Source of the DNA: Haloterrigena salina JCM 13891
Lineage (GTDB): Archaea; Halobacteriota; Halobacteria; Halobacteriales; Natrialbaceae
Direction of reading: 5' to 3'
Assembly (NCBI RefSeq): GCF_000337495.1
Contig: NZ_AOIS01000030.1
Coordinates: 80,865 to 134,209, forward strand
DNA: 53,345 bases
Shown: positions 1 through 53,345 of the stretch, in pieces
Layout: every line of letters begins with the position of its first letter
How positions within the stretch are numbered: the first letter of the stretch is position 1
Notes under the pieces: generated by a model
Databases searched by the model: none
The model's input: the letters and a program-made list of their open reading frames with translations, nothing else
What the model was told of the DNA's origin: nothing
Translations under genes and position numbers: made by a program

Positions 1-855
1 AAAGACCTCGCGAGCGACGTCCGCCGGGACATCATCTACGGCCTCGAGGACATGGGCTTCGAGATCGAGGCCAGCCACCACGAGGTCGCCGAAGGCCAGC
101 ACGAGATCAACTTCGAGTACGACGACGCGCTCGCGACCGCGGACAACGTCGCCACCTTCCGCACCGTCGTCCGCGCCATCGCGGCCCAGCACGACCTCCA
201 CGCGACGTTCATGCCCAAGCCGATCCCGAAGATCAACGGCTCGGGAATGCACACGCACTTCTCGCTGTTCGAGGACGGCGAGAACGCGTTCCACGACGAG
301 GACGACGAGTTCAACCTCAGCGACGAGGCCCACTCGTTCCTCGCGGGTATCTTAGAGCACGCGCCGGCGATCACGGCGGTCGCGAACCCGACGGTCAACA
401 GCTACAAGCGCCTGGTACCGGGCTACGAGGCGCCGGTCTACGTCGCCTGGTCTGATCGCAACCGCTCGGCGCTGATCCGCAAGCCGGCGGCTCGCACGCC
501 GGCGGCCTCGCGTGTCGAACTGCGCTCACCAGACCCCTCGTGTAACCCCTATCTCGCCTTCGCCGTCATGATCCACGCGGGTCTCGACGGCATCGAGAAC
601 GACCTCGAGTGTCCCGACCCGGTTCGGGAGAACATCTACGAGTTCGACGAGCAGAAACGAGAGGAGTACGGCATCGAGACGCTCCCGTCGAACCTCGGCG
701 AGGCCGTCGAGGCCCTCGAGGACGACGAGGCCATCTACAGCGCGCTCGGCGAGCACGTCGCACCGAAGTTCGTCGAAGCTAAGAGCCAGGAGTTCGAGGA
801 GTACCTCGTCGACGTCTCTCAGTGGGAACTCGACCGTTACCTCGAGACGTTCTGA
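1..855 (+). CDS. glnA: Glutamine synthetase, C-terminal part (5' truncated by window)
   Basis: This is the C-terminal 284 residues of a type I glutamine synthetase (ATP + glutamate + ammonia to glutamine), a cytoplasmic dodecamer central to nitrogen assimilation. The frame is open from base 1, so the start lies outside the window. Visible family motifs are [10 protein letters not shown] (glutamate and metal site), [17 protein letters not shown], the [11 protein letters not shown] stretch with its ATP-contacting arginines, and [16 protein letters not shown]. The region where bacterial GSI-beta carries the adenylylated tyrosine (NLYDLP-like) reads [14 protein letters not shown] here, so the enzyme looks like the non-adenylylated GSI-alpha type. 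It ends [10 protein letters not shown] with TGA at 853-855. Confidence 0.97.
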
Positions 856-989
856 GGTCGCCCGGCCGTTCGGTGGAGACTCGCTGCCGTTTTCTCTCTC
901 GCTCTCGCCGTTTTGTTTCGGTCCGTAGCTCGCGTCCAGCGCTCGAGCCGCGGGCTCGCGGAACGGGTCGTATCGCTACCGCGCCGCAA

Positions 990-1652
990 TTAGTCGGACG
1001 CGTCGGGACCGAACGCGTGCTCGTGGCCCTCGAGTCGGAGCCCACCTTCGTCGACATCGCCTTCGAGCGTGTAGTATCGCTCCCAGGCGGGAGCGAGGCT
1101 CACCACGTCGACGCCGGCGATCTCGGCCTCGCGGTGGCGCTCGTGGTGGCCGACCAGACAGAGCGACGGCGAGAGGGCCTCGAGCAGGGCGTCGACGTGT
1201 TCGCAGCCGGGATCGTAGCCGTAGGAGAGGAGTCCGGTCGGGGCCTCGTGGGTGAGCAGGACGTCGACGTCGTCCAGTTCGGCCGCTCGCTCGACGTCTT
1301 CGCGGGTGAAGTGTCGGTGGCGGTCTCCCTCGAGCTCGTCGCGGGCGCAGTCGTACTTCGTCGGCGCGTAGTTCCCCGAGAGGCCGGCCACGCGGAGCCC
1401 GTCGACGGACGCGACGGTGCTCGCGAGCAGGTGGACGCCGTCGGCCTCGGGCGGGTCCTCGCCGGCGCGCAGCGCTTCGATGACGTCGAGGTCCTCGTTG
1501 TTGCCCGCGACGAACCACGTCGGCGCCGGGAGGTCGTAGTACTCGAGATCGCCGAGCTGTAACACGGCGGCGGGATCGACGGCTCGGTACAGTTTCAGGA
1601 GCGTCTCGCGGCGGTCCGGCTCGGACGCGTGGGCGTCGCCGAGAACGAGCAT
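990..1652 (-). CDS. Calcineurin-like metallophosphoesterase
   Basis: A 220-residue protein with the metallophosphoesterase motif set in order: GDAH (residues 5-8, D-x-H), QLGDLEYYD, VAGNNEDLD (the GNH[DE] box as GNNED), LLTHEAPTG, and GHHERH near residue 170. These residues normally bind two divalent metals in phosphodiesterases or phosphatases of this superfamily. The length suits a single-domain YfcE/MJ0936-like enzyme. There is no signal peptide or membrane segment, so it should be cytoplasmic. It is convergent with glnA and follows the coiled-coil gene at 1688-2530 with a 35-base gap on the same strand. The substrate cannot be read from the sequence. Confidence 0.85.
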   Translation of the reverse strand: MLVLGDAHASEPDRRETLLKLYRAVDPAAVLQLGDLEYYDLPAPTWFVAGNNEDLDVIEALRAGEDPPEADGVHLLASTVASVDGLRVAGLSGNYAPTKYDCARDELEGDRHRHFTREDVERAAELDDVDVLLTHEAPTGLLSYGYDPGCEHVDALLEALSPSLCLVGHHERHREAEIAGVDVVSLAPAWERYYTLEGDVDEGGLRLEGHEHAFGPDASD

Positions 1653-1687
1653 GCGTGGACGAACGGTCCCGTCGAGGAAAACGTTGC

Positions 1688-2530
1688 TCAGGCTTCAGCC
1701 TGGTCGATCCACTCCTCGGCGTCGCTTTCCGAGACGTCGGCGGCCTCGGCGACGGTCTCGGCGTCGGCGCGCACGAGGTCGTCGACCGTCGCGATGCCGG
1801 CGTCGGCGAGTCGCTCGCGGACGTCCGCGTCGATTCCCGCGACGGATTCGAGCGTGTGCTCCGGGTCGGTCTCGATCTTCGTCTCCGCCGAGACCTGCTG
1901 GTCCTGAAGCTGTTGGGTCACTTCCTCGGCCTGTTCCTCGAGTTGCTGCTGGAGCTGTTCGATCTGTTCGGCCTGCCGGTCGAGCAGGTCCGCGACGTCG
2001 TCGCTCTGGCGCTCGAGTTGCTCCTCGAGCTGGTCCTGCAGCTCTTGGGTTCGCTCGAGTTGCTCGCTGAGCTGACTCGAGAGCTCGTCGACGCTCTGGA
2101 CCGTCTGTTCCTCGACCGAGCGGGAGAGCTCGAGGAACTGTTCGGTCCCGTCCTCGAACGCGTCGACGAACTCCTCGGAGAACTCGTCCGCGACGTCGGC
2201 GTCCCGCTCGAGTTCGCGCTCGAGGGCGTCGTAGAACTCCGCGTGGGTCGTCTTCAGCTGTGCGAACGCCTCGTCGACGCTCCGGTGGGCGTCCGCGGAC
2301 CCCTCACCGGGGAACATCGCGGTCGTCGCGTCGACGTAGCCGTGGGTCGCCGCCTGCGCGAGTTCGAGTTGCTGGCGCTGGAGCGACTCCTGGCCGTTCA
2401 CTCCGGTCACCGCCAGCCTATCGACGGCGGACTGGGCGGACAACCCCTGCGTGAACAGCTGCTGGCTTCCTTTGATCGCGGTTCGCTGGGCGTCGAACAT
2501 CGCTCGAATGGGGGATTCCGATTGACTCAT
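1688..2530 (-). CDS. Coiled-coil protein with C-terminal helix-hairpin-helix, phasin-like N-terminus
   Basis: A 280-residue, strongly acidic, Gln/Glu-rich protein with three visible parts. Residues 1-75 form an amphipathic helical region (FDAQRTAIKGSQQLF), loosely like phasins. Residues about 100-225 are a long coiled coil with repeated E-Q-L-E-x-Q heptads. Residues about 228-280 are a helix-hairpin-helix repeat (LESVAGIDADVRERLADAGI, then VDDLVRADAETVAEAAD) of the kind that binds DNA nonspecifically or mediates protein contacts. The function is not known. A surface-coating or nucleoid-associated role is only an inference. The ATG at 2530 lies about 50 bases downstream of an AT-rich stretch. 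Confidence 0.7.
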   Translation of the reverse strand: MSQSESPIRAMFDAQRTAIKGSQQLFTQGLSAQSAVDRLAVTGVNGQESLQRQQLELAQAATHGYVDATTAMFPGEGSADAHRSVDEAFAQLKTTHAEFYDALERELERDADVADEFSEEFVDAFEDGTEQFLELSRSVEEQTVQSVDELSSQLSEQLERTQELQDQLEEQLERQSDDVADLLDRQAEQIEQLQQQLEEQAEEVTQQLQDQQVSAETKIETDPEHTLESVAGIDADVRERLADAGIATVDDLVRADAETVAEAADVSESDAEEWIDQAEA

Positions 2531-2721
2531 TGGTCACTCGGTAGTCGGCGTCGTTCGGGAATAAGTGACGGGCTTGTAAACCACTGAATGGGGTCTAGTG
2601 GTGAATAATACCACAACTCGCTTGCCAATGGGTGGCTCTGCGTTCCAGCAACCGTCACGCGAAACTGAGTGTCAGTGTGGGGGCCATTGAGAATTATGAG
2701 GGCCTTCGTGGTCCGTTCACC

Positions 2722-3240
2722 ATGGTGGACAGTCGAACCTACGCGTTCGAGGGGACGCAACCGACGGTCGACGACGCGGCGGCGGTGAGCCGGGAGGCGA
2801 CGCTGGTCGGCGACGTCCGGATCGACGCCGAGGCGAGCGTCTGGCCGGGCGTCGTCCTCAGGGGCGATATCGGACCCGTTCGCGTCGGCGAACAGGCCCA
2901 CATCGGCGACAATGCGACGATTCACGCTTCGACACTCGCGGACCGCGTCATGATCGGTCATGGCGCGGTGCTCAACGAGGCGACCGTCGAGGAGGGAACG
3001 CTGATCGGATTCAACGCGACGGTCAACACGGAGTCGACCGTCGGCGCGGGGAGCGTCGTCGCTGCCGGGACAGTGATCCCCGACGAGTACGACATCCCGC
3101 CCGAGTCGTTCGCCCGCGGCGTTCCCGCCAAGATCACGCCGCTCGAGGAGACGGGCGTCGACGCCGAGGCGATCTTCGAGGAGTTCTCGTCGGGCGAGTA
3201 CACGAACCTGGCCGGCCGCCACGAGGAACTGTTCGACTGA
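2722..3240 (+). CDS. Gamma-class carbonic anhydrase / left-handed beta-helix protein
   Basis: A 172-residue hexapeptide-repeat protein. The series of [LIV]-G-x-x-x-x turns (VLRGDIGPVRVG, IGDNATIHAS, VMIGHGAVLN, LIGFNATVN, VAAGTVIP) forms a trimeric left-handed beta helix. Three histidines (A-H-I-G-D-N, T-I-H, I-G-H-G) match the zinc ligands of the YrdA/Cam-like gamma carbonic anhydrase family. The ATG at 2722 was chosen over one at 2632 because family homology starts there and the 30 extra residues look non-coding. The predicted role is reversible CO2 hydration, but several YrdA-like members lack measurable activity. Confidence 0.85.
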   Translation: MVDSRTYAFEGTQPTVDDAAAVSREATLVGDVRIDAEASVWPGVVLRGDIGPVRVGEQAHIGDNATIHASTLADRVMIGHGAVLNEATVEEGTLIGFNATVNTESTVGAGSVVAAGTVIPDEYDIPPESFARGVPAKITPLEETGVDAEAIFEEFSSGEYTNLAGRHEELFD

Positions 3241-3282
3241 GCGCGCCGCAGACGGTCCGGACGAGTCGGCGGCGAGGGCCCG

Positions 3283-3732
3283 TTACTCGCCGGCCGGGAT
3301 TTCCCGTCCGTCCTCGGCGTCGATGCGAATCGGGTCGTCCTCCCGGTCGATCTCGAGTCGGCGCCGCGAGAGGTACGGCGCGAGCGTCGACGCGGAGACG
3401 AGGCCGTAGTAGGCACCGTCGCTGACGACCGGGAGGTGTTTCACGCCGTCGGCACGCATCGTTTCCGCGGCGGCGACCAGCGATTCGTGTCGCGAGATCG
3501 TGGTGACCGGCGACGACATGACCGCCCCGACCGAGTGCGGTTCGAGCGTCTCGGCGACGAAGGCGACGATATCCGATTCGGTGACGATTCCGACGACGGT
3601 CTCGTCCTCGAGGACGACGAGCGCCGGTACGTCCGGATCGCGGAGTCGTTCCGCGGCCTCGGTGACTGGCGCTTCGGGCTGGATCGTTCGACCGGACCGA
3701 GTCAGTACGCGTTCGAGTGGAACGTCGATCAT
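3283..3732 (-). CDS. Tandem CBS-domain protein
   Basis: A 149-residue cytoplasmic protein made almost entirely of two CBS motifs: residues about 7-60 (LERVLTRSGRTI through VVGIVTESDIVAFVAE) and about 68-125 (VGAVMSSPVTTISRHESL through HLPVVSDGAYYGLVSAS). Paired CBS domains bind adenosine nucleotides or SAM and report cell energy state. It has no catalytic domain, and it stands alone between a carbonic anhydrase and a CoA transferase. An acidic tail of about 20 residues (IDREDDPIRIDAEDGRE) follows. An AT-rich block with a small perfect palindrome lies about 95 bases upstream. Confidence 0.85.
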   Translation of the reverse strand: MIDVPLERVLTRSGRTIQPEAPVTEAAERLRDPDVPALVVLEDETVVGIVTESDIVAFVAETLEPHSVGAVMSSPVTTISRHESLVAAAETMRADGVKHLPVVSDGAYYGLVSASTLAPYLSRRRLEIDREDDPIRIDAEDGREIPAGE

Positions 3733-3825
3733 CGCTTACGCGTCGCTACCACGACCCGCTACATAACCACTTCGCATATATGCACGGTATTTCCTAGTAT
3801 TGTATTCCTATGCGATCTAAATTGC

Positions 3826-3836
3826 CCAATAATTGG
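3826..3836. promoter_or_regulatory. Small perfect palindrome CCAAT-A-ATTGG in an AT-rich intergenic block
   Basis: CCAAT and ATTGG flank a single A within the unusually AT-rich stretch 3770-3890 between the CBS gene (read leftward from 3732) and the end of the CoA-transferase gene. It lies about 95 bases upstream of the CBS start, so it could be an operator for that gene. No regulator is linked to it; this is a pattern observation only. Confidence 0.25.
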
Positions 3837-3948
3837 ACAATATGGAAATATATGGGCACATATTACTATATACCTCACTTGTTACGATGCCCGACCGAGA
3901 GCGGGGACTCGTCTCGCCGTCCGGTCCGATTCCCCCGTCGGTCCCGGC

Positions 3949-5142
3949 TCACCGGACGGCGCCGGCATCGTAGAGCGCATCGATCTCCGCGCCGCTATAG
4001 CCCGCCTCGACGAGATACCGGCGCGTGTGTTCTCCCTGCGTCGGGACGCGCTCGTCGAGTTCCGCACGCTTCGCCGTCGCTGCGGTTTCGTCGTCGAACC
4101 GGGCCGGAAATCCGATCCGCGGCGGGGCGCCGTCCGGACGCTCGACGAGATCTCGCGCCTGGAACTGGGGGTGCTCGAGCATCTCGGTGGGCGAGTAGAC
4201 GCCGGCGAACGCCGCGTCGACGCCCTCGAGGGCCGCCTCCCACTCGTCGCGGGTTCGTTCGCGGAAGAGATCGCGGAGTTCGGGCTCGAGGGCGGTGCGC
4301 ACGGCCGGATCATCCGTCCCGTGCTCGTCGGCGAGGTCGTCCCGGTCGACGGCCTCGCAGAACGCCCGCCAGAACCCCGGTTCGAGGGCCGCGAGCGTCA
4401 CCCAGTTCCCGTCGGCGGTCTCGTAGCAGTCGTACCACGGATAGGCGCCCGTCAGCGGCGTCTCGCCGGGTCGCGGCTCGGCGGGGTCGCCGGTCGCGGC
4501 CTGGTAGGCGACCGGCTGGGCGAACGAGGCGACGACGTCGGCCATCGCGACGTCGACGTACTCGCCGCCGGCGTTTCCCAGTTCTCTCGAGAGCAACGCC
4601 CCGACGATGGCGAACGCGGCGAACAGCCCGCCGGCCATGTCGCCGATCGGGTAACCGGGGACCTGCGGTTTCTCCCCGAGTGACTCCCGCGTCAGATCGA
4701 GCAGGCCGGCCAGCGCGACGTAGTTCAGGTCGTGGCCGACCCGATCCGCCCACGGGCCGTCCTGGCCGTAGCCGGTGAGCGAGCAGTAGACCAGTTCGTC
4801 GTTGTACTCGGTGAGCGTCTCGTAGTCGATCCCCAGCCGGTCGGCCACGCCCGGTCGGAACCCCTCGAGGACGACGTCGGCGTCCTCGACGAGTCGGTAG
4901 AACGCCGCCCGTCCGCCGTCGGTTTTCAGGTCGATCGCGACGCTGCGCTTGCCGCGGTTGACCATCTCGAAAATCGCGCCGACGCCGTCGGCCGTGTCGG
5001 GTTCCATCGCTCGAGCGTAGTCGCCGGCGCCGGTGTCCTCCACCTTCACCACCTCGGCGCCGCAGTCGGCCAGCAACTGCGTCGCGTAGGGGCCGGGCAG
5101 CAGCCGCGAGCAGTCGAGCACGCGAACGCCATCGAGTCGCAT
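3949..5142 (-). CDS. CaiB/BaiF class III CoA transferase, alpha-methylacyl-CoA racemase-like
   Basis: A 397-residue protein of the CoA-transferase III fold. Two features point to the racemase branch (AMACR/MCR) rather than formyl-CoA transferase. GHDLNYVALAGLLD carries the histidine, and YPIGDMAGGLFAAFA carries the aspartate, that form the His/Asp acid-base pair in mycobacterial MCR. NRGKRSVAIDLK and VLEGFRPGVADRLGID are the general CoA-binding family motifs. The role would be epimerisation of 2-methyl-branched acyl-CoAs, or CoA transfer if the subfamily call is wrong. The start MRLDGVRVLD at 5142 was preferred over 5190 because the family begins there. Confidence 0.85.
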   Translation of the reverse strand: MRLDGVRVLDCSRLLPGPYATQLLADCGAEVVKVEDTGAGDYARAMEPDTADGVGAIFEMVNRGKRSVAIDLKTDGGRAAFYRLVEDADVVLEGFRPGVADRLGIDYETLTEYNDELVYCSLTGYGQDGPWADRVGHDLNYVALAGLLDLTRESLGEKPQVPGYPIGDMAGGLFAAFAIVGALLSRELGNAGGEYVDVAMADVVASFAQPVAYQAATGDPAEPRPGETPLTGAYPWYDCYETADGNWVTLAALEPGFWRAFCEAVDRDDLADEHGTDDPAVRTALEPELRDLFRERTRDEWEAALEGVDAAFAGVYSPTEMLEHPQFQARDLVERPDGAPPRIGFPARFDDETAATAKRAELDERVPTQGEHTRRYLVEAGYSGAEIDALYDAGAVR

Positions 5143-5226
5143 ACGGTGTCCTCGTCGCCCCGATAGTTTACCGTATGGGTCGTCGCGCACGAGAGCCGAA
5201 AACGAGGTCGCGAGCCGCGAACCGAA

Positions 5227-5742
5227 CTACGACCGTTGGGTCGCTGAGCCGATGTCGAAGAACTCAGCGTAGAGCCCCTTCGCGAGGGCGTCGAGGTTCT
5301 CCTCCGCTTCGCTCGCGTCCATGGTGTCGCCGACGCCCTGCCACTCGACCGAGAAGCGGCTGATCGGGACCAGCGCGAGGCCGCCGATACGGATCTCGCC
5401 GTCGGGGGTGTGGACCGTCCACTCGGTTCGCATGCCGTCGGACGACCGGGTGACGTCCTCGATGTGGGCGCCGGCGTCGACCCACCGCTCGACGAGGCCG
5501 TCGGTGATCCGCCGAAGTCGCCGCTCGCCGAGCACGTGGGCGCCGACGCCGCCGCCGACCAGCACGGCGAACGCGGTGAGGGCCGTCGGCACGCCGCCGT
5601 AGGGGATGTTCACTGACGCGGCCAGTCCGCCCACCGCGACGACGAGGACGAGGATCCGTACGTCGACCGCGCTGGGGACCGTCCCGGTCCAGGCCGATTC
5701 CTGCGTCGATTGCTCGACCTGCGCCGGCTGCTCGAGTTGCAT
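5227..5742 (-). CDS. Conserved haloarchaeal membrane protein of unknown function
   Basis: A 171-residue protein. A Gln/Glu-rich N-terminus is followed by two predicted membrane helices (about residues 27-45, VRILVLVVAVGGLAASV, and 52-72, PTALTAFAVLVGGGVGAHVL), then a soluble C-terminal domain of about 95 residues with alternating beta-like segments (TEWTVHTPDGEIRIGGLALV). The domain should face one side of the membrane. I do not recognise the family. It sits between the CoA transferase and the E1-alpha gene on the same strand, with gaps of 84 and 71 bases, so it could be transcribed alone. Confidence 0.65.
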   Translation of the reverse strand: MQLEQPAQVEQSTQESAWTGTVPSAVDVRILVLVVAVGGLAASVNIPYGGVPTALTAFAVLVGGGVGAHVLGERRLRRITDGLVERWVDAGAHIEDVTRSSDGMRTEWTVHTPDGEIRIGGLALVPISRFSVEWQGVGDTMDASEAEENLDALAKGLYAEFFDIGSATQRS

Positions 5743-5813
5743 GGTACTCGCGGATGGGGACGACGTCCCGGTAGCCGTTGTCCTGTCTCAGTTCCGGCTT
5801 TATGGTCCGATAC

Positions 5814-6950
5814 TCACTCGTAATCGAGTAATTCACCGTCGCCGTGTCGTTCGCGGAGGGTCTCGAGTTCCTCGCGCTGTTCCTCGAGGCGCGGCGTCAA
5901 CTCGTCGTACGCGTGCTCGAAGATGTTGCGCGGGTCGGCCTCGGCGGATTCGGCGCGGTCGACCAGCTCCTCAAGGGTGGCCTCGATCTCGGACTCGATC
6001 GTCTCGATCCCGTCGTCGTCGAGGACACCGCGGTTCCGGAGGTAGGTCTCGAATCGGTCGATGGGATCTCGCTCGCGCCAGCGCTCGACTTCGGCCTCGT
6101 CGCGGTAGGCCGAGGGATCGTCGGCGGTCGTGTGCGCGCCGTAGCGGTACTGGACGGCCTCGATCAGCGTCGGCCGCGGCCGGCCGTCGTCGCCGGAACG
6201 AGCGTCGAGCGCCGTCTCCCGCGCGGCCCGCGTGACGACGTAACTCGCCAGCGGATCCATCCCGTCGACCTGCACGCCCTCGAACCCGTAGGCGCCGGCC
6301 TTCTGGGCGATGGTGGCGCTCGCGGTCTGGTTCTCCCGCGCGATCGAGATGGCCCACTGGTTGTTGTTACAGAAGAAGATCGTCGGGGTGTCGAAGACGC
6401 CAGCGAAGTTCATCGCCTCGTGGAAATCGCCCTCCGACGTGGCCCCGTCGCCGAAGTGGACGACGCTCGCGCGTTCGTCGCCGTTCAGCTTCGCGGCCCA
6501 CGACCAGCCGACCGCGTGGGGGAGGTGGCCGCCGATCGAGATGTTCAGCGGGAAGACGTCGATCTCGGCCAGGGCCGCGTTGCCGTCCTCGTGGCCCATC
6601 CAGTACAGCAGGTACTCCCACGGGAGGTCCCGCGAGACGACGGCCCCGTGTTCCCGGTACTGAAAGGAGAGCATGTCGTCGTCCGCGAGCGCGTACGTCG
6701 AGCCGATCTGCGAGCCCTCCTGACCCGCGAGCGAGGCGTAGGTTCCCAGCCGACCCTGCCGCTGGAGGCTGATCATCCGCTCGTCGAACCGCCGGGAGAA
6801 GCGCATATCCCGGTACATCGACCGCAGCGTCTCGTCGGCGAGGTCCGGTTCCAGTTCCGGCGCGACGATCGTCCCGTCGGTGTCGAGGATCCGGATCCGG
6901 TCGTCGGGTTCCCGCTCGAGAACGGCGCGCTCTACGGCGTCTCCTGCCAT
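5814..6950 (-). CDS. Thiamine-diphosphate-dependent dehydrogenase E1 component, alpha subunit
   Basis: A 378-residue E1-alpha subunit of the 2-oxoacid dehydrogenase family (pyruvate, branched-chain 2-oxoacid or acetoin type). The thiamine-diphosphate/Mg motif is clear: GDGATSEGD at about residue 167, followed some 26 residues later by CNNNQWAIS. HTTADDPSAYR and RDLPWEYLLYWMGHEDG are further family blocks. Such subunits work as alpha2beta2 with a beta subunit plus E2 and E3, but no beta, E2 or E3 gene is next to it, so its partner must be elsewhere. MAGDAVERAV at 6950 was taken as the start; an in-frame ATG at 6977 is possible. Confidence 0.88.
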   Translation of the reverse strand: MAGDAVERAVLEREPDDRIRILDTDGTIVAPELEPDLADETLRSMYRDMRFSRRFDERMISLQRQGRLGTYASLAGQEGSQIGSTYALADDDMLSFQYREHGAVVSRDLPWEYLLYWMGHEDGNAALAEIDVFPLNISIGGHLPHAVGWSWAAKLNGDERASVVHFGDGATSEGDFHEAMNFAGVFDTPTIFFCNNNQWAISIARENQTASATIAQKAGAYGFEGVQVDGMDPLASYVVTRAARETALDARSGDDGRPRPTLIEAVQYRYGAHTTADDPSAYRDEAEVERWRERDPIDRFETYLRNRGVLDDDGIETIESEIEATLEELVDRAESAEADPRNIFEHAYDELTPRLEEQREELETLRERHGDGELLDYE

Positions 6951-7072
6951 ACCTCGAGCCTCTGTCTCCGGCCACATAACGATATCCCGCGGCGCGGCCG
7001 CGCCGCCGCCGACCCCGACGATTTCTGGCGGCGAAAATCCGCGACACCACTTTAGGTGTCTCGAACGAAGGG

Positions 7073-7300
7073 ATGGGTATGGACGATTCCGACGTCACCG
7101 TCGATGTCGAGGTAGAGGTCGAAGTCGACAGCGAGGAACTCGAACTCGAGGCCGAGGATCGCCGCGAGTTCGAGGGCGAGTTCGAGACGGACGGACTAAC
7201 GATCGAGGTCGAGGCGGAGATTGAGGTCGAAGGTGAGGAGGAGGCCGACGAAGCGGAGGAAAGCGAGGCGGAAGCCGACGAAGACGAGGACGAGGAGTAA
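7073..7300 (+). CDS. Very acidic 75-residue protein with alternating Val-Glu strands
   Basis: Forty of 75 residues are Asp or Glu. Two stretches alternate hydrophobic and acidic residues (VDVEVEVEVD; IEVEAEIEVE), the pattern of an amphipathic beta strand, and the tail is an almost pure Asp/Glu run. The likely promoter is a TTTAGG box about 20 bases upstream, which fits a leaderless start at 7073 or at the second ATG, 7079. No domain is recognised. It could be a charge-rich chaperone-like or binding protein. It is too biased for composition alone to prove coding, but codon use and promoter placement favour a real gene. Confidence 0.6.
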   Translation: MGMDDSDVTVDVEVEVEVDSEELELEAEDRREFEGEFETDGLTIEVEAEIEVEGEEEADEAEESEAEADEDEDEE

Positions 7301-7464
7301 GTCGCGATCGATTCGCGTCCGTCCACTGCTCGACGGGCGACCATCCAGCGACCATCGTTTTTAGCGGCTGATTCGATCACGGAGCGGTCGCTCGGCGCCG
7401 GAACGCTTCCGGACCCGCGACGGGTGAAGTCGGTTTTATCAATTAGCCGAATGAATAATCATCC

Positions 7465-7893
7465 ATGTACCGCGTTCTGATGCCCGTCGACACGAACGAG
7501 AGCCGAGCGATCGCGCAGGCCGAGTACGTCGCGTCGCTCCCCGACGCCGCCGCGTCCGTCGAGGTCTCGATCCTGTTCGTCTTCACCGACGAGAACGAGG
7601 ACCTCCCGGAGGAGATCGAACGCTACAAGTCCGCCTCGCGGGTCGCGTCCGTCCGGCGCGCGCGGGAGCGCCTCGAGGAGGCCGGCGTCGACGTCACCGT
7701 CCTCGAGGGCAGCGGCGAGATCGAGGCGGACGACGTCCTCGAGGCGGCCGACGAGCGCGACGCCGACGCCATCGTCCTCGGCGGCCGGAAGCGATCGCCC
7801 GTCGGAAAGGCTGTCTTCGGGAGCCTCACGCAGTCGGTGATCCTGACCAGCGACCGCCCGGTCGTCGTCACCGGCGGCCAACGAGGGGAGTGA
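7465..7893 (+). CDS. Universal stress protein, UspA family
   Basis: A 142-residue single Usp domain. It opens with [12 protein letters not shown], where the aspartate contacts adenine in ATP-binding members. Near the end lies [20 protein letters not shown], the G-2x-G-9x-G-[ST] loop that binds the phosphates, so this is the ATP-binding (UspFG/MJ0577-like) type. It probably dimerises in the cytoplasm and acts in stress survival. The box TTTTATC at 7434-7440 lies 25 bases before the ATG, the spacing of a leaderless haloarchaeal transcript. The gene is monocistronic, with SDR gene 7964-8827 following after 70 bases. Confidence 0.92.
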
Positions 7894-7963
7894 GTGGCCG
7901 CCCGAACCGACCGGGACCCGGACCGTCGCCGGGATTTATCACGCGCTCGGGAGACGGTAGCAC

Positions 7964-8827
7964 ATGGCTCTCGAGCGACCCGATCTCTCCGGCAAGACGG
8001 CGTTTATCACGGGCACGACCCGCGGCATCGGCAAGGCGATCGCGCTCGCGCTGGCCGAACAGGGCTGCAATATCGTCTCGACCGGCAAAACGAGCGAGGA
8101 GGACGAGGACTACGCGGAGAGCGACCTCGAGGGAACGATCGAACGGACGGCCCGCGAGGTGCGGGAGCGCGGCGTCGAGGCGCTGCCGATTCAGTTGGAC
8201 GTCCGCGACGAGGCGGCCGTCGAGGCGGCCGCGGAGCGGGCCATCGACGAGTTCGGAACCGTCGACATCGTCATCAACAACGCGAGCGCGATCCAGTTCG
8301 CGGCCGTCGCGGAGCTCCCGCCGAAGCGGTTCGACCTCCTGACCGACGTCAACGTGCGGGGAACGTATCTCGTCTCGCGGGCGTTCGCGGACCACCTCCG
8401 GGAGGCCGACGACTCGTGGCTGCTCGCGAACGCGCCGCCGGTGACGATCGATCGCGCGCCGGATCTGGCACCGTACGCGTGGTCGAAACTCGGCATGACC
8501 TTCCTCACGCTCTCGATGGCGAGCGAACTCGCGGCCGACGACGTCGGCTGTAACGCCTTCTGGCCTGTCACGGCGATCGATACGCGCGCGACCCGACACT
8601 TCGGGATGGGGACCGAAGACGACTGGCGTACTCCGGAGATCGTCGCCGATGCGGTCCTCGAGATGCTCTCCCGGGATCCGGCCTCGTTCACCGGGAACGC
8701 TGTCTACGACGAAGAACTGTTGCGCGAGGCGGGACTCGAGGACTTCTCGCGGTACAACCTCACCGAGGGCAATCCGGAGCCCGGTTCGGCGCAGCTGTTC
8801 GATCCGGACTACCAGCGGCCGGAGTGA
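7964..8827 (+). CDS. Short-chain dehydrogenase/reductase, HSDL2-like
   Basis: A 287-residue NAD(P)-binding SDR. The cofactor loop is TGTTRGIGKA (residues 16-25), NNAS is at 105-108, and the catalytic YxxxK is Y171-AWS-K175. The block LLANAPPVTID and later WPVTAIDT resemble human HSDL2 (NISPPL; WPKTAI). At the place of the catalytic serine, residue 157 is alanine here (NAPP instead of xSPP). It could use another residue, or have weak or altered activity. The ligand is unknown; HSDL2 relatives act in lipid metabolism. It is convergent with the gene at 8839-10506, only 11 bases apart. Confidence 0.87.
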   Translation: MALERPDLSGKTAFITGTTRGIGKAIALALAEQGCNIVSTGKTSEEDEDYAESDLEGTIERTAREVRERGVEALPIQLDVRDEAAVEAAAERAIDEFGTVDIVINNASAIQFAAVAELPPKRFDLLTDVNVRGTYLVSRAFADHLREADDSWLLANAPPVTIDRAPDLAPYAWSKLGMTFLTLSMASELAADDVGCNAFWPVTAIDTRATRHFGMGTEDDWRTPEIVADAVLEMLSRDPASFTGNAVYDEELLREAGLEDFSRYNLTEGNPEPGSAQLFDPDYQRPE

Positions 8828-8838
8828 GGAACGGGTAG

Positions 8839-10506
8839 TTACCGTTCGACCGGCGTTCGCTTCTTCGGAGCGGCCGCGACGACGAGCGGGGCCGTACCGA
8901 GCGCGACTGCGGGTGCGGCCGGCTCGCCGCCGTCGCCGCCGGCGCTCGAGTTGTCCTCGGTCTCCTCGATGACGTAGCGCTGGCCGAGCATCGGATCGAG
9001 CAGGCTGTCGACCTCGCCGCGGTCGTCCCGGAGGACGGGCGCGTCCGAGGTGTCCGGCTCGTCCATGTAGTGGTCGATCTCCTCGGCGAGGTCGATGCCG
9101 AGGTCGCGCTCGTCGTTTCGCTCGGCGAGGTCGGCCTCGGAGAAGTCGGTCTCGGCGTTAGTCGCCGCGATTTCGATGTTCTGGATCTCGTTCGTGTTCG
9201 AGGTCCGGAACGCGTACGTGCCGCCGAAGGCCTCGTCCATCGTCTTCCACTGGGCGCGGTAGAACTCGCCGGCGGCGCCGCTCGGCGCGGCGATGACGTT
9301 GGCGTGGAAGACCCCGTCGTCGGCCAGCCGATCGGAGGCGAGTTCCATGAACTCGACGGTGGTCAGGTGGAAGGGGACCTGATCCTTCTTGTAGGCGTCG
9401 AGGACGATCACGTCGTAGGTCTCGTCGGTGTTCTGGAGGTACTGCTTGCCGTCGATGGTGTGGCTCGTCATGTTCTCGCCGTGCTCGAGGCCGAAGTACT
9501 CCTCGGCGGTGTCGGTCACCTGCGGGTCGATCTCGACGACGTCGACGTTGACGTCGTAGCGCCGCTCGAAGTCCTTCGGCCCGGTGTACCCGCCTCCGCC
9601 GATGAACAGCACGTTATCGACGTCCTCGACGTCGTCGGTCAGCAGCATCGGCAGGTGGAAGTACTTCGTGTACTCGAAGACGTGGCGCTCGGGTTCCTCT
9701 AGGTCCATCGCGCTGTGGCGGGCGCCGTCTAAGTACATCGTCCGAACGTCGCCGTCGTCGACGACCTCGAGTTCCTGGTAGGCGGTCTGAGTGTGGTAGA
9801 CGACGTCGCCGCGGTGGTCGAGCGCGATCGGCCCGGCGCCGGTCGCGACGACGAGCAGGACCGCGATGCCGACGCTCGCGAAGGTCGGCTTCTGGGGCAG
9901 CGAGGGCGCCTCGATGGCCACCGCCGTCGCGACGAGGGTGATGCCGAAGACGAGGCCGATGGTGTCGACGGTCAGCGCGGGAATGAGGACGAACGTCGTC
10001 GCGGCCGAGCCGAGGATGCTGCCGATCGTCCCCAGCGCGTAGACGTGCCCCGACGCTTCGCCGGTGCCCTCCTTTCTGGAGAGTTCGGCCGCGTAGGGGC
10101 TGATGAAACCGAGTAGGTAAGTCGGCGGGCCGAACAGGATGATCGAGGACGGGAGGGCGGCGTACCGCGCCGGCAACGCCAGCGCGGCGGTCTGGCTCAA
10201 CAGCATGTCGCTGGCGTAGATGACGACCGCCATGTAGACCGCCGTCCCGAGCAACAGCCAGGTCATCTCCCGGTTGGTCGCGTCGGTCGCTCGCTTGCCG
10301 CCCTGCCAGTAGCCCAGGCTCAGGGCCGCGAGACAGACCGTCATGATGCCGCCGACGGTGTAGATGTGGCTCCCGAACTGCGGCGCGACGATCCGGAGGG
10401 CGAGAACTTCGATCCCCATGCTCGTGATTCCCGAGACGAAGACGGCGAGTTCGGGGTTCGCGGGTCGATAAGAGAGCGCGGTCCGCGCAGTCATTCGTTT
10501 CGACAT
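8839..10506 (-). CDS. Membrane-anchored spermidine-synthase-like methyltransferase-fold protein
   Basis: A 555-residue fusion. Residues about 15-235 hold seven or eight predicted membrane helices (AVFVSGITSMGIEVLAL, GGIMTVCLAALSLGYW and others). Residues about 240-490 form a spermidine-synthase-like Rossmann domain with VLFIGGGGYTG (nucleotide loop), VDVVEIDPQV and DVIVLDAYKKDQVPFHLTT. A last hydrophobic segment (APAVALGTAPLVVAAAP) lies near the C-terminus. Such SpeE-like membrane fusions are widespread in haloarchaea, and their substrate is not established. The aspartate-rich polyamine motif is replaced by DAYKKDQ, so true spermidine synthesis is unlikely. The start at 10506 (MSKRMTARTAL) could shift to 10494. 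Confidence 0.82.
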   Translation of the reverse strand: MSKRMTARTALSYRPANPELAVFVSGITSMGIEVLALRIVAPQFGSHIYTVGGIMTVCLAALSLGYWQGGKRATDATNREMTWLLLGTAVYMAVVIYASDMLLSQTAALALPARYAALPSSIILFGPPTYLLGFISPYAAELSRKEGTGEASGHVYALGTIGSILGSAATTFVLIPALTVDTIGLVFGITLVATAVAIEAPSLPQKPTFASVGIAVLLVVATGAGPIALDHRGDVVYHTQTAYQELEVVDDGDVRTMYLDGARHSAMDLEEPERHVFEYTKYFHLPMLLTDDVEDVDNVLFIGGGGYTGPKDFERRYDVNVDVVEIDPQVTDTAEEYFGLEHGENMTSHTIDGKQYLQNTDETYDVIVLDAYKKDQVPFHLTTVEFMELASDRLADDGVFHANVIAAPSGAAGEFYRAQWKTMDEAFGGTYAFRTSNTNEIQNIEIAATNAETDFSEADLAERNDERDLGIDLAEEIDHYMDEPDTSDAPVLRDDRGEVDSLLDPMLGQRYVIEETEDNSSAGGDGGEPAAPAVALGTAPLVVAAAPKKRTPVER

Positions 10507-10563
10507 TGGGGCCCGACGACGAGAACTTGTCGCCTCGACGGCGACCCGCGGGAGTCGTCGCGC

Positions 10564-10791
10564 TCAGGGCCGCGTCATCACGAGGGCGAGCACGAACAGC
10601 CCGATCGCGGCGGGGACGACCGTCGCGGGGCCGAACTCGAGGGATCCCACGATCGACGCCCCCCAGACGATCAGCACGGCGAACAGCGTCGACAGCACGG
10701 CGTTCAACGCGAGCAGCACGCGCGGATCGCCGCGGGAGGACTCGAGGCCCTCCTCGAACCCGTTCCGCTCGTCGTCGGAGCCGGCGGACAT
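10564..10791 (-). CDS. Small two-helix membrane protein
   Basis: A 75-residue protein with a charged N-terminus (MSAGSDDERNGFEEGLESSRG) and two predicted membrane helices, LLALNAVLSTLFAVLIVWGA and VVPAAIGLFVLALVM, joined by a short loop. The N-terminus is probably cytoplasmic. It lies upstream of the spermidine-synthase-like membrane protein on the same strand, 57 bases apart, and may be co-transcribed with it. No family is recognised and no function can be assigned. Confidence 0.65.
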   Translation of the reverse strand: MSAGSDDERNGFEEGLESSRGDPRVLLALNAVLSTLFAVLIVWGASIVGSLEFGPATVVPAAIGLFVLALVMTRP

Positions 10792-10937
10792 GCCCGAACA
10801 CGGGGGCGACGCTCACTTAGTCGTTTCCTCCGGCGAGGCCCGTCGTCGACCGGCGCCTGCCCGGCAGAACGGTCACCGCGGCGCCGCCCCGGCCGCCGTC
10901 ACCAGCATTTATCCCAGTCGGCGCGAACGTGGCGGGT

Positions 10938-11345
10938 ATGCGCGAGGTGACGGTCTCTCGAGTCGTCGACGCGACGCCCGCGGAGCTCTCGGAGTGGCTC
11001 GATCCGCCGACGATCGTCCGCGCCGAGGGGAGTTTCGACGTCGAGGCGGTCGAGGACCGGGACGACGCGGTGGTCGTCCTCGCCGGCGGCCCCGGGATGG
11101 CCCTCCCGCTGCGGTTCGAGGACCGAGACGGCGCGATCTACTACACGCAGGAGGGCGAGCAGGGCCCGTTCTCCCGCATGGAAACGTGGATCGAACTCGA
11201 GGGCGCCGACGACGGTACTCGGGTCGCGGTCCGCTCGTCGGTCTCGCTGTCGGCCCCGCTGCCCTTCGGCGACCGGATCGCCGCCTGGAAGCGGAAGGGC
11301 GAGTGCTCGCGGCTGCTCGAGGCGCTCGTGGACGCGTTCGGTTAA
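10938..11345 (+). CDS. SRPBCC (START-like) family protein
   Basis: A 135-residue protein with the SRPBCC/polyketide-cyclase pattern: an N-terminal strand and helix (REVTVSRVVDATPAELSEWL), a run of antiparallel strands (DAVVVLAGGPGMALPLRFED, TWIELEGADDGTRVAVRSS) and a long C-terminal helix (RIAAWKRKGECSRLLEALVDAF) that usually lids a hydrophobic ligand cavity. The ligand is unknown. MREVTV at 10938 was chosen over MAG at 10929. Its TAA (11343-11345) directly abuts the stop of the convergent GTPase gene, leaving no intergenic base. Confidence 0.75.
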   Translation: MREVTVSRVVDATPAELSEWLDPPTIVRAEGSFDVEAVEDRDDAVVVLAGGPGMALPLRFEDRDGAIYYTQEGEQGPFSRMETWIELEGADDGTRVAVRSSVSLSAPLPFGDRIAAWKRKGECSRLLEALVDAFG

Positions 11346-12605
11346 TCAGGGCTCGCGCAGCGCGACCGCTTCCTTCTCCTCGTCCGGGAACGGATTCTCG
11401 AGGGCGTCCGCTCGCTCCCACTCCTCGTCGGTGACCAGACAGTCCTCGAGGGCCGACCGGAGCCGCGCTTCCCGCGTGTCGGTGCCGATGAAGACCAGTT
11501 CCGTCCGGCGGTCGCCGTGCTCGTCGTGCCACTCCAGATCGGGCCGGTTCGAGCGGTACAGGTCGCGGCGGACCTCGGGGAGCGCGGCGATCCAGGGCCC
11601 GCGAACGCTCGCGCGGACGGACGGGCCCGCCTGCGCGACGTCGATTTTGACGTCCCGGCCGGCGATCCACGCGACGCCCTTCGAGCGCACGATGCCGTCG
11701 GGAAGGCCGCGCAGCACCTCGGCGAACCGCTCGGGGTGGAAGGGGCGGTGCGCTCGGTAGACGAACGAGTCGACGCCGTAGACCTCGTCGGGATGTCGGT
11801 GGTCGTGGTCGTGGTTGCCATCTTCGGCGTCGCGATCGCGGTCGGCGTCGTGCCCGCCGTGTCCGCGGTCGTCGTCCAGCGCGCGCTGCCAGCCCGCCGC
11901 CTCCGCCGTCCGGCCGGGATCGAACAGCCCCACGCCGAGGAGGCGGTCGGGATCGACCGCGCTGAATTCTGTCCGGATCGTCTCGGCCTCGGGCCGGAGC
12001 GCCCGGACGAGCGCCTCGGCCTCCTCGAGTTCCGCGGGCTCGCAGAGATCGGTCTTGTTGAGCACGACGAGGTTCGCGACCTCGAGTTGCTCGATCAGCA
12101 GGTCCGAGAGGGGGCGCGTGTCGCCGTCGCCAGCCGACTCCCGCTGACCCTGGCGCTTCGGAATCTCATCGCCGGCGAAGGTATCGAGGAAGAGCCGGGT
12201 GTCGAGGACGGTCACGAGCGCGTCGAGGTCGTAGCTGGCGGCGACCCGCGAACTGGTCGTAAAGAGCCGCGCGACCGGTTCCGGCTCGGAGATCCCCGAA
12301 GCCTCGACGAGCAGGTGGTCGAACTCGCGCTCGCGGGCCAGTCGGACGACCGCCGTCTCGAGGTCGTCCTGCAGCTCACAGCAGATACAGCCGTTCGAGA
12401 GCTCGGCGACGCCGCCCTCGACGTCGAGGTCCGACCCCTCGGCGACGAGTTCGGCGTCGACGTTCACGTCGCCCATGTCGTTGACGAGCACGGCCAGGTC
12501 GCGGTCGTCCACCGTTCGCAGGAGGTGGTTCAGCAGCGTCGTCTTCCCCGCGCCGAGTCCCCCCGAGAGCACGGTGACGGGAGCGGCGTTCGAATCCGAG
12601 TTCAT
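11346..12605 (-). CDS. COG0523 (CobW/ZNG-type) metallochaperone GTPase
   Basis: A 419-residue G3E-family GTPase. SGGLGAGKTTLLNHLL is the Walker A (residues about 14-29), NGCICCELQDDL holds the CxCC metal-binding motif that defines COG0523, and NKTDL is the guanine-specificity motif. A His/Asp-rich loop (RGHGGHDADRDRDAEDG then NHDHDHRHPDE, about residues 243-273) is a probable metal-binding linker before the C-terminal CobW_C domain. COG0523 proteins deliver zinc, cobalt or iron to target enzymes. The histidine loop suggests zinc, but the metal is inference. It is monocistronic, convergent with the SRPBCC gene. Confidence 0.9.
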   Translation of the reverse strand: MNSDSNAAPVTVLSGGLGAGKTTLLNHLLRTVDDRDLAVLVNDMGDVNVDAELVAEGSDLDVEGGVAELSNGCICCELQDDLETAVVRLAREREFDHLLVEASGISEPEPVARLFTTSSRVAASYDLDALVTVLDTRLFLDTFAGDEIPKRQGQRESAGDGDTRPLSDLLIEQLEVANLVVLNKTDLCEPAELEEAEALVRALRPEAETIRTEFSAVDPDRLLGVGLFDPGRTAEAAGWQRALDDDRGHGGHDADRDRDAEDGNHDHDHRHPDEVYGVDSFVYRAHRPFHPERFAEVLRGLPDGIVRSKGVAWIAGRDVKIDVAQAGPSVRASVRGPWIAALPEVRRDLYRSNRPDLEWHDEHGDRRTELVFIGTDTREARLRSALEDCLVTDEEWERADALENPFPDEEKEAVALREP

Positions 12606-12973
12606 AGGGTGTCATTGTGCCTCGAGGGCCAAGAACCGTCGTATCGGCGCCGTTCGATTCCGCCGATTCATCTCGATTCGATGCCATTATTAGCGTTCAG
12701 TTGCACCGTTTATTACGGGAGCTGCGTCGCAGTAAGACACACCACCCGCTCCCGTTTTCACGGCGCAGTGACCGAAGAGCCGTGACTCCGTCGGAGCGGG
12801 CAACGCGCGATCTGTCGTTTCACGCCGATCCACGTAATTGTTTGGCAGACATTCACCTGACGAAATACATTGCTGTCGCGTCCCCGGCGGACGGGGTGCG
12901 TCAGCCCGGTCTCGTTCCCGCGCGATCGCCCGCCGCGACAGCTTTTTGTCTCCGGGCCCGAGCATGACCGACG
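12606..12973. other. Intergenic region of 368 bases between divergent genes
   Basis: This separates the COG0523 GTPase (leftward) from the small gene at 12974 (rightward), so it must hold both promoters. AT-rich patches (around 12685-12720 and 12830-12870) are candidate TATA regions. A short palindrome CTGCG-t-CGCAG lies at 12720-12730. Open frames here are arginine/serine-rich shadows. I see no RNA gene. Confidence 0.4.
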
Positions 12974-13270
12974 ATGACACTCGCCGAGCGGATCGCCGCG
13001 TTCCGGGCCACCGTCGAAGAGTGGCTCCGCGGGCTCTACCACGGGATGTTCACCCACCCCGCCTACGAGAAGATCGAGGCCGAAGCCGAGGACACGGAGG
13101 ACGCGTTCATGCTCGCCTGCTTCCCCGACGCGTTCGGGATTCCCAGTCCCGTCTCCTACTACACGGCCGAACTGCTGCCCTACCTCGAGGACGAGTACGA
13201 GGCCTGGGAGCGCCGCATGTGGGACCGCCAGTCCGTCGTCGAGCGCAAGGGCCACCAGTATCACTTCTGA
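12974..13270 (+). CDS. Conserved small protein co-operonic with ArsA-type ATPase
   Basis: A 98-residue soluble protein rich in aromatic and acidic residues (WLRGLYHGMFTHPAYEKIEA, FPDAFGIPSPVSYYTAELLP, DEYEAWERRMWDRQ). It is probably all-helical and ends VERKGHQYHF. No known domain is recognised. It sits four bases before the ArsA/Get3-like ATPase gene, so the two must be translated together, and the protein is a good candidate partner or substrate-handling factor for that ATPase. The partner idea rests only on gene order. Confidence 0.75.
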   Translation: MTLAERIAAFRATVEEWLRGLYHGMFTHPAYEKIEAEAEDTEDAFMLACFPDAFGIPSPVSYYTAELLPYLEDEYEAWERRMWDRQSVVERKGHQYHF

Positions 13271-13274
13271 GCCA

Positions 13275-14234
13275 ATGACGACCTTCACGTTCTTCGGCGG
13301 CAAGGGCGGCGTCGGCAAGACGACCGTCTCGAGCGCCTACGCGCTCGAGTGTATCGACGCGGGGCTAGAGACGCTCGTGGTCTCGACGGACCCGGCCCAC
13401 AGCACGGCCGACGTCTTCGACCAGGAGTTCGGCGACGACCCGCGTCCCGTCGAGGGGTACGACGGGCTCTCGGCGATGGAGATCGACCCCGAACGGGAGG
13501 TTCAGGATCACCTCCAGGAACTGCGCCGGCAACTGAACGCCCAGCTCTCGGCGGCGATGGTCAACGAGGTCGAACTGCAACTCGAGATGGCCCACCAGAC
13601 GCCGGGGGCCTACGAGGCCGCGCTGTTCGACCGCTTCGTCGAGGTGATGCGCACGGCCGACGACTACGATCGAGTCGTCTTCGACACCTCGCCGACCGGT
13701 TCGACGCTGCGACTGCTCGCGCTGCCGGACCTGCTCGAGCGCTGGATCGACCGGCTGATGGACAAACGCGAGCGCAGCATCGACCTCTACGAGAAGGCCG
13801 CGATCGGGAACCAGGAACCCCGCCGCGTAATGGAGGGCGATCCGATCCTCGCGCGCCTGCAGGAACGCAAGGAGCGCTTCGAGTTCGCCGGCGAGGTGTT
13901 GCGCGAGGACGCCGCCTTCTACCTGGTGATGAACCCGGACGAACTCTCGATCCGGGAGACGGCCCGCTCGCTCGAGACGTTAGCCGAGGCCGACCTGCCG
14001 GTGCGCGGACTGGTCGTCAACCGGCTGACGCCCGAGCCGGAACCCCGCGAGGAGGGCCGTGGCGCCCGGTATCTCCGCGAGCGCGTCGAAACCGAGCGCG
14101 ACCGCCTCGAGCGGATCGAACGCGAGTTCGAACCGCCCGTCGTGGCGACGATCGAGACGCGCGTCGAGGAAGTGCGCGGGAGCCTGCTCGAGGACGTCGC
14201 GAGCGAACTCGAGATCGCCGTCGATACCGAGTGA
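13275..14234 (+). CDS. ArsA/Get3-family ATPase
   Basis: A 319-residue single-domain P-loop ATPase of the ArsA/Get3 family. GGKGGVGKTTVSSAYAL is the deviant Walker A with its signature lysine (residues about 8-24), STDPAHSTADV is switch I, and DTSPTGSTLRLLALP is switch II. MNPDELSIRETARSLE and GLVVNRLTPEPE are further family blocks. Eukaryotic Get3 delivers tail-anchored proteins, and bacterial ArsA doubles power arsenite efflux. This protein has one ATPase domain, one cysteine only (so no Get3 CxxC zinc clip and no ArsA arsenite triad), and no arsenic gene nearby. A targeting or membrane-insertion role is more likely than arsenic export. Confidence 0.88.
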   Translation: MTTFTFFGGKGGVGKTTVSSAYALECIDAGLETLVVSTDPAHSTADVFDQEFGDDPRPVEGYDGLSAMEIDPEREVQDHLQELRRQLNAQLSAAMVNEVELQLEMAHQTPGAYEAALFDRFVEVMRTADDYDRVVFDTSPTGSTLRLLALPDLLERWIDRLMDKRERSIDLYEKAAIGNQEPRRVMEGDPILARLQERKERFEFAGEVLREDAAFYLVMNPDELSIRETARSLETLAEADLPVRGLVVNRLTPEPEPREEGRGARYLRERVETERDRLERIEREFEPPVVATIETRVEEVRGSLLEDVASELEIAVDTE

Positions 14235-14378
14235 CGGCGCCCGGTCGTATTCGGCCGCTGCGCTTACCGTTCCGTTATCGACGCTGATAGAACGCCTCCC
14301 GAACCGGAGCGTTCCGTTATCCGGTCGTTACGGGGTCGACCTGTCATAATACACAGACCTACCGCGATCCACAATGAA

Positions 14379-14388
14379 TTATATTTAT
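14379..14388 (+). promoter_or_regulatory. TATA-like box upstream of cstA
   Basis: TTATATTTAT lies in a locally AT-rich patch 38 bases before the cstA ATG, a suitable distance for a transcript with a leader of about 10-15 bases. A purine-rich GAGAGAGGG at 14412-14420 just upstream of the ATG could act as a weak ribosome binding site. Confidence 0.5.
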
Positions 14389-14425
14389 GTTCTTCCCGTA
14401 CCTCCCGGGCTAGAGAGAGGGTACC

Positions 14426-16294
14426 ATGGCAGGTGTAATATGGATCGTGGCACTGGTGCTGGTGACGTTTTCCGTCTCGTACGTCGCGTACGGACGGTAT
14501 CTCTCGCAGTTCGTGGGGTTAGACGACAGTCGAGAGACGCCGGCACACAAGTACCAAGACGGTCAGGAGTACGTTCCGGCGAAGAAGCCGGTACTACTGG
14601 GGCATCACTACTCGAGTATCGCGGGCGGCGCGCCCGTCGTCGGCCCGATTACGGCCGCGCTGGTCTGGGGTTGGGTCCCGGCCGTGCTGTGGGTCGCGAT
14701 CGGTAATCCGCTGTTGGGTGCGGTACACGACTTCGTCTCGCTGTCGAGCAGTCTCCGACACGAGGGGAAGTCGATCGGCTACATCATCGGCGAGTACGTC
14801 GGGGAGCGCGGCAAGGACATGCTGCTGTGGTTCGCGTTCCTGCTGACGATTCTCGTCGTCGCGGTGTTCGCGCTGGTCATCGGCGTCGTGCTGAACGCCT
14901 ACCCGTCGGCGGCGACCGCGAGCCTGCTGTACGTCACGCTCGCGTTCGTCTTCGGGGTCTGGCTCTACCAGCTGAACCTCCCGTTCTCGGTCGGGACGAT
15001 CGTCTTCGTCGGCGGCGTCTTCGCGTCGGTCTGGGTCGGCATCCAGTACCCGCTCGCGATCGTCCCCGGCGACTACCCCGCCGGGACGACCGTGCTGTTC
15101 GAGTCGACGCCGTTTTTCGTCCCGTCGCTGCTCGAGAGCGCGAACATCGGCGCGTGGGTGCTGGTGATGCTCGTCTACGGGGGCGCCGCCAGCGTCCTGC
15201 CGGTGTGGATGCTGCTACAGCCCCGCGACTACCTCTCGTCGTTCCTCCTGTACGCGGGGGTCGGCGGGAGCCTGCTCGCGGTCATCGTCGGCACGCTCAT
15301 CACCGGGATGGGGACCGACGCCGTCCACCCCGAGACCGGCGCGCAACTGACGCTCGACATCACGACGGGCGCCTGGTACGGCTTCCTCGGCCAGGGTGGT
15401 CCGCTCGCCGAGATGCTTCCGCTCATGCCGCTGTTCCCGCTGTTGTTCCTGACCATCGCGTGCGGGACGATCAGCGGCTTCCACTCGCTGGTGTCCTCGG
15501 GGACGACGGCCAAACAGTTGAACAAGGAGACCGACGCCAGACTGATCGGCTACGGCGGGATGCTCGCGGAGGGGCTCCTGGCGGCGGTCGCGCTCTGTGC
15601 GGTGACGGTCGTCGCGATTCCAGCCAGTAGCGGCGGGATCGGACTCGCGTTGCCCAACTTCGCGACCGGCGGCGGCGCCATCCTCACCGCGCTCGGCATT
15701 CCGTTCGAGTACGCCGCGCCCTTTATGGCGCTCGTGCTCGCGAGCTTCCTGCTGACGAGCATGGATACGGCCGTCCGACTGGGCCGATACATGTTAGAGG
15801 AGATCGTCGGCACGCCGGAGACGCCCGTCGAGGAGTACGCGGCCAACCGCTACGTCAACACGTCGATCATCGCGCTCGTCGCGTTCTTCCTGCTCGGCAG
15901 CGGTCGCTGGGAGGACCTCTGGACGCTGTTCGGCGGCGCGAACCAGCTGCTGGCGTCGCTGGCGCTGCTGACCGGCACCGTCTGGCTGGCCAACTGGAGC
16001 GAGTCCAAGCAGCTGATCTCCACGGGCGGTCCGATGGCGCTGATGGGCTTTATCACCGTCATCGGCCTCACCTGGACCGGCCTCTACCAGATCCTCGGCG
16101 GTCGGCTGCTCGGCATCACCGCCGACGCCGAGACGACGCTGCTCGGCCAGGCGTCGGCTGTCGTGCAGATCGCCATCATCGCGGTCCTCATCGGGCTGGC
16201 GCTGTCGCTGTTCAAGATCGGCTACGATAACATGCGGACGGCCCGTCGCACGGGCGGCGGGGTCGCAGCCGACGTCACCTCGGACGACGACTGA
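14426..16294 (+). CDS. cstA: CstA-family transporter (carbon starvation protein)
   Basis: A 622-residue polytopic membrane protein with about 15-16 predicted helices. Family landmarks are YGRYLSQFVGLDDSRETPA near the N-terminus, PVLLGHHYSSIAGGAPVVGP, WVAIGNPLLGAVHDFVSLSS, and the SFLLTSMDTAVRLGRYMLEE block in the second half. CstA proteins import peptides or pyruvate with a coupling ion. The Escherichia coli members respond to carbon starvation. The length matches the CstA core without the long C-terminal extension of BtsT/YjiY. The gene stands alone, and a hairpin follows its stop. The substrate in this organism cannot be read from sequence. Confidence 0.9.
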   Translation: MAGVIWIVALVLVTFSVSYVAYGRYLSQFVGLDDSRETPAHKYQDGQEYVPAKKPVLLGHHYSSIAGGAPVVGPITAALVWGWVPAVLWVAIGNPLLGAVHDFVSLSSSLRHEGKSIGYIIGEYVGERGKDMLLWFAFLLTILVVAVFALVIGVVLNAYPSAATASLLYVTLAFVFGVWLYQLNLPFSVGTIVFVGGVFASVWVGIQYPLAIVPGDYPAGTTVLFESTPFFVPSLLESANIGAWVLVMLVYGGAASVLPVWMLLQPRDYLSSFLLYAGVGGSLLAVIVGTLITGMGTDAVHPETGAQLTLDITTGAWYGFLGQGGPLAEMLPLMPLFPLLFLTIACGTISGFHSLVSSGTTAKQLNKETDARLIGYGGMLAEGLLAAVALCAVTVVAIPASSGGIGLALPNFATGGGAILTALGIPFEYAAPFMALVLASFLLTSMDTAVRLGRYMLEEIVGTPETPVEEYAANRYVNTSIIALVAFFLLGSGRWEDLWTLFGGANQLLASLALLTGTVWLANWSESKQLISTGGPMALMGFITVIGLTWTGLYQILGGRLLGITADAETTLLGQASAVVQIAIIAVLIGLALSLFKIGYDNMRTARRTGGGVAADVTSDDD

Positions 16295-16325
16295 ATCCGA
16301 TCGCGACCGCGACTGGCAATTTCGA

Positions 16326-16348
16326 CGCCGAACCTTCCTTTTTCGGCG
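16326..16348. terminator. Stem-loop between convergent genes
   Basis: CGCCGAA (16326-16332) pairs with TTCGGCG (16342-16348) around a nine-base pyrimidine-rich loop. It lies 32 bases after the cstA stop and 85 bases after the stop of the convergent gene 16433-17074, so it could serve both. Haloarchaeal termination relies mainly on T-tracts, so the assignment is tentative. Confidence 0.4.
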
Positions 16349-16432
16349 ACTCGAGACCAGCAGAAGCGCACTCGAGCCGCCGTTTCTCCGTTCGCTGTTT
16401 CGCTCTCGCGTACGGCAGCCGGCAATCCGGGG

Positions 16433-17074
16433 CTACAGCTGCAGCCGCCGGGAAAGCAATCCGAGAAGCCCCGGTTCGTCGGTTTCGATCGGGTCCCAGA
16501 GCCGGAAGGCGGTCGCGGCGTCGGCGTTCTCGCTTGCGACCAGTTCCTCGCAATCGGGCGCGACGACGGCCAAATTGATCTCGTAGTGGCCGTGATACCC
16601 CCACTTCAGCAGCGTTCGGCCGTCGTATCCGGCGACGCGGTCGCGGATCTCGTCGGGGATCGACGGAGCGACCGCGACGAAGGTAAACTCCGTCGAGAAG
16701 TGTTCCTCGTCCGGTTCGATCCACTCGTCGGCCAGCCGCTCGCCGAGGTCGACGAACCGATCGAGCGTGCGGTCGTCGACGCTGTCGACGCGCCTGACGA
16801 ACAGGTGTTCGGTCGACTCGTGTTCGGCCAGCGAGAGCGCGGGGTGGAGGAAGTGCTTCTTGTTCACCAGTTCCATCCGTCCGTACAGCGTGAACCGCTC
16901 GCCCTCGACGGCGTAGTCCTTCTCGAGGTCGTAGTTGTGAAACAGCCGGTCGCTCACCCGGTCGACGTACTCGTCGTCCCAGTCGGGGATGGCCTCGAGA
17001 GCGGCGTCACCGGTCGACTCGGCCGCGGGCTCGAACGACTCGGCCTCGTCGGGGTCGCGCGTGCTGTCACTCAT
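16433..17074 (-). CDS. Conserved haloarchaeal protein of unknown function
   Basis: A 213-residue soluble acidic protein. After a disordered acidic N-terminus of about 35 residues comes a mixed alpha/beta region with distinctive blocks: DRVSDRLFHNYDLEKDY, LYGRMELVNKKHFLHPALSL, FSTEFTFVAVAPSIPDEI, LLKWGYHGHYEINLAVVAP. No catalytic motif is evident. The start MSDSTRDPDE at 17074 was preferred over an upstream in-frame ATG at 17263, because the additional 63 residues are basic and unlike the rest and would overlap the divergent gene at 17257. Confidence 0.65.
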   Translation of the reverse strand: MSDSTRDPDEAESFEPAAESTGDAALEAIPDWDDEYVDRVSDRLFHNYDLEKDYAVEGERFTLYGRMELVNKKHFLHPALSLAEHESTEHLFVRRVDSVDDRTLDRFVDLGERLADEWIEPDEEHFSTEFTFVAVAPSIPDEIRDRVAGYDGRTLLKWGYHGHYEINLAVVAPDCEELVASENADAATAFRLWDPIETDEPGLLGLLSRRLQL

Positions 17075-17256
17075 GTGGGTCACCGGATCGGGCGTCGCGT
17101 GTCGGCTGCCGGTCGAGACCGGCCGTCTCGACTCGAGGGCTGTCCATGCGTCCCGATGGCACGACACGTCCAAAAGTCCGTCGGCACCGCCGTCCGCGCG
17201 AACCGCCGCTCCAACAGGACTTAAGAGTCGAGCGATCCTATTACGGATAATCGACC

Positions 17257-17481
17257 ATGACAAACGACCGCGAAGCGTGCGGCCGCTGCTCGGTGTCAGT
17301 CGCAGTCGACGTCGCGAACGAGGACCGGGACGACGACGAACGGACCGCCCGCAACCCGTACGAGGAGGGCCGCATCGAGGTCGACGAGACCGAACTGAAA
17401 ACGCTGTCGCCGGACGGTTGGATCGCCGACCTCTCGAGCCGGTTGAACGACGCGGCCCAGCGCGTGATCTGGCGGCGGTAA
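17257..17481 (+). CDS. Small conserved protein with N-terminal CxxC
   Basis: A 74-residue protein. MTNDREACGRCSVSVAVDV carries one CxxC that could bind metal as a dimer, followed by an acidic linker (NEDRDDDERTA) and the amphipathic helix SSRLNDAAQRVIWRR. The ATG follows a CTATTACGG patch by about 20 bases, consistent with a leaderless transcript, and the gene is divergent from 16433-17074. The family is not recognised. Confidence 0.6.
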   Translation: MTNDREACGRCSVSVAVDVANEDRDDDERTARNPYEEGRIEVDETELKTLSPDGWIADLSSRLNDAAQRVIWRR

Positions 17482-17505
17482 GCGGATCCCAGCGTCGCGT
17501 CCGGA

Positions 17506-18096
17506 TCAGAACACTGCCACCGCGACGAGGACGAGCGCGGCGATCACGGCTCCGAAGACCACTCCGGAGACCTGCAGCGCTTCCGCCGCGATCGCGAGCA
17601 GAAGGGCGACGATCGCTCCGAGCGCTGCGACGGACCGGCGCTGTCCGTTCGGGGACGCCTCGCGGTCCGCTCGATCGGGCTCCGCGTCCGTCGGGGCCGC
17701 TGCCGCCTCGAGATACGGGCGAAACGACTCGAGTCGCTCGGTCGGCCGCACGATTCCGCGCGACTTGTCGTACTCGATGACGCCGGCCGTGTCGAGTTTC
17801 GGCAGGTGTGACTGGTAGAGCGGAATGTAGACGCGCTGGCGCTGCGCGGAGGTGAGCTCGGCCACGGTCGTCTCGTGTTCCCGCGCGGCGACGTGTTCGG
17901 CGACGTCGCGCATCTTGACGGGACCGTCTTCTTGCAGCAGGTATCGGATCGACTCCCGCCGTCGGAAGGTCTGGAGGATGTGGAACGTTTCGTCGGGGGA
18001 GAGGGCTGCGGACGCTTCGGTGTCCGATTCACCGGAATCGCTGGCGGAGGCGTTCGGCGGATGCACGGGGCGGTCTGTAACTGACATACTGCTCAC
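17506..18096 (-). CDS. Winged-helix (DUF7344-like) protein with two C-terminal membrane helices
   Basis: A 196-residue protein. After a disordered N-terminus, residues about 30-120 form a winged-helix domain of the DUF7344 type common in haloarchaea (DETFHILQTFRRRESIRYLL, MRDVAEHVAAREH, YQSHLPKLDTAGVIEYDKSR). Residues about 152-196 form two predicted membrane helices ending the protein. It may be a membrane-tethered regulator or a degenerate sensor. The GTG at 18096 is about 26 bases from a TATA-like AATAAAGTTT (reverse strand, near 18119-18129), which fits a leaderless start; an ATG at 18087 is the alternative. Confidence 0.75.
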   Translation of the reverse strand: MSSMSVTDRPVHPPNASASDSGESDTEASAALSPDETFHILQTFRRRESIRYLLQEDGPVKMRDVAEHVAAREHETTVAELTSAQRQRVYIPLYQSHLPKLDTAGVIEYDKSRGIVRPTERLESFRPYLEAAAAPTDAEPDRADREASPNGQRRSVAALGAIVALLLAIAAEALQVSGVVFGAVIAALVLVAVAVF

Positions 18097-18377
18097 TCGA
18101 GTAGGCGAATCGGATCGACCTAAACTTTATTGTATCAGGTTAGTGTTGGGACAATAACGATATCTCTCGCGATATTCTCCGTCGGGGTGATCGAATCGAT
18201 CGTCCGACGGAACGCGACGATTCACGAACCCGTGCCGTCCGACCTCGATCCGCTACGAGATTCCGCTACGCCACGCGCCGTCTCTCGGACGGTCGGGACG
18301 TCCGCTCCACCGGCGTCGGCACCCGACTCGAACGGAGTGCGTCGTCGCGGATCGACGTCGCATCCACCGGTCGGTGG

Positions 18378-18713
18378 TCATTCGGACCCCTCCGCGCCGT
18401 CCCCGTCGCGGTCCGATCGCACCTCGAGGTACCCGCGACTGGAAACGGTGATTCGAAACCCGCGAGCGGCGAACGAAACCGAGCGCCGATCCGCGGTCTC
18501 GCCGGACTCGGATGGCGACAGAAGCCGGTCGAGCGCATCGGGGTCGATCACGTCGTACAGCGGTGCGTCGAATCCGCCGTCGGAGAGGGAGTCGAGCGCC
18601 GAGACGACGGCGAGGCTCGGCGGCGTCGTCCGCGCGTCGTAGGCGATCCGATAGGTGTCCGTTTTCGGCTCGTACTCGAGTGTCTCGATGGCGTCGGGCG
18701 TTCCCCCCGTCAT
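18378..18713 (-). CDS. HalOD1-type output domain protein
   Basis: A 111-residue stand-alone HalOD1 domain: YDARTTPPSLAVVSALDSLS is the opening helix, DVIDPDALDRLLS is the hallmark central block, and FAARGFRITVSSRGYLEVRS forms the closing strands. HalOD1 is a haloarchaeal output domain of unknown biochemistry, often near signalling proteins. Its ATG overlaps the stop of the upstream Lrp gene by four bases (18710-18713), so the two are translationally coupled and probably act in one circuit. Confidence 0.8.
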   Translation of the reverse strand: MTGGTPDAIETLEYEPKTDTYRIAYDARTTPPSLAVVSALDSLSDGGFDAPLYDVIDPDALDRLLSPSESGETADRRSVSFAARGFRITVSSRGYLEVRSDRDGDGAEGSE

Positions 18714-19183
18714 TCCGGTTCGTCGACGAGTTGTTCGCCGAAGTGATCGAACGGCTGTCTGTGCGAACTCTTGAACACCTTTGAGTTAGTGATCGAGAGA
18801 CCGATCGCGCTCAACTCGTCGCCGACGCGAGCGATGTCGTCGGTATTCGTCCCGACGGCTTCGATCCGAACGTTCTCCGTCCCGTCGAGGACCTCCTGCA
18901 CGCTCACGACTCCGCTTACGCTTCTGGCCGTCTCGGCGAGCGCGCTCCGTTCGACGCCGGGCGCGCTACAGACGAAGAGCACGTGTAACTGAAGTCCCGC
19001 GTTGTCGTAGTCGATTTCCGGATAGTAGCCCCGGATGACGCCCTCCTCTTCCAGTTGCTCGATGCGATTCCGAATCGTACTGGCCGAGACGCCGATTCGA
19101 TCCGCCATCTCGCGCGTCGTGATCTGCCGAGAGTCGTGTTGGAGTACGTATATAATCCCCTTGTTGACGTCATCTAACTCCAT
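18710..19183 (-). CDS. Lrp/AsnC-family transcriptional regulator
   Basis: A 157-residue regulator. Residues about 3-60 are the AsnC-type helix-turn-helix (LDDVNKGIIYVLQHDSRQIT, MADRIGVSASTIRNRIEQLE, GVIRGYYPEIDY). Residues about 63-140 are a ligand-binding ferredoxin-like domain (LHVLFVCSAPG, VSVQEVLDGTENVRIEAVG), closer to the short halobacterial variants than to a full RAM domain. It leads a two-gene operon with the HalOD1 protein. A perfect palindrome 37-52 bases upstream of the ATG could be its own operator. Confidence 0.87.
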   Translation of the reverse strand: MELDDVNKGIIYVLQHDSRQITTREMADRIGVSASTIRNRIEQLEEEGVIRGYYPEIDYDNAGLQLHVLFVCSAPGVERSALAETARSVSGVVSVQEVLDGTENVRIEAVGTNTDDIARVGDELSAIGLSITNSKVFKSSHRQPFDHFGEQLVDEPE

Positions 19184-19505
19184 GAATCACGATTTTGCAG
19201 TACTCGCCCCCTGGGATCATATTTTCCCCAAAATACGACGGTACGGTTTACAATCAGCAACCGAAGGGTGAAAATATCTAGTATACGACGGGTGGAACTG
19301 TATTCTTCGCAACTATACAGTACCGTAAAAACGAATGTGAAGATAGATATCGTGTTGCGGCCCCGGGCTACCGGCCGCTGGCGACGGACGCGAACGGATC
19401 GCGGCGAGCCGCCGAACGGAGACGGCTCTCGTCACGAATCATCGGTGTCCCGTTCGTCTCACAGCAAAACGCGGATCGCACCGTCTCGAGGCGCCGACCG
19501 GGCAC
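19184..19505. other. Intergenic region of 322 bases holding the lrp promoter
   Basis: The part near 19200-19360 is clearly AT-rich compared with the neighbouring genes and contains the palindrome at 19220-19235. The open frame at 19268-19519 is Ser/Arg-rich and overlaps the end of ychF; I judge it spurious. No RNA gene is evident. Confidence 0.4.
19220..19235. promoter_or_regulatory. Perfect palindrome upstream of lrp (candidate operator)
   Basis: TATTTT-CCCC-AAAATA: perfect six-base arms around four bases, ending 36 bases upstream of the lrp ATG at 19183. Archaeal Lrp proteins commonly bind short AT-rich inverted repeats at their own promoters, so autoregulation is a reasonable inference. 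It could also overlap a TATA element. Confidence 0.45.
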
Positions 19506-20705
19506 TCAGTTCGTCGTGATGACCTCGATCACGTCGCGGGACTCGACCTCGTAGTCCTTGCCGAGCTGGCGGTTCGTCCGGCAGTCGATGGCGTGCAGGA
19601 AGCCGTCGCCGATGTCGGAGTGGAGGCTGTAGGCGAAGTCCTCGGCCGTCGAGTTCGGCGGGATCAGGTAGCAGTCAGGCAACACCTCGCCCCGCTCGTT
19701 GCCCAGCCCGTTCGCGCCGCCGGGGAACACCGGCACGACGCCGAGCACGTCGAACAGCGCGGTCTCGAGGGCCGCCTGGACGCCCGTCGCGCCGTACTCG
19801 GAGAGGAAGTCCCGGATCTGCTCTAGGCCCTGTTCCTGGTCGCCCGAAATATCGCCCGTGATCTCGAAGTCGGCGTCGCCGGGGCGGTAGTCGACGACGT
19901 CGGCCTTGTCGGCCGATTTCAGCGCCTTCTCGGCGTGGGCGCTGCAGGGGACGATCGTCAGGTGGTCGTACTCGGGGTCGTTCGCGATCTCCTCGTAGTT
20001 TTCCTGTGCCTCGGGCGTGTCCATCTTGTTCGCCGCGATGACCATCGGCTTGGTTTCCGTGCGGATCTCGCGCGCGAGTTCGAGTTTGTCCTCGTCCTCC
20101 CACTCGGCGGGGTTGAAGCCGACGTCCGTCCGCCGAATCAGGCGCTTGATCTCGTCCTCGTTGGTCTTGAACGCGCTCATCTGCTCGGCGAGTTCCTCCT
20201 CGATGGCGTCGTCCTCGGTCGTGTAGCCAGACTCGTATCGGTTGATTCCCTTCTCCAAGACGTCGAGATACCACTGGTCGAGTTCCTCCTCGAGGAAGGC
20301 GATGTCCTTCCGGGGGTCGTGGTCTTCGGTGGGTTCGCCCTCGAGGTCGGTCTGACCCGAGAAGTCGACGACGTGGACGAGCACGTCGGTCTCGTTCAGG
20401 TCGCTGAGGAACTGGTTGCCCAGCCCCGCACCCTCGTGGGCGCCGGGGATGAGGCCGGCGACGTCGACGAGTTTCGTCGGGACGAACCGGGTCCCGTGGT
20501 CGCAGTAGCCGACGTTGGGGGTACACTCCTCGTCGAACTCGGGCGCCGCACAGTCGACGCGGACGTAGGCCTCGCCCACGCTGGGGTCGATGGTCGTGAA
20601 CGGATACGCGCCCTCGGGCACGTCGTTCATCGTGGCTGCATTGAAGAAGGAGGACTTGCCGACGGAGGGTTTGCCGACGAGTCCGATCCGGTAACTCGTA
20701 CTCAT
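19506..20705 (-). CDS. ychF: YchF/OLA1-type GTPase-fold NTPase
   Basis: A 399-residue Obg-related P-loop protein. LVGKPSVGKSSF is G1, FTTIDPSVGEAYVR is the TTID G2 block, and DVAGLIPGAHEGAGLGNQFL is G3. ANKMD (about residue 225) is the canonical NKxD of guanine specificity, unlike the NxxE of bacterial and eukaryotic YchF/OLA1, which prefer ATP. The C-terminal TGS domain covers about the last 90 residues (SEYGATGVQ to VIEVITTN). These proteins associate with ribosomes. It is monocistronic, with a divergent nfo gene upstream. Confidence 0.92.
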   Translation of the reverse strand: MSTSYRIGLVGKPSVGKSSFFNAATMNDVPEGAYPFTTIDPSVGEAYVRVDCAAPEFDEECTPNVGYCDHGTRFVPTKLVDVAGLIPGAHEGAGLGNQFLSDLNETDVLVHVVDFSGQTDLEGEPTEDHDPRKDIAFLEEELDQWYLDVLEKGINRYESGYTTEDDAIEEELAEQMSAFKTNEDEIKRLIRRTDVGFNPAEWEDEDKLELAREIRTETKPMVIAANKMDTPEAQENYEEIANDPEYDHLTIVPCSAHAEKALKSADKADVVDYRPGDADFEITGDISGDQEQGLEQIRDFLSEYGATGVQAALETALFDVLGVVPVFPGGANGLGNERGEVLPDCYLIPPNSTAEDFAYSLHSDIGDGFLHAIDCRTNRQLGKDYEVESRDVIEVITTN

Positions 20706-20887
20706 TATCCGTCCGAGGAGCGGGGTGACTAAACGGGTTTTCCTTCCGGCCCGGGTGTGTTATGCGGATTCCTGGCACGGAAGAGGGTCGTGATTCCGCT
20801 CGAGACAGGCGGCGACCGCAGTGGGGGCGGGCCCGCGTCGACTCGAGAATCAGTATACCTATCACCGACCGGTACTGACGGGCGTCC

Positions 20888-21757
20888 ATGAAGGTCGGCG
20901 CACACGTATCCATCTCCGGCTCGCGCGTCTCCTCCGACGACGAAACGCCGCCGTACGACGATCTCCGCAACGCGGTCCACCGCCAGCGCGCGTTCGGCGG
21001 GAACTGCGGACAGATCTTCACCACCTCGCCGCAGGTCTGGGCCCAACCCGAGATCAGCGACGACGCCGCCGACGGCTTCCGCGAGGAATCGGACGAACGA
21101 CTCGAGGGGCCGTGGGTGATTCACTCGGCCTATCTGGTCAACCTCTGTACCCCGAAGGACGACCTCCGGCGCAAGTCCAAAGAGAGCATGCAGGCGGAGC
21201 TCGACGCCGCCGAGAAACTGGGTATTCCGTACGTCAACGTCCACCTCGGCGCGCACACGGGCGCAGGCGTCGACGGTGGCCTCGACAACGCGGCGAGTCT
21301 TATCGACGAACTCGACGTTCCCGAGGACGTTCAGATTCTCATCGAGTCCGACGCCGGCAGCGGGACCAAGCTCGGCGGCGAGTTCGAGCACCTTGCGGGG
21401 ATCATCGACCGCACCGAGACCGACATCGGCATCTGCATCGACACCGCCCACACGCTGGTCGCCGGCAACGACCTCACGACCCCCGAGGCCGTCGACGAGA
21501 CCGTCCAGCGGTTCGACGACGAGGTCGGACTGGAGTACCTCGAGTACATCCACCTCAACGACTCGAAACACGACGTCGGCACCCACAAGGACGAACACGC
21601 GCTCATCGGCGAGGGCTACATCGGTGAGGACGGCATGAAGGCGATCGTGAACCATCCCGACCTGCGGGATCTGCCGTTCGCGCTCGAGACGCCGACGGAA
21701 GACGGGAAAGGCTTCGCCTGGAACATCGAGAAGGTGAAGGAACTGCGAGACGCGTAA
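20888..21757 (+). CDS. nfo: Endonuclease IV (AP endonuclease)
   Basis: A 289-residue TIM-barrel nuclease that cuts 5' of abasic sites in base excision repair. It opens with [11 protein letters not shown]. The trinuclear zinc ligands are visible in [50 protein letters not shown] and [11 protein letters not shown]. Length and order match bacterial and archaeal Nfo. It is divergent from ychF. A dispersed repeat copy lies about 180 bases after its stop. Confidence 0.95.
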
Positions 21758-21940
21758 GCGTCTCGAGAGAGCGAGCGGGGAACGAGTGGCCCGCGAGCTG
21801 CGCGACTCGGAGTGAGCGCGGTTCGGAGCGAACGAAGCGAGCGAGGCGTTCCTTTGCGTATTCGTTTCCTACGCTCGTTGATTGGTACTTCGATCAAAAC
21901 GGACGGTGAAGCGCACTGTCCTGCGATCGTGGTAACAGGG

Positions 21941-22052
21941 ACTCGCCACACCCTCCCCAGCCGATTCGCTCACGTCGTTCGCTCATCCCTCGCGCGGTAT
22001 CGTCAATCAGCCTCGCTATCGCTCGGCCGACCGACAGCGCGCGCCACCGCAC
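21941..22052 (-). repeat. Dispersed intergenic repeat, copy 1 (reverse orientation)
   Basis: Read on the reverse strand it begins TGTGCGGTGGCGCGCGCTG, passes through CGCGAGGGATGAGCGAACG and ends GCGAATCGGCTGGGGAGGG plus TGTGGC. The same start, middle and end blocks recur at 34062-34310 and twice, head to head, in 42325-42648. It carries no credible open frame and lies in the nfo-methyltransferase gap. Confidence 0.75.
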
Positions 22053-22130
22053 ATCGGACGATCTGGCTGCAGTGGATTGGAAAGCGACGATGTCGATCAA
22101 CACCGCTGGCCGACTCCCGACAGCGACCGC

Positions 22131-22991
22131 GTGTCGAAAATCGACCCGTTTTTACTCGAGACTACCATACGACGGCTCGTGCGCGAGTTCTCCGAGGACT
22201 ACCTGCGTCGGACCCGCGAGGGGATGTGGGACGACTCCCGCGAGGCCCTCGAGCCCCTCGCCCTCGAGTCCCACCAGCGAATTCTGGACGTCGGCTGCGG
22301 GACCGGCGAGCTGAGCCGCGTCCTCCGCGAGGAGGCGCCCGACCACGCCACCGTCGTCGGCTGCGACGCCGACCGCGAGTTGCTCGAGATTGCGGTCGAC
22401 CACGACGACCCCGTTCCCGCCGTCGCCGGCGACGCCCTTCGCCTCCCGTTCCCCGACGACAGTTTCGACCTCGTGGTCTGCCAGGCGCTGTTGATCAACC
22501 TGCCCGATCCCGCGGCCGCCGTCGCGGAGTTCGCCCGCGTCTCGACGGATCTCGTCGCGGCCGTCGAACCGAACAACGCCACCGTCGAGATCGACTCGAG
22601 CGTCGAGCGCGAGGGGCGTCTCGAGCGGCGGGCCCGCACCGCCTACCTCGACGGCGTCGGGACCGACGTCGCGCTCGGCGCCGACGCCCGCGCAGCGTTC
22701 GAGGACGCCGGCCTCGAGGTGTGCGAGACGCGCCGGTACGATCACGTCCGGACGGTCGAGCCGCCCTACAGCGAGATGGCGCTGGTCGCGGCCCGGCGGA
22801 AGGCGACCGGCGCGGGGCTGGCCGACGACCGCGAGACGATGCTCTCGGGGGACCTCACCGAGGCGGAGTACGACGACCTCCGGGGCGCGTGGCGCGAGAT
22901 GGGACGGGACGTAATCGAACAGATGGAAGCGCGGGAGTACCACCGCGAGGAGGCGGTGCCGTTTTTCGTCACCGTCGGTCGAGTCCCTTGA
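22131..22991 (+). CDS. Class I SAM-dependent methyltransferase
   Basis: A 286-residue Rossmann-fold methyltransferase. RILDVGCGTGELSRVLREE is motif I, VVGCDADRELLEIA is post I, and SFDLVVCQALLINLPDPAA is motif IV in a methyltransferase-11 layout. The C-terminal 100 residues form a variable substrate domain (YDHVRTVEPPYSEMALVAAR). The substrate is unknown. The GTG at 22131 (VSKIDPFLLETTIRRL) was chosen. The frame also opens at an ATG at 22077, but those 18 residues run into the edge of the dispersed repeat region. Confidence 0.82.
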   Translation: MSKIDPFLLETTIRRLVREFSEDYLRRTREGMWDDSREALEPLALESHQRILDVGCGTGELSRVLREEAPDHATVVGCDADRELLEIAVDHDDPVPAVAGDALRLPFPDDSFDLVVCQALLINLPDPAAAVAEFARVSTDLVAAVEPNNATVEIDSSVEREGRLERRARTAYLDGVGTDVALGADARAAFEDAGLEVCETRRYDHVRTVEPPYSEMALVAARRKATGAGLADDRETMLSGDLTEAEYDDLRGAWREMGRDVIEQMEAREYHREEAVPFFVTVGRVP

Positions 22992-23045
22992 CAAATCTCG
23001 AGAACGGGTAGCACTGCCAGATCGTCCCGTCCGTACCGGCCGCCC

Positions 23046-23291
23046 TTAGCGTGACGATCGAATGATGATCTGATCCTTCACCGTCTCGATGCGATCGACG
23101 GGAACCCACAGCCGGTCGTCGTCGGATCGCTCAGACGCCGACCTCGGGGAGCCGTCGCCGGGTTCGACGACGAGGTCGAGCAGCGCGCCGGACTCGGGGT
23201 CCATGGTCACGGTGTGGAGTCGACCGAAGATTTTCCCGTCCGTTCCGACGACGCGTTTTCCGCCCAGATCTCGTGCGAATATCTCGCTCAT
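23046..23291 (-). CDS. PRC-barrel domain protein
   Basis: An 81-residue protein that is one PRC barrel: IFARDLGGKRVVGTDGKIFG opens the fold, followed by TVTMDPESGALLDLVVEP and WVPVDRIETVKDQIIIRS. A Ser/Asp-rich loop (PRSASERSDDD) sits in the middle. Short archaeal PRC-barrel proteins include CdpB1/CdpB2, which join SepF in haloarchaeal cell division. This one could belong to that group or act in RNA metabolism, and the sequence alone does not decide. It is divergent from the ABC transporter pair. Confidence 0.8.
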   Translation of the reverse strand: MSEIFARDLGGKRVVGTDGKIFGRLHTVTMDPESGALLDLVVEPGDGSPRSASERSDDDRLWVPVDRIETVKDQIIIRSSR

Positions 23292-23407
23292 ACGTGTCCG
23301 GCCTACGTCCCATCACAAATGAGTTCGGTTCCTCCTCACTCGAAGCGCCTCGGATCGGACCGCGACCGACGGCGGGTTACATGTAAACGCGGCGCCAACA
23401 GTTCGTC

Positions 23408-24382
23408 ATGGCTGCGATCGAACTCGAGGGGCTCACCAAGGACTACGGCGAGGTGCTGGCCAACGACGGCGTCACGTTTTCCGTCGAGCGCGGCGAGATC
23501 TTCGGCTATCTCGGGCCCAACGGCGCCGGCAAGACCACGACGATCCGGACGCTGCTCGGTCTGCTCGCGCCGACGGCGGGGACGGCTCGCGTGCTCGGCC
23601 GCGACGTCACCGACGAGGACGCCCTGCTCGAGGCCAAACGGCAGTTGGGCTACCTGCCGGACGCCCCCGCGTTCGACGAGACCGCGACGGGCCGGGAAGT
23701 CCTCGAGCTCCACGCCGCGATCAAGGGCGACGAGCGCAGCGAGGCGTTGCTCGAGTTGTTCGAACCGCCCCTCGATCGGCCGGTTCGGGACTACTCCCAC
23801 GGCAACGTCCGCAAACTTGGCCTCGTGACGACGTTCATGCACGATCCGGAGCTGGTGATCTTGGACGAGCCGACGAGCGGGCTCGACCCGCTGATCCAGC
23901 ACCGCTTCGCCGAATTCCTCCGCGAGGAACGCGAGCGCGGCGTCACGGTGTTTTTCTCCTCGCACGTGTTGAGCGAGGTCCGGCGACTCTGCGACCGCGT
24001 GGGGATCATCCGGAACGGACGCCTCGTGACGGTCGAACCCGTCGAATCGCTGCTCGACCGCAGCGGAAAGGTCGTCCGACTGCGCGCCGCTGCCTCGATC
24101 TCCCGGGAGGCGCTCGCGATCGACGGCGTCCACGACCTCGAGACGAGCGTCGTTCGCACCGGCGGCGACAGTGACGGCGAGGGTTCGGAGATCACCGAGT
24201 GTACGTTCACCTTCACCGGCGACGTCAACGCGTTGCTCGCCCACCTGCGGGAGTACCGGTTGCTCGATCTGTCGATCGAGGAGGCGCCCCTCGAGGGCGT
24301 CTTCATGCGGTTTTACGGCGGCGAGGAGTCCACCGACGCCGAATCGAAGCCGGGACTGACCGAGCGGCCGGGGGGCGGTTGA
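23408..24382 (+). CDS. ABC transporter ATP-binding protein
   Basis: A 324-residue ATPase. GPNGAGKTTTIRTLLG is Walker A (about residues 38-53), the signature loop reads YSHGNVRKLG in place of LSGGQ, LVILDEPTSGLDPL is Walker B with the catalytic Glu and D-loop, and FFSSHVLSEVRRL holds the switch histidine. The C-terminal ~100 residues form a variable regulatory extension. With the permease that starts two bases after its stop it makes an ABC-2-like exporter of the NatAB/CcmA group. The cargo is unknown. Confidence 0.92.
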   Translation: MAAIELEGLTKDYGEVLANDGVTFSVERGEIFGYLGPNGAGKTTTIRTLLGLLAPTAGTARVLGRDVTDEDALLEAKRQLGYLPDAPAFDETATGREVLELHAAIKGDERSEALLELFEPPLDRPVRDYSHGNVRKLGLVTTFMHDPELVILDEPTSGLDPLIQHRFAEFLREERERGVTVFFSSHVLSEVRRLCDRVGIIRNGRLVTVEPVESLLDRSGKVVRLRAAASISREALAIDGVHDLETSVVRTGGDSDGEGSEITECTFTFTGDVNALLAHLREYRLLDLSIEEAPLEGVFMRFYGGEESTDAESKPGLTERPGGG

Positions 24383-24383
24383 G

Positions 24384-25181
24384 ATGCTCGAACTCGCTCG
24401 GTACGACGGTCGCCAGCGACTCAAGGGGAGCCTCTACCTCTCGGCCGCCATGTCGCTGCTGGCGGTCACCGTCGTCTGGATCTACCCCTCCTTCAGCGGC
24501 TCGTTCGACGACGTCGACGAGGAGTTCCTGCAAGCCTACCCCGAGGGGGTCATCCAGCTGTTCGACATCCGGACGATGGCCTCACTCGAGGGGTTTCTCG
24601 CCTTCGAACTCTACGTCTTCGGCTGGACGATCCTGCTGGGGCTCTATCTGGCCTATCTGGGGGCCGGGACGATCGCCGACGACGTCGAGCGCGGGCGGAT
24701 GGACGTCCTGCTCTCGATGCCGATCTCGCGGGCCCGGACCGTCGCGGAGAAGTTCGCCTCGCTGGCCGTCCCGATTATCGTCGTCAACGTCGTCACTCCG
24801 ATCGTCGTCTTCGTCGCCGCGACGCTGGTCGGCGAGCCGATTTCGGCCGCGGACCTGGTGGCGCTGCACGCCCTCTCGGTGCCGTACCTCTTCGCCTGCG
24901 GGGCCATCGGGCTGGTCGCCTCCGTCGCCGTCGACCGCGTCGGTATCGCCCAGCGGCTCGCCCTCGGGATCACGTTCGGGCTGTTCATGCTCGAGTCCCT
25001 CCTGACCGGCACCGACTACGAGTCGGTCGGCGCCGTCGCCCCCATGCGATACTTCGATCCCAACGCCGTGTTGCTCGAGAGTTCGATCGATCCGGTCCAC
25101 GCCGGAATTCTGGTCGCGATGACACTCGTCCTCGTCGTCACCAGCCAGCGCTGGTTCGAACGGAGCGATATCGCCTCGTGA
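24384..25181 (+). CDS. ABC-2-type transporter permease
   Basis: A 265-residue membrane protein with six predicted helices. An N-terminal amphipathic segment (MLELARYDGRQRLKGSLYL) is followed by a helix (SAAMSLLAVTVVWIYP), an extracytoplasmic loop (SFSGSFDDVDEEFLQAYPEG) and five more helices. DDVERGRMDVLLSMPISRAR is the cytoplasmic coupling block typical of ABC-2 exporters. It is coupled to the ATPase at 23408-24382 with a one-base gap. It probably works as a homodimer with two ATPase subunits. Confidence 0.85.
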   Translation: MLELARYDGRQRLKGSLYLSAAMSLLAVTVVWIYPSFSGSFDDVDEEFLQAYPEGVIQLFDIRTMASLEGFLAFELYVFGWTILLGLYLAYLGAGTIADDVERGRMDVLLSMPISRARTVAEKFASLAVPIIVVNVVTPIVVFVAATLVGEPISAADLVALHALSVPYLFACGAIGLVASVAVDRVGIAQRLALGITFGLFMLESLLTGTDYESVGAVAPMRYFDPNAVLLESSIDPVHAGILVAMTLVLVVTSQRWFERSDIAS

Positions 25182-25300
25182 GAGGGGCCCTTCTCCAACG
25201 GACCAGAGAACGACTAACGAATTCGATCCTCGAGTAAGCGATCAAGCCGTCGAATTCGCTTCCAAGAAGCGGAGTGTAGAGAAGATCGCTTTTCGAATCG

Positions 25301-26032
25301 CTATCCCAGTCGCTCGAGGACCGCGCTGCCCTCGAGGTAGGCGAAGTCGTGTCGGTCGGCGTAGGCGCGGGCGTCGGCGGGCGAGAGCGCCGCGCCGGTC
25401 TCGTCGTCGAGCATCTCGCAGACGACGACGGCCGACGGAAGGTCGGCGGCCTCGGCTAAGGCGACGCCGAGTTCGGTGTGACCCTCCCGCTGTGCGAGCA
25501 GGTCGGGCGCGGCCTTCAGCAGGTGGACGTGGCCGGGGACGCGGAACTCGGCGGCGAAATCGGTCTCGGCGGGCGCGGCGGCGGCCTCGCCCAGCGCGCG
25601 GATCGTCGTCGAGCGGTCGTCGTCCGTGATCCCGGTGTAGGTGTTGCGGTGGTTGACCGTCAGCGAGAACGACGAGCGCTCGTCGTAGCCGAGTTCGTGG
25701 TCGCCCGTCGCGGGGTGGTCGACTTCCTCGGCGTAGAAGGGCAGGTCGAACGCCTCGGCGACCTCATGGCCCAGCGCGACGCAGACCAGACCGCCCGCGT
25801 CGTTGCGCAGGCGGGCGACGGCCTCGGGCGTGACTGCGTCGGCGTGGTAGATCAGGTCGGTCTCGCCCTCGCGATCGGCCGCGTCGTGGACCAACACCGG
25901 CTCGCCGGCCCGAAGCGACTCGAGGGCGTCGTCGACGGCGTCGGCCCGCGCGGCCCGACTGGCACCGCCGTCGGCGCTCGCGTTCGGCTCGCCGTCCGCG
26001 GTCGATCGCGGTCCGGCGTGGTGGCCGGTCAT
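25301..26032 (-). CDS. ribB: 3,4-dihydroxy-2-butanone-4-phosphate synthase
   Basis: A 243-residue enzyme converting ribulose 5-phosphate to 3,4-dihydroxy-2-butanone 4-phosphate plus formate in riboflavin synthesis. [15 protein letters not shown] holds the acidic metal site, followed by [33 protein letters not shown] and [20 protein letters not shown], all diagnostic. The Ala/Asp-rich N-terminal 30 residues are a halophilic extension. The ATG at 26032 overlaps the ribK stop (ATGA, 26029-26032), so the two are a riboflavin operon. No GTP cyclohydrolase II domain is fused. Confidence 0.95.
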
Positions 26033-26736
26033 TCGCGACCACCCACGTAGACGACGACGTGATCGTCGTCCTCGAGGCCGAGTTCCTCGCGGAGCTTGTG
26101 CGGGGCGATGACCTCGAGCTGGTCCTCGTCGTGGTGGGTCCGCTCGGGCGCGATGATGTGTGCGGTCTCGTACCGGCGGCCGTCGGCCGTCTCGATCGTC
26201 GCGGGATGGCAGACCGCGGGGCCGTAGGTGCGGTCGTCGTCCTCCCAACCGTCGATCGGCACGGGCTCGAGCGACGACATGGCGCCGCGCCGGCGGACGC
26301 TGTCGTCGCGCAGGTCGACGTTCAGCGTGCCGGGGAACGGCTCGTAGCCGAGTCGGTCCTCGAACTGGCGCTGGTAACCCGGCAGGGAGATGTAGTGGCG
26401 GCCCTCGCCCATGCCGCTGGTGACGGTGCCGTCGAGTTCGATCTCCGAGTCCGTCTCGAAGATGCGACGGTAGTCCTCGTACTCGGCGTGGAGCGCGTGT
26501 TCGCCGTCGTCGGTGATCGCCACCCACTGGCCGTCACTGACCGTATCGCGCTCGAGCAGCTCCGCGCTCTCAAGGCGCTGGAGCCGGCGCGAGGCGGTCT
26601 GGTTCGACGCGTCCAGTCGATCCGCGAGGTGAGAACAGGAGATCTTCACGTCGCCCTCGAGACCGCCCTCGAGCGCGAGCAGTTTGAGCACGGCGAGTTC
26701 GTCGTGCCCGACGGCGGACTCAGCTGAGACTGACAT
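26029..26736 (-). CDS. ribK: CTP-dependent riboflavin kinase with N-terminal winged helix (RbkR type)
   Basis: A 235-residue bifunctional protein. Residues about 8-90 form a winged helix ([48 protein letters not shown]). Residues about 100-235 form the archaeal riboflavin kinase, a cradle-loop barrel that uses CTP rather than [51 protein letters not shown]. The fusion matches RbkR, which is known to regulate riboflavin genes and to make [13 protein letters not shown] at 26736 was chosen because longer starts would run through the upstream palindrome. It heads the operon with ribB. Confidence 0.93.
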
Positions 26737-26765
26737 ACCCGAGCCTATGGGCGGATTCCCTAAAA

Positions 26766-26785
26766 GCATACCGAATGTGGTATGC
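26766..26785. promoter_or_regulatory. Perfect inverted repeat upstream of ribK (candidate RbkR operator)
   Basis: GCATACC (26766-26772) and GGTATGC (26779-26785) are perfect seven-base arms around six bases. A third half-site follows directly (GTACC, 26786-26790). The repeat ends 30 bases upstream of the ribK ATG and abuts a TATA-like stretch (CTTTTAGG on the reverse strand, 26760-26767). The position suits control of the ribK-ribB operon by the winged helix of RibK itself; that link is inference. Confidence 0.6.
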
Positions 26786-26943
26786 GTACCAAAACTGTGA
26801 TGGCGTTGTCGAGCGTTTATCGCGTGTCCTGCAATCCCGCGCCCGGCGCAAAAAGCCACCGGTCCCCTCGAGGTTTTCAGTCCGATTCCCCCGCTCGACT
26901 CGCACCACCGAAATTCGCGGCGCTCGACATCGCGACGACGTTC

Positions 26944-26958
26944 CTTGCACAATGCAAG
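26944..26958. promoter_or_regulatory. Perfect palindrome upstream of the glycan locus
   Basis: CTTGCA-CAA-TGCAAG: six-base arms around three bases, ending 45 bases before the ATG of the first glycosyltransferase (27004). It lies about where an activator or repressor site would sit relative to a leaderless promoter (GTTTAGG near 26988). It could equally be a chance hairpin. Confidence 0.35.
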
Positions 26959-27003
26959 CCGTCCGGTTTTACCGCGGTCTGTTGAGCGTTTAGGCGTACT
27001 TGC

Positions 27004-28167
27004 ATGAAGCGTCTCGTCGAGGCCCTGTTCGGACTGGTCGCACTGACGGGCCTCCCGTACCTGATCTACCTGGGAGCGTACTATCTCCGGCGGCCGTCTG
27101 GCACGCCGGCGAACACGCGGCCCCGCGAACCGTCGGTTAGCATCGTGCTACCGACGTACAACGAGGCCGCCATCGTCGAATCGAAACTCGAGGAACTGGT
27201 CGAACTCGACTACCCGATGGAGAAGGTCGAGATCGTCGTCGTCGACTCGAGCGACGACGGAACGGCCGAATTAGTCGAGACCTTCTTCGCGGGCCGTCCG
27301 GAGCCGGAACTGACGCTCATCCGCGAGGACGAGCGGCGCGGGCTCGCGACCGCGCTGAACGACGCCTACGCCGCCGCGGAGAACGAGGTCGTCGTCAAGA
27401 CCGACTGCGACTCCCGGCTGGCGCCCGACGCCGTCCGGAAGGCGGTCGCGAACCTCGCAGACCCCGACGTCGAGGCGGTGACCGGGCGCAACGCCGACGT
27501 CATCGGCGGCAGCGAGGTCGAACAGAGCTACCGGGACATCCAGACGATGATCCAGATCCTCGAGTCCCACATCGACTCGACGCTGATCTTCCACGGGCCG
27601 TTCTCGGCGTTCGAACGCGACGCCATCGTTCCGATCGACGAGGACTCGATCGCCGACGACAGCGAACTCGCCTTAAAGATCCGGCGCAACGGCGGCCGCG
27701 CCGTCTTCGATCCGGAGATCCACTACAAGGAGGCCGCTCACTCCGAGTTCGGGAAGCGCCGCGAGCAGAAGGACCGCCGCGCGATGGGCCTGTTGCGCCT
27801 GCTCTGGCGCCAGCGGGACGCGCTCGGCCGCCACGGTAACTACGGCCGCGTCGTCCTGCCCTTCAACTGGTGGTTCATGATCGTCTCGCCGTGGCTCGTC
27901 GGCGCCGGCCTCGCGCTGGCGACGCTCGGCTCGCTGGCGGTCCTCGGCCCCGCCGGGCTGCTCACGCCGGCCGGCGTCCTCGCCTTCACGGCGCTCGGCT
28001 CGCGGGACGCCCTCGGGCCGATCCAGCCACTGTACTCGCTGTTCGACACCCAGATCTCGCTGCTGCGCGCCAGCGTCTCCCTCATCCGCGCCCGCGCCGA
28101 CGGGGACGAGGAGACCCACGACGGCACCTGGTCGACCGACGACGAACTCCGGGAGGTGTTACAGTGA
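27004..28167 (+). CDS. Membrane family 2 glycosyltransferase
   Basis: A 387-residue GT-A enzyme. An N-terminal membrane helix ([20 protein letters not shown]) precedes the catalytic domain: [33 protein letters not shown], and KTDCDSR (the D-x-D-like metal site). [20 protein letters not shown] is the acceptor-side ED-like block, and two or three C-terminal helices lie at about 285-350. It resembles processive or polyprenyl-linked GT2 enzymes building surface polysaccharides. It is the first gene of a run coupled by GTGA/ATGA overlaps through to 31977, so it likely leads the operon. Confidence 0.9.
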
Positions 28168-29429
28168 CCGACGCCGACACCGGCACCGACGCGAACGTCG
28201 CGATCCTCCACGACCGGTTCCCCGGCATCGGCGGCGGCGAGGAGTTCGCCATCGAGGCCGCGCGCGTCCTCGAGTCGCCGATCTACACGACCTACGTCGC
28301 AGCCGGGACCGACATCCCCGACGACGTCGAGGTGATCCCGTTCCAGCAGGCGAAGTACACCTCGCTGCCATGGCGCCCGTTTCTCGAGTGGAAGAACGAG
28401 GGGATGAACCCCCTCGAGACGCTCAACGTGGCTCTGGACATGACCGACGCCCATCCCGACCTCGCCGACTACGACGTGATCCTCGAGAGCGCGCCGCTCT
28501 CGAAGTACTACGTCCCCGAGGTGGGCCAGCGAATCGTCCACTACCCTCACAGCCCGCCGCGGTGGCTGTACGACCTCTACCGGGACCGGCTCTCCGGGTT
28601 CGACGCCCCGTTCGTTCAGACCGGACTCAAGGCCTACGCCAAGGGCTGGCGGGCGCTGGACAAGGAGGCCAACGACTACGTCGATCAGTTCGTCGCGAAC
28701 AGCGAACTCGTCCGCGACCGGATCCGGCGGTTCTACGACCGCGACGCGAAAGTCGTCTACCCGCCGGTGACCGGCGACTGGCGCAACGAGGGCGACGACG
28801 GCTACTTCGTCACCTGGTCCCGACTCGCCCCCGAGAAGCGGATCGACACGATCGCGAAGGCCTTCGCGGGACTCGACGAACGACTCGTGATCGCCGGCGA
28901 CGGCGAACAACGCGAGGCCCTCGAGGCCTTCGCCGAAAACTACGACAACATCGAGGTTCGGGGCTACGTCGAGGACATCGAGTCGCTTGTCGCCCGGGCC
29001 ACCGCGGTCGTCTACGCCCCCAAGCAGGAGGACTTCGGCCTCGTCGGAGCCGAGGCCATGATGGCCGGCAAACCCCTCCTCGGGGTCAACGAGGGATTCA
29101 CGCGCTATCAGGTGCAAAGCGCCCGGACGGGGCTGCTCTTCGAGCCGACCATCGAGTCGATCCGCGAGACGGTTCGCCGGTTCGATCCCGACGACTTCGA
29201 CTCGGCCGAGATCCGCGCGGAGGCCCGGCGCTACGAGTACGACCGCTTCGCGGCCGGGCTGCGCGAGGTCGTCGCGGAAACGGCGGCGACCGAGATCGAC
29301 GTGCCGGAACCAGCGTCGGAATCCGTTCCCGAATCTGGATCCGAACGCGTAGACGGCGCCGCGGATAACGCTCGACGGGTCGAGCAGCGACGCGACGAGG
29401 AACGCGCCGAGGGGGTGGCCGATCGGTGA
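28164..29429 (+). CDS. Family 4-like glycosyltransferase (GT-B)
   Basis: A 421-residue glycosyltransferase starting with GTG at 28164, which overlaps the previous stop (GTGA). The N-terminal domain opens with VAILHDRFPGIGGGEEFAIE, a glycine-rich acceptor loop. IVHYPHSPPRWLYDLYRD and ANSELVRDRIRRFYDRD are typical of GT4. The C-terminal domain has SRLAPEKRIDTIAKAFAG and the nucleotide-sugar E-x7-E motif in EDFGLVGAEAMMAGKP. A Ser/Glu-rich tail of about 50 residues follows. The longer upstream frame is a shadow of the GT2 gene. The likely role is sugar addition to a lipid-linked glycan on the cytoplasmic face. Confidence 0.9.
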   Translation: MTDADTGTDANVAILHDRFPGIGGGEEFAIEAARVLESPIYTTYVAAGTDIPDDVEVIPFQQAKYTSLPWRPFLEWKNEGMNPLETLNVALDMTDAHPDLADYDVILESAPLSKYYVPEVGQRIVHYPHSPPRWLYDLYRDRLSGFDAPFVQTGLKAYAKGWRALDKEANDYVDQFVANSELVRDRIRRFYDRDAKVVYPPVTGDWRNEGDDGYFVTWSRLAPEKRIDTIAKAFAGLDERLVIAGDGEQREALEAFAENYDNIEVRGYVEDIESLVARATAVVYAPKQEDFGLVGAEAMMAGKPLLGVNEGFTRYQVQSARTGLLFEPTIESIRETVRRFDPDDFDSAEIRAEARRYEYDRFAAGLREVVAETAATEIDVPEPASESVPESGSERVDGAADNARRVEQRRDEERAEGVADR

Positions 29430-30520
29430 CGGCGAGCGCGACCGCTCGCGATCGGGGCAGCGACTCGAGGGTGCGAACGGACGCCGACTCCTCCCAGTCG
29501 CGGGGAGCGAAACCCGGCGATCGATGTCTCCTCTACCAGAACAGCGACGCCCACCCCGCACACCGCGTGTTCGCCGACGCCGTCGGCGCCGACCGTCGCC
29601 ACTTCGAGACCGGCGTCCGTCCGTCCGAATCGAACGGCAACACCGAGCGGATCGTCGACCGGATTCGGACCGGCGCGACGCTTCCCGCGTACGACACCGT
29701 CATCGCGGAGGGGAGCGCGCCGCTCCAGACCGGGCTCGCGTACAAACTGCGCCGGCCGGAAACGACGCTCGTCTACCTCGCCGCGGACGAAACCTTCTAC
29801 ACCCTCTCCGAGCGGCCGACGCGCTACCTCTGGCGCGGCCTCGAGCCGCTCTCGAGGCGGCTGCTGGACGGCGTGATCGCGGTCGGCAGGGACGTCTACG
29901 ACTGGGCGCGACCGTACCTCGGCGATCACCCGGTCGCCTACGTCCGGCCGCCGATCAGCGACGCGAAGTACGAGCGGCTCGCGTCGCTCTCGCCGAACTC
30001 GCCACGGGAGCCGTTCACGATCCTTTCTGCCGGCGAGGCCAAACCGGCCAACGGCTACGATCGGCTGGCTCGAGCGGTCGGCAGGTTCGCCCGCACCGTC
30101 GATGCCGACGTGCGACTGGTCGTCCTCGGCGAGGGACACGAGGCGGAAGGCTACGCGGACAGATCCCACGTCCTCACGCCCGGCTTCGTCGACCTCGATA
30201 CCTTCGCCGACTGGTTCGACCAGGCGAGCGTTTACGTCCAGTCTTCCCGGGGTGACGCCTTCCCCGTCGCCGCGCTCGAGGGGATCCTCTCGGGCACGCC
30301 GACGGTGGTCACTGAGGCGACCGGCGTCCGGGAGCTCCTGCCGCCGCGGCAGGTCGTTCCACCGACCGAGGCAGGCCTGTTCGAGGGCCTTCGGGACGTC
30401 TTCGAGCGATCGTCGGACGAGCGACGAGCGGTCGCGAGCGAGCAGCGAGACCTCGTCGCCGATTTGACCGAATCGAATCAAGGCGACCGCTTCAGTACCG
30501 CGCTGGAGGAATTCGTATGA
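29426..30520 (+). CDS. Glycosyltransferase, GT-B fold (group 1 family)
   Basis: A 364-residue protein with GTG start overlapping the preceding stop. After a disordered 30-residue N-terminus it reads LLYQNSDAHPAHRVFADAV, then ETTLVYLAADETFYTLSERP. The C-terminal half carries ILSAGEAKPANGYDRLARAV, FVDLDTFADWFDQASVYVQS and the donor-binding block SRGDAFPVAALEGILSGTP with VTEATGVREL. The N-terminal domain is shorter than in typical GT4 enzymes. It probably adds one sugar in the same glycan as its neighbours. Its stop overlaps the next ATG (ATGA, 30517-30520). Confidence 0.87.
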   Translation: MTASATARDRGSDSRVRTDADSSQSRGAKPGDRCLLYQNSDAHPAHRVFADAVGADRRHFETGVRPSESNGNTERIVDRIRTGATLPAYDTVIAEGSAPLQTGLAYKLRRPETTLVYLAADETFYTLSERPTRYLWRGLEPLSRRLLDGVIAVGRDVYDWARPYLGDHPVAYVRPPISDAKYERLASLSPNSPREPFTILSAGEAKPANGYDRLARAVGRFARTVDADVRLVVLGEGHEAEGYADRSHVLTPGFVDLDTFADWFDQASVYVQSSRGDAFPVAALEGILSGTPTVVTEATGVRELLPPRQVVPPTEAGLFEGLRDVFERSSDERRAVASEQRDLVADLTESNQGDRFSTALEEFV

Positions 30521-31977
30521 CCGGAAATCGCCGACCGAATATCGTCGTCCTCTGTCTGGACACCGTCAGGAAAGACGTCTACGACCGATTTGCGCCCCGT
30601 CTTAGAGAGCGAGCGGCCGTCCGCTTCGAGGGGATGCGAGCGCTCGGGGGCTGGAGCGTTCCGAGCCACGCCGGGATGCTGACCGGCTCGGTCGCGTCGG
30701 AGACCGGCGTCCACGCTCACCAACGTCGGTTCGACCCGATCGATCCCGAAGACACCTGGCTCGCGCCCCTCGAGGGGCAGGGGTACGAGTCGGTCTGCGT
30801 CACGTCGAACATCTACGCTAGCCCCGTCTTCGGCTTCGACCGGTTCTTCGATCGGACGATCCCCATCTCGCCGAGTCGTCGGCTGCCCGCAGGGATGGAC
30901 GTCCAGGAACACATCTCCGATCGGTCGACCGACGGCGTGGAGGCCTACGCCGACTTCGTCCGCGAGGCCCTCGAACACGACCACCCGCTGCGCTCGCTGG
31001 CCAACGGCGTCCTGCTCAAACTGGACGACGTGAGCCGAAAGCTGCCGATCGAGAAGCCGACCGACTTCGGCGGCCGGGCGATCGCCCGCACCCTTGAGCG
31101 GGAGGTCGCCGAGCCCGACGGGCCGGTCGTCGCCTTCGCCAACGTCATGGACGCCCACGGACCTCACACCGCCTTCCGCGGGCTCGACGATTCGATCCAC
31201 GGCGTCTCCGCGGACTTCCACTCGAGTTCGTTTCGCGACTCGGACGTCAACGTCGCGGACGGCCTCGGCGCGTACGAATCGGACGTCGAGCGCGTCCGCC
31301 GGCTCTACGCCGCGACGGTCGACTACCTCGACCGGGTCGTTACCGACCTCCTGGACGCGGTAGCGCGCGAGGACGACCGCGAGTCGATCCTGATCGTGAC
31401 GGCCGACCACGGCGAGAACCTCGGCTACGAGTCCGACGGCTACCTCATGAACCACATGAGCAGCCTCTCGGAGGGGCTGTTACACGTTCCGTTCGATATC
31501 GTCGCCACCGACGACGGTGCCCTCGAACTCGCGACCGACGGCACCGAGGCCGCCGGTCCCGTCGACATCGACGGGCTCGCCTCCCACGCCGACCTCGGCG
31601 ACGCGGTCCGATCGCTCGCGGGCGAGGAGCCGTTCGACCCGTTCGCCCTCGAGCGCGAGCGCGCTCGCGCCGAGATCGTCGGCTCCGGCTCCGGCATCCC
31701 GGAGGGCGGCGACGAGTCCTACTGGGACCGAGGTCAGCGAGTCGTCTACGAGGGCGATCGGAAGTACTACCGCGATCAGCTCGGCGACGAGGCCGTCTAC
31801 GACGTCTCCGGACCGCCGTCGAAGCAGGTCGAGCTGCCCGACGAGACGGTGCCGGACGGTCTCTTCGAGTCCGCCTTCGGCGACTGGATTACCGACGAGG
31901 AGCGGGACGGTCAGGATCACGCCGAGGAGGTCGACGCGGCGAGTCGCGCACGACTGGAGGATCTGGGATACCTATGA
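30517..31977 (+). CDS. Alkaline-phosphatase-superfamily (sulfatase-fold) enzyme 1, Ser at nucleophile position
   Basis: A 486-residue sulfatase-fold protein. NIVVLCLDTVRKDVYD carries the first metal aspartate (D15). GGWSVPSHAGMLTG is the nucleophile loop, DAHGPHT and TADHGENLGYES hold further metal ligands. Classical sulfatases have C-x-P-S-R here, with Cys converted to formylglycine. This protein reads S47-V-P-S-H, without Cys or Arg, so direct use of serine (phosphatase or transferase chemistry) or another activity is plausible. It has no signal peptide or membrane helix, so it should be cytoplasmic. It ends LEDLGYL, a tail shared with three neighbours. Confidence 0.85.
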   Translation: MTGNRRPNIVVLCLDTVRKDVYDRFAPRLRERAAVRFEGMRALGGWSVPSHAGMLTGSVASETGVHAHQRRFDPIDPEDTWLAPLEGQGYESVCVTSNIYASPVFGFDRFFDRTIPISPSRRLPAGMDVQEHISDRSTDGVEAYADFVREALEHDHPLRSLANGVLLKLDDVSRKLPIEKPTDFGGRAIARTLEREVAEPDGPVVAFANVMDAHGPHTAFRGLDDSIHGVSADFHSSSFRDSDVNVADGLGAYESDVERVRRLYAATVDYLDRVVTDLLDAVAREDDRESILIVTADHGENLGYESDGYLMNHMSSLSEGLLHVPFDIVATDDGALELATDGTEAAGPVDIDGLASHADLGDAVRSLAGEEPFDPFALERERARAEIVGSGSGIPEGGDESYWDRGQRVVYEGDRKYYRDQLGDEAVYDVSGPPSKQVELPDETVPDGLFESAFGDWITDEERDGQDHAEEVDAASRARLEDLGYL

Positions 31978-32027
31978 GCGCGAGGTCGCGTCGCGCTTCG
32001 AACGGAGGCTACGAACCACGCACATGA
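31974..32027 (+). other. 17-codon mini-ORF bridging two AP-superfamily genes
   Basis: The ATG at 31974-31976 overlaps the stop of the previous gene (ATGA), and its own TGA at 32025-32027 overlaps the ATG of the next gene at 32024 (ATGA again). The peptide would be MSARSRRASNGGYEPRT. It would keep ribosomes coupled across the 46-base gap. It may instead be chance; the peptide itself need not have a function. Confidence 0.3.
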
Positions 32028-33133
32028 CGGACACTACCCTGTTAGTTACGGTCGATTCGCTCAGAACCGATCACGTCCAGTACATGCCGGAGACCCTGGC
32101 GTTTCTGGACGACACCCACGACGCCGCGTTCGCCACGAGCACCGCGACGCCCGGCAGCTTCCCGGCGATCATCGGCGGGGAGTATCCGGCCGGCAACGGC
32201 CTCGAGTCCGAGGTCAGCGTCGCCCACGAGTTCGACGCTCCCAGCGTCGGGATCACGACGAACCACCTGCTCTCTCAAGAGTACGGCTACGCGGCCGGCT
32301 TCGACTCGTTCACGTCGCCGAAGGGCGGCGGCGAGTCCCTGAAGGACAAGGGCGCAATCTTGCTCGAGCGCGGCTCGCTTCCCTACAAGGTCGCCAGCTG
32401 GGGCTACAACCGCTACCAGCAGCTCCGGAGCTACGTCGAGGAGACCGAGAAGTCGTTCCGCCCCGCTGTGGACGTCGTGGACCAGTTCCTGCGCGAGGTC
32501 GACGGCCGCGAGGAGTGGTTCGGCTGGCTGCACTTCATGGAGCCCCACCATCCCTACGACCCCGACGGCGCGAACGTCGACCGCGCGACGGCCCAGCGGG
32601 TCACCCGTCGTGTCCTCTCGGACCGTGGCTCCGAGGAGGACGAGTCCCTCGTCCGAGACCTCTACCAACAGGAGATCGCCGAACTCGACGCGGCCCTCGA
32701 ACCACTCTGGGACGCGATCCCGGATGAGACGCGCGTCGTCTTCTGCGGTGACCACGGCGAGTTGCTCGGCGAGGACGGGCTGTGGGGCCATCCCGGCGAG
32801 ATGCGCCCCGAACTGCTGAACGTCCCGTTCGGCACGCGGAACGCCCCCGACGTCGGCGAGGTCGTCTCCCTGATCGACGTGCCGACGGTCCTGACCGGCA
32901 GCGAACACCGCCAGGGCACGTTCGACCGCGACACCGCCTTCGCCGCCTACGGGGACCGAAAGGCCGCGATGACCGCCGAACACATCGCGACGGCGGACGG
33001 CACGTATCGACTCGACGACGGCGAGCCGGTCGACGACCCCGGTCTCGAGCGGGAACTCGAGCGGTTCGACCCCGCCTACGTCGTCAAGGAGGAAGCGCTG
33101 CAGGAAGACCTGGAGGACCTGGGCTACGCATGA
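32024..33133 (+). CDS. AP-superfamily (sulfatase-fold) enzyme 2, Thr at nucleophile position
   Basis: A 369-residue protein beginning LLVTVDSLRTDHV (metal aspartate D11). The loop ATSTATPGSFPAIIGGEYP aligns with the sulfatase nucleophile region but has T42-P-G-S where C-x-P-S would be. WFGWLHFMEPHHPYD and VFCGDHGELLGEDGLWGHPG supply metal ligands. It is about 120 residues shorter than its upstream neighbour and lacks most of the C-terminal subdomain. No signal peptide is present. The end is LEDLGYA, with the TGA overlapping the next ATG. The ATG at 32024 is the first in frame that preserves homology; the longer frame is a shadow. Confidence 0.83.
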   Translation: MTDTTLLVTVDSLRTDHVQYMPETLAFLDDTHDAAFATSTATPGSFPAIIGGEYPAGNGLESEVSVAHEFDAPSVGITTNHLLSQEYGYAAGFDSFTSPKGGGESLKDKGAILLERGSLPYKVASWGYNRYQQLRSYVEETEKSFRPAVDVVDQFLREVDGREEWFGWLHFMEPHHPYDPDGANVDRATAQRVTRRVLSDRGSEEDESLVRDLYQQEIAELDAALEPLWDAIPDETRVVFCGDHGELLGEDGLWGHPGEMRPELLNVPFGTRNAPDVGEVVSLIDVPTVLTGSEHRQGTFDRDTAFAAYGDRKAAMTAEHIATADGTYRLDDGEPVDDPGLERELERFDPAYVVKEEALQEDLEDLGYA

Positions 33134-34047
33134 CCGTCGTCGTCCTTGCCCTCGACGCGCTCGATGCCGGACTGATCGATCACTTCGACCTCGACGCGTT
33201 CCGCCTCGAGTCGGGCGGCGAGATCGAGACGTTCGCGAACACGCAAGACGTCCCGTACACGCCGGAGGTCTGGGCGACCGTCGCGACCGGGCTCGAGCCG
33301 GCCGAACACGGAATCACTGGCGGCGGGACGAGCGAGTGGCAAAACCCCGCGCTCGATCTCGCCTCGACGGTCACCGGCCACCTCGACGAGTCGACGCGGG
33401 GGACGCTCGGCAAACTGGTCCGCTCCCGAACCGGCACGCGCGAGCGCATCGGCGAGACGGACCGCGAGTCGATGTTCGACGCCGACGACGCGGTCGTCCA
33501 CAACTGGCCGGGCGTCCACGACGGGAAACCCCTCCAGCGGGCCTGGGACCTGATGAACGCCGTCGCGGAGGGGATGCCCCGCAGCGAGTTCGAGCGCGAA
33601 CTGTTCGGGCTCTGCGCCCAGCAGTTCGGCTGGGCCCGCGAGATGCTCGAGCACCCCGTTTCGATCGCCGGGGTCCACGTCCACACGCTGGACGCGGCGG
33701 GCCACGCCTACGCCGACGACGAGGCCGCACTGGGCCGTGCCTACGAACGCGTCGGCGAGTTCGTCCGGGAGATCGTCGCCGCTCTCGGCGAGGACGACGA
33801 CCTCCTCGTCGTCAGCGATCACGGCATGCGAACCGAGTTCTACCCGCCCGACGCCGGCGAGAAGCCGGCGAGCCACTCCTGGCGCGCGTACGCGAGTTCC
33901 ACGGCGGACACGTATCCGAAATCGGTCTTCGACGTGCGCCGGTGGGTCGAAGAACGCGCGGCAGAATCCGGGGCTGGCGCGTCCGACGAAGACGAGGGAA
34001 TCGACATGCCGACCGAACGCCTGCGCGAACTCGGCTATCTCGACTGA
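33130..34047 (+). CDS. AP-superfamily enzyme 3, nucleotide-pyrophosphatase/phosphodiesterase-like
   Basis: A 305-residue protein nearer to the phosphodiesterase/PGM branch than to sulfatases. VVVLALDALDAGLIDHF gives the first metal aspartate. PYTPEVWATVATGLEPAEHG is the T-P-x-x-W-A-[ST]-[VL]-x-T-G loop with threonine nucleophile T44. VHVHTLDAAGHAYADDE and LLVVSDHGMRTEFYPP give the remaining metal ligands. It probably acts on a phosphorylated glycan or nucleotide-sugar, which is inference from context. It ends RLRELGYLD. It closes the coupled run that started at 27004, and a dispersed repeat begins 14 bases after its stop. Confidence 0.83.
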   Translation: MTVVVLALDALDAGLIDHFDLDAFRLESGGEIETFANTQDVPYTPEVWATVATGLEPAEHGITGGGTSEWQNPALDLASTVTGHLDESTRGTLGKLVRSRTGTRERIGETDRESMFDADDAVVHNWPGVHDGKPLQRAWDLMNAVAEGMPRSEFERELFGLCAQQFGWAREMLEHPVSIAGVHVHTLDAAGHAYADDEAALGRAYERVGEFVREIVAALGEDDDLLVVSDHGMRTEFYPPDAGEKPASHSWRAYASSTADTYPKSVFDVRRWVEERAAESGAGASDEDEGIDMPTERLRELGYLD

Positions 34048-34061
34048 TCGCTACTGATGCT

Positions 34062-34310
34062 GTGCTGTGGCGCGCGCTGACGGCTGCCCGAGCGCTAGCG
34101 AGGGCAACCGTCGATACTGCGCGAGGTCTTCGCGAGTAGTGCGGGACCGGAGGTCCCGCATACCATGCGAACGGGCGCGAAGCACCCGTGAGCAGATAGT
34201 ACGAGCGAACGGCTTGAAAGACGCGAAGCGTCTTCCAGTGGATGAGTGAGCGACCACAGGAGCGAATCGGCTGGGGAGGGTGTGGCAATCCCTTGCCGCC
34301 ACGATAGGAG
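34062..34310 (+). repeat. Dispersed intergenic repeat, copy 2 (forward, with internal hairpins)
   Basis: It begins GTGGCGCGCGCTG near 34068 and ends with AGCGAATCGGCTGGGGAGGG plus TGTGGC, as in the other copies. Between these blocks are additional strong hairpins: GCGGGACC-gga-GGTCCCGC-type (around 34141-34159) and AAGACGC-gaa-GCGTCTT (34218-34234). The 60-codon open frame inside is Arg-rich and lies on the repeat itself, so I do not call it a gene. Confidence 0.75.
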
Positions 34311-34893
34311 TCATCCTTCGTCGTCGTTTCTACGGTACTTTGCCGTTCTATTCCTCCATTCAACGTCTGCGCTGTAACTGCCGCCCGTTTACAGGAACAA
34401 TAGTAGGTAGTGCTATTTTTATTCAGAGTAGAGTATGAAACTCGCGGTTAGTACAGGTGGTGTATCTCTCACTACCACTGAGGGGTGACCTACAGTTGTC
34501 AGAAATAGCGTGCTGTATAGAGTTCGGGTAGATACTTGATAAGGACGACAAACTCAGCTATTTGAACCACTCACTGTTGAGCCTTCCATCCCCGTTCAAG
34601 TACCAGCGAAGGTAAGTATAGAGGATAGCAAGTATAACTGCAATCGAAATGGCTGTTCCTATTGGTGCCATATGCAGTCATGCTCATTCATTCTACATGT
34701 GTCTGCCGGTCAATTTGCGCACGTAGTTACCGAACGGTCTGATTCAGTTTCAGGCATGGATCTGAATAAAAACCGTGCTACCATATACTGGAAATAGCGT
34801 CGCATTCAATCCTCGGTGATCCGATTTCGGAGAGTTACCGTCTCGAGTCCGCAACTCCTGACAGTAGTCGGAGTCTGTGTTCCCCTCGAGACG
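34311..34893. other. AT-rich gene-poor island
   Basis: This 580-base stretch is much richer in A+T than the glycan genes on both sides. It includes TATA-like runs (CTATTTTTATTC at 34413-34424, followed by a 17-codon open frame) and one 37-codon membrane-type open frame on the reverse strand. There is no larger gene. Its composition and position next to a tRNA 3'-end fragment suggest a decayed insertion. Confidence 0.5.
34558..34671 (-). CDS. Possible 37-residue single-span membrane peptide
   Basis: An open frame too short for usual gene calling: MAPIGTAISIAVILAILYT, then YLRWYLNGDGRLNSEWFK. The first half is one uninterrupted hydrophobic helix, and the second half is polar and positively charged near the membrane, the layout of a small type III membrane protein. 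It lies in the AT-rich island and has no clear promoter. A chance frame is possible because AT-rich DNA favours hydrophobic codons. Confidence 0.35.
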   Translation of the reverse strand: MAPIGTAISIAVILAILYTYLRWYLNGDGRLNSEWFK

Positions 34894-34914
34894 TAGCGGG
34901 AGGTAGATTTGAAC
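34894..34914 (-). repeat. Detached 3'-end fragment of the initiator tRNA-Met (att-like direct repeat)
   Basis: These 21 bases are identical to 35008-35028, the discriminator base, 3' acceptor strand and most of the T-arm of the tRNA gene, in the same orientation, 114 bases away. Exact copies of a tRNA 3' end next to an intact tRNA are the usual mark left by tyrosine-recombinase elements. The adjoining TTTGAACCA (34908-34916) also has an inverted partner TGGTTCAAA at 34950-34958. Confidence 0.65.
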
Positions 34915-35007
34915 CACGCCGACGTCGGCCGCCTCGCTCCCTCGTCGTCTGGTTCAAACGACCACCGTGCTATACCTGCCGCTCACGAGTTTGTTCGCGC
35001 CAAAACA

Positions 35008-35082
35008 TAGCGGGAGGTAGATTTGAACTACCGGTCTGCGGGTTATGAGCCCGCCGGAATCTCCTGGCTATCCCATCCCGCT
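35008..35082 (-). tRNA. Initiator tRNA-Met (CAU)
   Basis: A complete cloverleaf on the reverse strand: acceptor AGCGGGA/TCCCGCT (35076-35082 with 35009-35015) and discriminator A at 35008. The D-arm is GGAT...TTCC, the anticodon stem GCGGG/CCCGC with loop CTCATAA, and the T-arm GGTAG-TTCAAAT-CTACC. The A1-U72 pair and the three consecutive G-C pairs closing the anticodon loop mark the archaeal initiator rather than the elongator. There is no encoded CCA and no intron. It interrupts the glycan locus. Confidence 0.95.
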
Positions 35083-35337
35083 GTCTTTCACTCTCTGCTG
35101 GTCACGATTAAGGCTTGGTATTCGTCCTGTCTCGAGACGATTAGCTGACACGCATCGCGTGGCCCAGTACGGAGCCGTCAGCGACGGATTACCGCTTGCA
35201 ATCTCCCACGGACCGTTCCGCTCGATGCAATTCGACTCGAGACCGGCCTCTCCAATCCGCCATCCGACGCCGAATCGGACTGTTGTATGTCCGTAGTCTC
35301 CCCATAATTATGCCCCATTCCGGTGGAGACGGGCGCA

Positions 35338-36348
35338 ATGAGAATCCTGCTTTTGCGGACGTGGACGACGAACATCGGGAACGGGTTCATCGACTACGGG
35401 GCGAAGGCGATGCTCGAGCGGGCGTTTCCCGACGCCGAGATCGTCGAGACGGGCGGTTATCCGAACCACGCGGCGGACACCGCGGCGCTGTGGCGGGGCA
35501 CCCGGAAGTTCGAACGGATGGCGGGCCGCGGCGCGGATTACGAGTCGCCGACCCACCGGATTCGGCAGAACGCGGTGAACGTCAGCGAACTGATCGACGC
35601 CGATCTGGCCGTCCTACCGGGCTGCGTGCTCTCCCGGCCGACGTTTCGGAAGTACTTCGACACACTCACCAGACTCAGGGAGCGGGATATTCCGATCGTT
35701 ATCATCGGCGGAGGCGGCGAGGAGTACGACGAGGCCGAGCGAAAGGACGTCGAGGCCGTCTTCGACGCGCTCGACATCGAGGTCCTGCTCACGCGGGACC
35801 GAACCGCCTACGAGGAGTACGGTGACCTCGTCGAGTACCTGTACGACGGCATCGACTGCTCGCTGTTCCTGGGCGACGCACACCAGCCGCCAGAGGCGAA
35901 CCAGGAGTTCGACGTCCACACGTTCGACAAGGGCGAGGAGCCCGATATCGACGGCGCATCGTCGACGATCATCAGGCCCGATCACGCGCCCTTCGACGAA
36001 CCGTACCACTTCCCGGTCGGCGAGCGAGCGCGGGAGCTGCTCGGCCTCGAGACGCCGCTGTTCGAGGAGGAGAACGTCTTCGTCTCCGATATGGTGACCG
36101 ACTACCTCTTCCTCTACGCCAACGCCGACGTGGTGCGCTCGGACCGGATCCACGCCTGCCTGCCCGCCCTGACCTACGGCAACCGGGCGCAGTTCTACTT
36201 CGACACGCCGCGGGCGAACCTCTTCGATCGGGTTCCCATCGAGGGCGACGTCACGAGCGAACCAGTTCGGTTCGATATGGACGAACTCGAGCGGGAGAAA
36301 GAGGCGCAGGTCGAGGCCCTCGAGGAAGGGGTCACGACGGTCCTGTGA
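35338..36348 (+). CDS. Polysaccharide pyruvyl transferase family protein
   Basis: A 336-residue protein with the GT-B-like fold of pyruvyl transferases. The opening MRILLLRTWTTNIGNGFIDY carries the Asn/Gly-rich loop typical of the family. IPIVIIGGGGEEYDEAE is the central glycine-rich strand-turn, and ADVVRSDRIHACLPALTYGN is the conserved R-x-H block. Family members ketalise pyruvate onto sugars in surface polysaccharides and cell-wall glycans. It continues the glycan locus beyond the tRNA. The ATG at 35338 was preferred over 35323, which adds only METGA. Confidence 0.85.
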   Translation: MRILLLRTWTTNIGNGFIDYGAKAMLERAFPDAEIVETGGYPNHAADTAALWRGTRKFERMAGRGADYESPTHRIRQNAVNVSELIDADLAVLPGCVLSRPTFRKYFDTLTRLRERDIPIVIIGGGGEEYDEAERKDVEAVFDALDIEVLLTRDRTAYEEYGDLVEYLYDGIDCSLFLGDAHQPPEANQEFDVHTFDKGEEPDIDGASSTIIRPDHAPFDEPYHFPVGERARELLGLETPLFEEENVFVSDMVTDYLFLYANADVVRSDRIHACLPALTYGNRAQFYFDTPRANLFDRVPIEGDVTSEPVRFDMDELEREKEAQVEALEEGVTTVL

Positions 36349-36442
36349 GCGTGACCGTTCCGACGACCGGCGGGCGAACGGCCGACGGTCCCGCAGTCGA
36401 GTCCATTGCCGGGACTAGGTTCTTTGGCGGAGGGCTGGTAGG

Positions 36443-37885
36443 ATGAACGGACACGCAACCATGGGAGACGAGCCATCCATCGCCCTCGTCGTGCTCGATA
36501 CCCTGCGGGCGGATTCCTTCGACGAGCACTTCGACTGGCTGCCTGGCGTGCAGTTCGCGAACGCGTGGAGCACGAGCCATTGGACGGCCCCGGCCCACGC
36601 CTCGCTGTTCACCGGCCGGTACGCGAGCGAGGCCGGCGTGACGATCAAATCCCAGGACTTCGACCGGGACACGACTCGCCTCCCCGAACTCCTCCGGGAC
36701 CGCGGCTACCGGACGCGAGCGTTCAGCTGTAACGTCAACATCTCGGAGCAGCTGGGCTGGCACCACGGCTTCGACGAGTTCGACGGCGGCTGGCGGCTCA
36801 GCGGCCTCGGTGAGGACGTCTTCGACTGGGACGAGTTCATCGCCGAACACCAAGCAGACGGTCCCAAACGGTATCTCCGGGCGCTCTGGCGCTGTGTCGA
36901 CGACGACTGCGATACGACCCAGTCGCTGAAACAGGGCGCCCTGATGAAGCTCCGGGATATGGGGCTCAAGGGACGCCACCCCGACGACGGCGCGGCGGAG
37001 TTCCTCGAGTACGTCCGCGACGGGTCGTGGGCCCGGGACGGCGAGTTCCTCTTCGCGAATCTCATGGAGGCGCACCTGCCGTACGACCCGCCCGACGAGT
37101 ACAAGACCTATCCGGACGAGGAGTCGCCGCACTTCGACAGCGTGAAAGCCACGCTCGGGGAGCCGTCGGCCGATCCGGACCGGATCAGGACCGCGTACGA
37201 CGACGCCGTGCGGTACCTGTCGGATATCTACCGCGACATCTACGCGGAACTCGCCACCGAGTTCGACTACGTCGTGACGGTCGCCGACCACGGCGAAGCG
37301 CTCGGCGAATACGGCGCGTGGCAACACGGCGGCGGCCTCCATCCGCCGGTGACCCGCGTGCCGCTCGTCGTCTCCGCGCCCGGACCGAACGCCGACGACC
37401 GAACCCCCAACGCGGACGGCGCGGAGCGACCGACGCGGGACGCCCTCGTGAACCTGCTGGACGTCTACGCGACGGTGCTCGACCTCGCCGGTATCGAGTC
37501 GGCCCACCGTCGCGGCGAGTCGTTCCGCCCGCTGTGCTCGAGCGACCCCACCGACACCGAGCCCCACTCGAGCGACACCGTCATCACTGAGCCGCGCTCG
37601 AGCGCGTTACTCGAGTTCCACGGCATCTCGAAGCGACGCGCGCTCGCGCTCGAGGAGGACGGCTACGATATCGGCCCCGTCGACCGCGAACGCCACGGTG
37701 TCGCGACGGCCGACTGTTACTACTTCGAGGGGCTGTCCGGGACCGAGCTGCTCGGCGACTGCGACCCGGCGACCCTCGAGTCGGAACTCGGCCGACTGGT
37801 CGACGACCTCGAGCGCCGCGAGGGGCTCTCCGAGGCGGATATGGACGGTCTGGAATCTCAGCTCGAGGAGCTGGGGTATCTGTGA
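36443..37885 (+). CDS. AP-superfamily (sulfatase-fold) enzyme 4, Thr at nucleophile position
   Basis: A 480-residue protein closest in layout to enzyme 1. IALVVLDTLRADSFDEHF holds the first metal aspartate (D19). SHWTAPAHASLFTGRYASE is the nucleophile loop with T48-A-P-A-H instead of C-x-P-x-R. VADHGEALGEYGAWQHGGG and the basic block VTRVPLVVSAP follow the sulfatase order. No signal peptide is present. It ends LEELGYL. The start could also be the ATG at 36461 (MGDEPSIALV). It lies between the pyruvyl transferase and flippase genes, so its substrate is probably a glycan precursor, as an inference. Confidence 0.85.
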   Translation: MNGHATMGDEPSIALVVLDTLRADSFDEHFDWLPGVQFANAWSTSHWTAPAHASLFTGRYASEAGVTIKSQDFDRDTTRLPELLRDRGYRTRAFSCNVNISEQLGWHHGFDEFDGGWRLSGLGEDVFDWDEFIAEHQADGPKRYLRALWRCVDDDCDTTQSLKQGALMKLRDMGLKGRHPDDGAAEFLEYVRDGSWARDGEFLFANLMEAHLPYDPPDEYKTYPDEESPHFDSVKATLGEPSADPDRIRTAYDDAVRYLSDIYRDIYAELATEFDYVVTVADHGEALGEYGAWQHGGGLHPPVTRVPLVVSAPGPNADDRTPNADGAERPTRDALVNLLDVYATVLDLAGIESAHRRGESFRPLCSSDPTDTEPHSSDTVITEPRSSALLEFHGISKRRALALEEDGYDIGPVDRERHGVATADCYYFEGLSGTELLGDCDPATLESELGRLVDDLERREGLSEADMDGLESQLEELGYL

Positions 37886-37907
37886 CGGTGGTTTCGAGAC
37901 GAGAGCC

Positions 37908-39350
37908 ATGAGTGACGCGACCTCCGTCAGCCTCGGCGGCGAGACGCTCAAGGCGACGGCCGCGAAGTTCTCGATGGCCGCGATCGGCTTTCTCGGGACG
38001 ATCGTCTTCGCGCGCGTGCTCGGCCCGACCGGGTTCGGCGGCTACTACCTCCTCTTCTCGCTGGTGAAGATCGCCGATCGGGCGGTCAACGGCTGGGGGA
38101 CCGCGGTCAAGAAGCGGTTCTCGGAGGCGGAGACCGCGCCGGGCGAACTGGTCGGCAGCCAGGCCCTGTTCACGATCGTCTGGATGGTGCTCGTCTGTGC
38201 GGTGACGCTCGTCGCGTCGAACCAGCTGGTCGACTACACGGGGCTCCCCGAGGCGCCGGTGTTATTCATCGTCCTACTGTTCGCCGTCACGCTCTTCGAG
38301 CCGCTGGATCTGATGGTGCAGGCGCGGGGCCGCGTCGGGGCGTCGATGTGGACCGACGCGCTCCGGTCGCTGCTGACCTTCCCGCTCCAGCTGGGGTTGA
38401 TCCTGCTCGGGCTCGGCGCCGCCGGCATGGCCTACGGGCTGGCCGCGGCGACGTTCCTGACGGTGCCGATCCTCTGGTACTTCGTCCGCGTGCGGCCGGT
38501 CACCCCGGGTCGCGAGACCGTCGAAAACCTCTGGTCGTACGCCAGGTTCAGCATCCCGAACTCGCTGCTCAGTCAGGCCTACGACCGGTTCGACATCATC
38601 CTGCTGGGCTACCTGCTGGCGCCCGCCGCCGCCGGCCACTACGAGGTCGCGCTCAAGCTCACGGTGCCGGCGACGTTCGTGACGATGGCCGCCTCGAGCG
38701 GCCTGATGGCTCGCGTGAGCCACAGACACAGCAAGGGCGAGGAGCTGGGGACGGACGTCTCGAACACGCTGGCGTTTACGAGCATCGTCGCGATTCCGAT
38801 GTTCTTCGGCGCCGTCGCGATGCCGGAACAGCTCGTCGTCACGTTCTTCGGTCCCGACTACGCCGAGGCCGCCTTGCTCCTCGTCGGACTCGCGCTCTAC
38901 CAGATCGCGAAGACCCAGGCCGGCGTGCTCACGAGCGTGATCGACGGGATCGACCGGCCGGACATCAACACGCGGGTCTCGGCGATCACGCTCGGGATCA
39001 ACATCGTCCTCGGCGTCGCGCTGACGCTCGTCTACGGTGCGATCGGTGTCGTGATCGCGACGGTCGTCGCCGAGACGCTTCGGTACGTCTGCTCGGCGGT
39101 CATCATCAAACGGCGGCTCCCGTCGGTCGTCCTCTTCCCGCGGACGCTCGGCGAGCAGTTCGTCGCCGGACTCGCGATGTTCGCCGTGATCGTTCCGGTC
39201 GAACGCGCCGTCGCCGTCGATCACTGGTACCAGCTCCTCGCGATCGTCGCGCTGGGCGCGGCGGTCTACGCCGTCACGCTGGCGGCGATCAGCCGAAAGC
39301 TCCGCATCACGATCAGGGGCGTCGTCCGCAGTTCGCGCTTCGAGATCTAG
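37908..39350 (+). CDS. Wzx-like flippase / polysaccharide biosynthesis transporter
   Basis: A 480-residue integral membrane protein with about 12-14 predicted helices of the MOP superfamily. The N-terminal block LKATAAKFSMAAIGFLGTIV, then FARVLGPTGFGGYYLLFSLV, is the family signature. SIPNSLLSQAYDRFDIILLG and AEAALLLVGLALYQIAKTQA are later landmarks. It would flip lipid-linked oligosaccharides built by the neighbouring glycosyltransferases across the membrane. The ATG at 37908 follows the previous stop by 22 bases; the longer upstream frame is a shadow of enzyme 4. Confidence 0.9.
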   Translation: MSDATSVSLGGETLKATAAKFSMAAIGFLGTIVFARVLGPTGFGGYYLLFSLVKIADRAVNGWGTAVKKRFSEAETAPGELVGSQALFTIVWMVLVCAVTLVASNQLVDYTGLPEAPVLFIVLLFAVTLFEPLDLMVQARGRVGASMWTDALRSLLTFPLQLGLILLGLGAAGMAYGLAAATFLTVPILWYFVRVRPVTPGRETVENLWSYARFSIPNSLLSQAYDRFDIILLGYLLAPAAAGHYEVALKLTVPATFVTMAASSGLMARVSHRHSKGEELGTDVSNTLAFTSIVAIPMFFGAVAMPEQLVVTFFGPDYAEAALLLVGLALYQIAKTQAGVLTSVIDGIDRPDINTRVSAITLGINIVLGVALTLVYGAIGVVIATVVAETLRYVCSAVIIKRRLPSVVLFPRTLGEQFVAGLAMFAVIVPVERAVAVDHWYQLLAIVALGAAVYAVTLAAISRKLRITIRGVVRSSRFEI

Positions 39351-39557
39351 CCGTCCCCGCCGCTCGAGCGCGTTTTTAGACGGGTTCGGGACGATTCCGA
39401 CCCGTATACCCGGTTGTTGCGGCTAATGTCTCCATAGACGAAATACTCTTGAGGATGTTCGATGGATAGAATCGTGTGATATGCTACCACCAATCTTTGA
39501 TCGGCGGAACCGAGTCACGCTGCAGCAGAGACGCGCCGGTGTTCCACCGAACCACCC

Positions 39558-40670
39558 GTGTCCCTAGACCACGCTGAACCGCGACGCCGGAGCATCGAGG
39601 TCGAGTACTGGGTAATCGACGACGAGGGGCGGCTGACCGAGCCGGGCGACCTCGTCGCGGCCTCGCCGGGAGCCGAACGGGAGTTCGTCGAACCGGTGCT
39701 CGAGATCAAGACCACGCCCTGCGAGACGGCGGCCGAACTGCGCGCGGAGCTGTTCGACCGAATCGACGCCGTCCTCGAGCGGGCCGACGAGCTCGGAAAG
39801 CGACTCGTGCCGCTGGCGACGCCGGTGGGAGACGAGCGGATCCGCGAACTGCCGAGCGATCGGACGCGGATCCAGAACACGGTCGTCGGCGAGGACTTCG
39901 AGTACGTGCGCCACTGCGCTGGGACCCATGTCCACGTCGAACAGCAGCCGGGGCGCGAAATCGATCAGTTGAACACCCTCGTCGCGCTCGACCCCGCGCT
40001 GGCGCTGGTCAACTCGTCGCCGTACTACCGCGGGCGTCCGATGGCGGCCGGCGCCCGGTCGAAGTGTTACCGTTGGCTGGCGTACGACGACGTCCCCCAC
40101 CAGGGCTGGCTATGGCGTTACGTCTCGGATCGAGCGGAGTGGACGCGACGACTCGAGCGACGGCACGAGGAGTTCGTGACCGTAGCGACCGACGCGGGCG
40201 TCTCGCGGCGGACCCTCGAGTCGAACTTCGATCCCGAGAGCGCGGTCTGGACGCCCGTCCAGTTTCGCTCGTCGTTTTCCACCGTCGAGTGGCGCTCGCC
40301 TGACACCGCGCTCCCGAGCCAGGTCGTCAGCCTGGCGAATCGCCTGGCCGACCTCGTCGGCGACCTCGAGGACACCGACGTGCGCATCGACGGCCAGGAG
40401 GGCCGCGTCACGGACGAGACAATCACGCTCCCGGAGTTCGACGCCGTCCTCGAGTACACCCACGCCGCGATCCGCGAGGGGCTCGAGTCCGACGCCGTTC
40501 GATCGTACCTCGAGCGGATGGGGTTCGACGTCGACGCCTACGCGCCGCTCTCCCACGAGATCGGCGGCCGGAGACGGGTCGGACCCGACGCGGCGCGAGA
40601 ACTTCGGCTCGAGTACGCCGAGCGACTCGAGCGGGACGTGCGGCGGGCGAAGCCGATGCACAGCGACTGA
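39558..40670 (+). CDS. gshA: Glutamate-cysteine ligase, GCS2 family
   Basis: A 370-residue carboxylate-amine ligase of the GCS2/YbdK type. RRSIEVEYWVIDDEGRL is the N-terminal Glu-binding strand, LEIKTTPCETAAELRAEL and THVHVEQQP hold metal and substrate ligands, and SSFSTVEWRSPDTALPSQ is the conserved C-terminal block. Haloarchaea use gamma-glutamylcysteine as their main thiol, made by an enzyme of this kind, which supports the symbol. The GTG start at 39558 is the best fit to the family. It is monocistronic, and a stem-loop follows the stop. Confidence 0.83.
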   Translation: MSLDHAEPRRRSIEVEYWVIDDEGRLTEPGDLVAASPGAEREFVEPVLEIKTTPCETAAELRAELFDRIDAVLERADELGKRLVPLATPVGDERIRELPSDRTRIQNTVVGEDFEYVRHCAGTHVHVEQQPGREIDQLNTLVALDPALALVNSSPYYRGRPMAAGARSKCYRWLAYDDVPHQGWLWRYVSDRAEWTRRLERRHEEFVTVATDAGVSRRTLESNFDPESAVWTPVQFRSSFSTVEWRSPDTALPSQVVSLANRLADLVGDLEDTDVRIDGQEGRVTDETITLPEFDAVLEYTHAAIREGLESDAVRSYLERMGFDVDAYAPLSHEIGGRRRVGPDAARELRLEYAERLERDVRRAKPMHSD

Positions 40671-40680
40671 TCGTCGCGTT

Positions 40681-40710
40681 GGGTTTGACGGCTCGAGCGA
40701 CGGTCAACCC
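40681..40710. terminator. Imperfect stem-loop between convergent genes
   Basis: GGGTTTGAC (40681-40689) pairs with GTCAACCC (40703-40710), with one bulged T, around a 13-base loop. It starts 11 bases after the gshA stop and lies 67 bases from the end of the convergent TYW1 gene. A terminator role is tentative. Confidence 0.35.
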
Positions 40711-40776
40711 GATCGTTTCGGCGACTCGAGCGGTAGAATACAATAGCTCCGATGGCTCGACCGATCGGCGACGCGC

Positions 40777-41814
40777 TCAGTCGCCGACGACCGGATCGCG
40801 CTCCCAGAACTCGCTTCCCTTCTTGAGTTTGGGAACCCAGGTGTCCTTTTGCTTCGCGAGGAGCGCGACGCGGGACTCCGGCACCCCTCGAGACTCGGTG
40901 AACTCCGGCATGTACGCCTTGACCTCGTCGGCGAACGCCATGACCTCCTCGTGGTCTGGCATCGCCGAGCGGTCGAGCCGGCCCTGCGAGTGACCGACGT
41001 GCATGTACGCCTTCAGCTCGACGAAGTCGGGGTCGGCCTGCTGGTAGAAGCCGGCGTACCAGTCGGGGTGGTGCATGTTCTCGCCCTTGACGAGGGTCGT
41101 CCGGAGGACGGTGCGGGTTTCGTCCTTCTCAGCGAGGACGTCCATCGTCTCGAGCAGGCGCTCCCAGGCGTCCTCTTCCGTCGCGCCGACGACCTGATCG
41201 AAGGTGTGGCGCTCGGGGGCGTCGACGCTGACGTACAGTTGCGTCGGATCGCACTCCCGGAGCACTTCGGGCCGGGTGCCGTTGGAGACGAGGAAGGTGG
41301 TGATATCGCGGTCGCGGAAGGCCTCGATGAGTTCGGGCAGATAGGGGTAGAGCGTCGGTTCGCCGTCTAAGGAGATGGCGACGTGTCGGGGCTCCATCGC
41401 CTGCTCGAAGACCTCCCGTGGGACCTCGTCGTTGCCGCCGAAGCCCGAGAGCAGCTTCTTCTGGAGCCGGATCGAGGCGTCGACGACCGCCTCGGGATCG
41501 TCCCACTCGACGTCGTCCATCTCGTAGGTGTGGCCCTGGTGGTCGCGCCAACAGAAGACGCAGCGCTCGTTACACCGGACGACCGGCGTCATCTGGATGC
41601 ACCGGTGTGACTCGATCCCGTAGTAGATGTACTTGTAACACTTCCCCTCGCCCCGGACGGCGTTTGCCGTCCAGCCGCAGGTCTGGGCGGCGGTGTGGTT
41701 CTCGCTGTGGTAGTCCGGACTCGAGACCTGCATCGCACCGCCGTCCTCGCTCTCGTCGTGTTCGGCGTCGGTGTCGCTCCCGCCCTCGACGCCGGTGTCG
41801 GCGGAGTCGCTCAT
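40777..41814 (-). CDS. twy1: 4-demethylwyosine synthase (TYW1), tRNA-Phe modification
   Basis: A 345-residue radical-SAM enzyme that condenses pyruvate with N1-methylguanosine at position 37 of tRNA-Phe. The radical-SAM cluster is RCNERCVFCWRDHQ (CX3CX2C). Three earlier cysteines (TCGWTANAVRGEGKC and SHRCIQMTP) are the likely second 4Fe-4S ligands. SLDGEPTLYPYLPELIEAF, VSNGTRPEVL and LYVSVDAPERHTFDQVV are further TYW1 blocks. The first 40 residues are an acidic disordered extension. It lacks the eukaryotic flavodoxin domain, as normal in archaea. Confidence 0.95.
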   Translation of the reverse strand: MSDSADTGVEGGSDTDAEHDESEDGGAMQVSSPDYHSENHTAAQTCGWTANAVRGEGKCYKYIYYGIESHRCIQMTPVVRCNERCVFCWRDHQGHTYEMDDVEWDDPEAVVDASIRLQKKLLSGFGGNDEVPREVFEQAMEPRHVAISLDGEPTLYPYLPELIEAFRDRDITTFLVSNGTRPEVLRECDPTQLYVSVDAPERHTFDQVVGATEEDAWERLLETMDVLAEKDETRTVLRTTLVKGENMHHPDWYAGFYQQADPDFVELKAYMHVGHSQGRLDRSAMPDHEEVMAFADEVKAYMPEFTESRGVPESRVALLAKQKDTWVPKLKKGSEFWERDPVVGD

Positions 41815-41934
41815 GTTGCCCCCGCTTGGACGGGCCCGACCAAAAGGCGTGTGGTGTTGCGCGTCGAACGCGGCCGATTTCGCTCGCGGGGCTAACTCGA
41901 ACGGCGTCTCCGTATTGGCCGTCTCGAGCGGCGC

Positions 41935-42222
41935 CTATTTGTGAGGCAACTCGCCCGGTTCGGCCGGTTCGTCGTCCTCGAGCGTGACCTCGCGTTCGAA
42001 GCCGTACAGCACCAGCCCGGTGTTGGCGGTCATGATCGTGCCGGTCGTCGGCGCGGACGTGAACAGGAACAGCCCCGCGCCGACCGCGACGGCGCCCCCG
42101 GAGAAGGCGGCCCACAGCAGGGGCCTCGAGACCCCGTTGGCCGTGGCGTCCCGGTAGGTCCAGGCGAAGAGCCCGATCGTCCCCACCACGCCGACGACGG
42201 CGACGAGAGTGTCGACTACCAT
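41935..42222 (-). CDS. Small three-helix membrane protein
   Basis: A 95-residue protein with three predicted helices: TLVAVVGVVGTIGLFAWTY, LLWAAFSGGAVAVGAGLFLF and a weaker TIMTANTGLVLYGF. It closes with an acidic tail EREVTLEDDEPAEPGELPHK. MVVDTLVAVV at 42222 was chosen, since a longer frame to 42360 runs into the dispersed repeat and has non-coding composition. Function unknown. Its promoter region is occupied by the repeat element at 42325-42648. Confidence 0.7.
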   Translation of the reverse strand: MVVDTLVAVVGVVGTIGLFAWTYRDATANGVSRPLLWAAFSGGAVAVGAGLFLFTSAPTTGTIMTANTGLVLYGFEREVTLEDDEPAEPGELPHK

Positions 42223-42324
42223 ACGTGAGCGTTCGTCGGCCGAAAGAAAAGCGTTCTGAGTGGGGTCCGATCGGCCGCGCTCGAGTCCGTCGTCCTTCGG
42301 TGGGATCGCTAAAGAGGGATTCTC

Positions 42325-42648
42325 TACGGTGGCGCGCGCTGGACCGTGGCGACTGCACAAGGAGCCACGGTCAGAATCGTGCGAGGGATGAGCGAACGAG
42401 CGTAGCGAGTGAGCGAATCGGCTGGGGAGGGCGTGGAATCCCTAGAAGCCAGAATGAGCAACCTACTCGACTTCTTCGTACCGATGCTACTACGCGGATA
42501 AGATCTACGCTACTTCACATTGGCAACTAGGAGTGCCACGCCCTCCCCAGCCGATTCGTTCGCTCCTTCCAGTCGCTAACTCATCCCTCGCACGGCTTCA
42601 GATCACGGTTCCCTCGCCGGTCACCGTGATCCAGCGCGCGCCACCGTA
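42325..42648. repeat. Dispersed repeat, two copies head to head (copies 3 and 4), 19-bp exact terminal inverted repeats
   Basis: The left end 42325-42343 reads TACGGTGGCGCGCGCTGGA and the right end 42630-42648 is its exact reverse complement. Each arm runs inward to GAATCGGCTGGGGAGGGCG (left near 42414-42432; right arm as its complement near 42540-42558). A unique AT-richer centre of about 80 bases separates them. The arms match copies 1 and 2 of the window. No transposase or open frame of substance is inside. It resembles a MITE-like or REP-like unit. Confidence 0.75.
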
Positions 42649-42741
42649 CAATCGGTTGCTCGGAGAGCGTCGACAATTTACTCAGCACCGGATCGTAGTG
42701 ACCGGTACGCAATCAGGATCGACACCGAAAGCCTCGAGACA

Positions 42742-43425
42742 CTATTCGGAGCCGCGAACTCGCTCGAGGACGGCCAGCGTCCCATCCGCGTGAACGTCCG
42801 CGAGTACCTCGTCGGCCGCCGCTTTCGCCGTCTCGTCGGCGTTGGCGACGGCGAAGCTCCGGCCGACGGCCTCGAACGTCGAGACGTCGTTGATCGAGTC
42901 GCCCACCGCGACGGTTCGCTCGAGGTCGATACCGACGTGCTCGGCGATCGTCTCGAGGCCGTCGCCCTTGTTCGGCGCGGCGTCCTTGACATGGTAGGCG
43001 TAGCCGGTGTCGATCACCTCGAGGCCGTAGTCCGCGGCGATCTCGCGAAGGGGGTCGACGGGTTGGTCAAGGTTCACCGCGATCTCGGTCTCGCGCCACC
43101 GATTGACGGTGTTCTCTGGCCCCCAGCCCGTCTCGTAGCCGGCCGCGCGGTAGTCCTCGAGGACGGCCTGGGCGGCCGCGCGGTCGGCGGTGACAAAGAC
43201 GTCGTCGCCGGTGTAGACGACACCGCCGTTCTCGGCGACGACGAGTTCGGGGATGCCCACGAAGTGACAGAGGGCAACGGGGTAGGGGAAGGCTTTCCCG
43301 GTGGCGATCACCACGGGCGCGTCCCAGTCGCGGAGGGGGTCGAAGACGCGCGGATCGATGCCCCACCCCTCCGGGCGGGTGAGCGTGCCGTCGATGTCGA
43401 GGACCAGCGGCGGATCGTCCGTCAT
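42742..43425 (-). CDS. HAD-family phosphatase, archaeal phosphoglycolate phosphatase type
   Basis: A 227-residue haloacid-dehalogenase hydrolase of Cof type. LVLDIDGTLTRPEGWG is motif I with the nucleophilic aspartate, VIATGKAFPYPVALCH is motif II, KGDGLETIAEHVGIDL carries the motif III lysine, and AVGDSINDVSTFEAVG is motif IV. The type IIB cap lies between. Archaeal relatives hydrolyse phosphoglycolate; sucrose- or mannosyl-phosphate phosphatases are close alternatives. ATG 43425 was preferred to an in-frame GTG at 43434. Its gap to the upstream dps operon is about 470 bases. Confidence 0.85.
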   Translation of the reverse strand: MTDDPPLVLDIDGTLTRPEGWGIDPRVFDPLRDWDAPVVIATGKAFPYPVALCHFVGIPELVVAENGGVVYTGDDVFVTADRAAAQAVLEDYRAAGYETGWGPENTVNRWRETEIAVNLDQPVDPLREIAADYGLEVIDTGYAYHVKDAAPNKGDGLETIAEHVGIDLERTVAVGDSINDVSTFEAVGRSFAVANADETAKAAADEVLADVHADGTLAVLERVRGSE

Positions 43426-43892
43426 GGCCGTCACTCGAGGGCTGGGCGACCTAAAGGAGTCGGTTCAGCGCGCTCGAGACAGAGGGATCGGTCAGTGACG
43501 ACGCCCGGCCACCCGATCTCATTCGAACGCCTGCTCGAGCAGTAGATCGGAGCGCGGTTTCGTTATTCATAGCCCTATCCGAAACTGAATCGGGGCGGTT
43601 CGCTAAGTACGTGTGCGCACTGACTGATGCGGACTCAACGGTGATATCGTGGCAGTCTGTGTCCATCTAGTCGATGAGCCCGCGCTCTGAGCTGTGAATC
43701 CGTTTTCGGACGGGGGAGGACGGTGCGAACCCGTCTAAAAGACGCTCATCGAGTCGAACTCTCGGTTACGCAGTACCGTCTCAATCGGGACGTGCGTTTT
43801 CGCACATCGAACCAATTGCCGGTGACTTCGATCCCGAGTATCGGTGAAATCTTGATGAATCGAATCCGACGGGGGGTGTCTCCCGAGGCAAT
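43426..43892. other. Intergenic region of 467 bases with a possible structured element
   Basis: The region lies between dps copy 3 and the HAD phosphatase, both leftward. Positions 43671-43752 can fold: TCGATGAGC pairs with GCTCATCGA at the ends, with inner hairpins TCCG-TTTT-CGGA (43699-43710) and GACGG-TGCGAAC-CCGTC (43719-43735). A separate hairpin GTGCG-tttt-CGCAC (43792-43805) lies 88 bases after the dps stop and may be its 3' end. The open frame at 43723-43911 looks spurious. Confidence 0.4.
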
Positions 43893-44462
43893 TCACCTCG
43901 TTGCGTCGTGACGAACGAGCGTCTCGTCAGCGAGGTACCGATCGAGGACGTGAGCGTCCGCTTCGAGCGTCTTGAGATGGCGACGCAGGAGTTCGCTCGT
44001 CGCCGTATCCCCGAGTCGGTCCGCCAGTTCGATGTGTTCGCGCCACTGCACCGCGAGCGTCGCGTACCCATCGAGGTCGCGCTCGAGCGACGAGCGGATA
44101 TCGTAGTGATGGGCGTCTTCGATGAATATCGGCGCGTGTTGGCGGATACCCATCGGCCCGCAGGCCGGGACACCGCCGAGCGCGGTGATCCGAATGGCGA
44201 TGTCGTCGGTCATCTCCGTGAGCCGGTCGGCGGCATCCTCGAGGAAGTCACTGATCGGCTTCGATTCGGTCCCCTCGACGAGCCAGTACTGCTTGCGCAC
44301 CTGATTGAAGAGGATATACAGTCCCGATACTTCGCTGTTCAAGGCCCTGACCAACTCTTCGGCGGCGTTCTGTTCGAGTCGGAGCCCGTTGTCGGCTACC
44401 GTGTCCCATTCCTGACGGATGTGAGACGAGTCGGGGCACCAGAGATGGGGTGTTCTCATCAT
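43893..44462 (-). CDS. Dps-family paralogue C, ferroxidase site degenerate
   Basis: A 189-residue ferritin-like four-helix protein of the Dps family, third in a tandem operon. Aligned with the canonical copy at 45054-45602, the ferroxidase ligand histidine before Trp is Tyr (Y59), the second histidine is Ser (S71) and the last glutamate is Ile (I90), while E75 and D86 remain. The dinuclear iron site is therefore probably lost. The ATG at 44462 overlaps the stop of copy B (ATGA). It could be a structural partner in a mixed shell, a DNA binder or a ligand-binding protein; none is shown. Confidence 0.8.
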   Translation of the reverse strand: MMRTPHLWCPDSSHIRQEWDTVADNGLRLEQNAAEELVRALNSEVSGLYILFNQVRKQYWLVEGTESKPISDFLEDAADRLTEMTDDIAIRITALGGVPACGPMGIRQHAPIFIEDAHHYDIRSSLERDLDGYATLAVQWREHIELADRLGDTATSELLRRHLKTLEADAHVLDRYLADETLVRHDATR

Positions 44463-45040
44463 CGTTCTTTCAGCACCGCCGCTCGAACGAGCGTGTCATC
44501 TTCGAGTAATTGCTCGATGACGTGCGCGTCCTCTTCGAGGCCTTCGAGGTGGTTACGGAGCAGTTCGGCCGTGCCCGGGTCGGCTTTCTCTTCCGCGAGA
44601 GCGACGTGTTCACGCATGCTGACGATCAGGGTCGAATATCCCTCGAGATCTCCCTTCAAAGAGGCACGAAGGTCGTAGAGATCCTCGGCCTCGAGGTGGA
44701 CTTCGGCCCGTTCCTGCAGTGTCGGCGGTGTGTTCGGGGGAATCCCGCCCAGTTCAACGATCCGAATCGCGAGCTCGTCGTTAACCTCGCGCACGAGCTT
44801 GTACGCGTCCTCGAGGAAGGTAGCGACCGCCTCGTGTTCGGCACCTGCAGCGGTCCAGTAATGCTTGCGAAGCAGGTAGAACAGGTTGAACGATCCTGCG
44901 TGGTCGATACTCAAGGCGTCGACGATCACCTCGGCATCGGCGGGGTGGATCCGGAGTGCGTTTTCCGCGATAGTGCCCCACTCTTGACGGCGCTCGCCCG
45001 TATCGGGTTCCCGAACGAGTCGGCCTTGTTTTTGTGCCAT
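44459..45040 (-). CDS. Dps-family paralogue B, ferroxidase site degenerate
   Basis: A 193-residue Dps-like protein, second in the operon, 13 bases after copy A. The Dps frame is clear (AENALRIHPADAEVIVDALS, FYLLRKHYWTAAGAEHEAVA, FLEDAYKLVREVNDELAIRI). The ligands have changed: His before Trp is Tyr (Y61), the second His is Ala (A73) and the last Glu is Ile (I92), with E77 and D88 kept. The same Tyr and Ile occur in copy C, so B and C probably descend from one altered ancestor. Its N-terminus is about nine residues longer than copy A and basic, a possible DNA contact. Confidence 0.8.
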   Translation of the reverse strand: MAQKQGRLVREPDTGERRQEWGTIAENALRIHPADAEVIVDALSIDHAGSFNLFYLLRKHYWTAAGAEHEAVATFLEDAYKLVREVNDELAIRIVELGGIPPNTPPTLQERAEVHLEAEDLYDLRASLKGDLEGYSTLIVSMREHVALAEEKADPGTAELLRNHLEGLEEDAHVIEQLLEDDTLVRAAVLKER

Positions 45041-45053
45041 TCAGGTCACCTAT

Positions 45054-45602
45054 TCAGTGAGTGGCACTCTCGAGGACCAGCGTGTCGTCTTCGAGGTAGT
45101 GCTCGAAGTGGTGGCCGTCTTCCTCGAGGTGGACGAGGATCTCGCGGAGCATCTCGCCGGTCGCAGGGTCACCGAGGTTCTCGGCGAGTTCGATGCTGCC
45201 GCGCATCGACTCGATGATGTCGCCGTACATCTCGAGGTCGTTCTCGAACATCGTGCGGACGTCGTAGACGTCCTCACCCTCGAACTCGACGGTCGCGCGG
45301 TCCTCGAGGTTTGTCGGTCCCGAGACGGGGACGCCGCCCAGGGCTTGGGCGCGCTCGGCGATCTCGTCGGCCCCCTCTTCGACGTGTTCGTAGGCGTCCT
45401 CGAGGAACTCGTGAAGCGGGAGGAACTCGGCGCCTTCGACGACCCAGTGGTGTTTCTTGAGCTGGTGGTAGAGGACGTACGAGTTCGCCAGTTCGGAGTT
45501 TAGCGCCTCCACGATCTGCTCGGCTTTGTCTTGATCGAGCCGGAGAGCGTTTTCATCGACGGTGCCTGCCTGTTGACGGACGGTTGTCTCTTGGGAACTC
45601 AT
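45054..45602 (-). CDS. dpsA: DpsA, canonical iron-oxidising Dps protein
   Basis: A 182-residue Dps (12-subunit shell) that oxidises Fe(II) with peroxide and stores iron. All ferroxidase ligands of the haloarchaeal DpsA pattern are visible: H52 (KKHHW), H64 (LPLHEF), E68, D79 and E83 (ADEIAER). It is the first gene of the three-gene dps operon. A TATA-like GGTATATG on the reverse strand (about 45630) lies about 28 bases before the ATG, consistent with a leaderless transcript. Two inverted repeats around and upstream of that box may be stress or iron operators. Confidence 0.95.
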   Translation of the reverse strand: MSSQETTVRQQAGTVDENALRLDQDKAEQIVEALNSELANSYVLYHQLKKHHWVVEGAEFLPLHEFLEDAYEHVEEGADEIAERAQALGGVPVSGPTNLEDRATVEFEGEDVYDVRTMFENDLEMYGDIIESMRGSIELAENLGDPATGEMLREILVHLEEDGHHFEHYLEDDTLVLESATH

Positions 45603-45631
45603 TGCATGGGTATACTCGATCGACCTTCATA

Positions 45632-45644
45632 TACCTTTCAGGTA
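45632..45644. promoter_or_regulatory. Palindrome overlapping the dpsA core promoter
   Basis: TACCT-TTC-AGGTA: five-base perfect arms, 30-42 bases upstream of the dpsA ATG and overlapping the TATA-like box. Protein bound here would block TBP, so it is a plausible repressor site. Confidence 0.4.
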
Positions 45645-45652
45645 CTGAATAC

Positions 45653-45668
45653 TTTTGGGGAGCCTAAA
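45653..45668. promoter_or_regulatory. DtxR-like inverted repeat upstream of dpsA
   Basis: TTTTGG-GGAG-CCTAAA: six-base arms with one mismatch, about 50-65 bases upstream of the ATG. It resembles the TTAGG...CCTAA operators of DtxR/SirR/Idr metal regulators, which govern iron genes in haloarchaea. The match is by eye only. Confidence 0.4.
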
Positions 45669-45770
45669 TCTATTTTGTCGGTCCTGTACTTTCGGAACAC
45701 CTACTGAATCCCTCGGGACGATTAGGTGTCTGCTCCCTCACGCGCTTCAAAACCCACCTCAACACTACTG

Positions 45771-46562
45771 CTAGACCAGTGCGATCACGATGACGGTACT
45801 TCCGGCGGCGCCGGCGAGAACTCCGACCGCACGTGCCAGTTGTTCGCCCCACGAAACCGTCCGCTCGAGCGAGAGCACGACCGCGATGAGCGCCATCCAG
45901 ACAAGATTCATCGAGCCCACGATCACCATGAACGCGAACAGCGCCCAACAACACCCGACGCAGAAGACGCTGAACTGCCAGCTCATCCGAACGGCACCGC
46001 ACACCCCCGGTCGATAGTGGCCAAGAAGGAACCCGAGCGGCGACCGGCAATACCGCAGACATCGGTATTTGTACGGTGAGAGCTGGTACCCCGACAAGAG
46101 CAGCAACGACCCGCCCACCAGGAGCCCGCCGTGGGCGTTCGCGAGGGTGACGATCGGCACCAGCGCGTTAACGACGAGCGGGACGATTCCCGTCAGCGTC
46201 CACACGAGCGCGTACGTTCCGACAAACGCCCCGACTCGCGCTGCTTTCCCCGCGGTCGTCGTCCCCTCGAGCGTCTCGGCGTACAGCCGGAAGAGCGGGA
46301 CCGACGAGGGATACATCATGGCGATCATCATCACTCCCCACATGAGCAGGTAGAGACCGATACCGGTCGGTCCGTTCGAGACGGCCATCGCCTCCGGTGC
46401 TCCCGGATCGGACAGCTGCAACTCCGTCTGTCCGCCAGACATCGGGAGCCACCGACCGACGACCGCCGCCCACGCGAGCAACGCGATTGCGTACGTAACG
46501 AGCGCGACGATCGGAACGTGTCGGCGGGTGATCCGGTCTCGAAACGAGTCGTGTCTCCCCAT
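45771..46562 (-). CDS. DUF2182-family integral membrane protein (predicted metal-binding)
   Basis: A 263-residue protein with about seven predicted helices. Family landmarks are WGVMMIAMMYPSSVPLFRLY (Met-rich helix, about 75-94), SGYQLSPYKYRCLRYCRSP (about 157-175, with a CxxxC) and VFCVGCCWALFAFMVIVGSM (about 198-217, Cys-rich helix), then NLVWMALIAVV. The Met/Cys/His content suggests a soft-metal site in the membrane. It follows the DUF1326 gene by 32 bases on the same strand; these two families recur together. MGRHDSFRDR at 46562 was chosen; the longer frame is a shadow of DUF1326. Confidence 0.88.
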   Translation of the reverse strand: MGRHDSFRDRITRRHVPIVALVTYAIALLAWAAVVGRWLPMSGGQTELQLSDPGAPEAMAVSNGPTGIGLYLLMWGVMMIAMMYPSSVPLFRLYAETLEGTTTAGKAARVGAFVGTYALVWTLTGIVPLVVNALVPIVTLANAHGGLLVGGSLLLLSGYQLSPYKYRCLRYCRSPLGFLLGHYRPGVCGAVRMSWQFSVFCVGCCWALFAFMVIVGSMNLVWMALIAVVLSLERTVSWGEQLARAVGVLAGAAGSTVIVIALV

Positions 46563-46594
46563 GGTAGATCGTCCGTATCGCCGTCGTTCCGTCC

Positions 46595-47206
46595 TCAGGA
46601 GTTCGCCAGTTCGAAGTCTCCGAGGTAGGCGTTGTTCCCCGAAACGTCCCACGTGAACTGGTCGTCGTAGGAGACGGTGGCCGTGGTCGACTTGCCGGTC
46701 TGCACCTCGAGACTCTCGGTCAGCGGGTGGGGAGAGACCGTCCCGACCTCCTCGTTGAACCCGACCGCGCCGCTCGCGTCCATCTCGATGGCGTCCCCGA
46801 CCTCGACGGTGAAGTCCGATCCGTCCCGCGAGAAGCTGATCGGAGCGGTCGCGACGTCGACGGACCGGACGTGCGTATCGGCGACGGGCGCCCAGATCCC
46901 GCCGGCGCGGCCGGAATAGATGTCTTCGATGGCCTCGCGCTGGTCGTCGTCGGCCGTTTCGTCGACGAGTAACACGATGTCCCACTCCGTCTCGGGGGCG
47001 AACATGACGCCCTCATCGGTCGAAATGAGCATGCCGACGTCTACCCCACTCAAGTCGACATCGCCGTAGCTCCCGTCCTCGATGTGCCACGCCAGCGAGA
47101 CGGTACAGACGTCGTCGTCCGGCGGTTCCAGCCATATACACTGACAGGCGACGTCGCAGTTGCAGGCTTCGACGTAGTCTCCCTTGATGATCCACTCGTT
47201 TGCCAT
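46595..47206 (-). CDS. DUF1326-family cysteine-rich protein
   Basis: A 203-residue protein. It opens IIKGDYVEACNCDVACQCIW, with four cysteines at residues 15, 17, 21 and 23 (CxCxxxCxC) and a fifth at 33, a probable metal- or thiol-redox site. The remainder is beta-rich (LAWHIEDGSYGDVDLSGVDV, DIVLLVDETADDDQREAI, FTVEVGDAIEMDASGAVGF). No signal peptide is present. It is the first gene of an operon with the DUF2182 membrane protein. The short palindrome AACAC-c-GTGTT at 47212-47222 lies immediately before the ATG. Biochemical function unknown. Confidence 0.88.
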   Translation of the reverse strand: MANEWIIKGDYVEACNCDVACQCIWLEPPDDDVCTVSLAWHIEDGSYGDVDLSGVDVGMLISTDEGVMFAPETEWDIVLLVDETADDDQREAIEDIYSGRAGGIWAPVADTHVRSVDVATAPISFSRDGSDFTVEVGDAIEMDASGAVGFNEEVGTVSPHPLTESLEVQTGKSTTATVSYDDQFTWDVSGNNAYLGDFELANS

Positions 47207-47409
47207 TGCTGAACACCGTGTTATACGGCAGCAAGTGTCACGATAAAGCTATCTAGTGAAATTAGCCCGCCCGATGAAAGCGCCGCGTTGGCCGTCCGAT
47301 ACGCGCCGCTCAGAAAATAGCCTCTCTCCCGTTGAGCGTCGATGGTACCAAAACCCAAATATTATCCAGCAGAGTTGAAAGGCGGACCGCAGTCGAATTT
47401 TGAATTTCC

Positions 47410-48483
47410 TCAGAGCCCGAGATAGCCCGCGTTGGGGAGTAGCCCGGCCAGATACAGGAGGCCGAGGACGAACATGAACGCCGCGATAGCCATCGCCGGC
47501 GGATCGACGTGAGTCCCGGAGTGCGAGTAGAACACGCGCTGGGACACCTCGCCAATGAGGCCGCTGATCGCGCCGAACGCGCCGGCGACGAGCAGGGCGA
47601 CCGGTTCGCTCCCGATCGCGGGCATCGCGATCACCGCGCCGACGGCGCCCAGCAGCGTGATGTGGTGGGTGACCGGAATCTTCTCGACCCCGAGGTTGAG
47701 GAAGAGCAGGCTCATCGCCGAGATGCCGTAACCGAGGAAGATGCTACCGGTCTCGAGCCAGATGAAGCCGCCGAGGATCCCGCCGACGAGGCCGATGGCG
47801 GTGACGCCGGACCACTCGTACTGGTGTGGCAACCAGGGCTCGGTCGCCAGCCGGTCGGTCTGAGTCCCGCCGTCGGCGGCCACGCGCTTCTCCTCGCGCT
47901 CGAAGGGCGACATGTCGAGGACGCTCGAGCCGCCGACCCGGCCGACTATCGGATAGCCGAAGGCGAGTCGAGCGAGGAACGCCGTCGCCACGACCGAGAG
48001 CGCGATGTTGTCCGTCGGGAAGCCGAGCCCGCCCATCACCTGGGTGATGAGCATCCCGAGCACGCCGAAGAGCGCCCCGACCGCGAGGATGTCGGGTTTG
48101 GTCCCGAAGGCGTAGAGGATGTTCTTCCCGAAGTGGTAGTCCCAGTCGTCGGGATCCATTTCGGGGTACTTCTTCCCGGCGTAGGCCGTCGCGGCGACGC
48201 CGCCGGCGAAGGCGATGTGCGGCCCGGTGACCGCGCCGAAGCCGATTACGTCGGTGATGCCCGTTGCGATGTCGCCGGCGCCGATCGCCTCGGCGGCGCC
48301 GATTTCGCCCTCGAGGACGGCGAGCCCTTCGCCGAGGAAGACGACGAAGCCGGTGAAGACGAAGGAGGGAAGCGCGCCGAGGGCCGCGCCGAACGCCCCG
48401 CCGGCGAGCGCGGCGATGAGCAGGACGGCGAACGCTTCGGTCTCCATGCCGATGATCGGAATCTGGAGTATGGTCCCGAACAT
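47410..48483 (-). CDS. Polytopic membrane protein linked to glpK, putative glycerol permease
   Basis: A 357-residue membrane protein with about nine predicted helices and a cytoplasmic-looking loop of some 40 residues (FEREEKRVAADGGTQTDRLA). Repeated Gly/Ala-rich helices such as FAVLLIAALAGGAFGAALGA and ATGITDVIGFGAVTGPHIAF are conspicuous. It lacks the two NPA boxes of GlpF aquaglyceroporins and I see no known transporter signature. Its ATG follows the glpK stop by three bases, so the two are coupled. I recall a similar glpK-membrane gene pair in Haloferax volcanii. Glycerol uptake is the natural inference, not shown. Confidence 0.75.
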   Translation of the reverse strand: MFGTILQIPIIGMETEAFAVLLIAALAGGAFGAALGALPSFVFTGFVVFLGEGLAVLEGEIGAAEAIGAGDIATGITDVIGFGAVTGPHIAFAGGVAATAYAGKKYPEMDPDDWDYHFGKNILYAFGTKPDILAVGALFGVLGMLITQVMGGLGFPTDNIALSVVATAFLARLAFGYPIVGRVGGSSVLDMSPFEREEKRVAADGGTQTDRLATEPWLPHQYEWSGVTAIGLVGGILGGFIWLETGSIFLGYGISAMSLLFLNLGVEKIPVTHHITLLGAVGAVIAMPAIGSEPVALLVAGAFGAISGLIGEVSQRVFYSHSGTHVDPPAMAIAAFMFVLGLLYLAGLLPNAGYLGL

Positions 48484-48486
48484 GGT

Positions 48487-50028
<1,542 letters not shown>

Positions 50029-50083
50029 TGGTGATCTCCCTCGTTGCTCCGCGCGATGTCTTTACCGACGATCGCACGATACT

Positions 50084-50096
50084 GGTAAACAATACC
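50084..50096. promoter_or_regulatory. Inverted repeat between glpK TATA box and start (candidate operator)
   Basis: GGTA-AACAA-TACC, with a matching outer half-site TTTACC at 50061-50066 facing GGTAAA at 50084-50089. It sits just downstream of the glpK TATA-like box (50103-50112), about where transcription would start, a typical repressor position. Confidence 0.45.
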
Positions 50097-50102
50097 TACT
50101 AT

Positions 50103-50112
50103 CATTATAAAA
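50103..50112 (-). promoter_or_regulatory. TATA-like box of glpK
   Basis: TTTTATAATG on the reverse strand, in an AT-rich block unlike the flanking coding DNA. It implies a 5' leader of about 50 bases before the glpK ATG at 50028. Confidence 0.45.
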
Positions 50113-50164
50113 TTTGTTGAACTCCTAAATTATATCCCATATATTATCTGATACCATCTGGCCA

Positions 50165-50180
50165 ATTACCCCATGGTAAT
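50165..50180. promoter_or_regulatory. Perfect palindrome in the glpK-glpA intergenic region
   Basis: ATTACC-CCAT-GGTAAT: six-base perfect arms (the core CCATGG is itself palindromic). It lies between the two divergent promoters and shares the TACC/GGTA half-site with the repeat at 50084-50096, so one regulator could bind both. Confidence 0.5.
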
Positions 50181-50296
50181 CGGCTGTTTCGGCTATTTTC
50201 AGGCATCTCTACCGTTTCGGGCAGTCAGCCGACGTCACGTCGTTCGAGCGGCGATTTCGAGGCGGCCAACTCGTTACGGACGTTCCGGAACCGTCG

Positions 50297-50306
50297 ATAA
50301 AATAAA
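50297..50306 (+). promoter_or_regulatory. TATA-like box of glpA
   Basis: ATAAAATAAA, ending 31 bases before the glpA ATG at 50337, close to the spacing of a leaderless or very short-leader transcript. Confidence 0.55.
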
Positions 50307-50336
50307 GGTCCGGGAGAGAGAGGGTTGAACGAAGGC

Positions 50337-52007
50337 ATGGCAACGGACACCGAGGTCCTCGTACTCGGGGGCGGGTCGACGGGCTGTGGCATCGCACGGG
50401 ATCTGGCGATGCGCGGCCTCGAGGTGACCCTCGTCGAGCGGGGCAATTTGACCGACGGCACGACCGGCCGTATGCACGGCCTGCTCCACAGCGGCGGCCG
50501 CTACGCCGTCTCTGATCGCGCCAGCGCGACGGAGTGTATCGAAGAAAACGAGATCCTCCGGGAGATCGCCGGCCACTGCGTCGAGGAGACCGGCGGCCTG
50601 TTCGTCCAGCGCCCCGAGGACTCGGACGACTACTTTCAGGAAAAACTCGAGGGCTGTCGGGACTGCGGGATCCCCGCGCGCGTCCTCTCGGGACGAGAGG
50701 CCCGCGAGGTCGAGCCCTACCTCGCGGAAGACGTGAAACGGGCCATCGAGGTCCCCGACGGCGCGGTCGATCCGTTCCGGCTCTGCGTCGCGAACGCGAT
50801 CGACGCCGAGGCCCACGGCGCACGCGTCGAGACCCATGCGGAGGTGGTGGACCTCTTACGAGACGGCGACGACGTCTACGGCGTCGAGGTGCGCCACGAG
50901 TCGGGGCCGGGCAAGCGCACGCACGCGGCGGCCGGCACGACCGAGGAGATCACCGCCGAGTACGTCGTCAACGCGACGGGCGCGTGGGCGGGCGAAATCG
51001 GCGCGATGGCCGACCTCGAGATCGAGGTTCGCCCCTCCAAGGGCGTCATGACCATCATGAACGTCCGGCAGGTCGACACCGTGATCAACCGCTGCCGGCC
51101 GAAGGGCGACGCCGACATCGTCGTCCCCCACGAGACGACGGCCATCCTCGGGACGACCGACGAGGAGGTCGCCGATCCGGACGACTTCCCCGAGGACCAG
51201 TGGGAGGTCGACCAGATGATCGACACCCTCTCGGAACTCGTCCCGATCCTCGAGGAGGCGCGGACGATCCGCTCCTTCTGGGGCGTCCGTCCGCTGTACG
51301 AACCGCCGGGGACCGGCACGCAGGACCCGACGGACATCACGCGGGACTTCTTCCTGCTCGACCACGCCGACCGCGACGGCGTCGCCGGCATCTCGAGCAT
51401 CGTCGGTGGCAAGTTCACCACGTACCGCGCGATGGCCGAGGAGATCTCCGACCACGTCTGCGAGAAACTGGGCGTGAACGCCGCCTGCGCCACCGCCGAC
51501 GAACCGCTGCCCGGGAGCGAAGACATCGCAACGCTCGAGGCCGGCATGGACGATTTCGGCCTCCGGTCGCCGGTCGCGCGCCGGAGTAAACAGCGCCTGG
51601 GGAGTCGCGCGAGCGAGGTCCTCGAGACCGACGAGGCGAACCCCGTAATCTGTCAGTGCGAGGGCGTCACCCGCGCGGAGATCTGCGACGCGATCGACCA
51701 GTCGGGGACGGACCTGAACGCGGTCCGCATCCGCACGCGGGCCTCGATGGGCAACTGTCAGGGCGGCTTCTGCTGTCAGAACATGGCCAACGAACTCCAC
51801 CCCGAGTACGACGAGGAGACGATCCGCGCGGCGCTGGACGAACTCTTTCAGGAACGCTGGAAGGGCGAACGCCACGCGCTGTGGGGCGAACAGCTCTCGC
51901 AGGCCATGCTCAACTACGCCCTCCACGCGACGACGATGAACCGGGATCGGGATCCCGCGGGCGAACCGACGGCGATCGAGTTCGCCGACTTCGACGGAGG
52001 GGCCTGA
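50337..52007 (+). CDS. glpA: Anaerobic-type glycerol-3-phosphate dehydrogenase subunit A
   Basis: A 556-residue FAD enzyme that oxidises sn-glycerol 3-phosphate to dihydroxyacetone phosphate at the membrane with GlpB and Glp[20 protein letters not shown] is the dinucleotide fold, [17 protein letters not shown] and [18 protein letters not shown] are GlpA/GlpD blocks. The C-terminal domain has [17 protein letters not shown] with GNCQGGFCC, the BFD-like [2Fe-2S] cysteine set that GlpD lacks. The ATG at 50337 was preferred to 50325 (adds MNEG) because of spacing from the TATA box. glpB follows after one base. Confidence 0.95.
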
Positions 52008-52008
52008 G

Positions 52009-53343
52009 ATGGCCATCGAAGACGACGTTCTCGTGATCGGCGGCGGCCTCGCGGGCGCCACCGCGGCGCTCGCGGCCGCTGACGCCGGCAGCGACGTCCG
52101 CGTCCGGCTGGTGACGTACAAACAGAGCACGCTCCGCCACGCCAGCGGGCTGATCGATATCCTCGGTTACCCGCCTGACTCGCCCGAGGAGGGGCCGCTC
52201 GTCGACCCCTTCGACGCGCTCGCGGACCTCCCCGAGGGCCACCCCTACGAGCGCGTCGGGAGCGATGCGGTCCGCGAGGCGCTGGCCTTCTTCGATGATG
52301 TCGCGGGCGACGCCTACGCGGGCGACCACACCGACGCGAACGCGCTGGTCCCGACCCACGGCGGCACCGTCAAACCGACCGCGCGGTATCCCGTCTCGAC
52401 GGCCGACGGCCTGGCCAGCGACGACCGGGACGCGCTGCTGGTCGGCTTCGAGACGCTGCCCGACTTCGAGGCGCCGCTGGCCGCGGCCCACCTCGAGGCC
52501 GCAGGCGCGCCGTTCTCGGCCCGCGGCGCGACGATTCCGTTCCCCGGCATCGTTCGGGACGACGCGAAGGTGACCCGCTACGCCCACCTGCTGGATCAAG
52601 ACGAGACCGTGACGACCGGCGCGGGCGAGACCGGCGCGCGCGAGGCGCTCGCGACGACGGTCAGCGAGCACCTCGAGGACGAGTCCCGCGTCGGCTTCCC
52701 TGCCGTGCTGGGCGACGAGCACGCGGCCGAGGTCCGCGCCGACCTCGCGGCCGCGCTCGGCGCCGACGTCTTCGAGGTCCCGATGGGACCGCCGAGTCTG
52801 CCCGGCATGCGACTCGAGGATCTGCTGTACGACGCGCTCGAGGAAGCGGGCGTCCGCGTCACCTCGGGCGTGCCGGTGATCGATTACGAGACGGCCGCCG
52901 AGGCGGACGCGGTGGCGGCCGACGGTGGCAGCGGCGCCGACCGCATCGACCGAGTCGTCGTCGACCGCAACGGCACCGAGATCCCCCACCGTGCCGACCA
53001 GTACGTCCTCGCGACGGGCGGGCTGGTCGGCAAGGGCGTCCGCTCCGAACGCGAGCGGGTGTTCGAGCCGATCTTCGACTGCCACGTCCCCCACGCCGCG
53101 GACCGCTACGACTGGTTCGTCGACGACGTCTTCGGCGACCAGCCCTACGCGCGGTTCGGCCTCGCGTCCGACCGCGAGTTGCGGCCGCTCGACGCCGGCG
53201 ACGAGCCGGAGTTCGCGAACCTGCGGGCCGCGGGCGCGGTGCTCGGCGGCTACGACTTCGCCGCCGAGAAGTCCGGCGCGGGCGTCTCGCTCGCGACGGG
53301 CTATGTCGCCGGGACGCGAGCCGGAGAGGAGGCGGACCGATGA
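52009..53343 (+). CDS. glpB: Glycerol-3-phosphate dehydrogenase subunit B
   Basis: A 444-residue FAD-binding subunit. DDVLVIGGGLAGATAALAAA is the N-terminal Rossmann motif; SGLIDILGYPPDSPEEG and GGYDFAAEKSGAGVSLATGY, near the two ends, are GlpB-specific. It bridges the GlpA flavin and the GlpC iron-sulfur membrane subunit. Asp/Glu-rich inserts (TASGVPV to AEADAVAADGG region) reflect halophilic adaptation. Its TGA (53341-53343) overlaps the ATG of the next gene. Confidence 0.93.
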   Translation: MAIEDDVLVIGGGLAGATAALAAADAGSDVRVRLVTYKQSTLRHASGLIDILGYPPDSPEEGPLVDPFDALADLPEGHPYERVGSDAVREALAFFDDVAGDAYAGDHTDANALVPTHGGTVKPTARYPVSTADGLASDDRDALLVGFETLPDFEAPLAAAHLEAAGAPFSARGATIPFPGIVRDDAKVTRYAHLLDQDETVTTGAGETGAREALATTVSEHLEDESRVGFPAVLGDEHAAEVRADLAAALGADVFEVPMGPPSLPGMRLEDLLYDALEEAGVRVTSGVPVIDYETAAEADAVAADGGSGADRIDRVVVDRNGTEIPHRADQYVLATGGLVGKGVRSERERVFEPIFDCHVPHAADRYDWFVDDVFGDQPYARFGLASDRELRPLDAGDEPEFANLRAAGAVLGGYDFAAEKSGAGVSLATGYVAGTRAGEEADR

Positions 53344-53345
53344 CC
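53340..53345 (+). CDS. glpC: Start of next operon gene, expected glpC (truncated by window end)
   Basis: Only ATGACC is present, overlapping the glpB stop as ATGA. By the standard glpABC order the gene should encode the iron-sulfur membrane-anchoring subunit. Identity rests on context alone. Confidence 0.5.

Follow-up and report, generated by a model that had tools for sequence, protein, structure and literature searches.

In Haloterrigena salina we have found two adjacent genes of the Dps family, B and C, whose products keep the Dps fold and have lost the residues of the ferroxidase centre. They follow an ordinary DpsA gene, A, in a single operon. To judge from related genomes the conserved unit is B+C, not A+B+C. 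On the whole we consider it probable that the two proteins form an obligate B:C heteromer, a shell devoid of ferroxidase centres, either alone or mixed with DpsA. A more detailed version seems to us slightly less secure, but still somewhat more likely than not: a silent mini-ferritin of obligate B:C composition (fused in some species), which would be induced by iron, would use its two-fold interface for structure and would work with DpsA or beside it.

The three genes and their ferroxidase residues

The window, which is the whole stretch of 53,345 nucleotides analysed, has the three genes on its minus strand. Gene A (45054–45602) codes for an ordinary haloarchaeal DpsA of 182 aa, with the ferroxidase residues H52, H64, E72, D79 and E83 in place. 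Gene B (44459–45040, 193 aa) codes for a Dps paralogue in which Y52, A64, K72, R75 and I83 replace H, H, E, E and E; D79 is kept. Gene C (43893–44462, 189 aa) is a second paralogue, with Y52, S64, D72, T75 and I83, and it also keeps D79. A spacer of 13 bases (45041–45053, minus strand) separates A from B and is equally long in most related genomes whose operon begins with A; B and C overlap by the four bases ATGA (44459–44462, minus strand). The three coupled frames are all intact; their coordinates, strand, gap and junction are those given in an earlier note on this DNA.

A domain search finds the ferritin domain in A, B and C. Their best solved relative is in all cases DpsA of H. salinarum (1moj), with E values of 1.7e-64, 1.4e-36 and 3.5e-37 respectively, so that the three proteins belong to the Dps/DpsA fold: a four-helix ferritin-like structure with Dps relatives as top matches. 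AlphaFold2 models of single B and C chains are Dps folds nearest to 1moj, with a mean pLDDT of 78; the helical cores are mostly above 90, the tails and one loop are low. The NCBIfam equivalog for haloarchaeal DpsA (NF041388, curated cut-off 170 bits) gives scores of 292.7 for A, 176.9 for B and 184.8 bits for C. All are above the cut-off, and therefore B and C would be annotated as DpsA. This label overstates their function, as they do not have the ferroxidase residues, and it hides a two-gene version of Dps devoid of a ferroxidase centre.

At positions 52, 64, 68, 79 and 83 the window proteins have H/H/E/D/E in A, Y/A/E/D/I in B and Y/S/E/D/I in C. The earlier note counted these five as the ligands of A. 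H52, H64, D79 and E83 can be retained: together with E75 they are invariant among 52 DpsA proteins. Position 68 has to be dropped, since it varies in the same proteins (E, G, Q or D) and is G in H. salinarum DpsA; E72 is conserved instead (90%) and is lost in B and C. Three A proteins from trios with G or A at position 72 have D at 68, so that these two positions look like alternatives. When the centre is defined by H52, H64, D68 or E72, D79 and E83, the complete set is found in A and is not found in B or C. The loss of the centre from two paralogues, which was the main claim of the note, is thus confirmed: both histidines as well as E72 and E75 are replaced in the B and C of the window, and the alignments show no alternative set of His/Glu ligands elsewhere. 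As to the two middle acidic residues which B and C were said to keep, the statement is right for D79 and wrong for position 68, which is no conserved ligand. D79 is the only ferroxidase residue reliably kept in both proteins.

Other members of the two groups have similar features. At position 72 most B proteins have K, and the C proteins have D; position 75 is R in all 35 B proteins and T, S or A in C. At position 83 we find V in 12, I in 10 and E in 9 of the 35 B proteins, and I, V or L in almost all C. Tyr52 is present in 31 of 35 B and 26 of 36 C proteins. The Tyr/Ile pair common to B and C had been taken as a sign of selection. Selection does act on both genes, as discussed in the next section, but the pair is a weak argument for it, because Tyr52 fits the shared ancestry of a single B+C clade and Ile83 is absent from most B proteins. 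His165, reported as an additional metal ligand in the centre of H. salinarum DpsA (PMC7327923), is retained in A and is Val in the B and C of the window. Glu154, the nucleation residue of the same protein (PMC12532284), is not conserved in C; N or R is found at this position in the window B and C. The N-terminal signatures are conserved in both groups, LVREP..G.RRQEWGT in B (44462–45040) and STPHLR.P...RQEW in C (43896–44462). A Trp at position 12 of these signatures is absent from DpsA; the N-termini are of low confidence in the models. From these residues B and C are relatives by fold which stand outside the catalytic DpsA.

The genome also carries two further DpsA copies of catalytic type (L002, C69 and L003, C60), one 91% and the other about 71% identical to A. 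In the window, a HAD-type phosphatase (PF08282) is found downstream of the trio (42742–43434, minus strand). Upstream (45771–47206, minus strand) there are overlapping genes of a PpoB2-type copper chaperone/DUF2182 (PF09948) and of DUF1326 (PF07040), probably a separate metal-related pair. A region with a G+C content of 0.58, compared with about 0.67, is found at 34001–36000 and is possibly foreign DNA. A search for conserved neighbours as a clue to function gave none beyond A, B and C themselves; widely shared clusters near the trio were rejected, as they are antisense or shadow frames of the trio.

Distribution, origin and selection of B and C

B-type and C-type proteins are found in the same 37 genomes, from several families, out of 392 haloarchaeal genomes which include that of the window. 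The conservation of the pair in all of these genomes excludes chance. In the 37 genomes B and C either overlap by 4 bases or are separated by 1–2 bases, with the exception of two damaged loci: Halarchaeum rubridurum (L102/L147) has an interrupted B frame and G282 (L092) a degenerate B-C pair. About 35 of the 37 genomes have intact pairs. In our species collection every carrier is a haloarchaeon: Natrinema, Saliphagus (with about 370 bases between B and C), Halopenitus, Halorubrum, Halorubellus, Natronorubrum, Haloarcula, Natronococcus, Halobium, Halegenticoccus, Halogranum, Halarchaeum and Halolamina. An adjacent A is present in 24 of the 37 genomes and absent in 13. A survey of the order A-B-C had been proposed in the earlier note; the link between B and C holds in it, while A is not a fixed member.

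In two species the pair has become a single gene. B and C are read as one uninterrupted frame in Halogranum amylolyticum (L143; 396 aa) and in Halogranum rubrum (L138; 417 aa), and the linkers of the two proteins differ in length and sequence. Among 170 genomes of that family, a search gave two matches which are free of stops over the full fusion. Both are in one genus: G410, which is 100% identical to the query, and G411. The third long match (G464) is broken by an internal stop, as expected of adjacent genes which are not fused. The fusion of genes which are otherwise always adjacent is the strongest sequence evidence that their products share one particle; it is known from one genus and points to their association only indirectly. 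We consider it very probable that B and C pair physically.

The likelihood tree (quick search, SH-aLRT support) places B in one clade (99), C in one clade (98) and B+C together in one clade (100), which is found inside DpsA. Both genes go back to one duplication of a DpsA which had already diverged. The A genes are ordinary DpsA, from more than one lineage across genomes; the A of the window clusters with standalone DpsA of its own family. In the trio genomes the distances of B and C are correlated with r 0.97 (partial 0.92 given A), compared with 0.76 for both A-B and A-C.

Such data also bear on the closest rival of the B:C heteromer, namely that B and C are accessory subunits which assemble mainly with A, in mixed A/B/C shells which would dilute or position the ferroxidase sites. 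A heads the pair in roughly two thirds of the genomes, and the A-B spacer has been preserved even though the A genes come from different DpsA lineages. In the general geometry of Dps, Lys72 and Arg75 of B would complement Glu75 and Glu72 of A over the two-fold axis. However the other 13 genomes have no adjacent A, the divergence of A follows that of B and C less closely, and the natural fusion links B with C, not with A. We consider this reading unlikely, but it does not exclude a B:C heteromer.

Both genes are under selection. Nine close relatives give median dN/dS values of 0.10 (A), 0.17 (B) and 0.19 (C), far below 1; the near-neutral rates which the earlier note had named as an objection do not appear. 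The number of positions with at least 95% identity is 53 in B and 50 in C, compared with 61 in DpsA. Each clade has its own invariant residues along helices A and B at the old site, including R75 of B and D72 of C. That B and C are decaying duplicates, retained by chance beside dpsA, is hardly credible in our opinion: the broken copies are few (B in H. rubridurum and the pair of G282), whereas the dN/dS values of the intact copies, the invariant residues of each clade and the intact pairs of several families contradict it. Pseudogene decay was rejected on the dN/dS values.

Iron operator and assembly of the shell

An operator-like palindrome TTTAGGCTCCCCAAAA lies 51–66 bases upstream of gene A (45653–45668, minus strand) and matches TTTAGGNNNNCCTAAA in 11 of 12 positions. 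Between the operator and gene A there is a TATA-like element GGTATATGA (45628–45636, minus strand), detected by eye. Allowing up to 3 mismatches in 12, the palindrome TTTAGGNNNNCCTAAA is found upstream of 21 of the 24 A-headed operons, that of the window included, and of 5 of the 13 B-headed ones; the pattern was read off these same operons, so that the shuffle tests are partly circular. As an independent check, the whole genome was scanned and gave 24 sites in the genome of the window and 2 for the reversed pattern. Several of these palindromes are paired, 34–36 bases apart. The C60 copy of DpsA has one about 0.6 kb downstream.

The site is common to iron and siderophore genes of the genome. 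From eight of ten operator neighbourhoods (L152–L161) ten proteins were tested: three siderophore-type binding proteins, an ABC ATPase, a class-III aminotransferase, a PLP decarboxylase, a ZIP transporter, a hemerythrin/ScdA protein, another DpsA and a methyltransferase with no evident link to iron. Siderophore synthesis genes are probably included among the genes near the sites. We consider the approximately 24 sites as a candidate iron regulon, and the Dps operon as a part of this predicted regulon, of DtxR type. In the (A)BC operons the operator is found upstream of the TATA-like element. In three lipoprotein genes (one a binding protein confirmed by Pfam, the other two alike by eye) it ends 4–5 bases before the start codon, and in other regulon genes it lies further upstream. 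By analogy with DtxR/IdeR, these positions relative to TATA and start codon suggest that iron activates the Dps operon and represses the uptake genes. Plentiful iron would then induce the operon.

In Dps each dimer builds two iron-oxidising sites across the two-fold axis: residues 52, 64 and 68/72 of one subunit lie opposite residues 79 and 83 of its partner, and the B helices are antiparallel. Residue 72 of one chain thus faces residue 75 of the other. B and C most likely pair across this axis. The metal ligands of the interface would give way to hydrophobic and charged residues, for example Arg75 of B facing Asp72 of C, so that a B:C dimer would hold no canonical ferroxidase centre. Charge does not favour C over A as a partner, since Arg75 and Lys72 of B face Glu72 and Glu75 of A equally well. 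The dimers would assemble into a shell of 12 subunits, unaided or with DpsA, either that of gene A or another one of the genome. The frequent presence of A in front of the pair indicates that it may belong to the particle. Mixed shells with DpsA are a likely mechanism; in them B:C would leave each shell with fewer catalytic sites, an effect much like that of L chains in mammalian ferritin.

Covariation of positions was dropped as proof of the B:C interface. The raw signal of B83 with C64 is suggestive (99.3rd percentile among B-C column pairs), but it comes from about three independent changes, with which a tree-based test has no power. The parallel predicted contact, B83 with C52, shows no covariation (5.7th percentile among B-C column pairs), and an antiparallel sum-rule scan of the B-C columns shows no clear peak.

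A further reading is that the old site of B:C now binds something else, whether another metal, a cofactor or a small molecule, or has acquired a different activity. Asp79 is kept, as is Tyr52 in B, and there are new invariant residues around the site. However the residues at one of the two predicted sites (C52, C64, B83) change freely and include K, R, G, A and S, and no complete new set of ligands is conserved; we find this reading quite improbable. The binding of DNA by B and C, which had also been suggested, finds no support: the mean net charge per subunit is −22 in B, −14 in C and −33 in DpsA, so that both proteins stay acidic, though less than DpsA.

Comparison with known systems

The usual picture of Dps is that of a homo-oligomer with its catalytic site between identical subunits. 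In the open-licence literature searched, no heteromeric Dps and no Dps devoid of ferroxidase was found. If our proposal is true, it would show a use of the Dps shell apart from iron oxidation. The Halogranum fusion protein, or the co-expression of B and C, makes the idea of a silent Dps directly testable.

In vertebrate ferritin, H and L chains form a heteromeric cage from a catalytic subunit and a non-catalytic relative. The likeness is that a catalytic subunit and its non-catalytic relatives could also share one shell here. However vertebrate ferritin differs from B and C in subfamily and shell size, and in having an acidic nucleation patch on its L chains.

Among solved structures, DpsA of H. 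salinarum (1moj/1tjo; NF041388) stands nearest to A, B and C; it has the same fold and the ferroxidase residues found in A. B and C differ from it by the absence of both histidines, E72, E75 and, mostly in the case of B, E83; they also form two separate clades which are always encoded together. A heteromeric cage has been shown for the bacterioferritins Bfr1/Bfr2 of Magnetospirillum and Shewanella (PMC6529640, PMC12120770). As in B and C, two adjacent genes code for functionally different subunits and a ferroxidase centre is mutated, in this case in one of them. The bacterioferritins have 24 subunits and heme, and one partner is without the centre, whereas B and C belong to the 12-subunit Dps family and both are without it.
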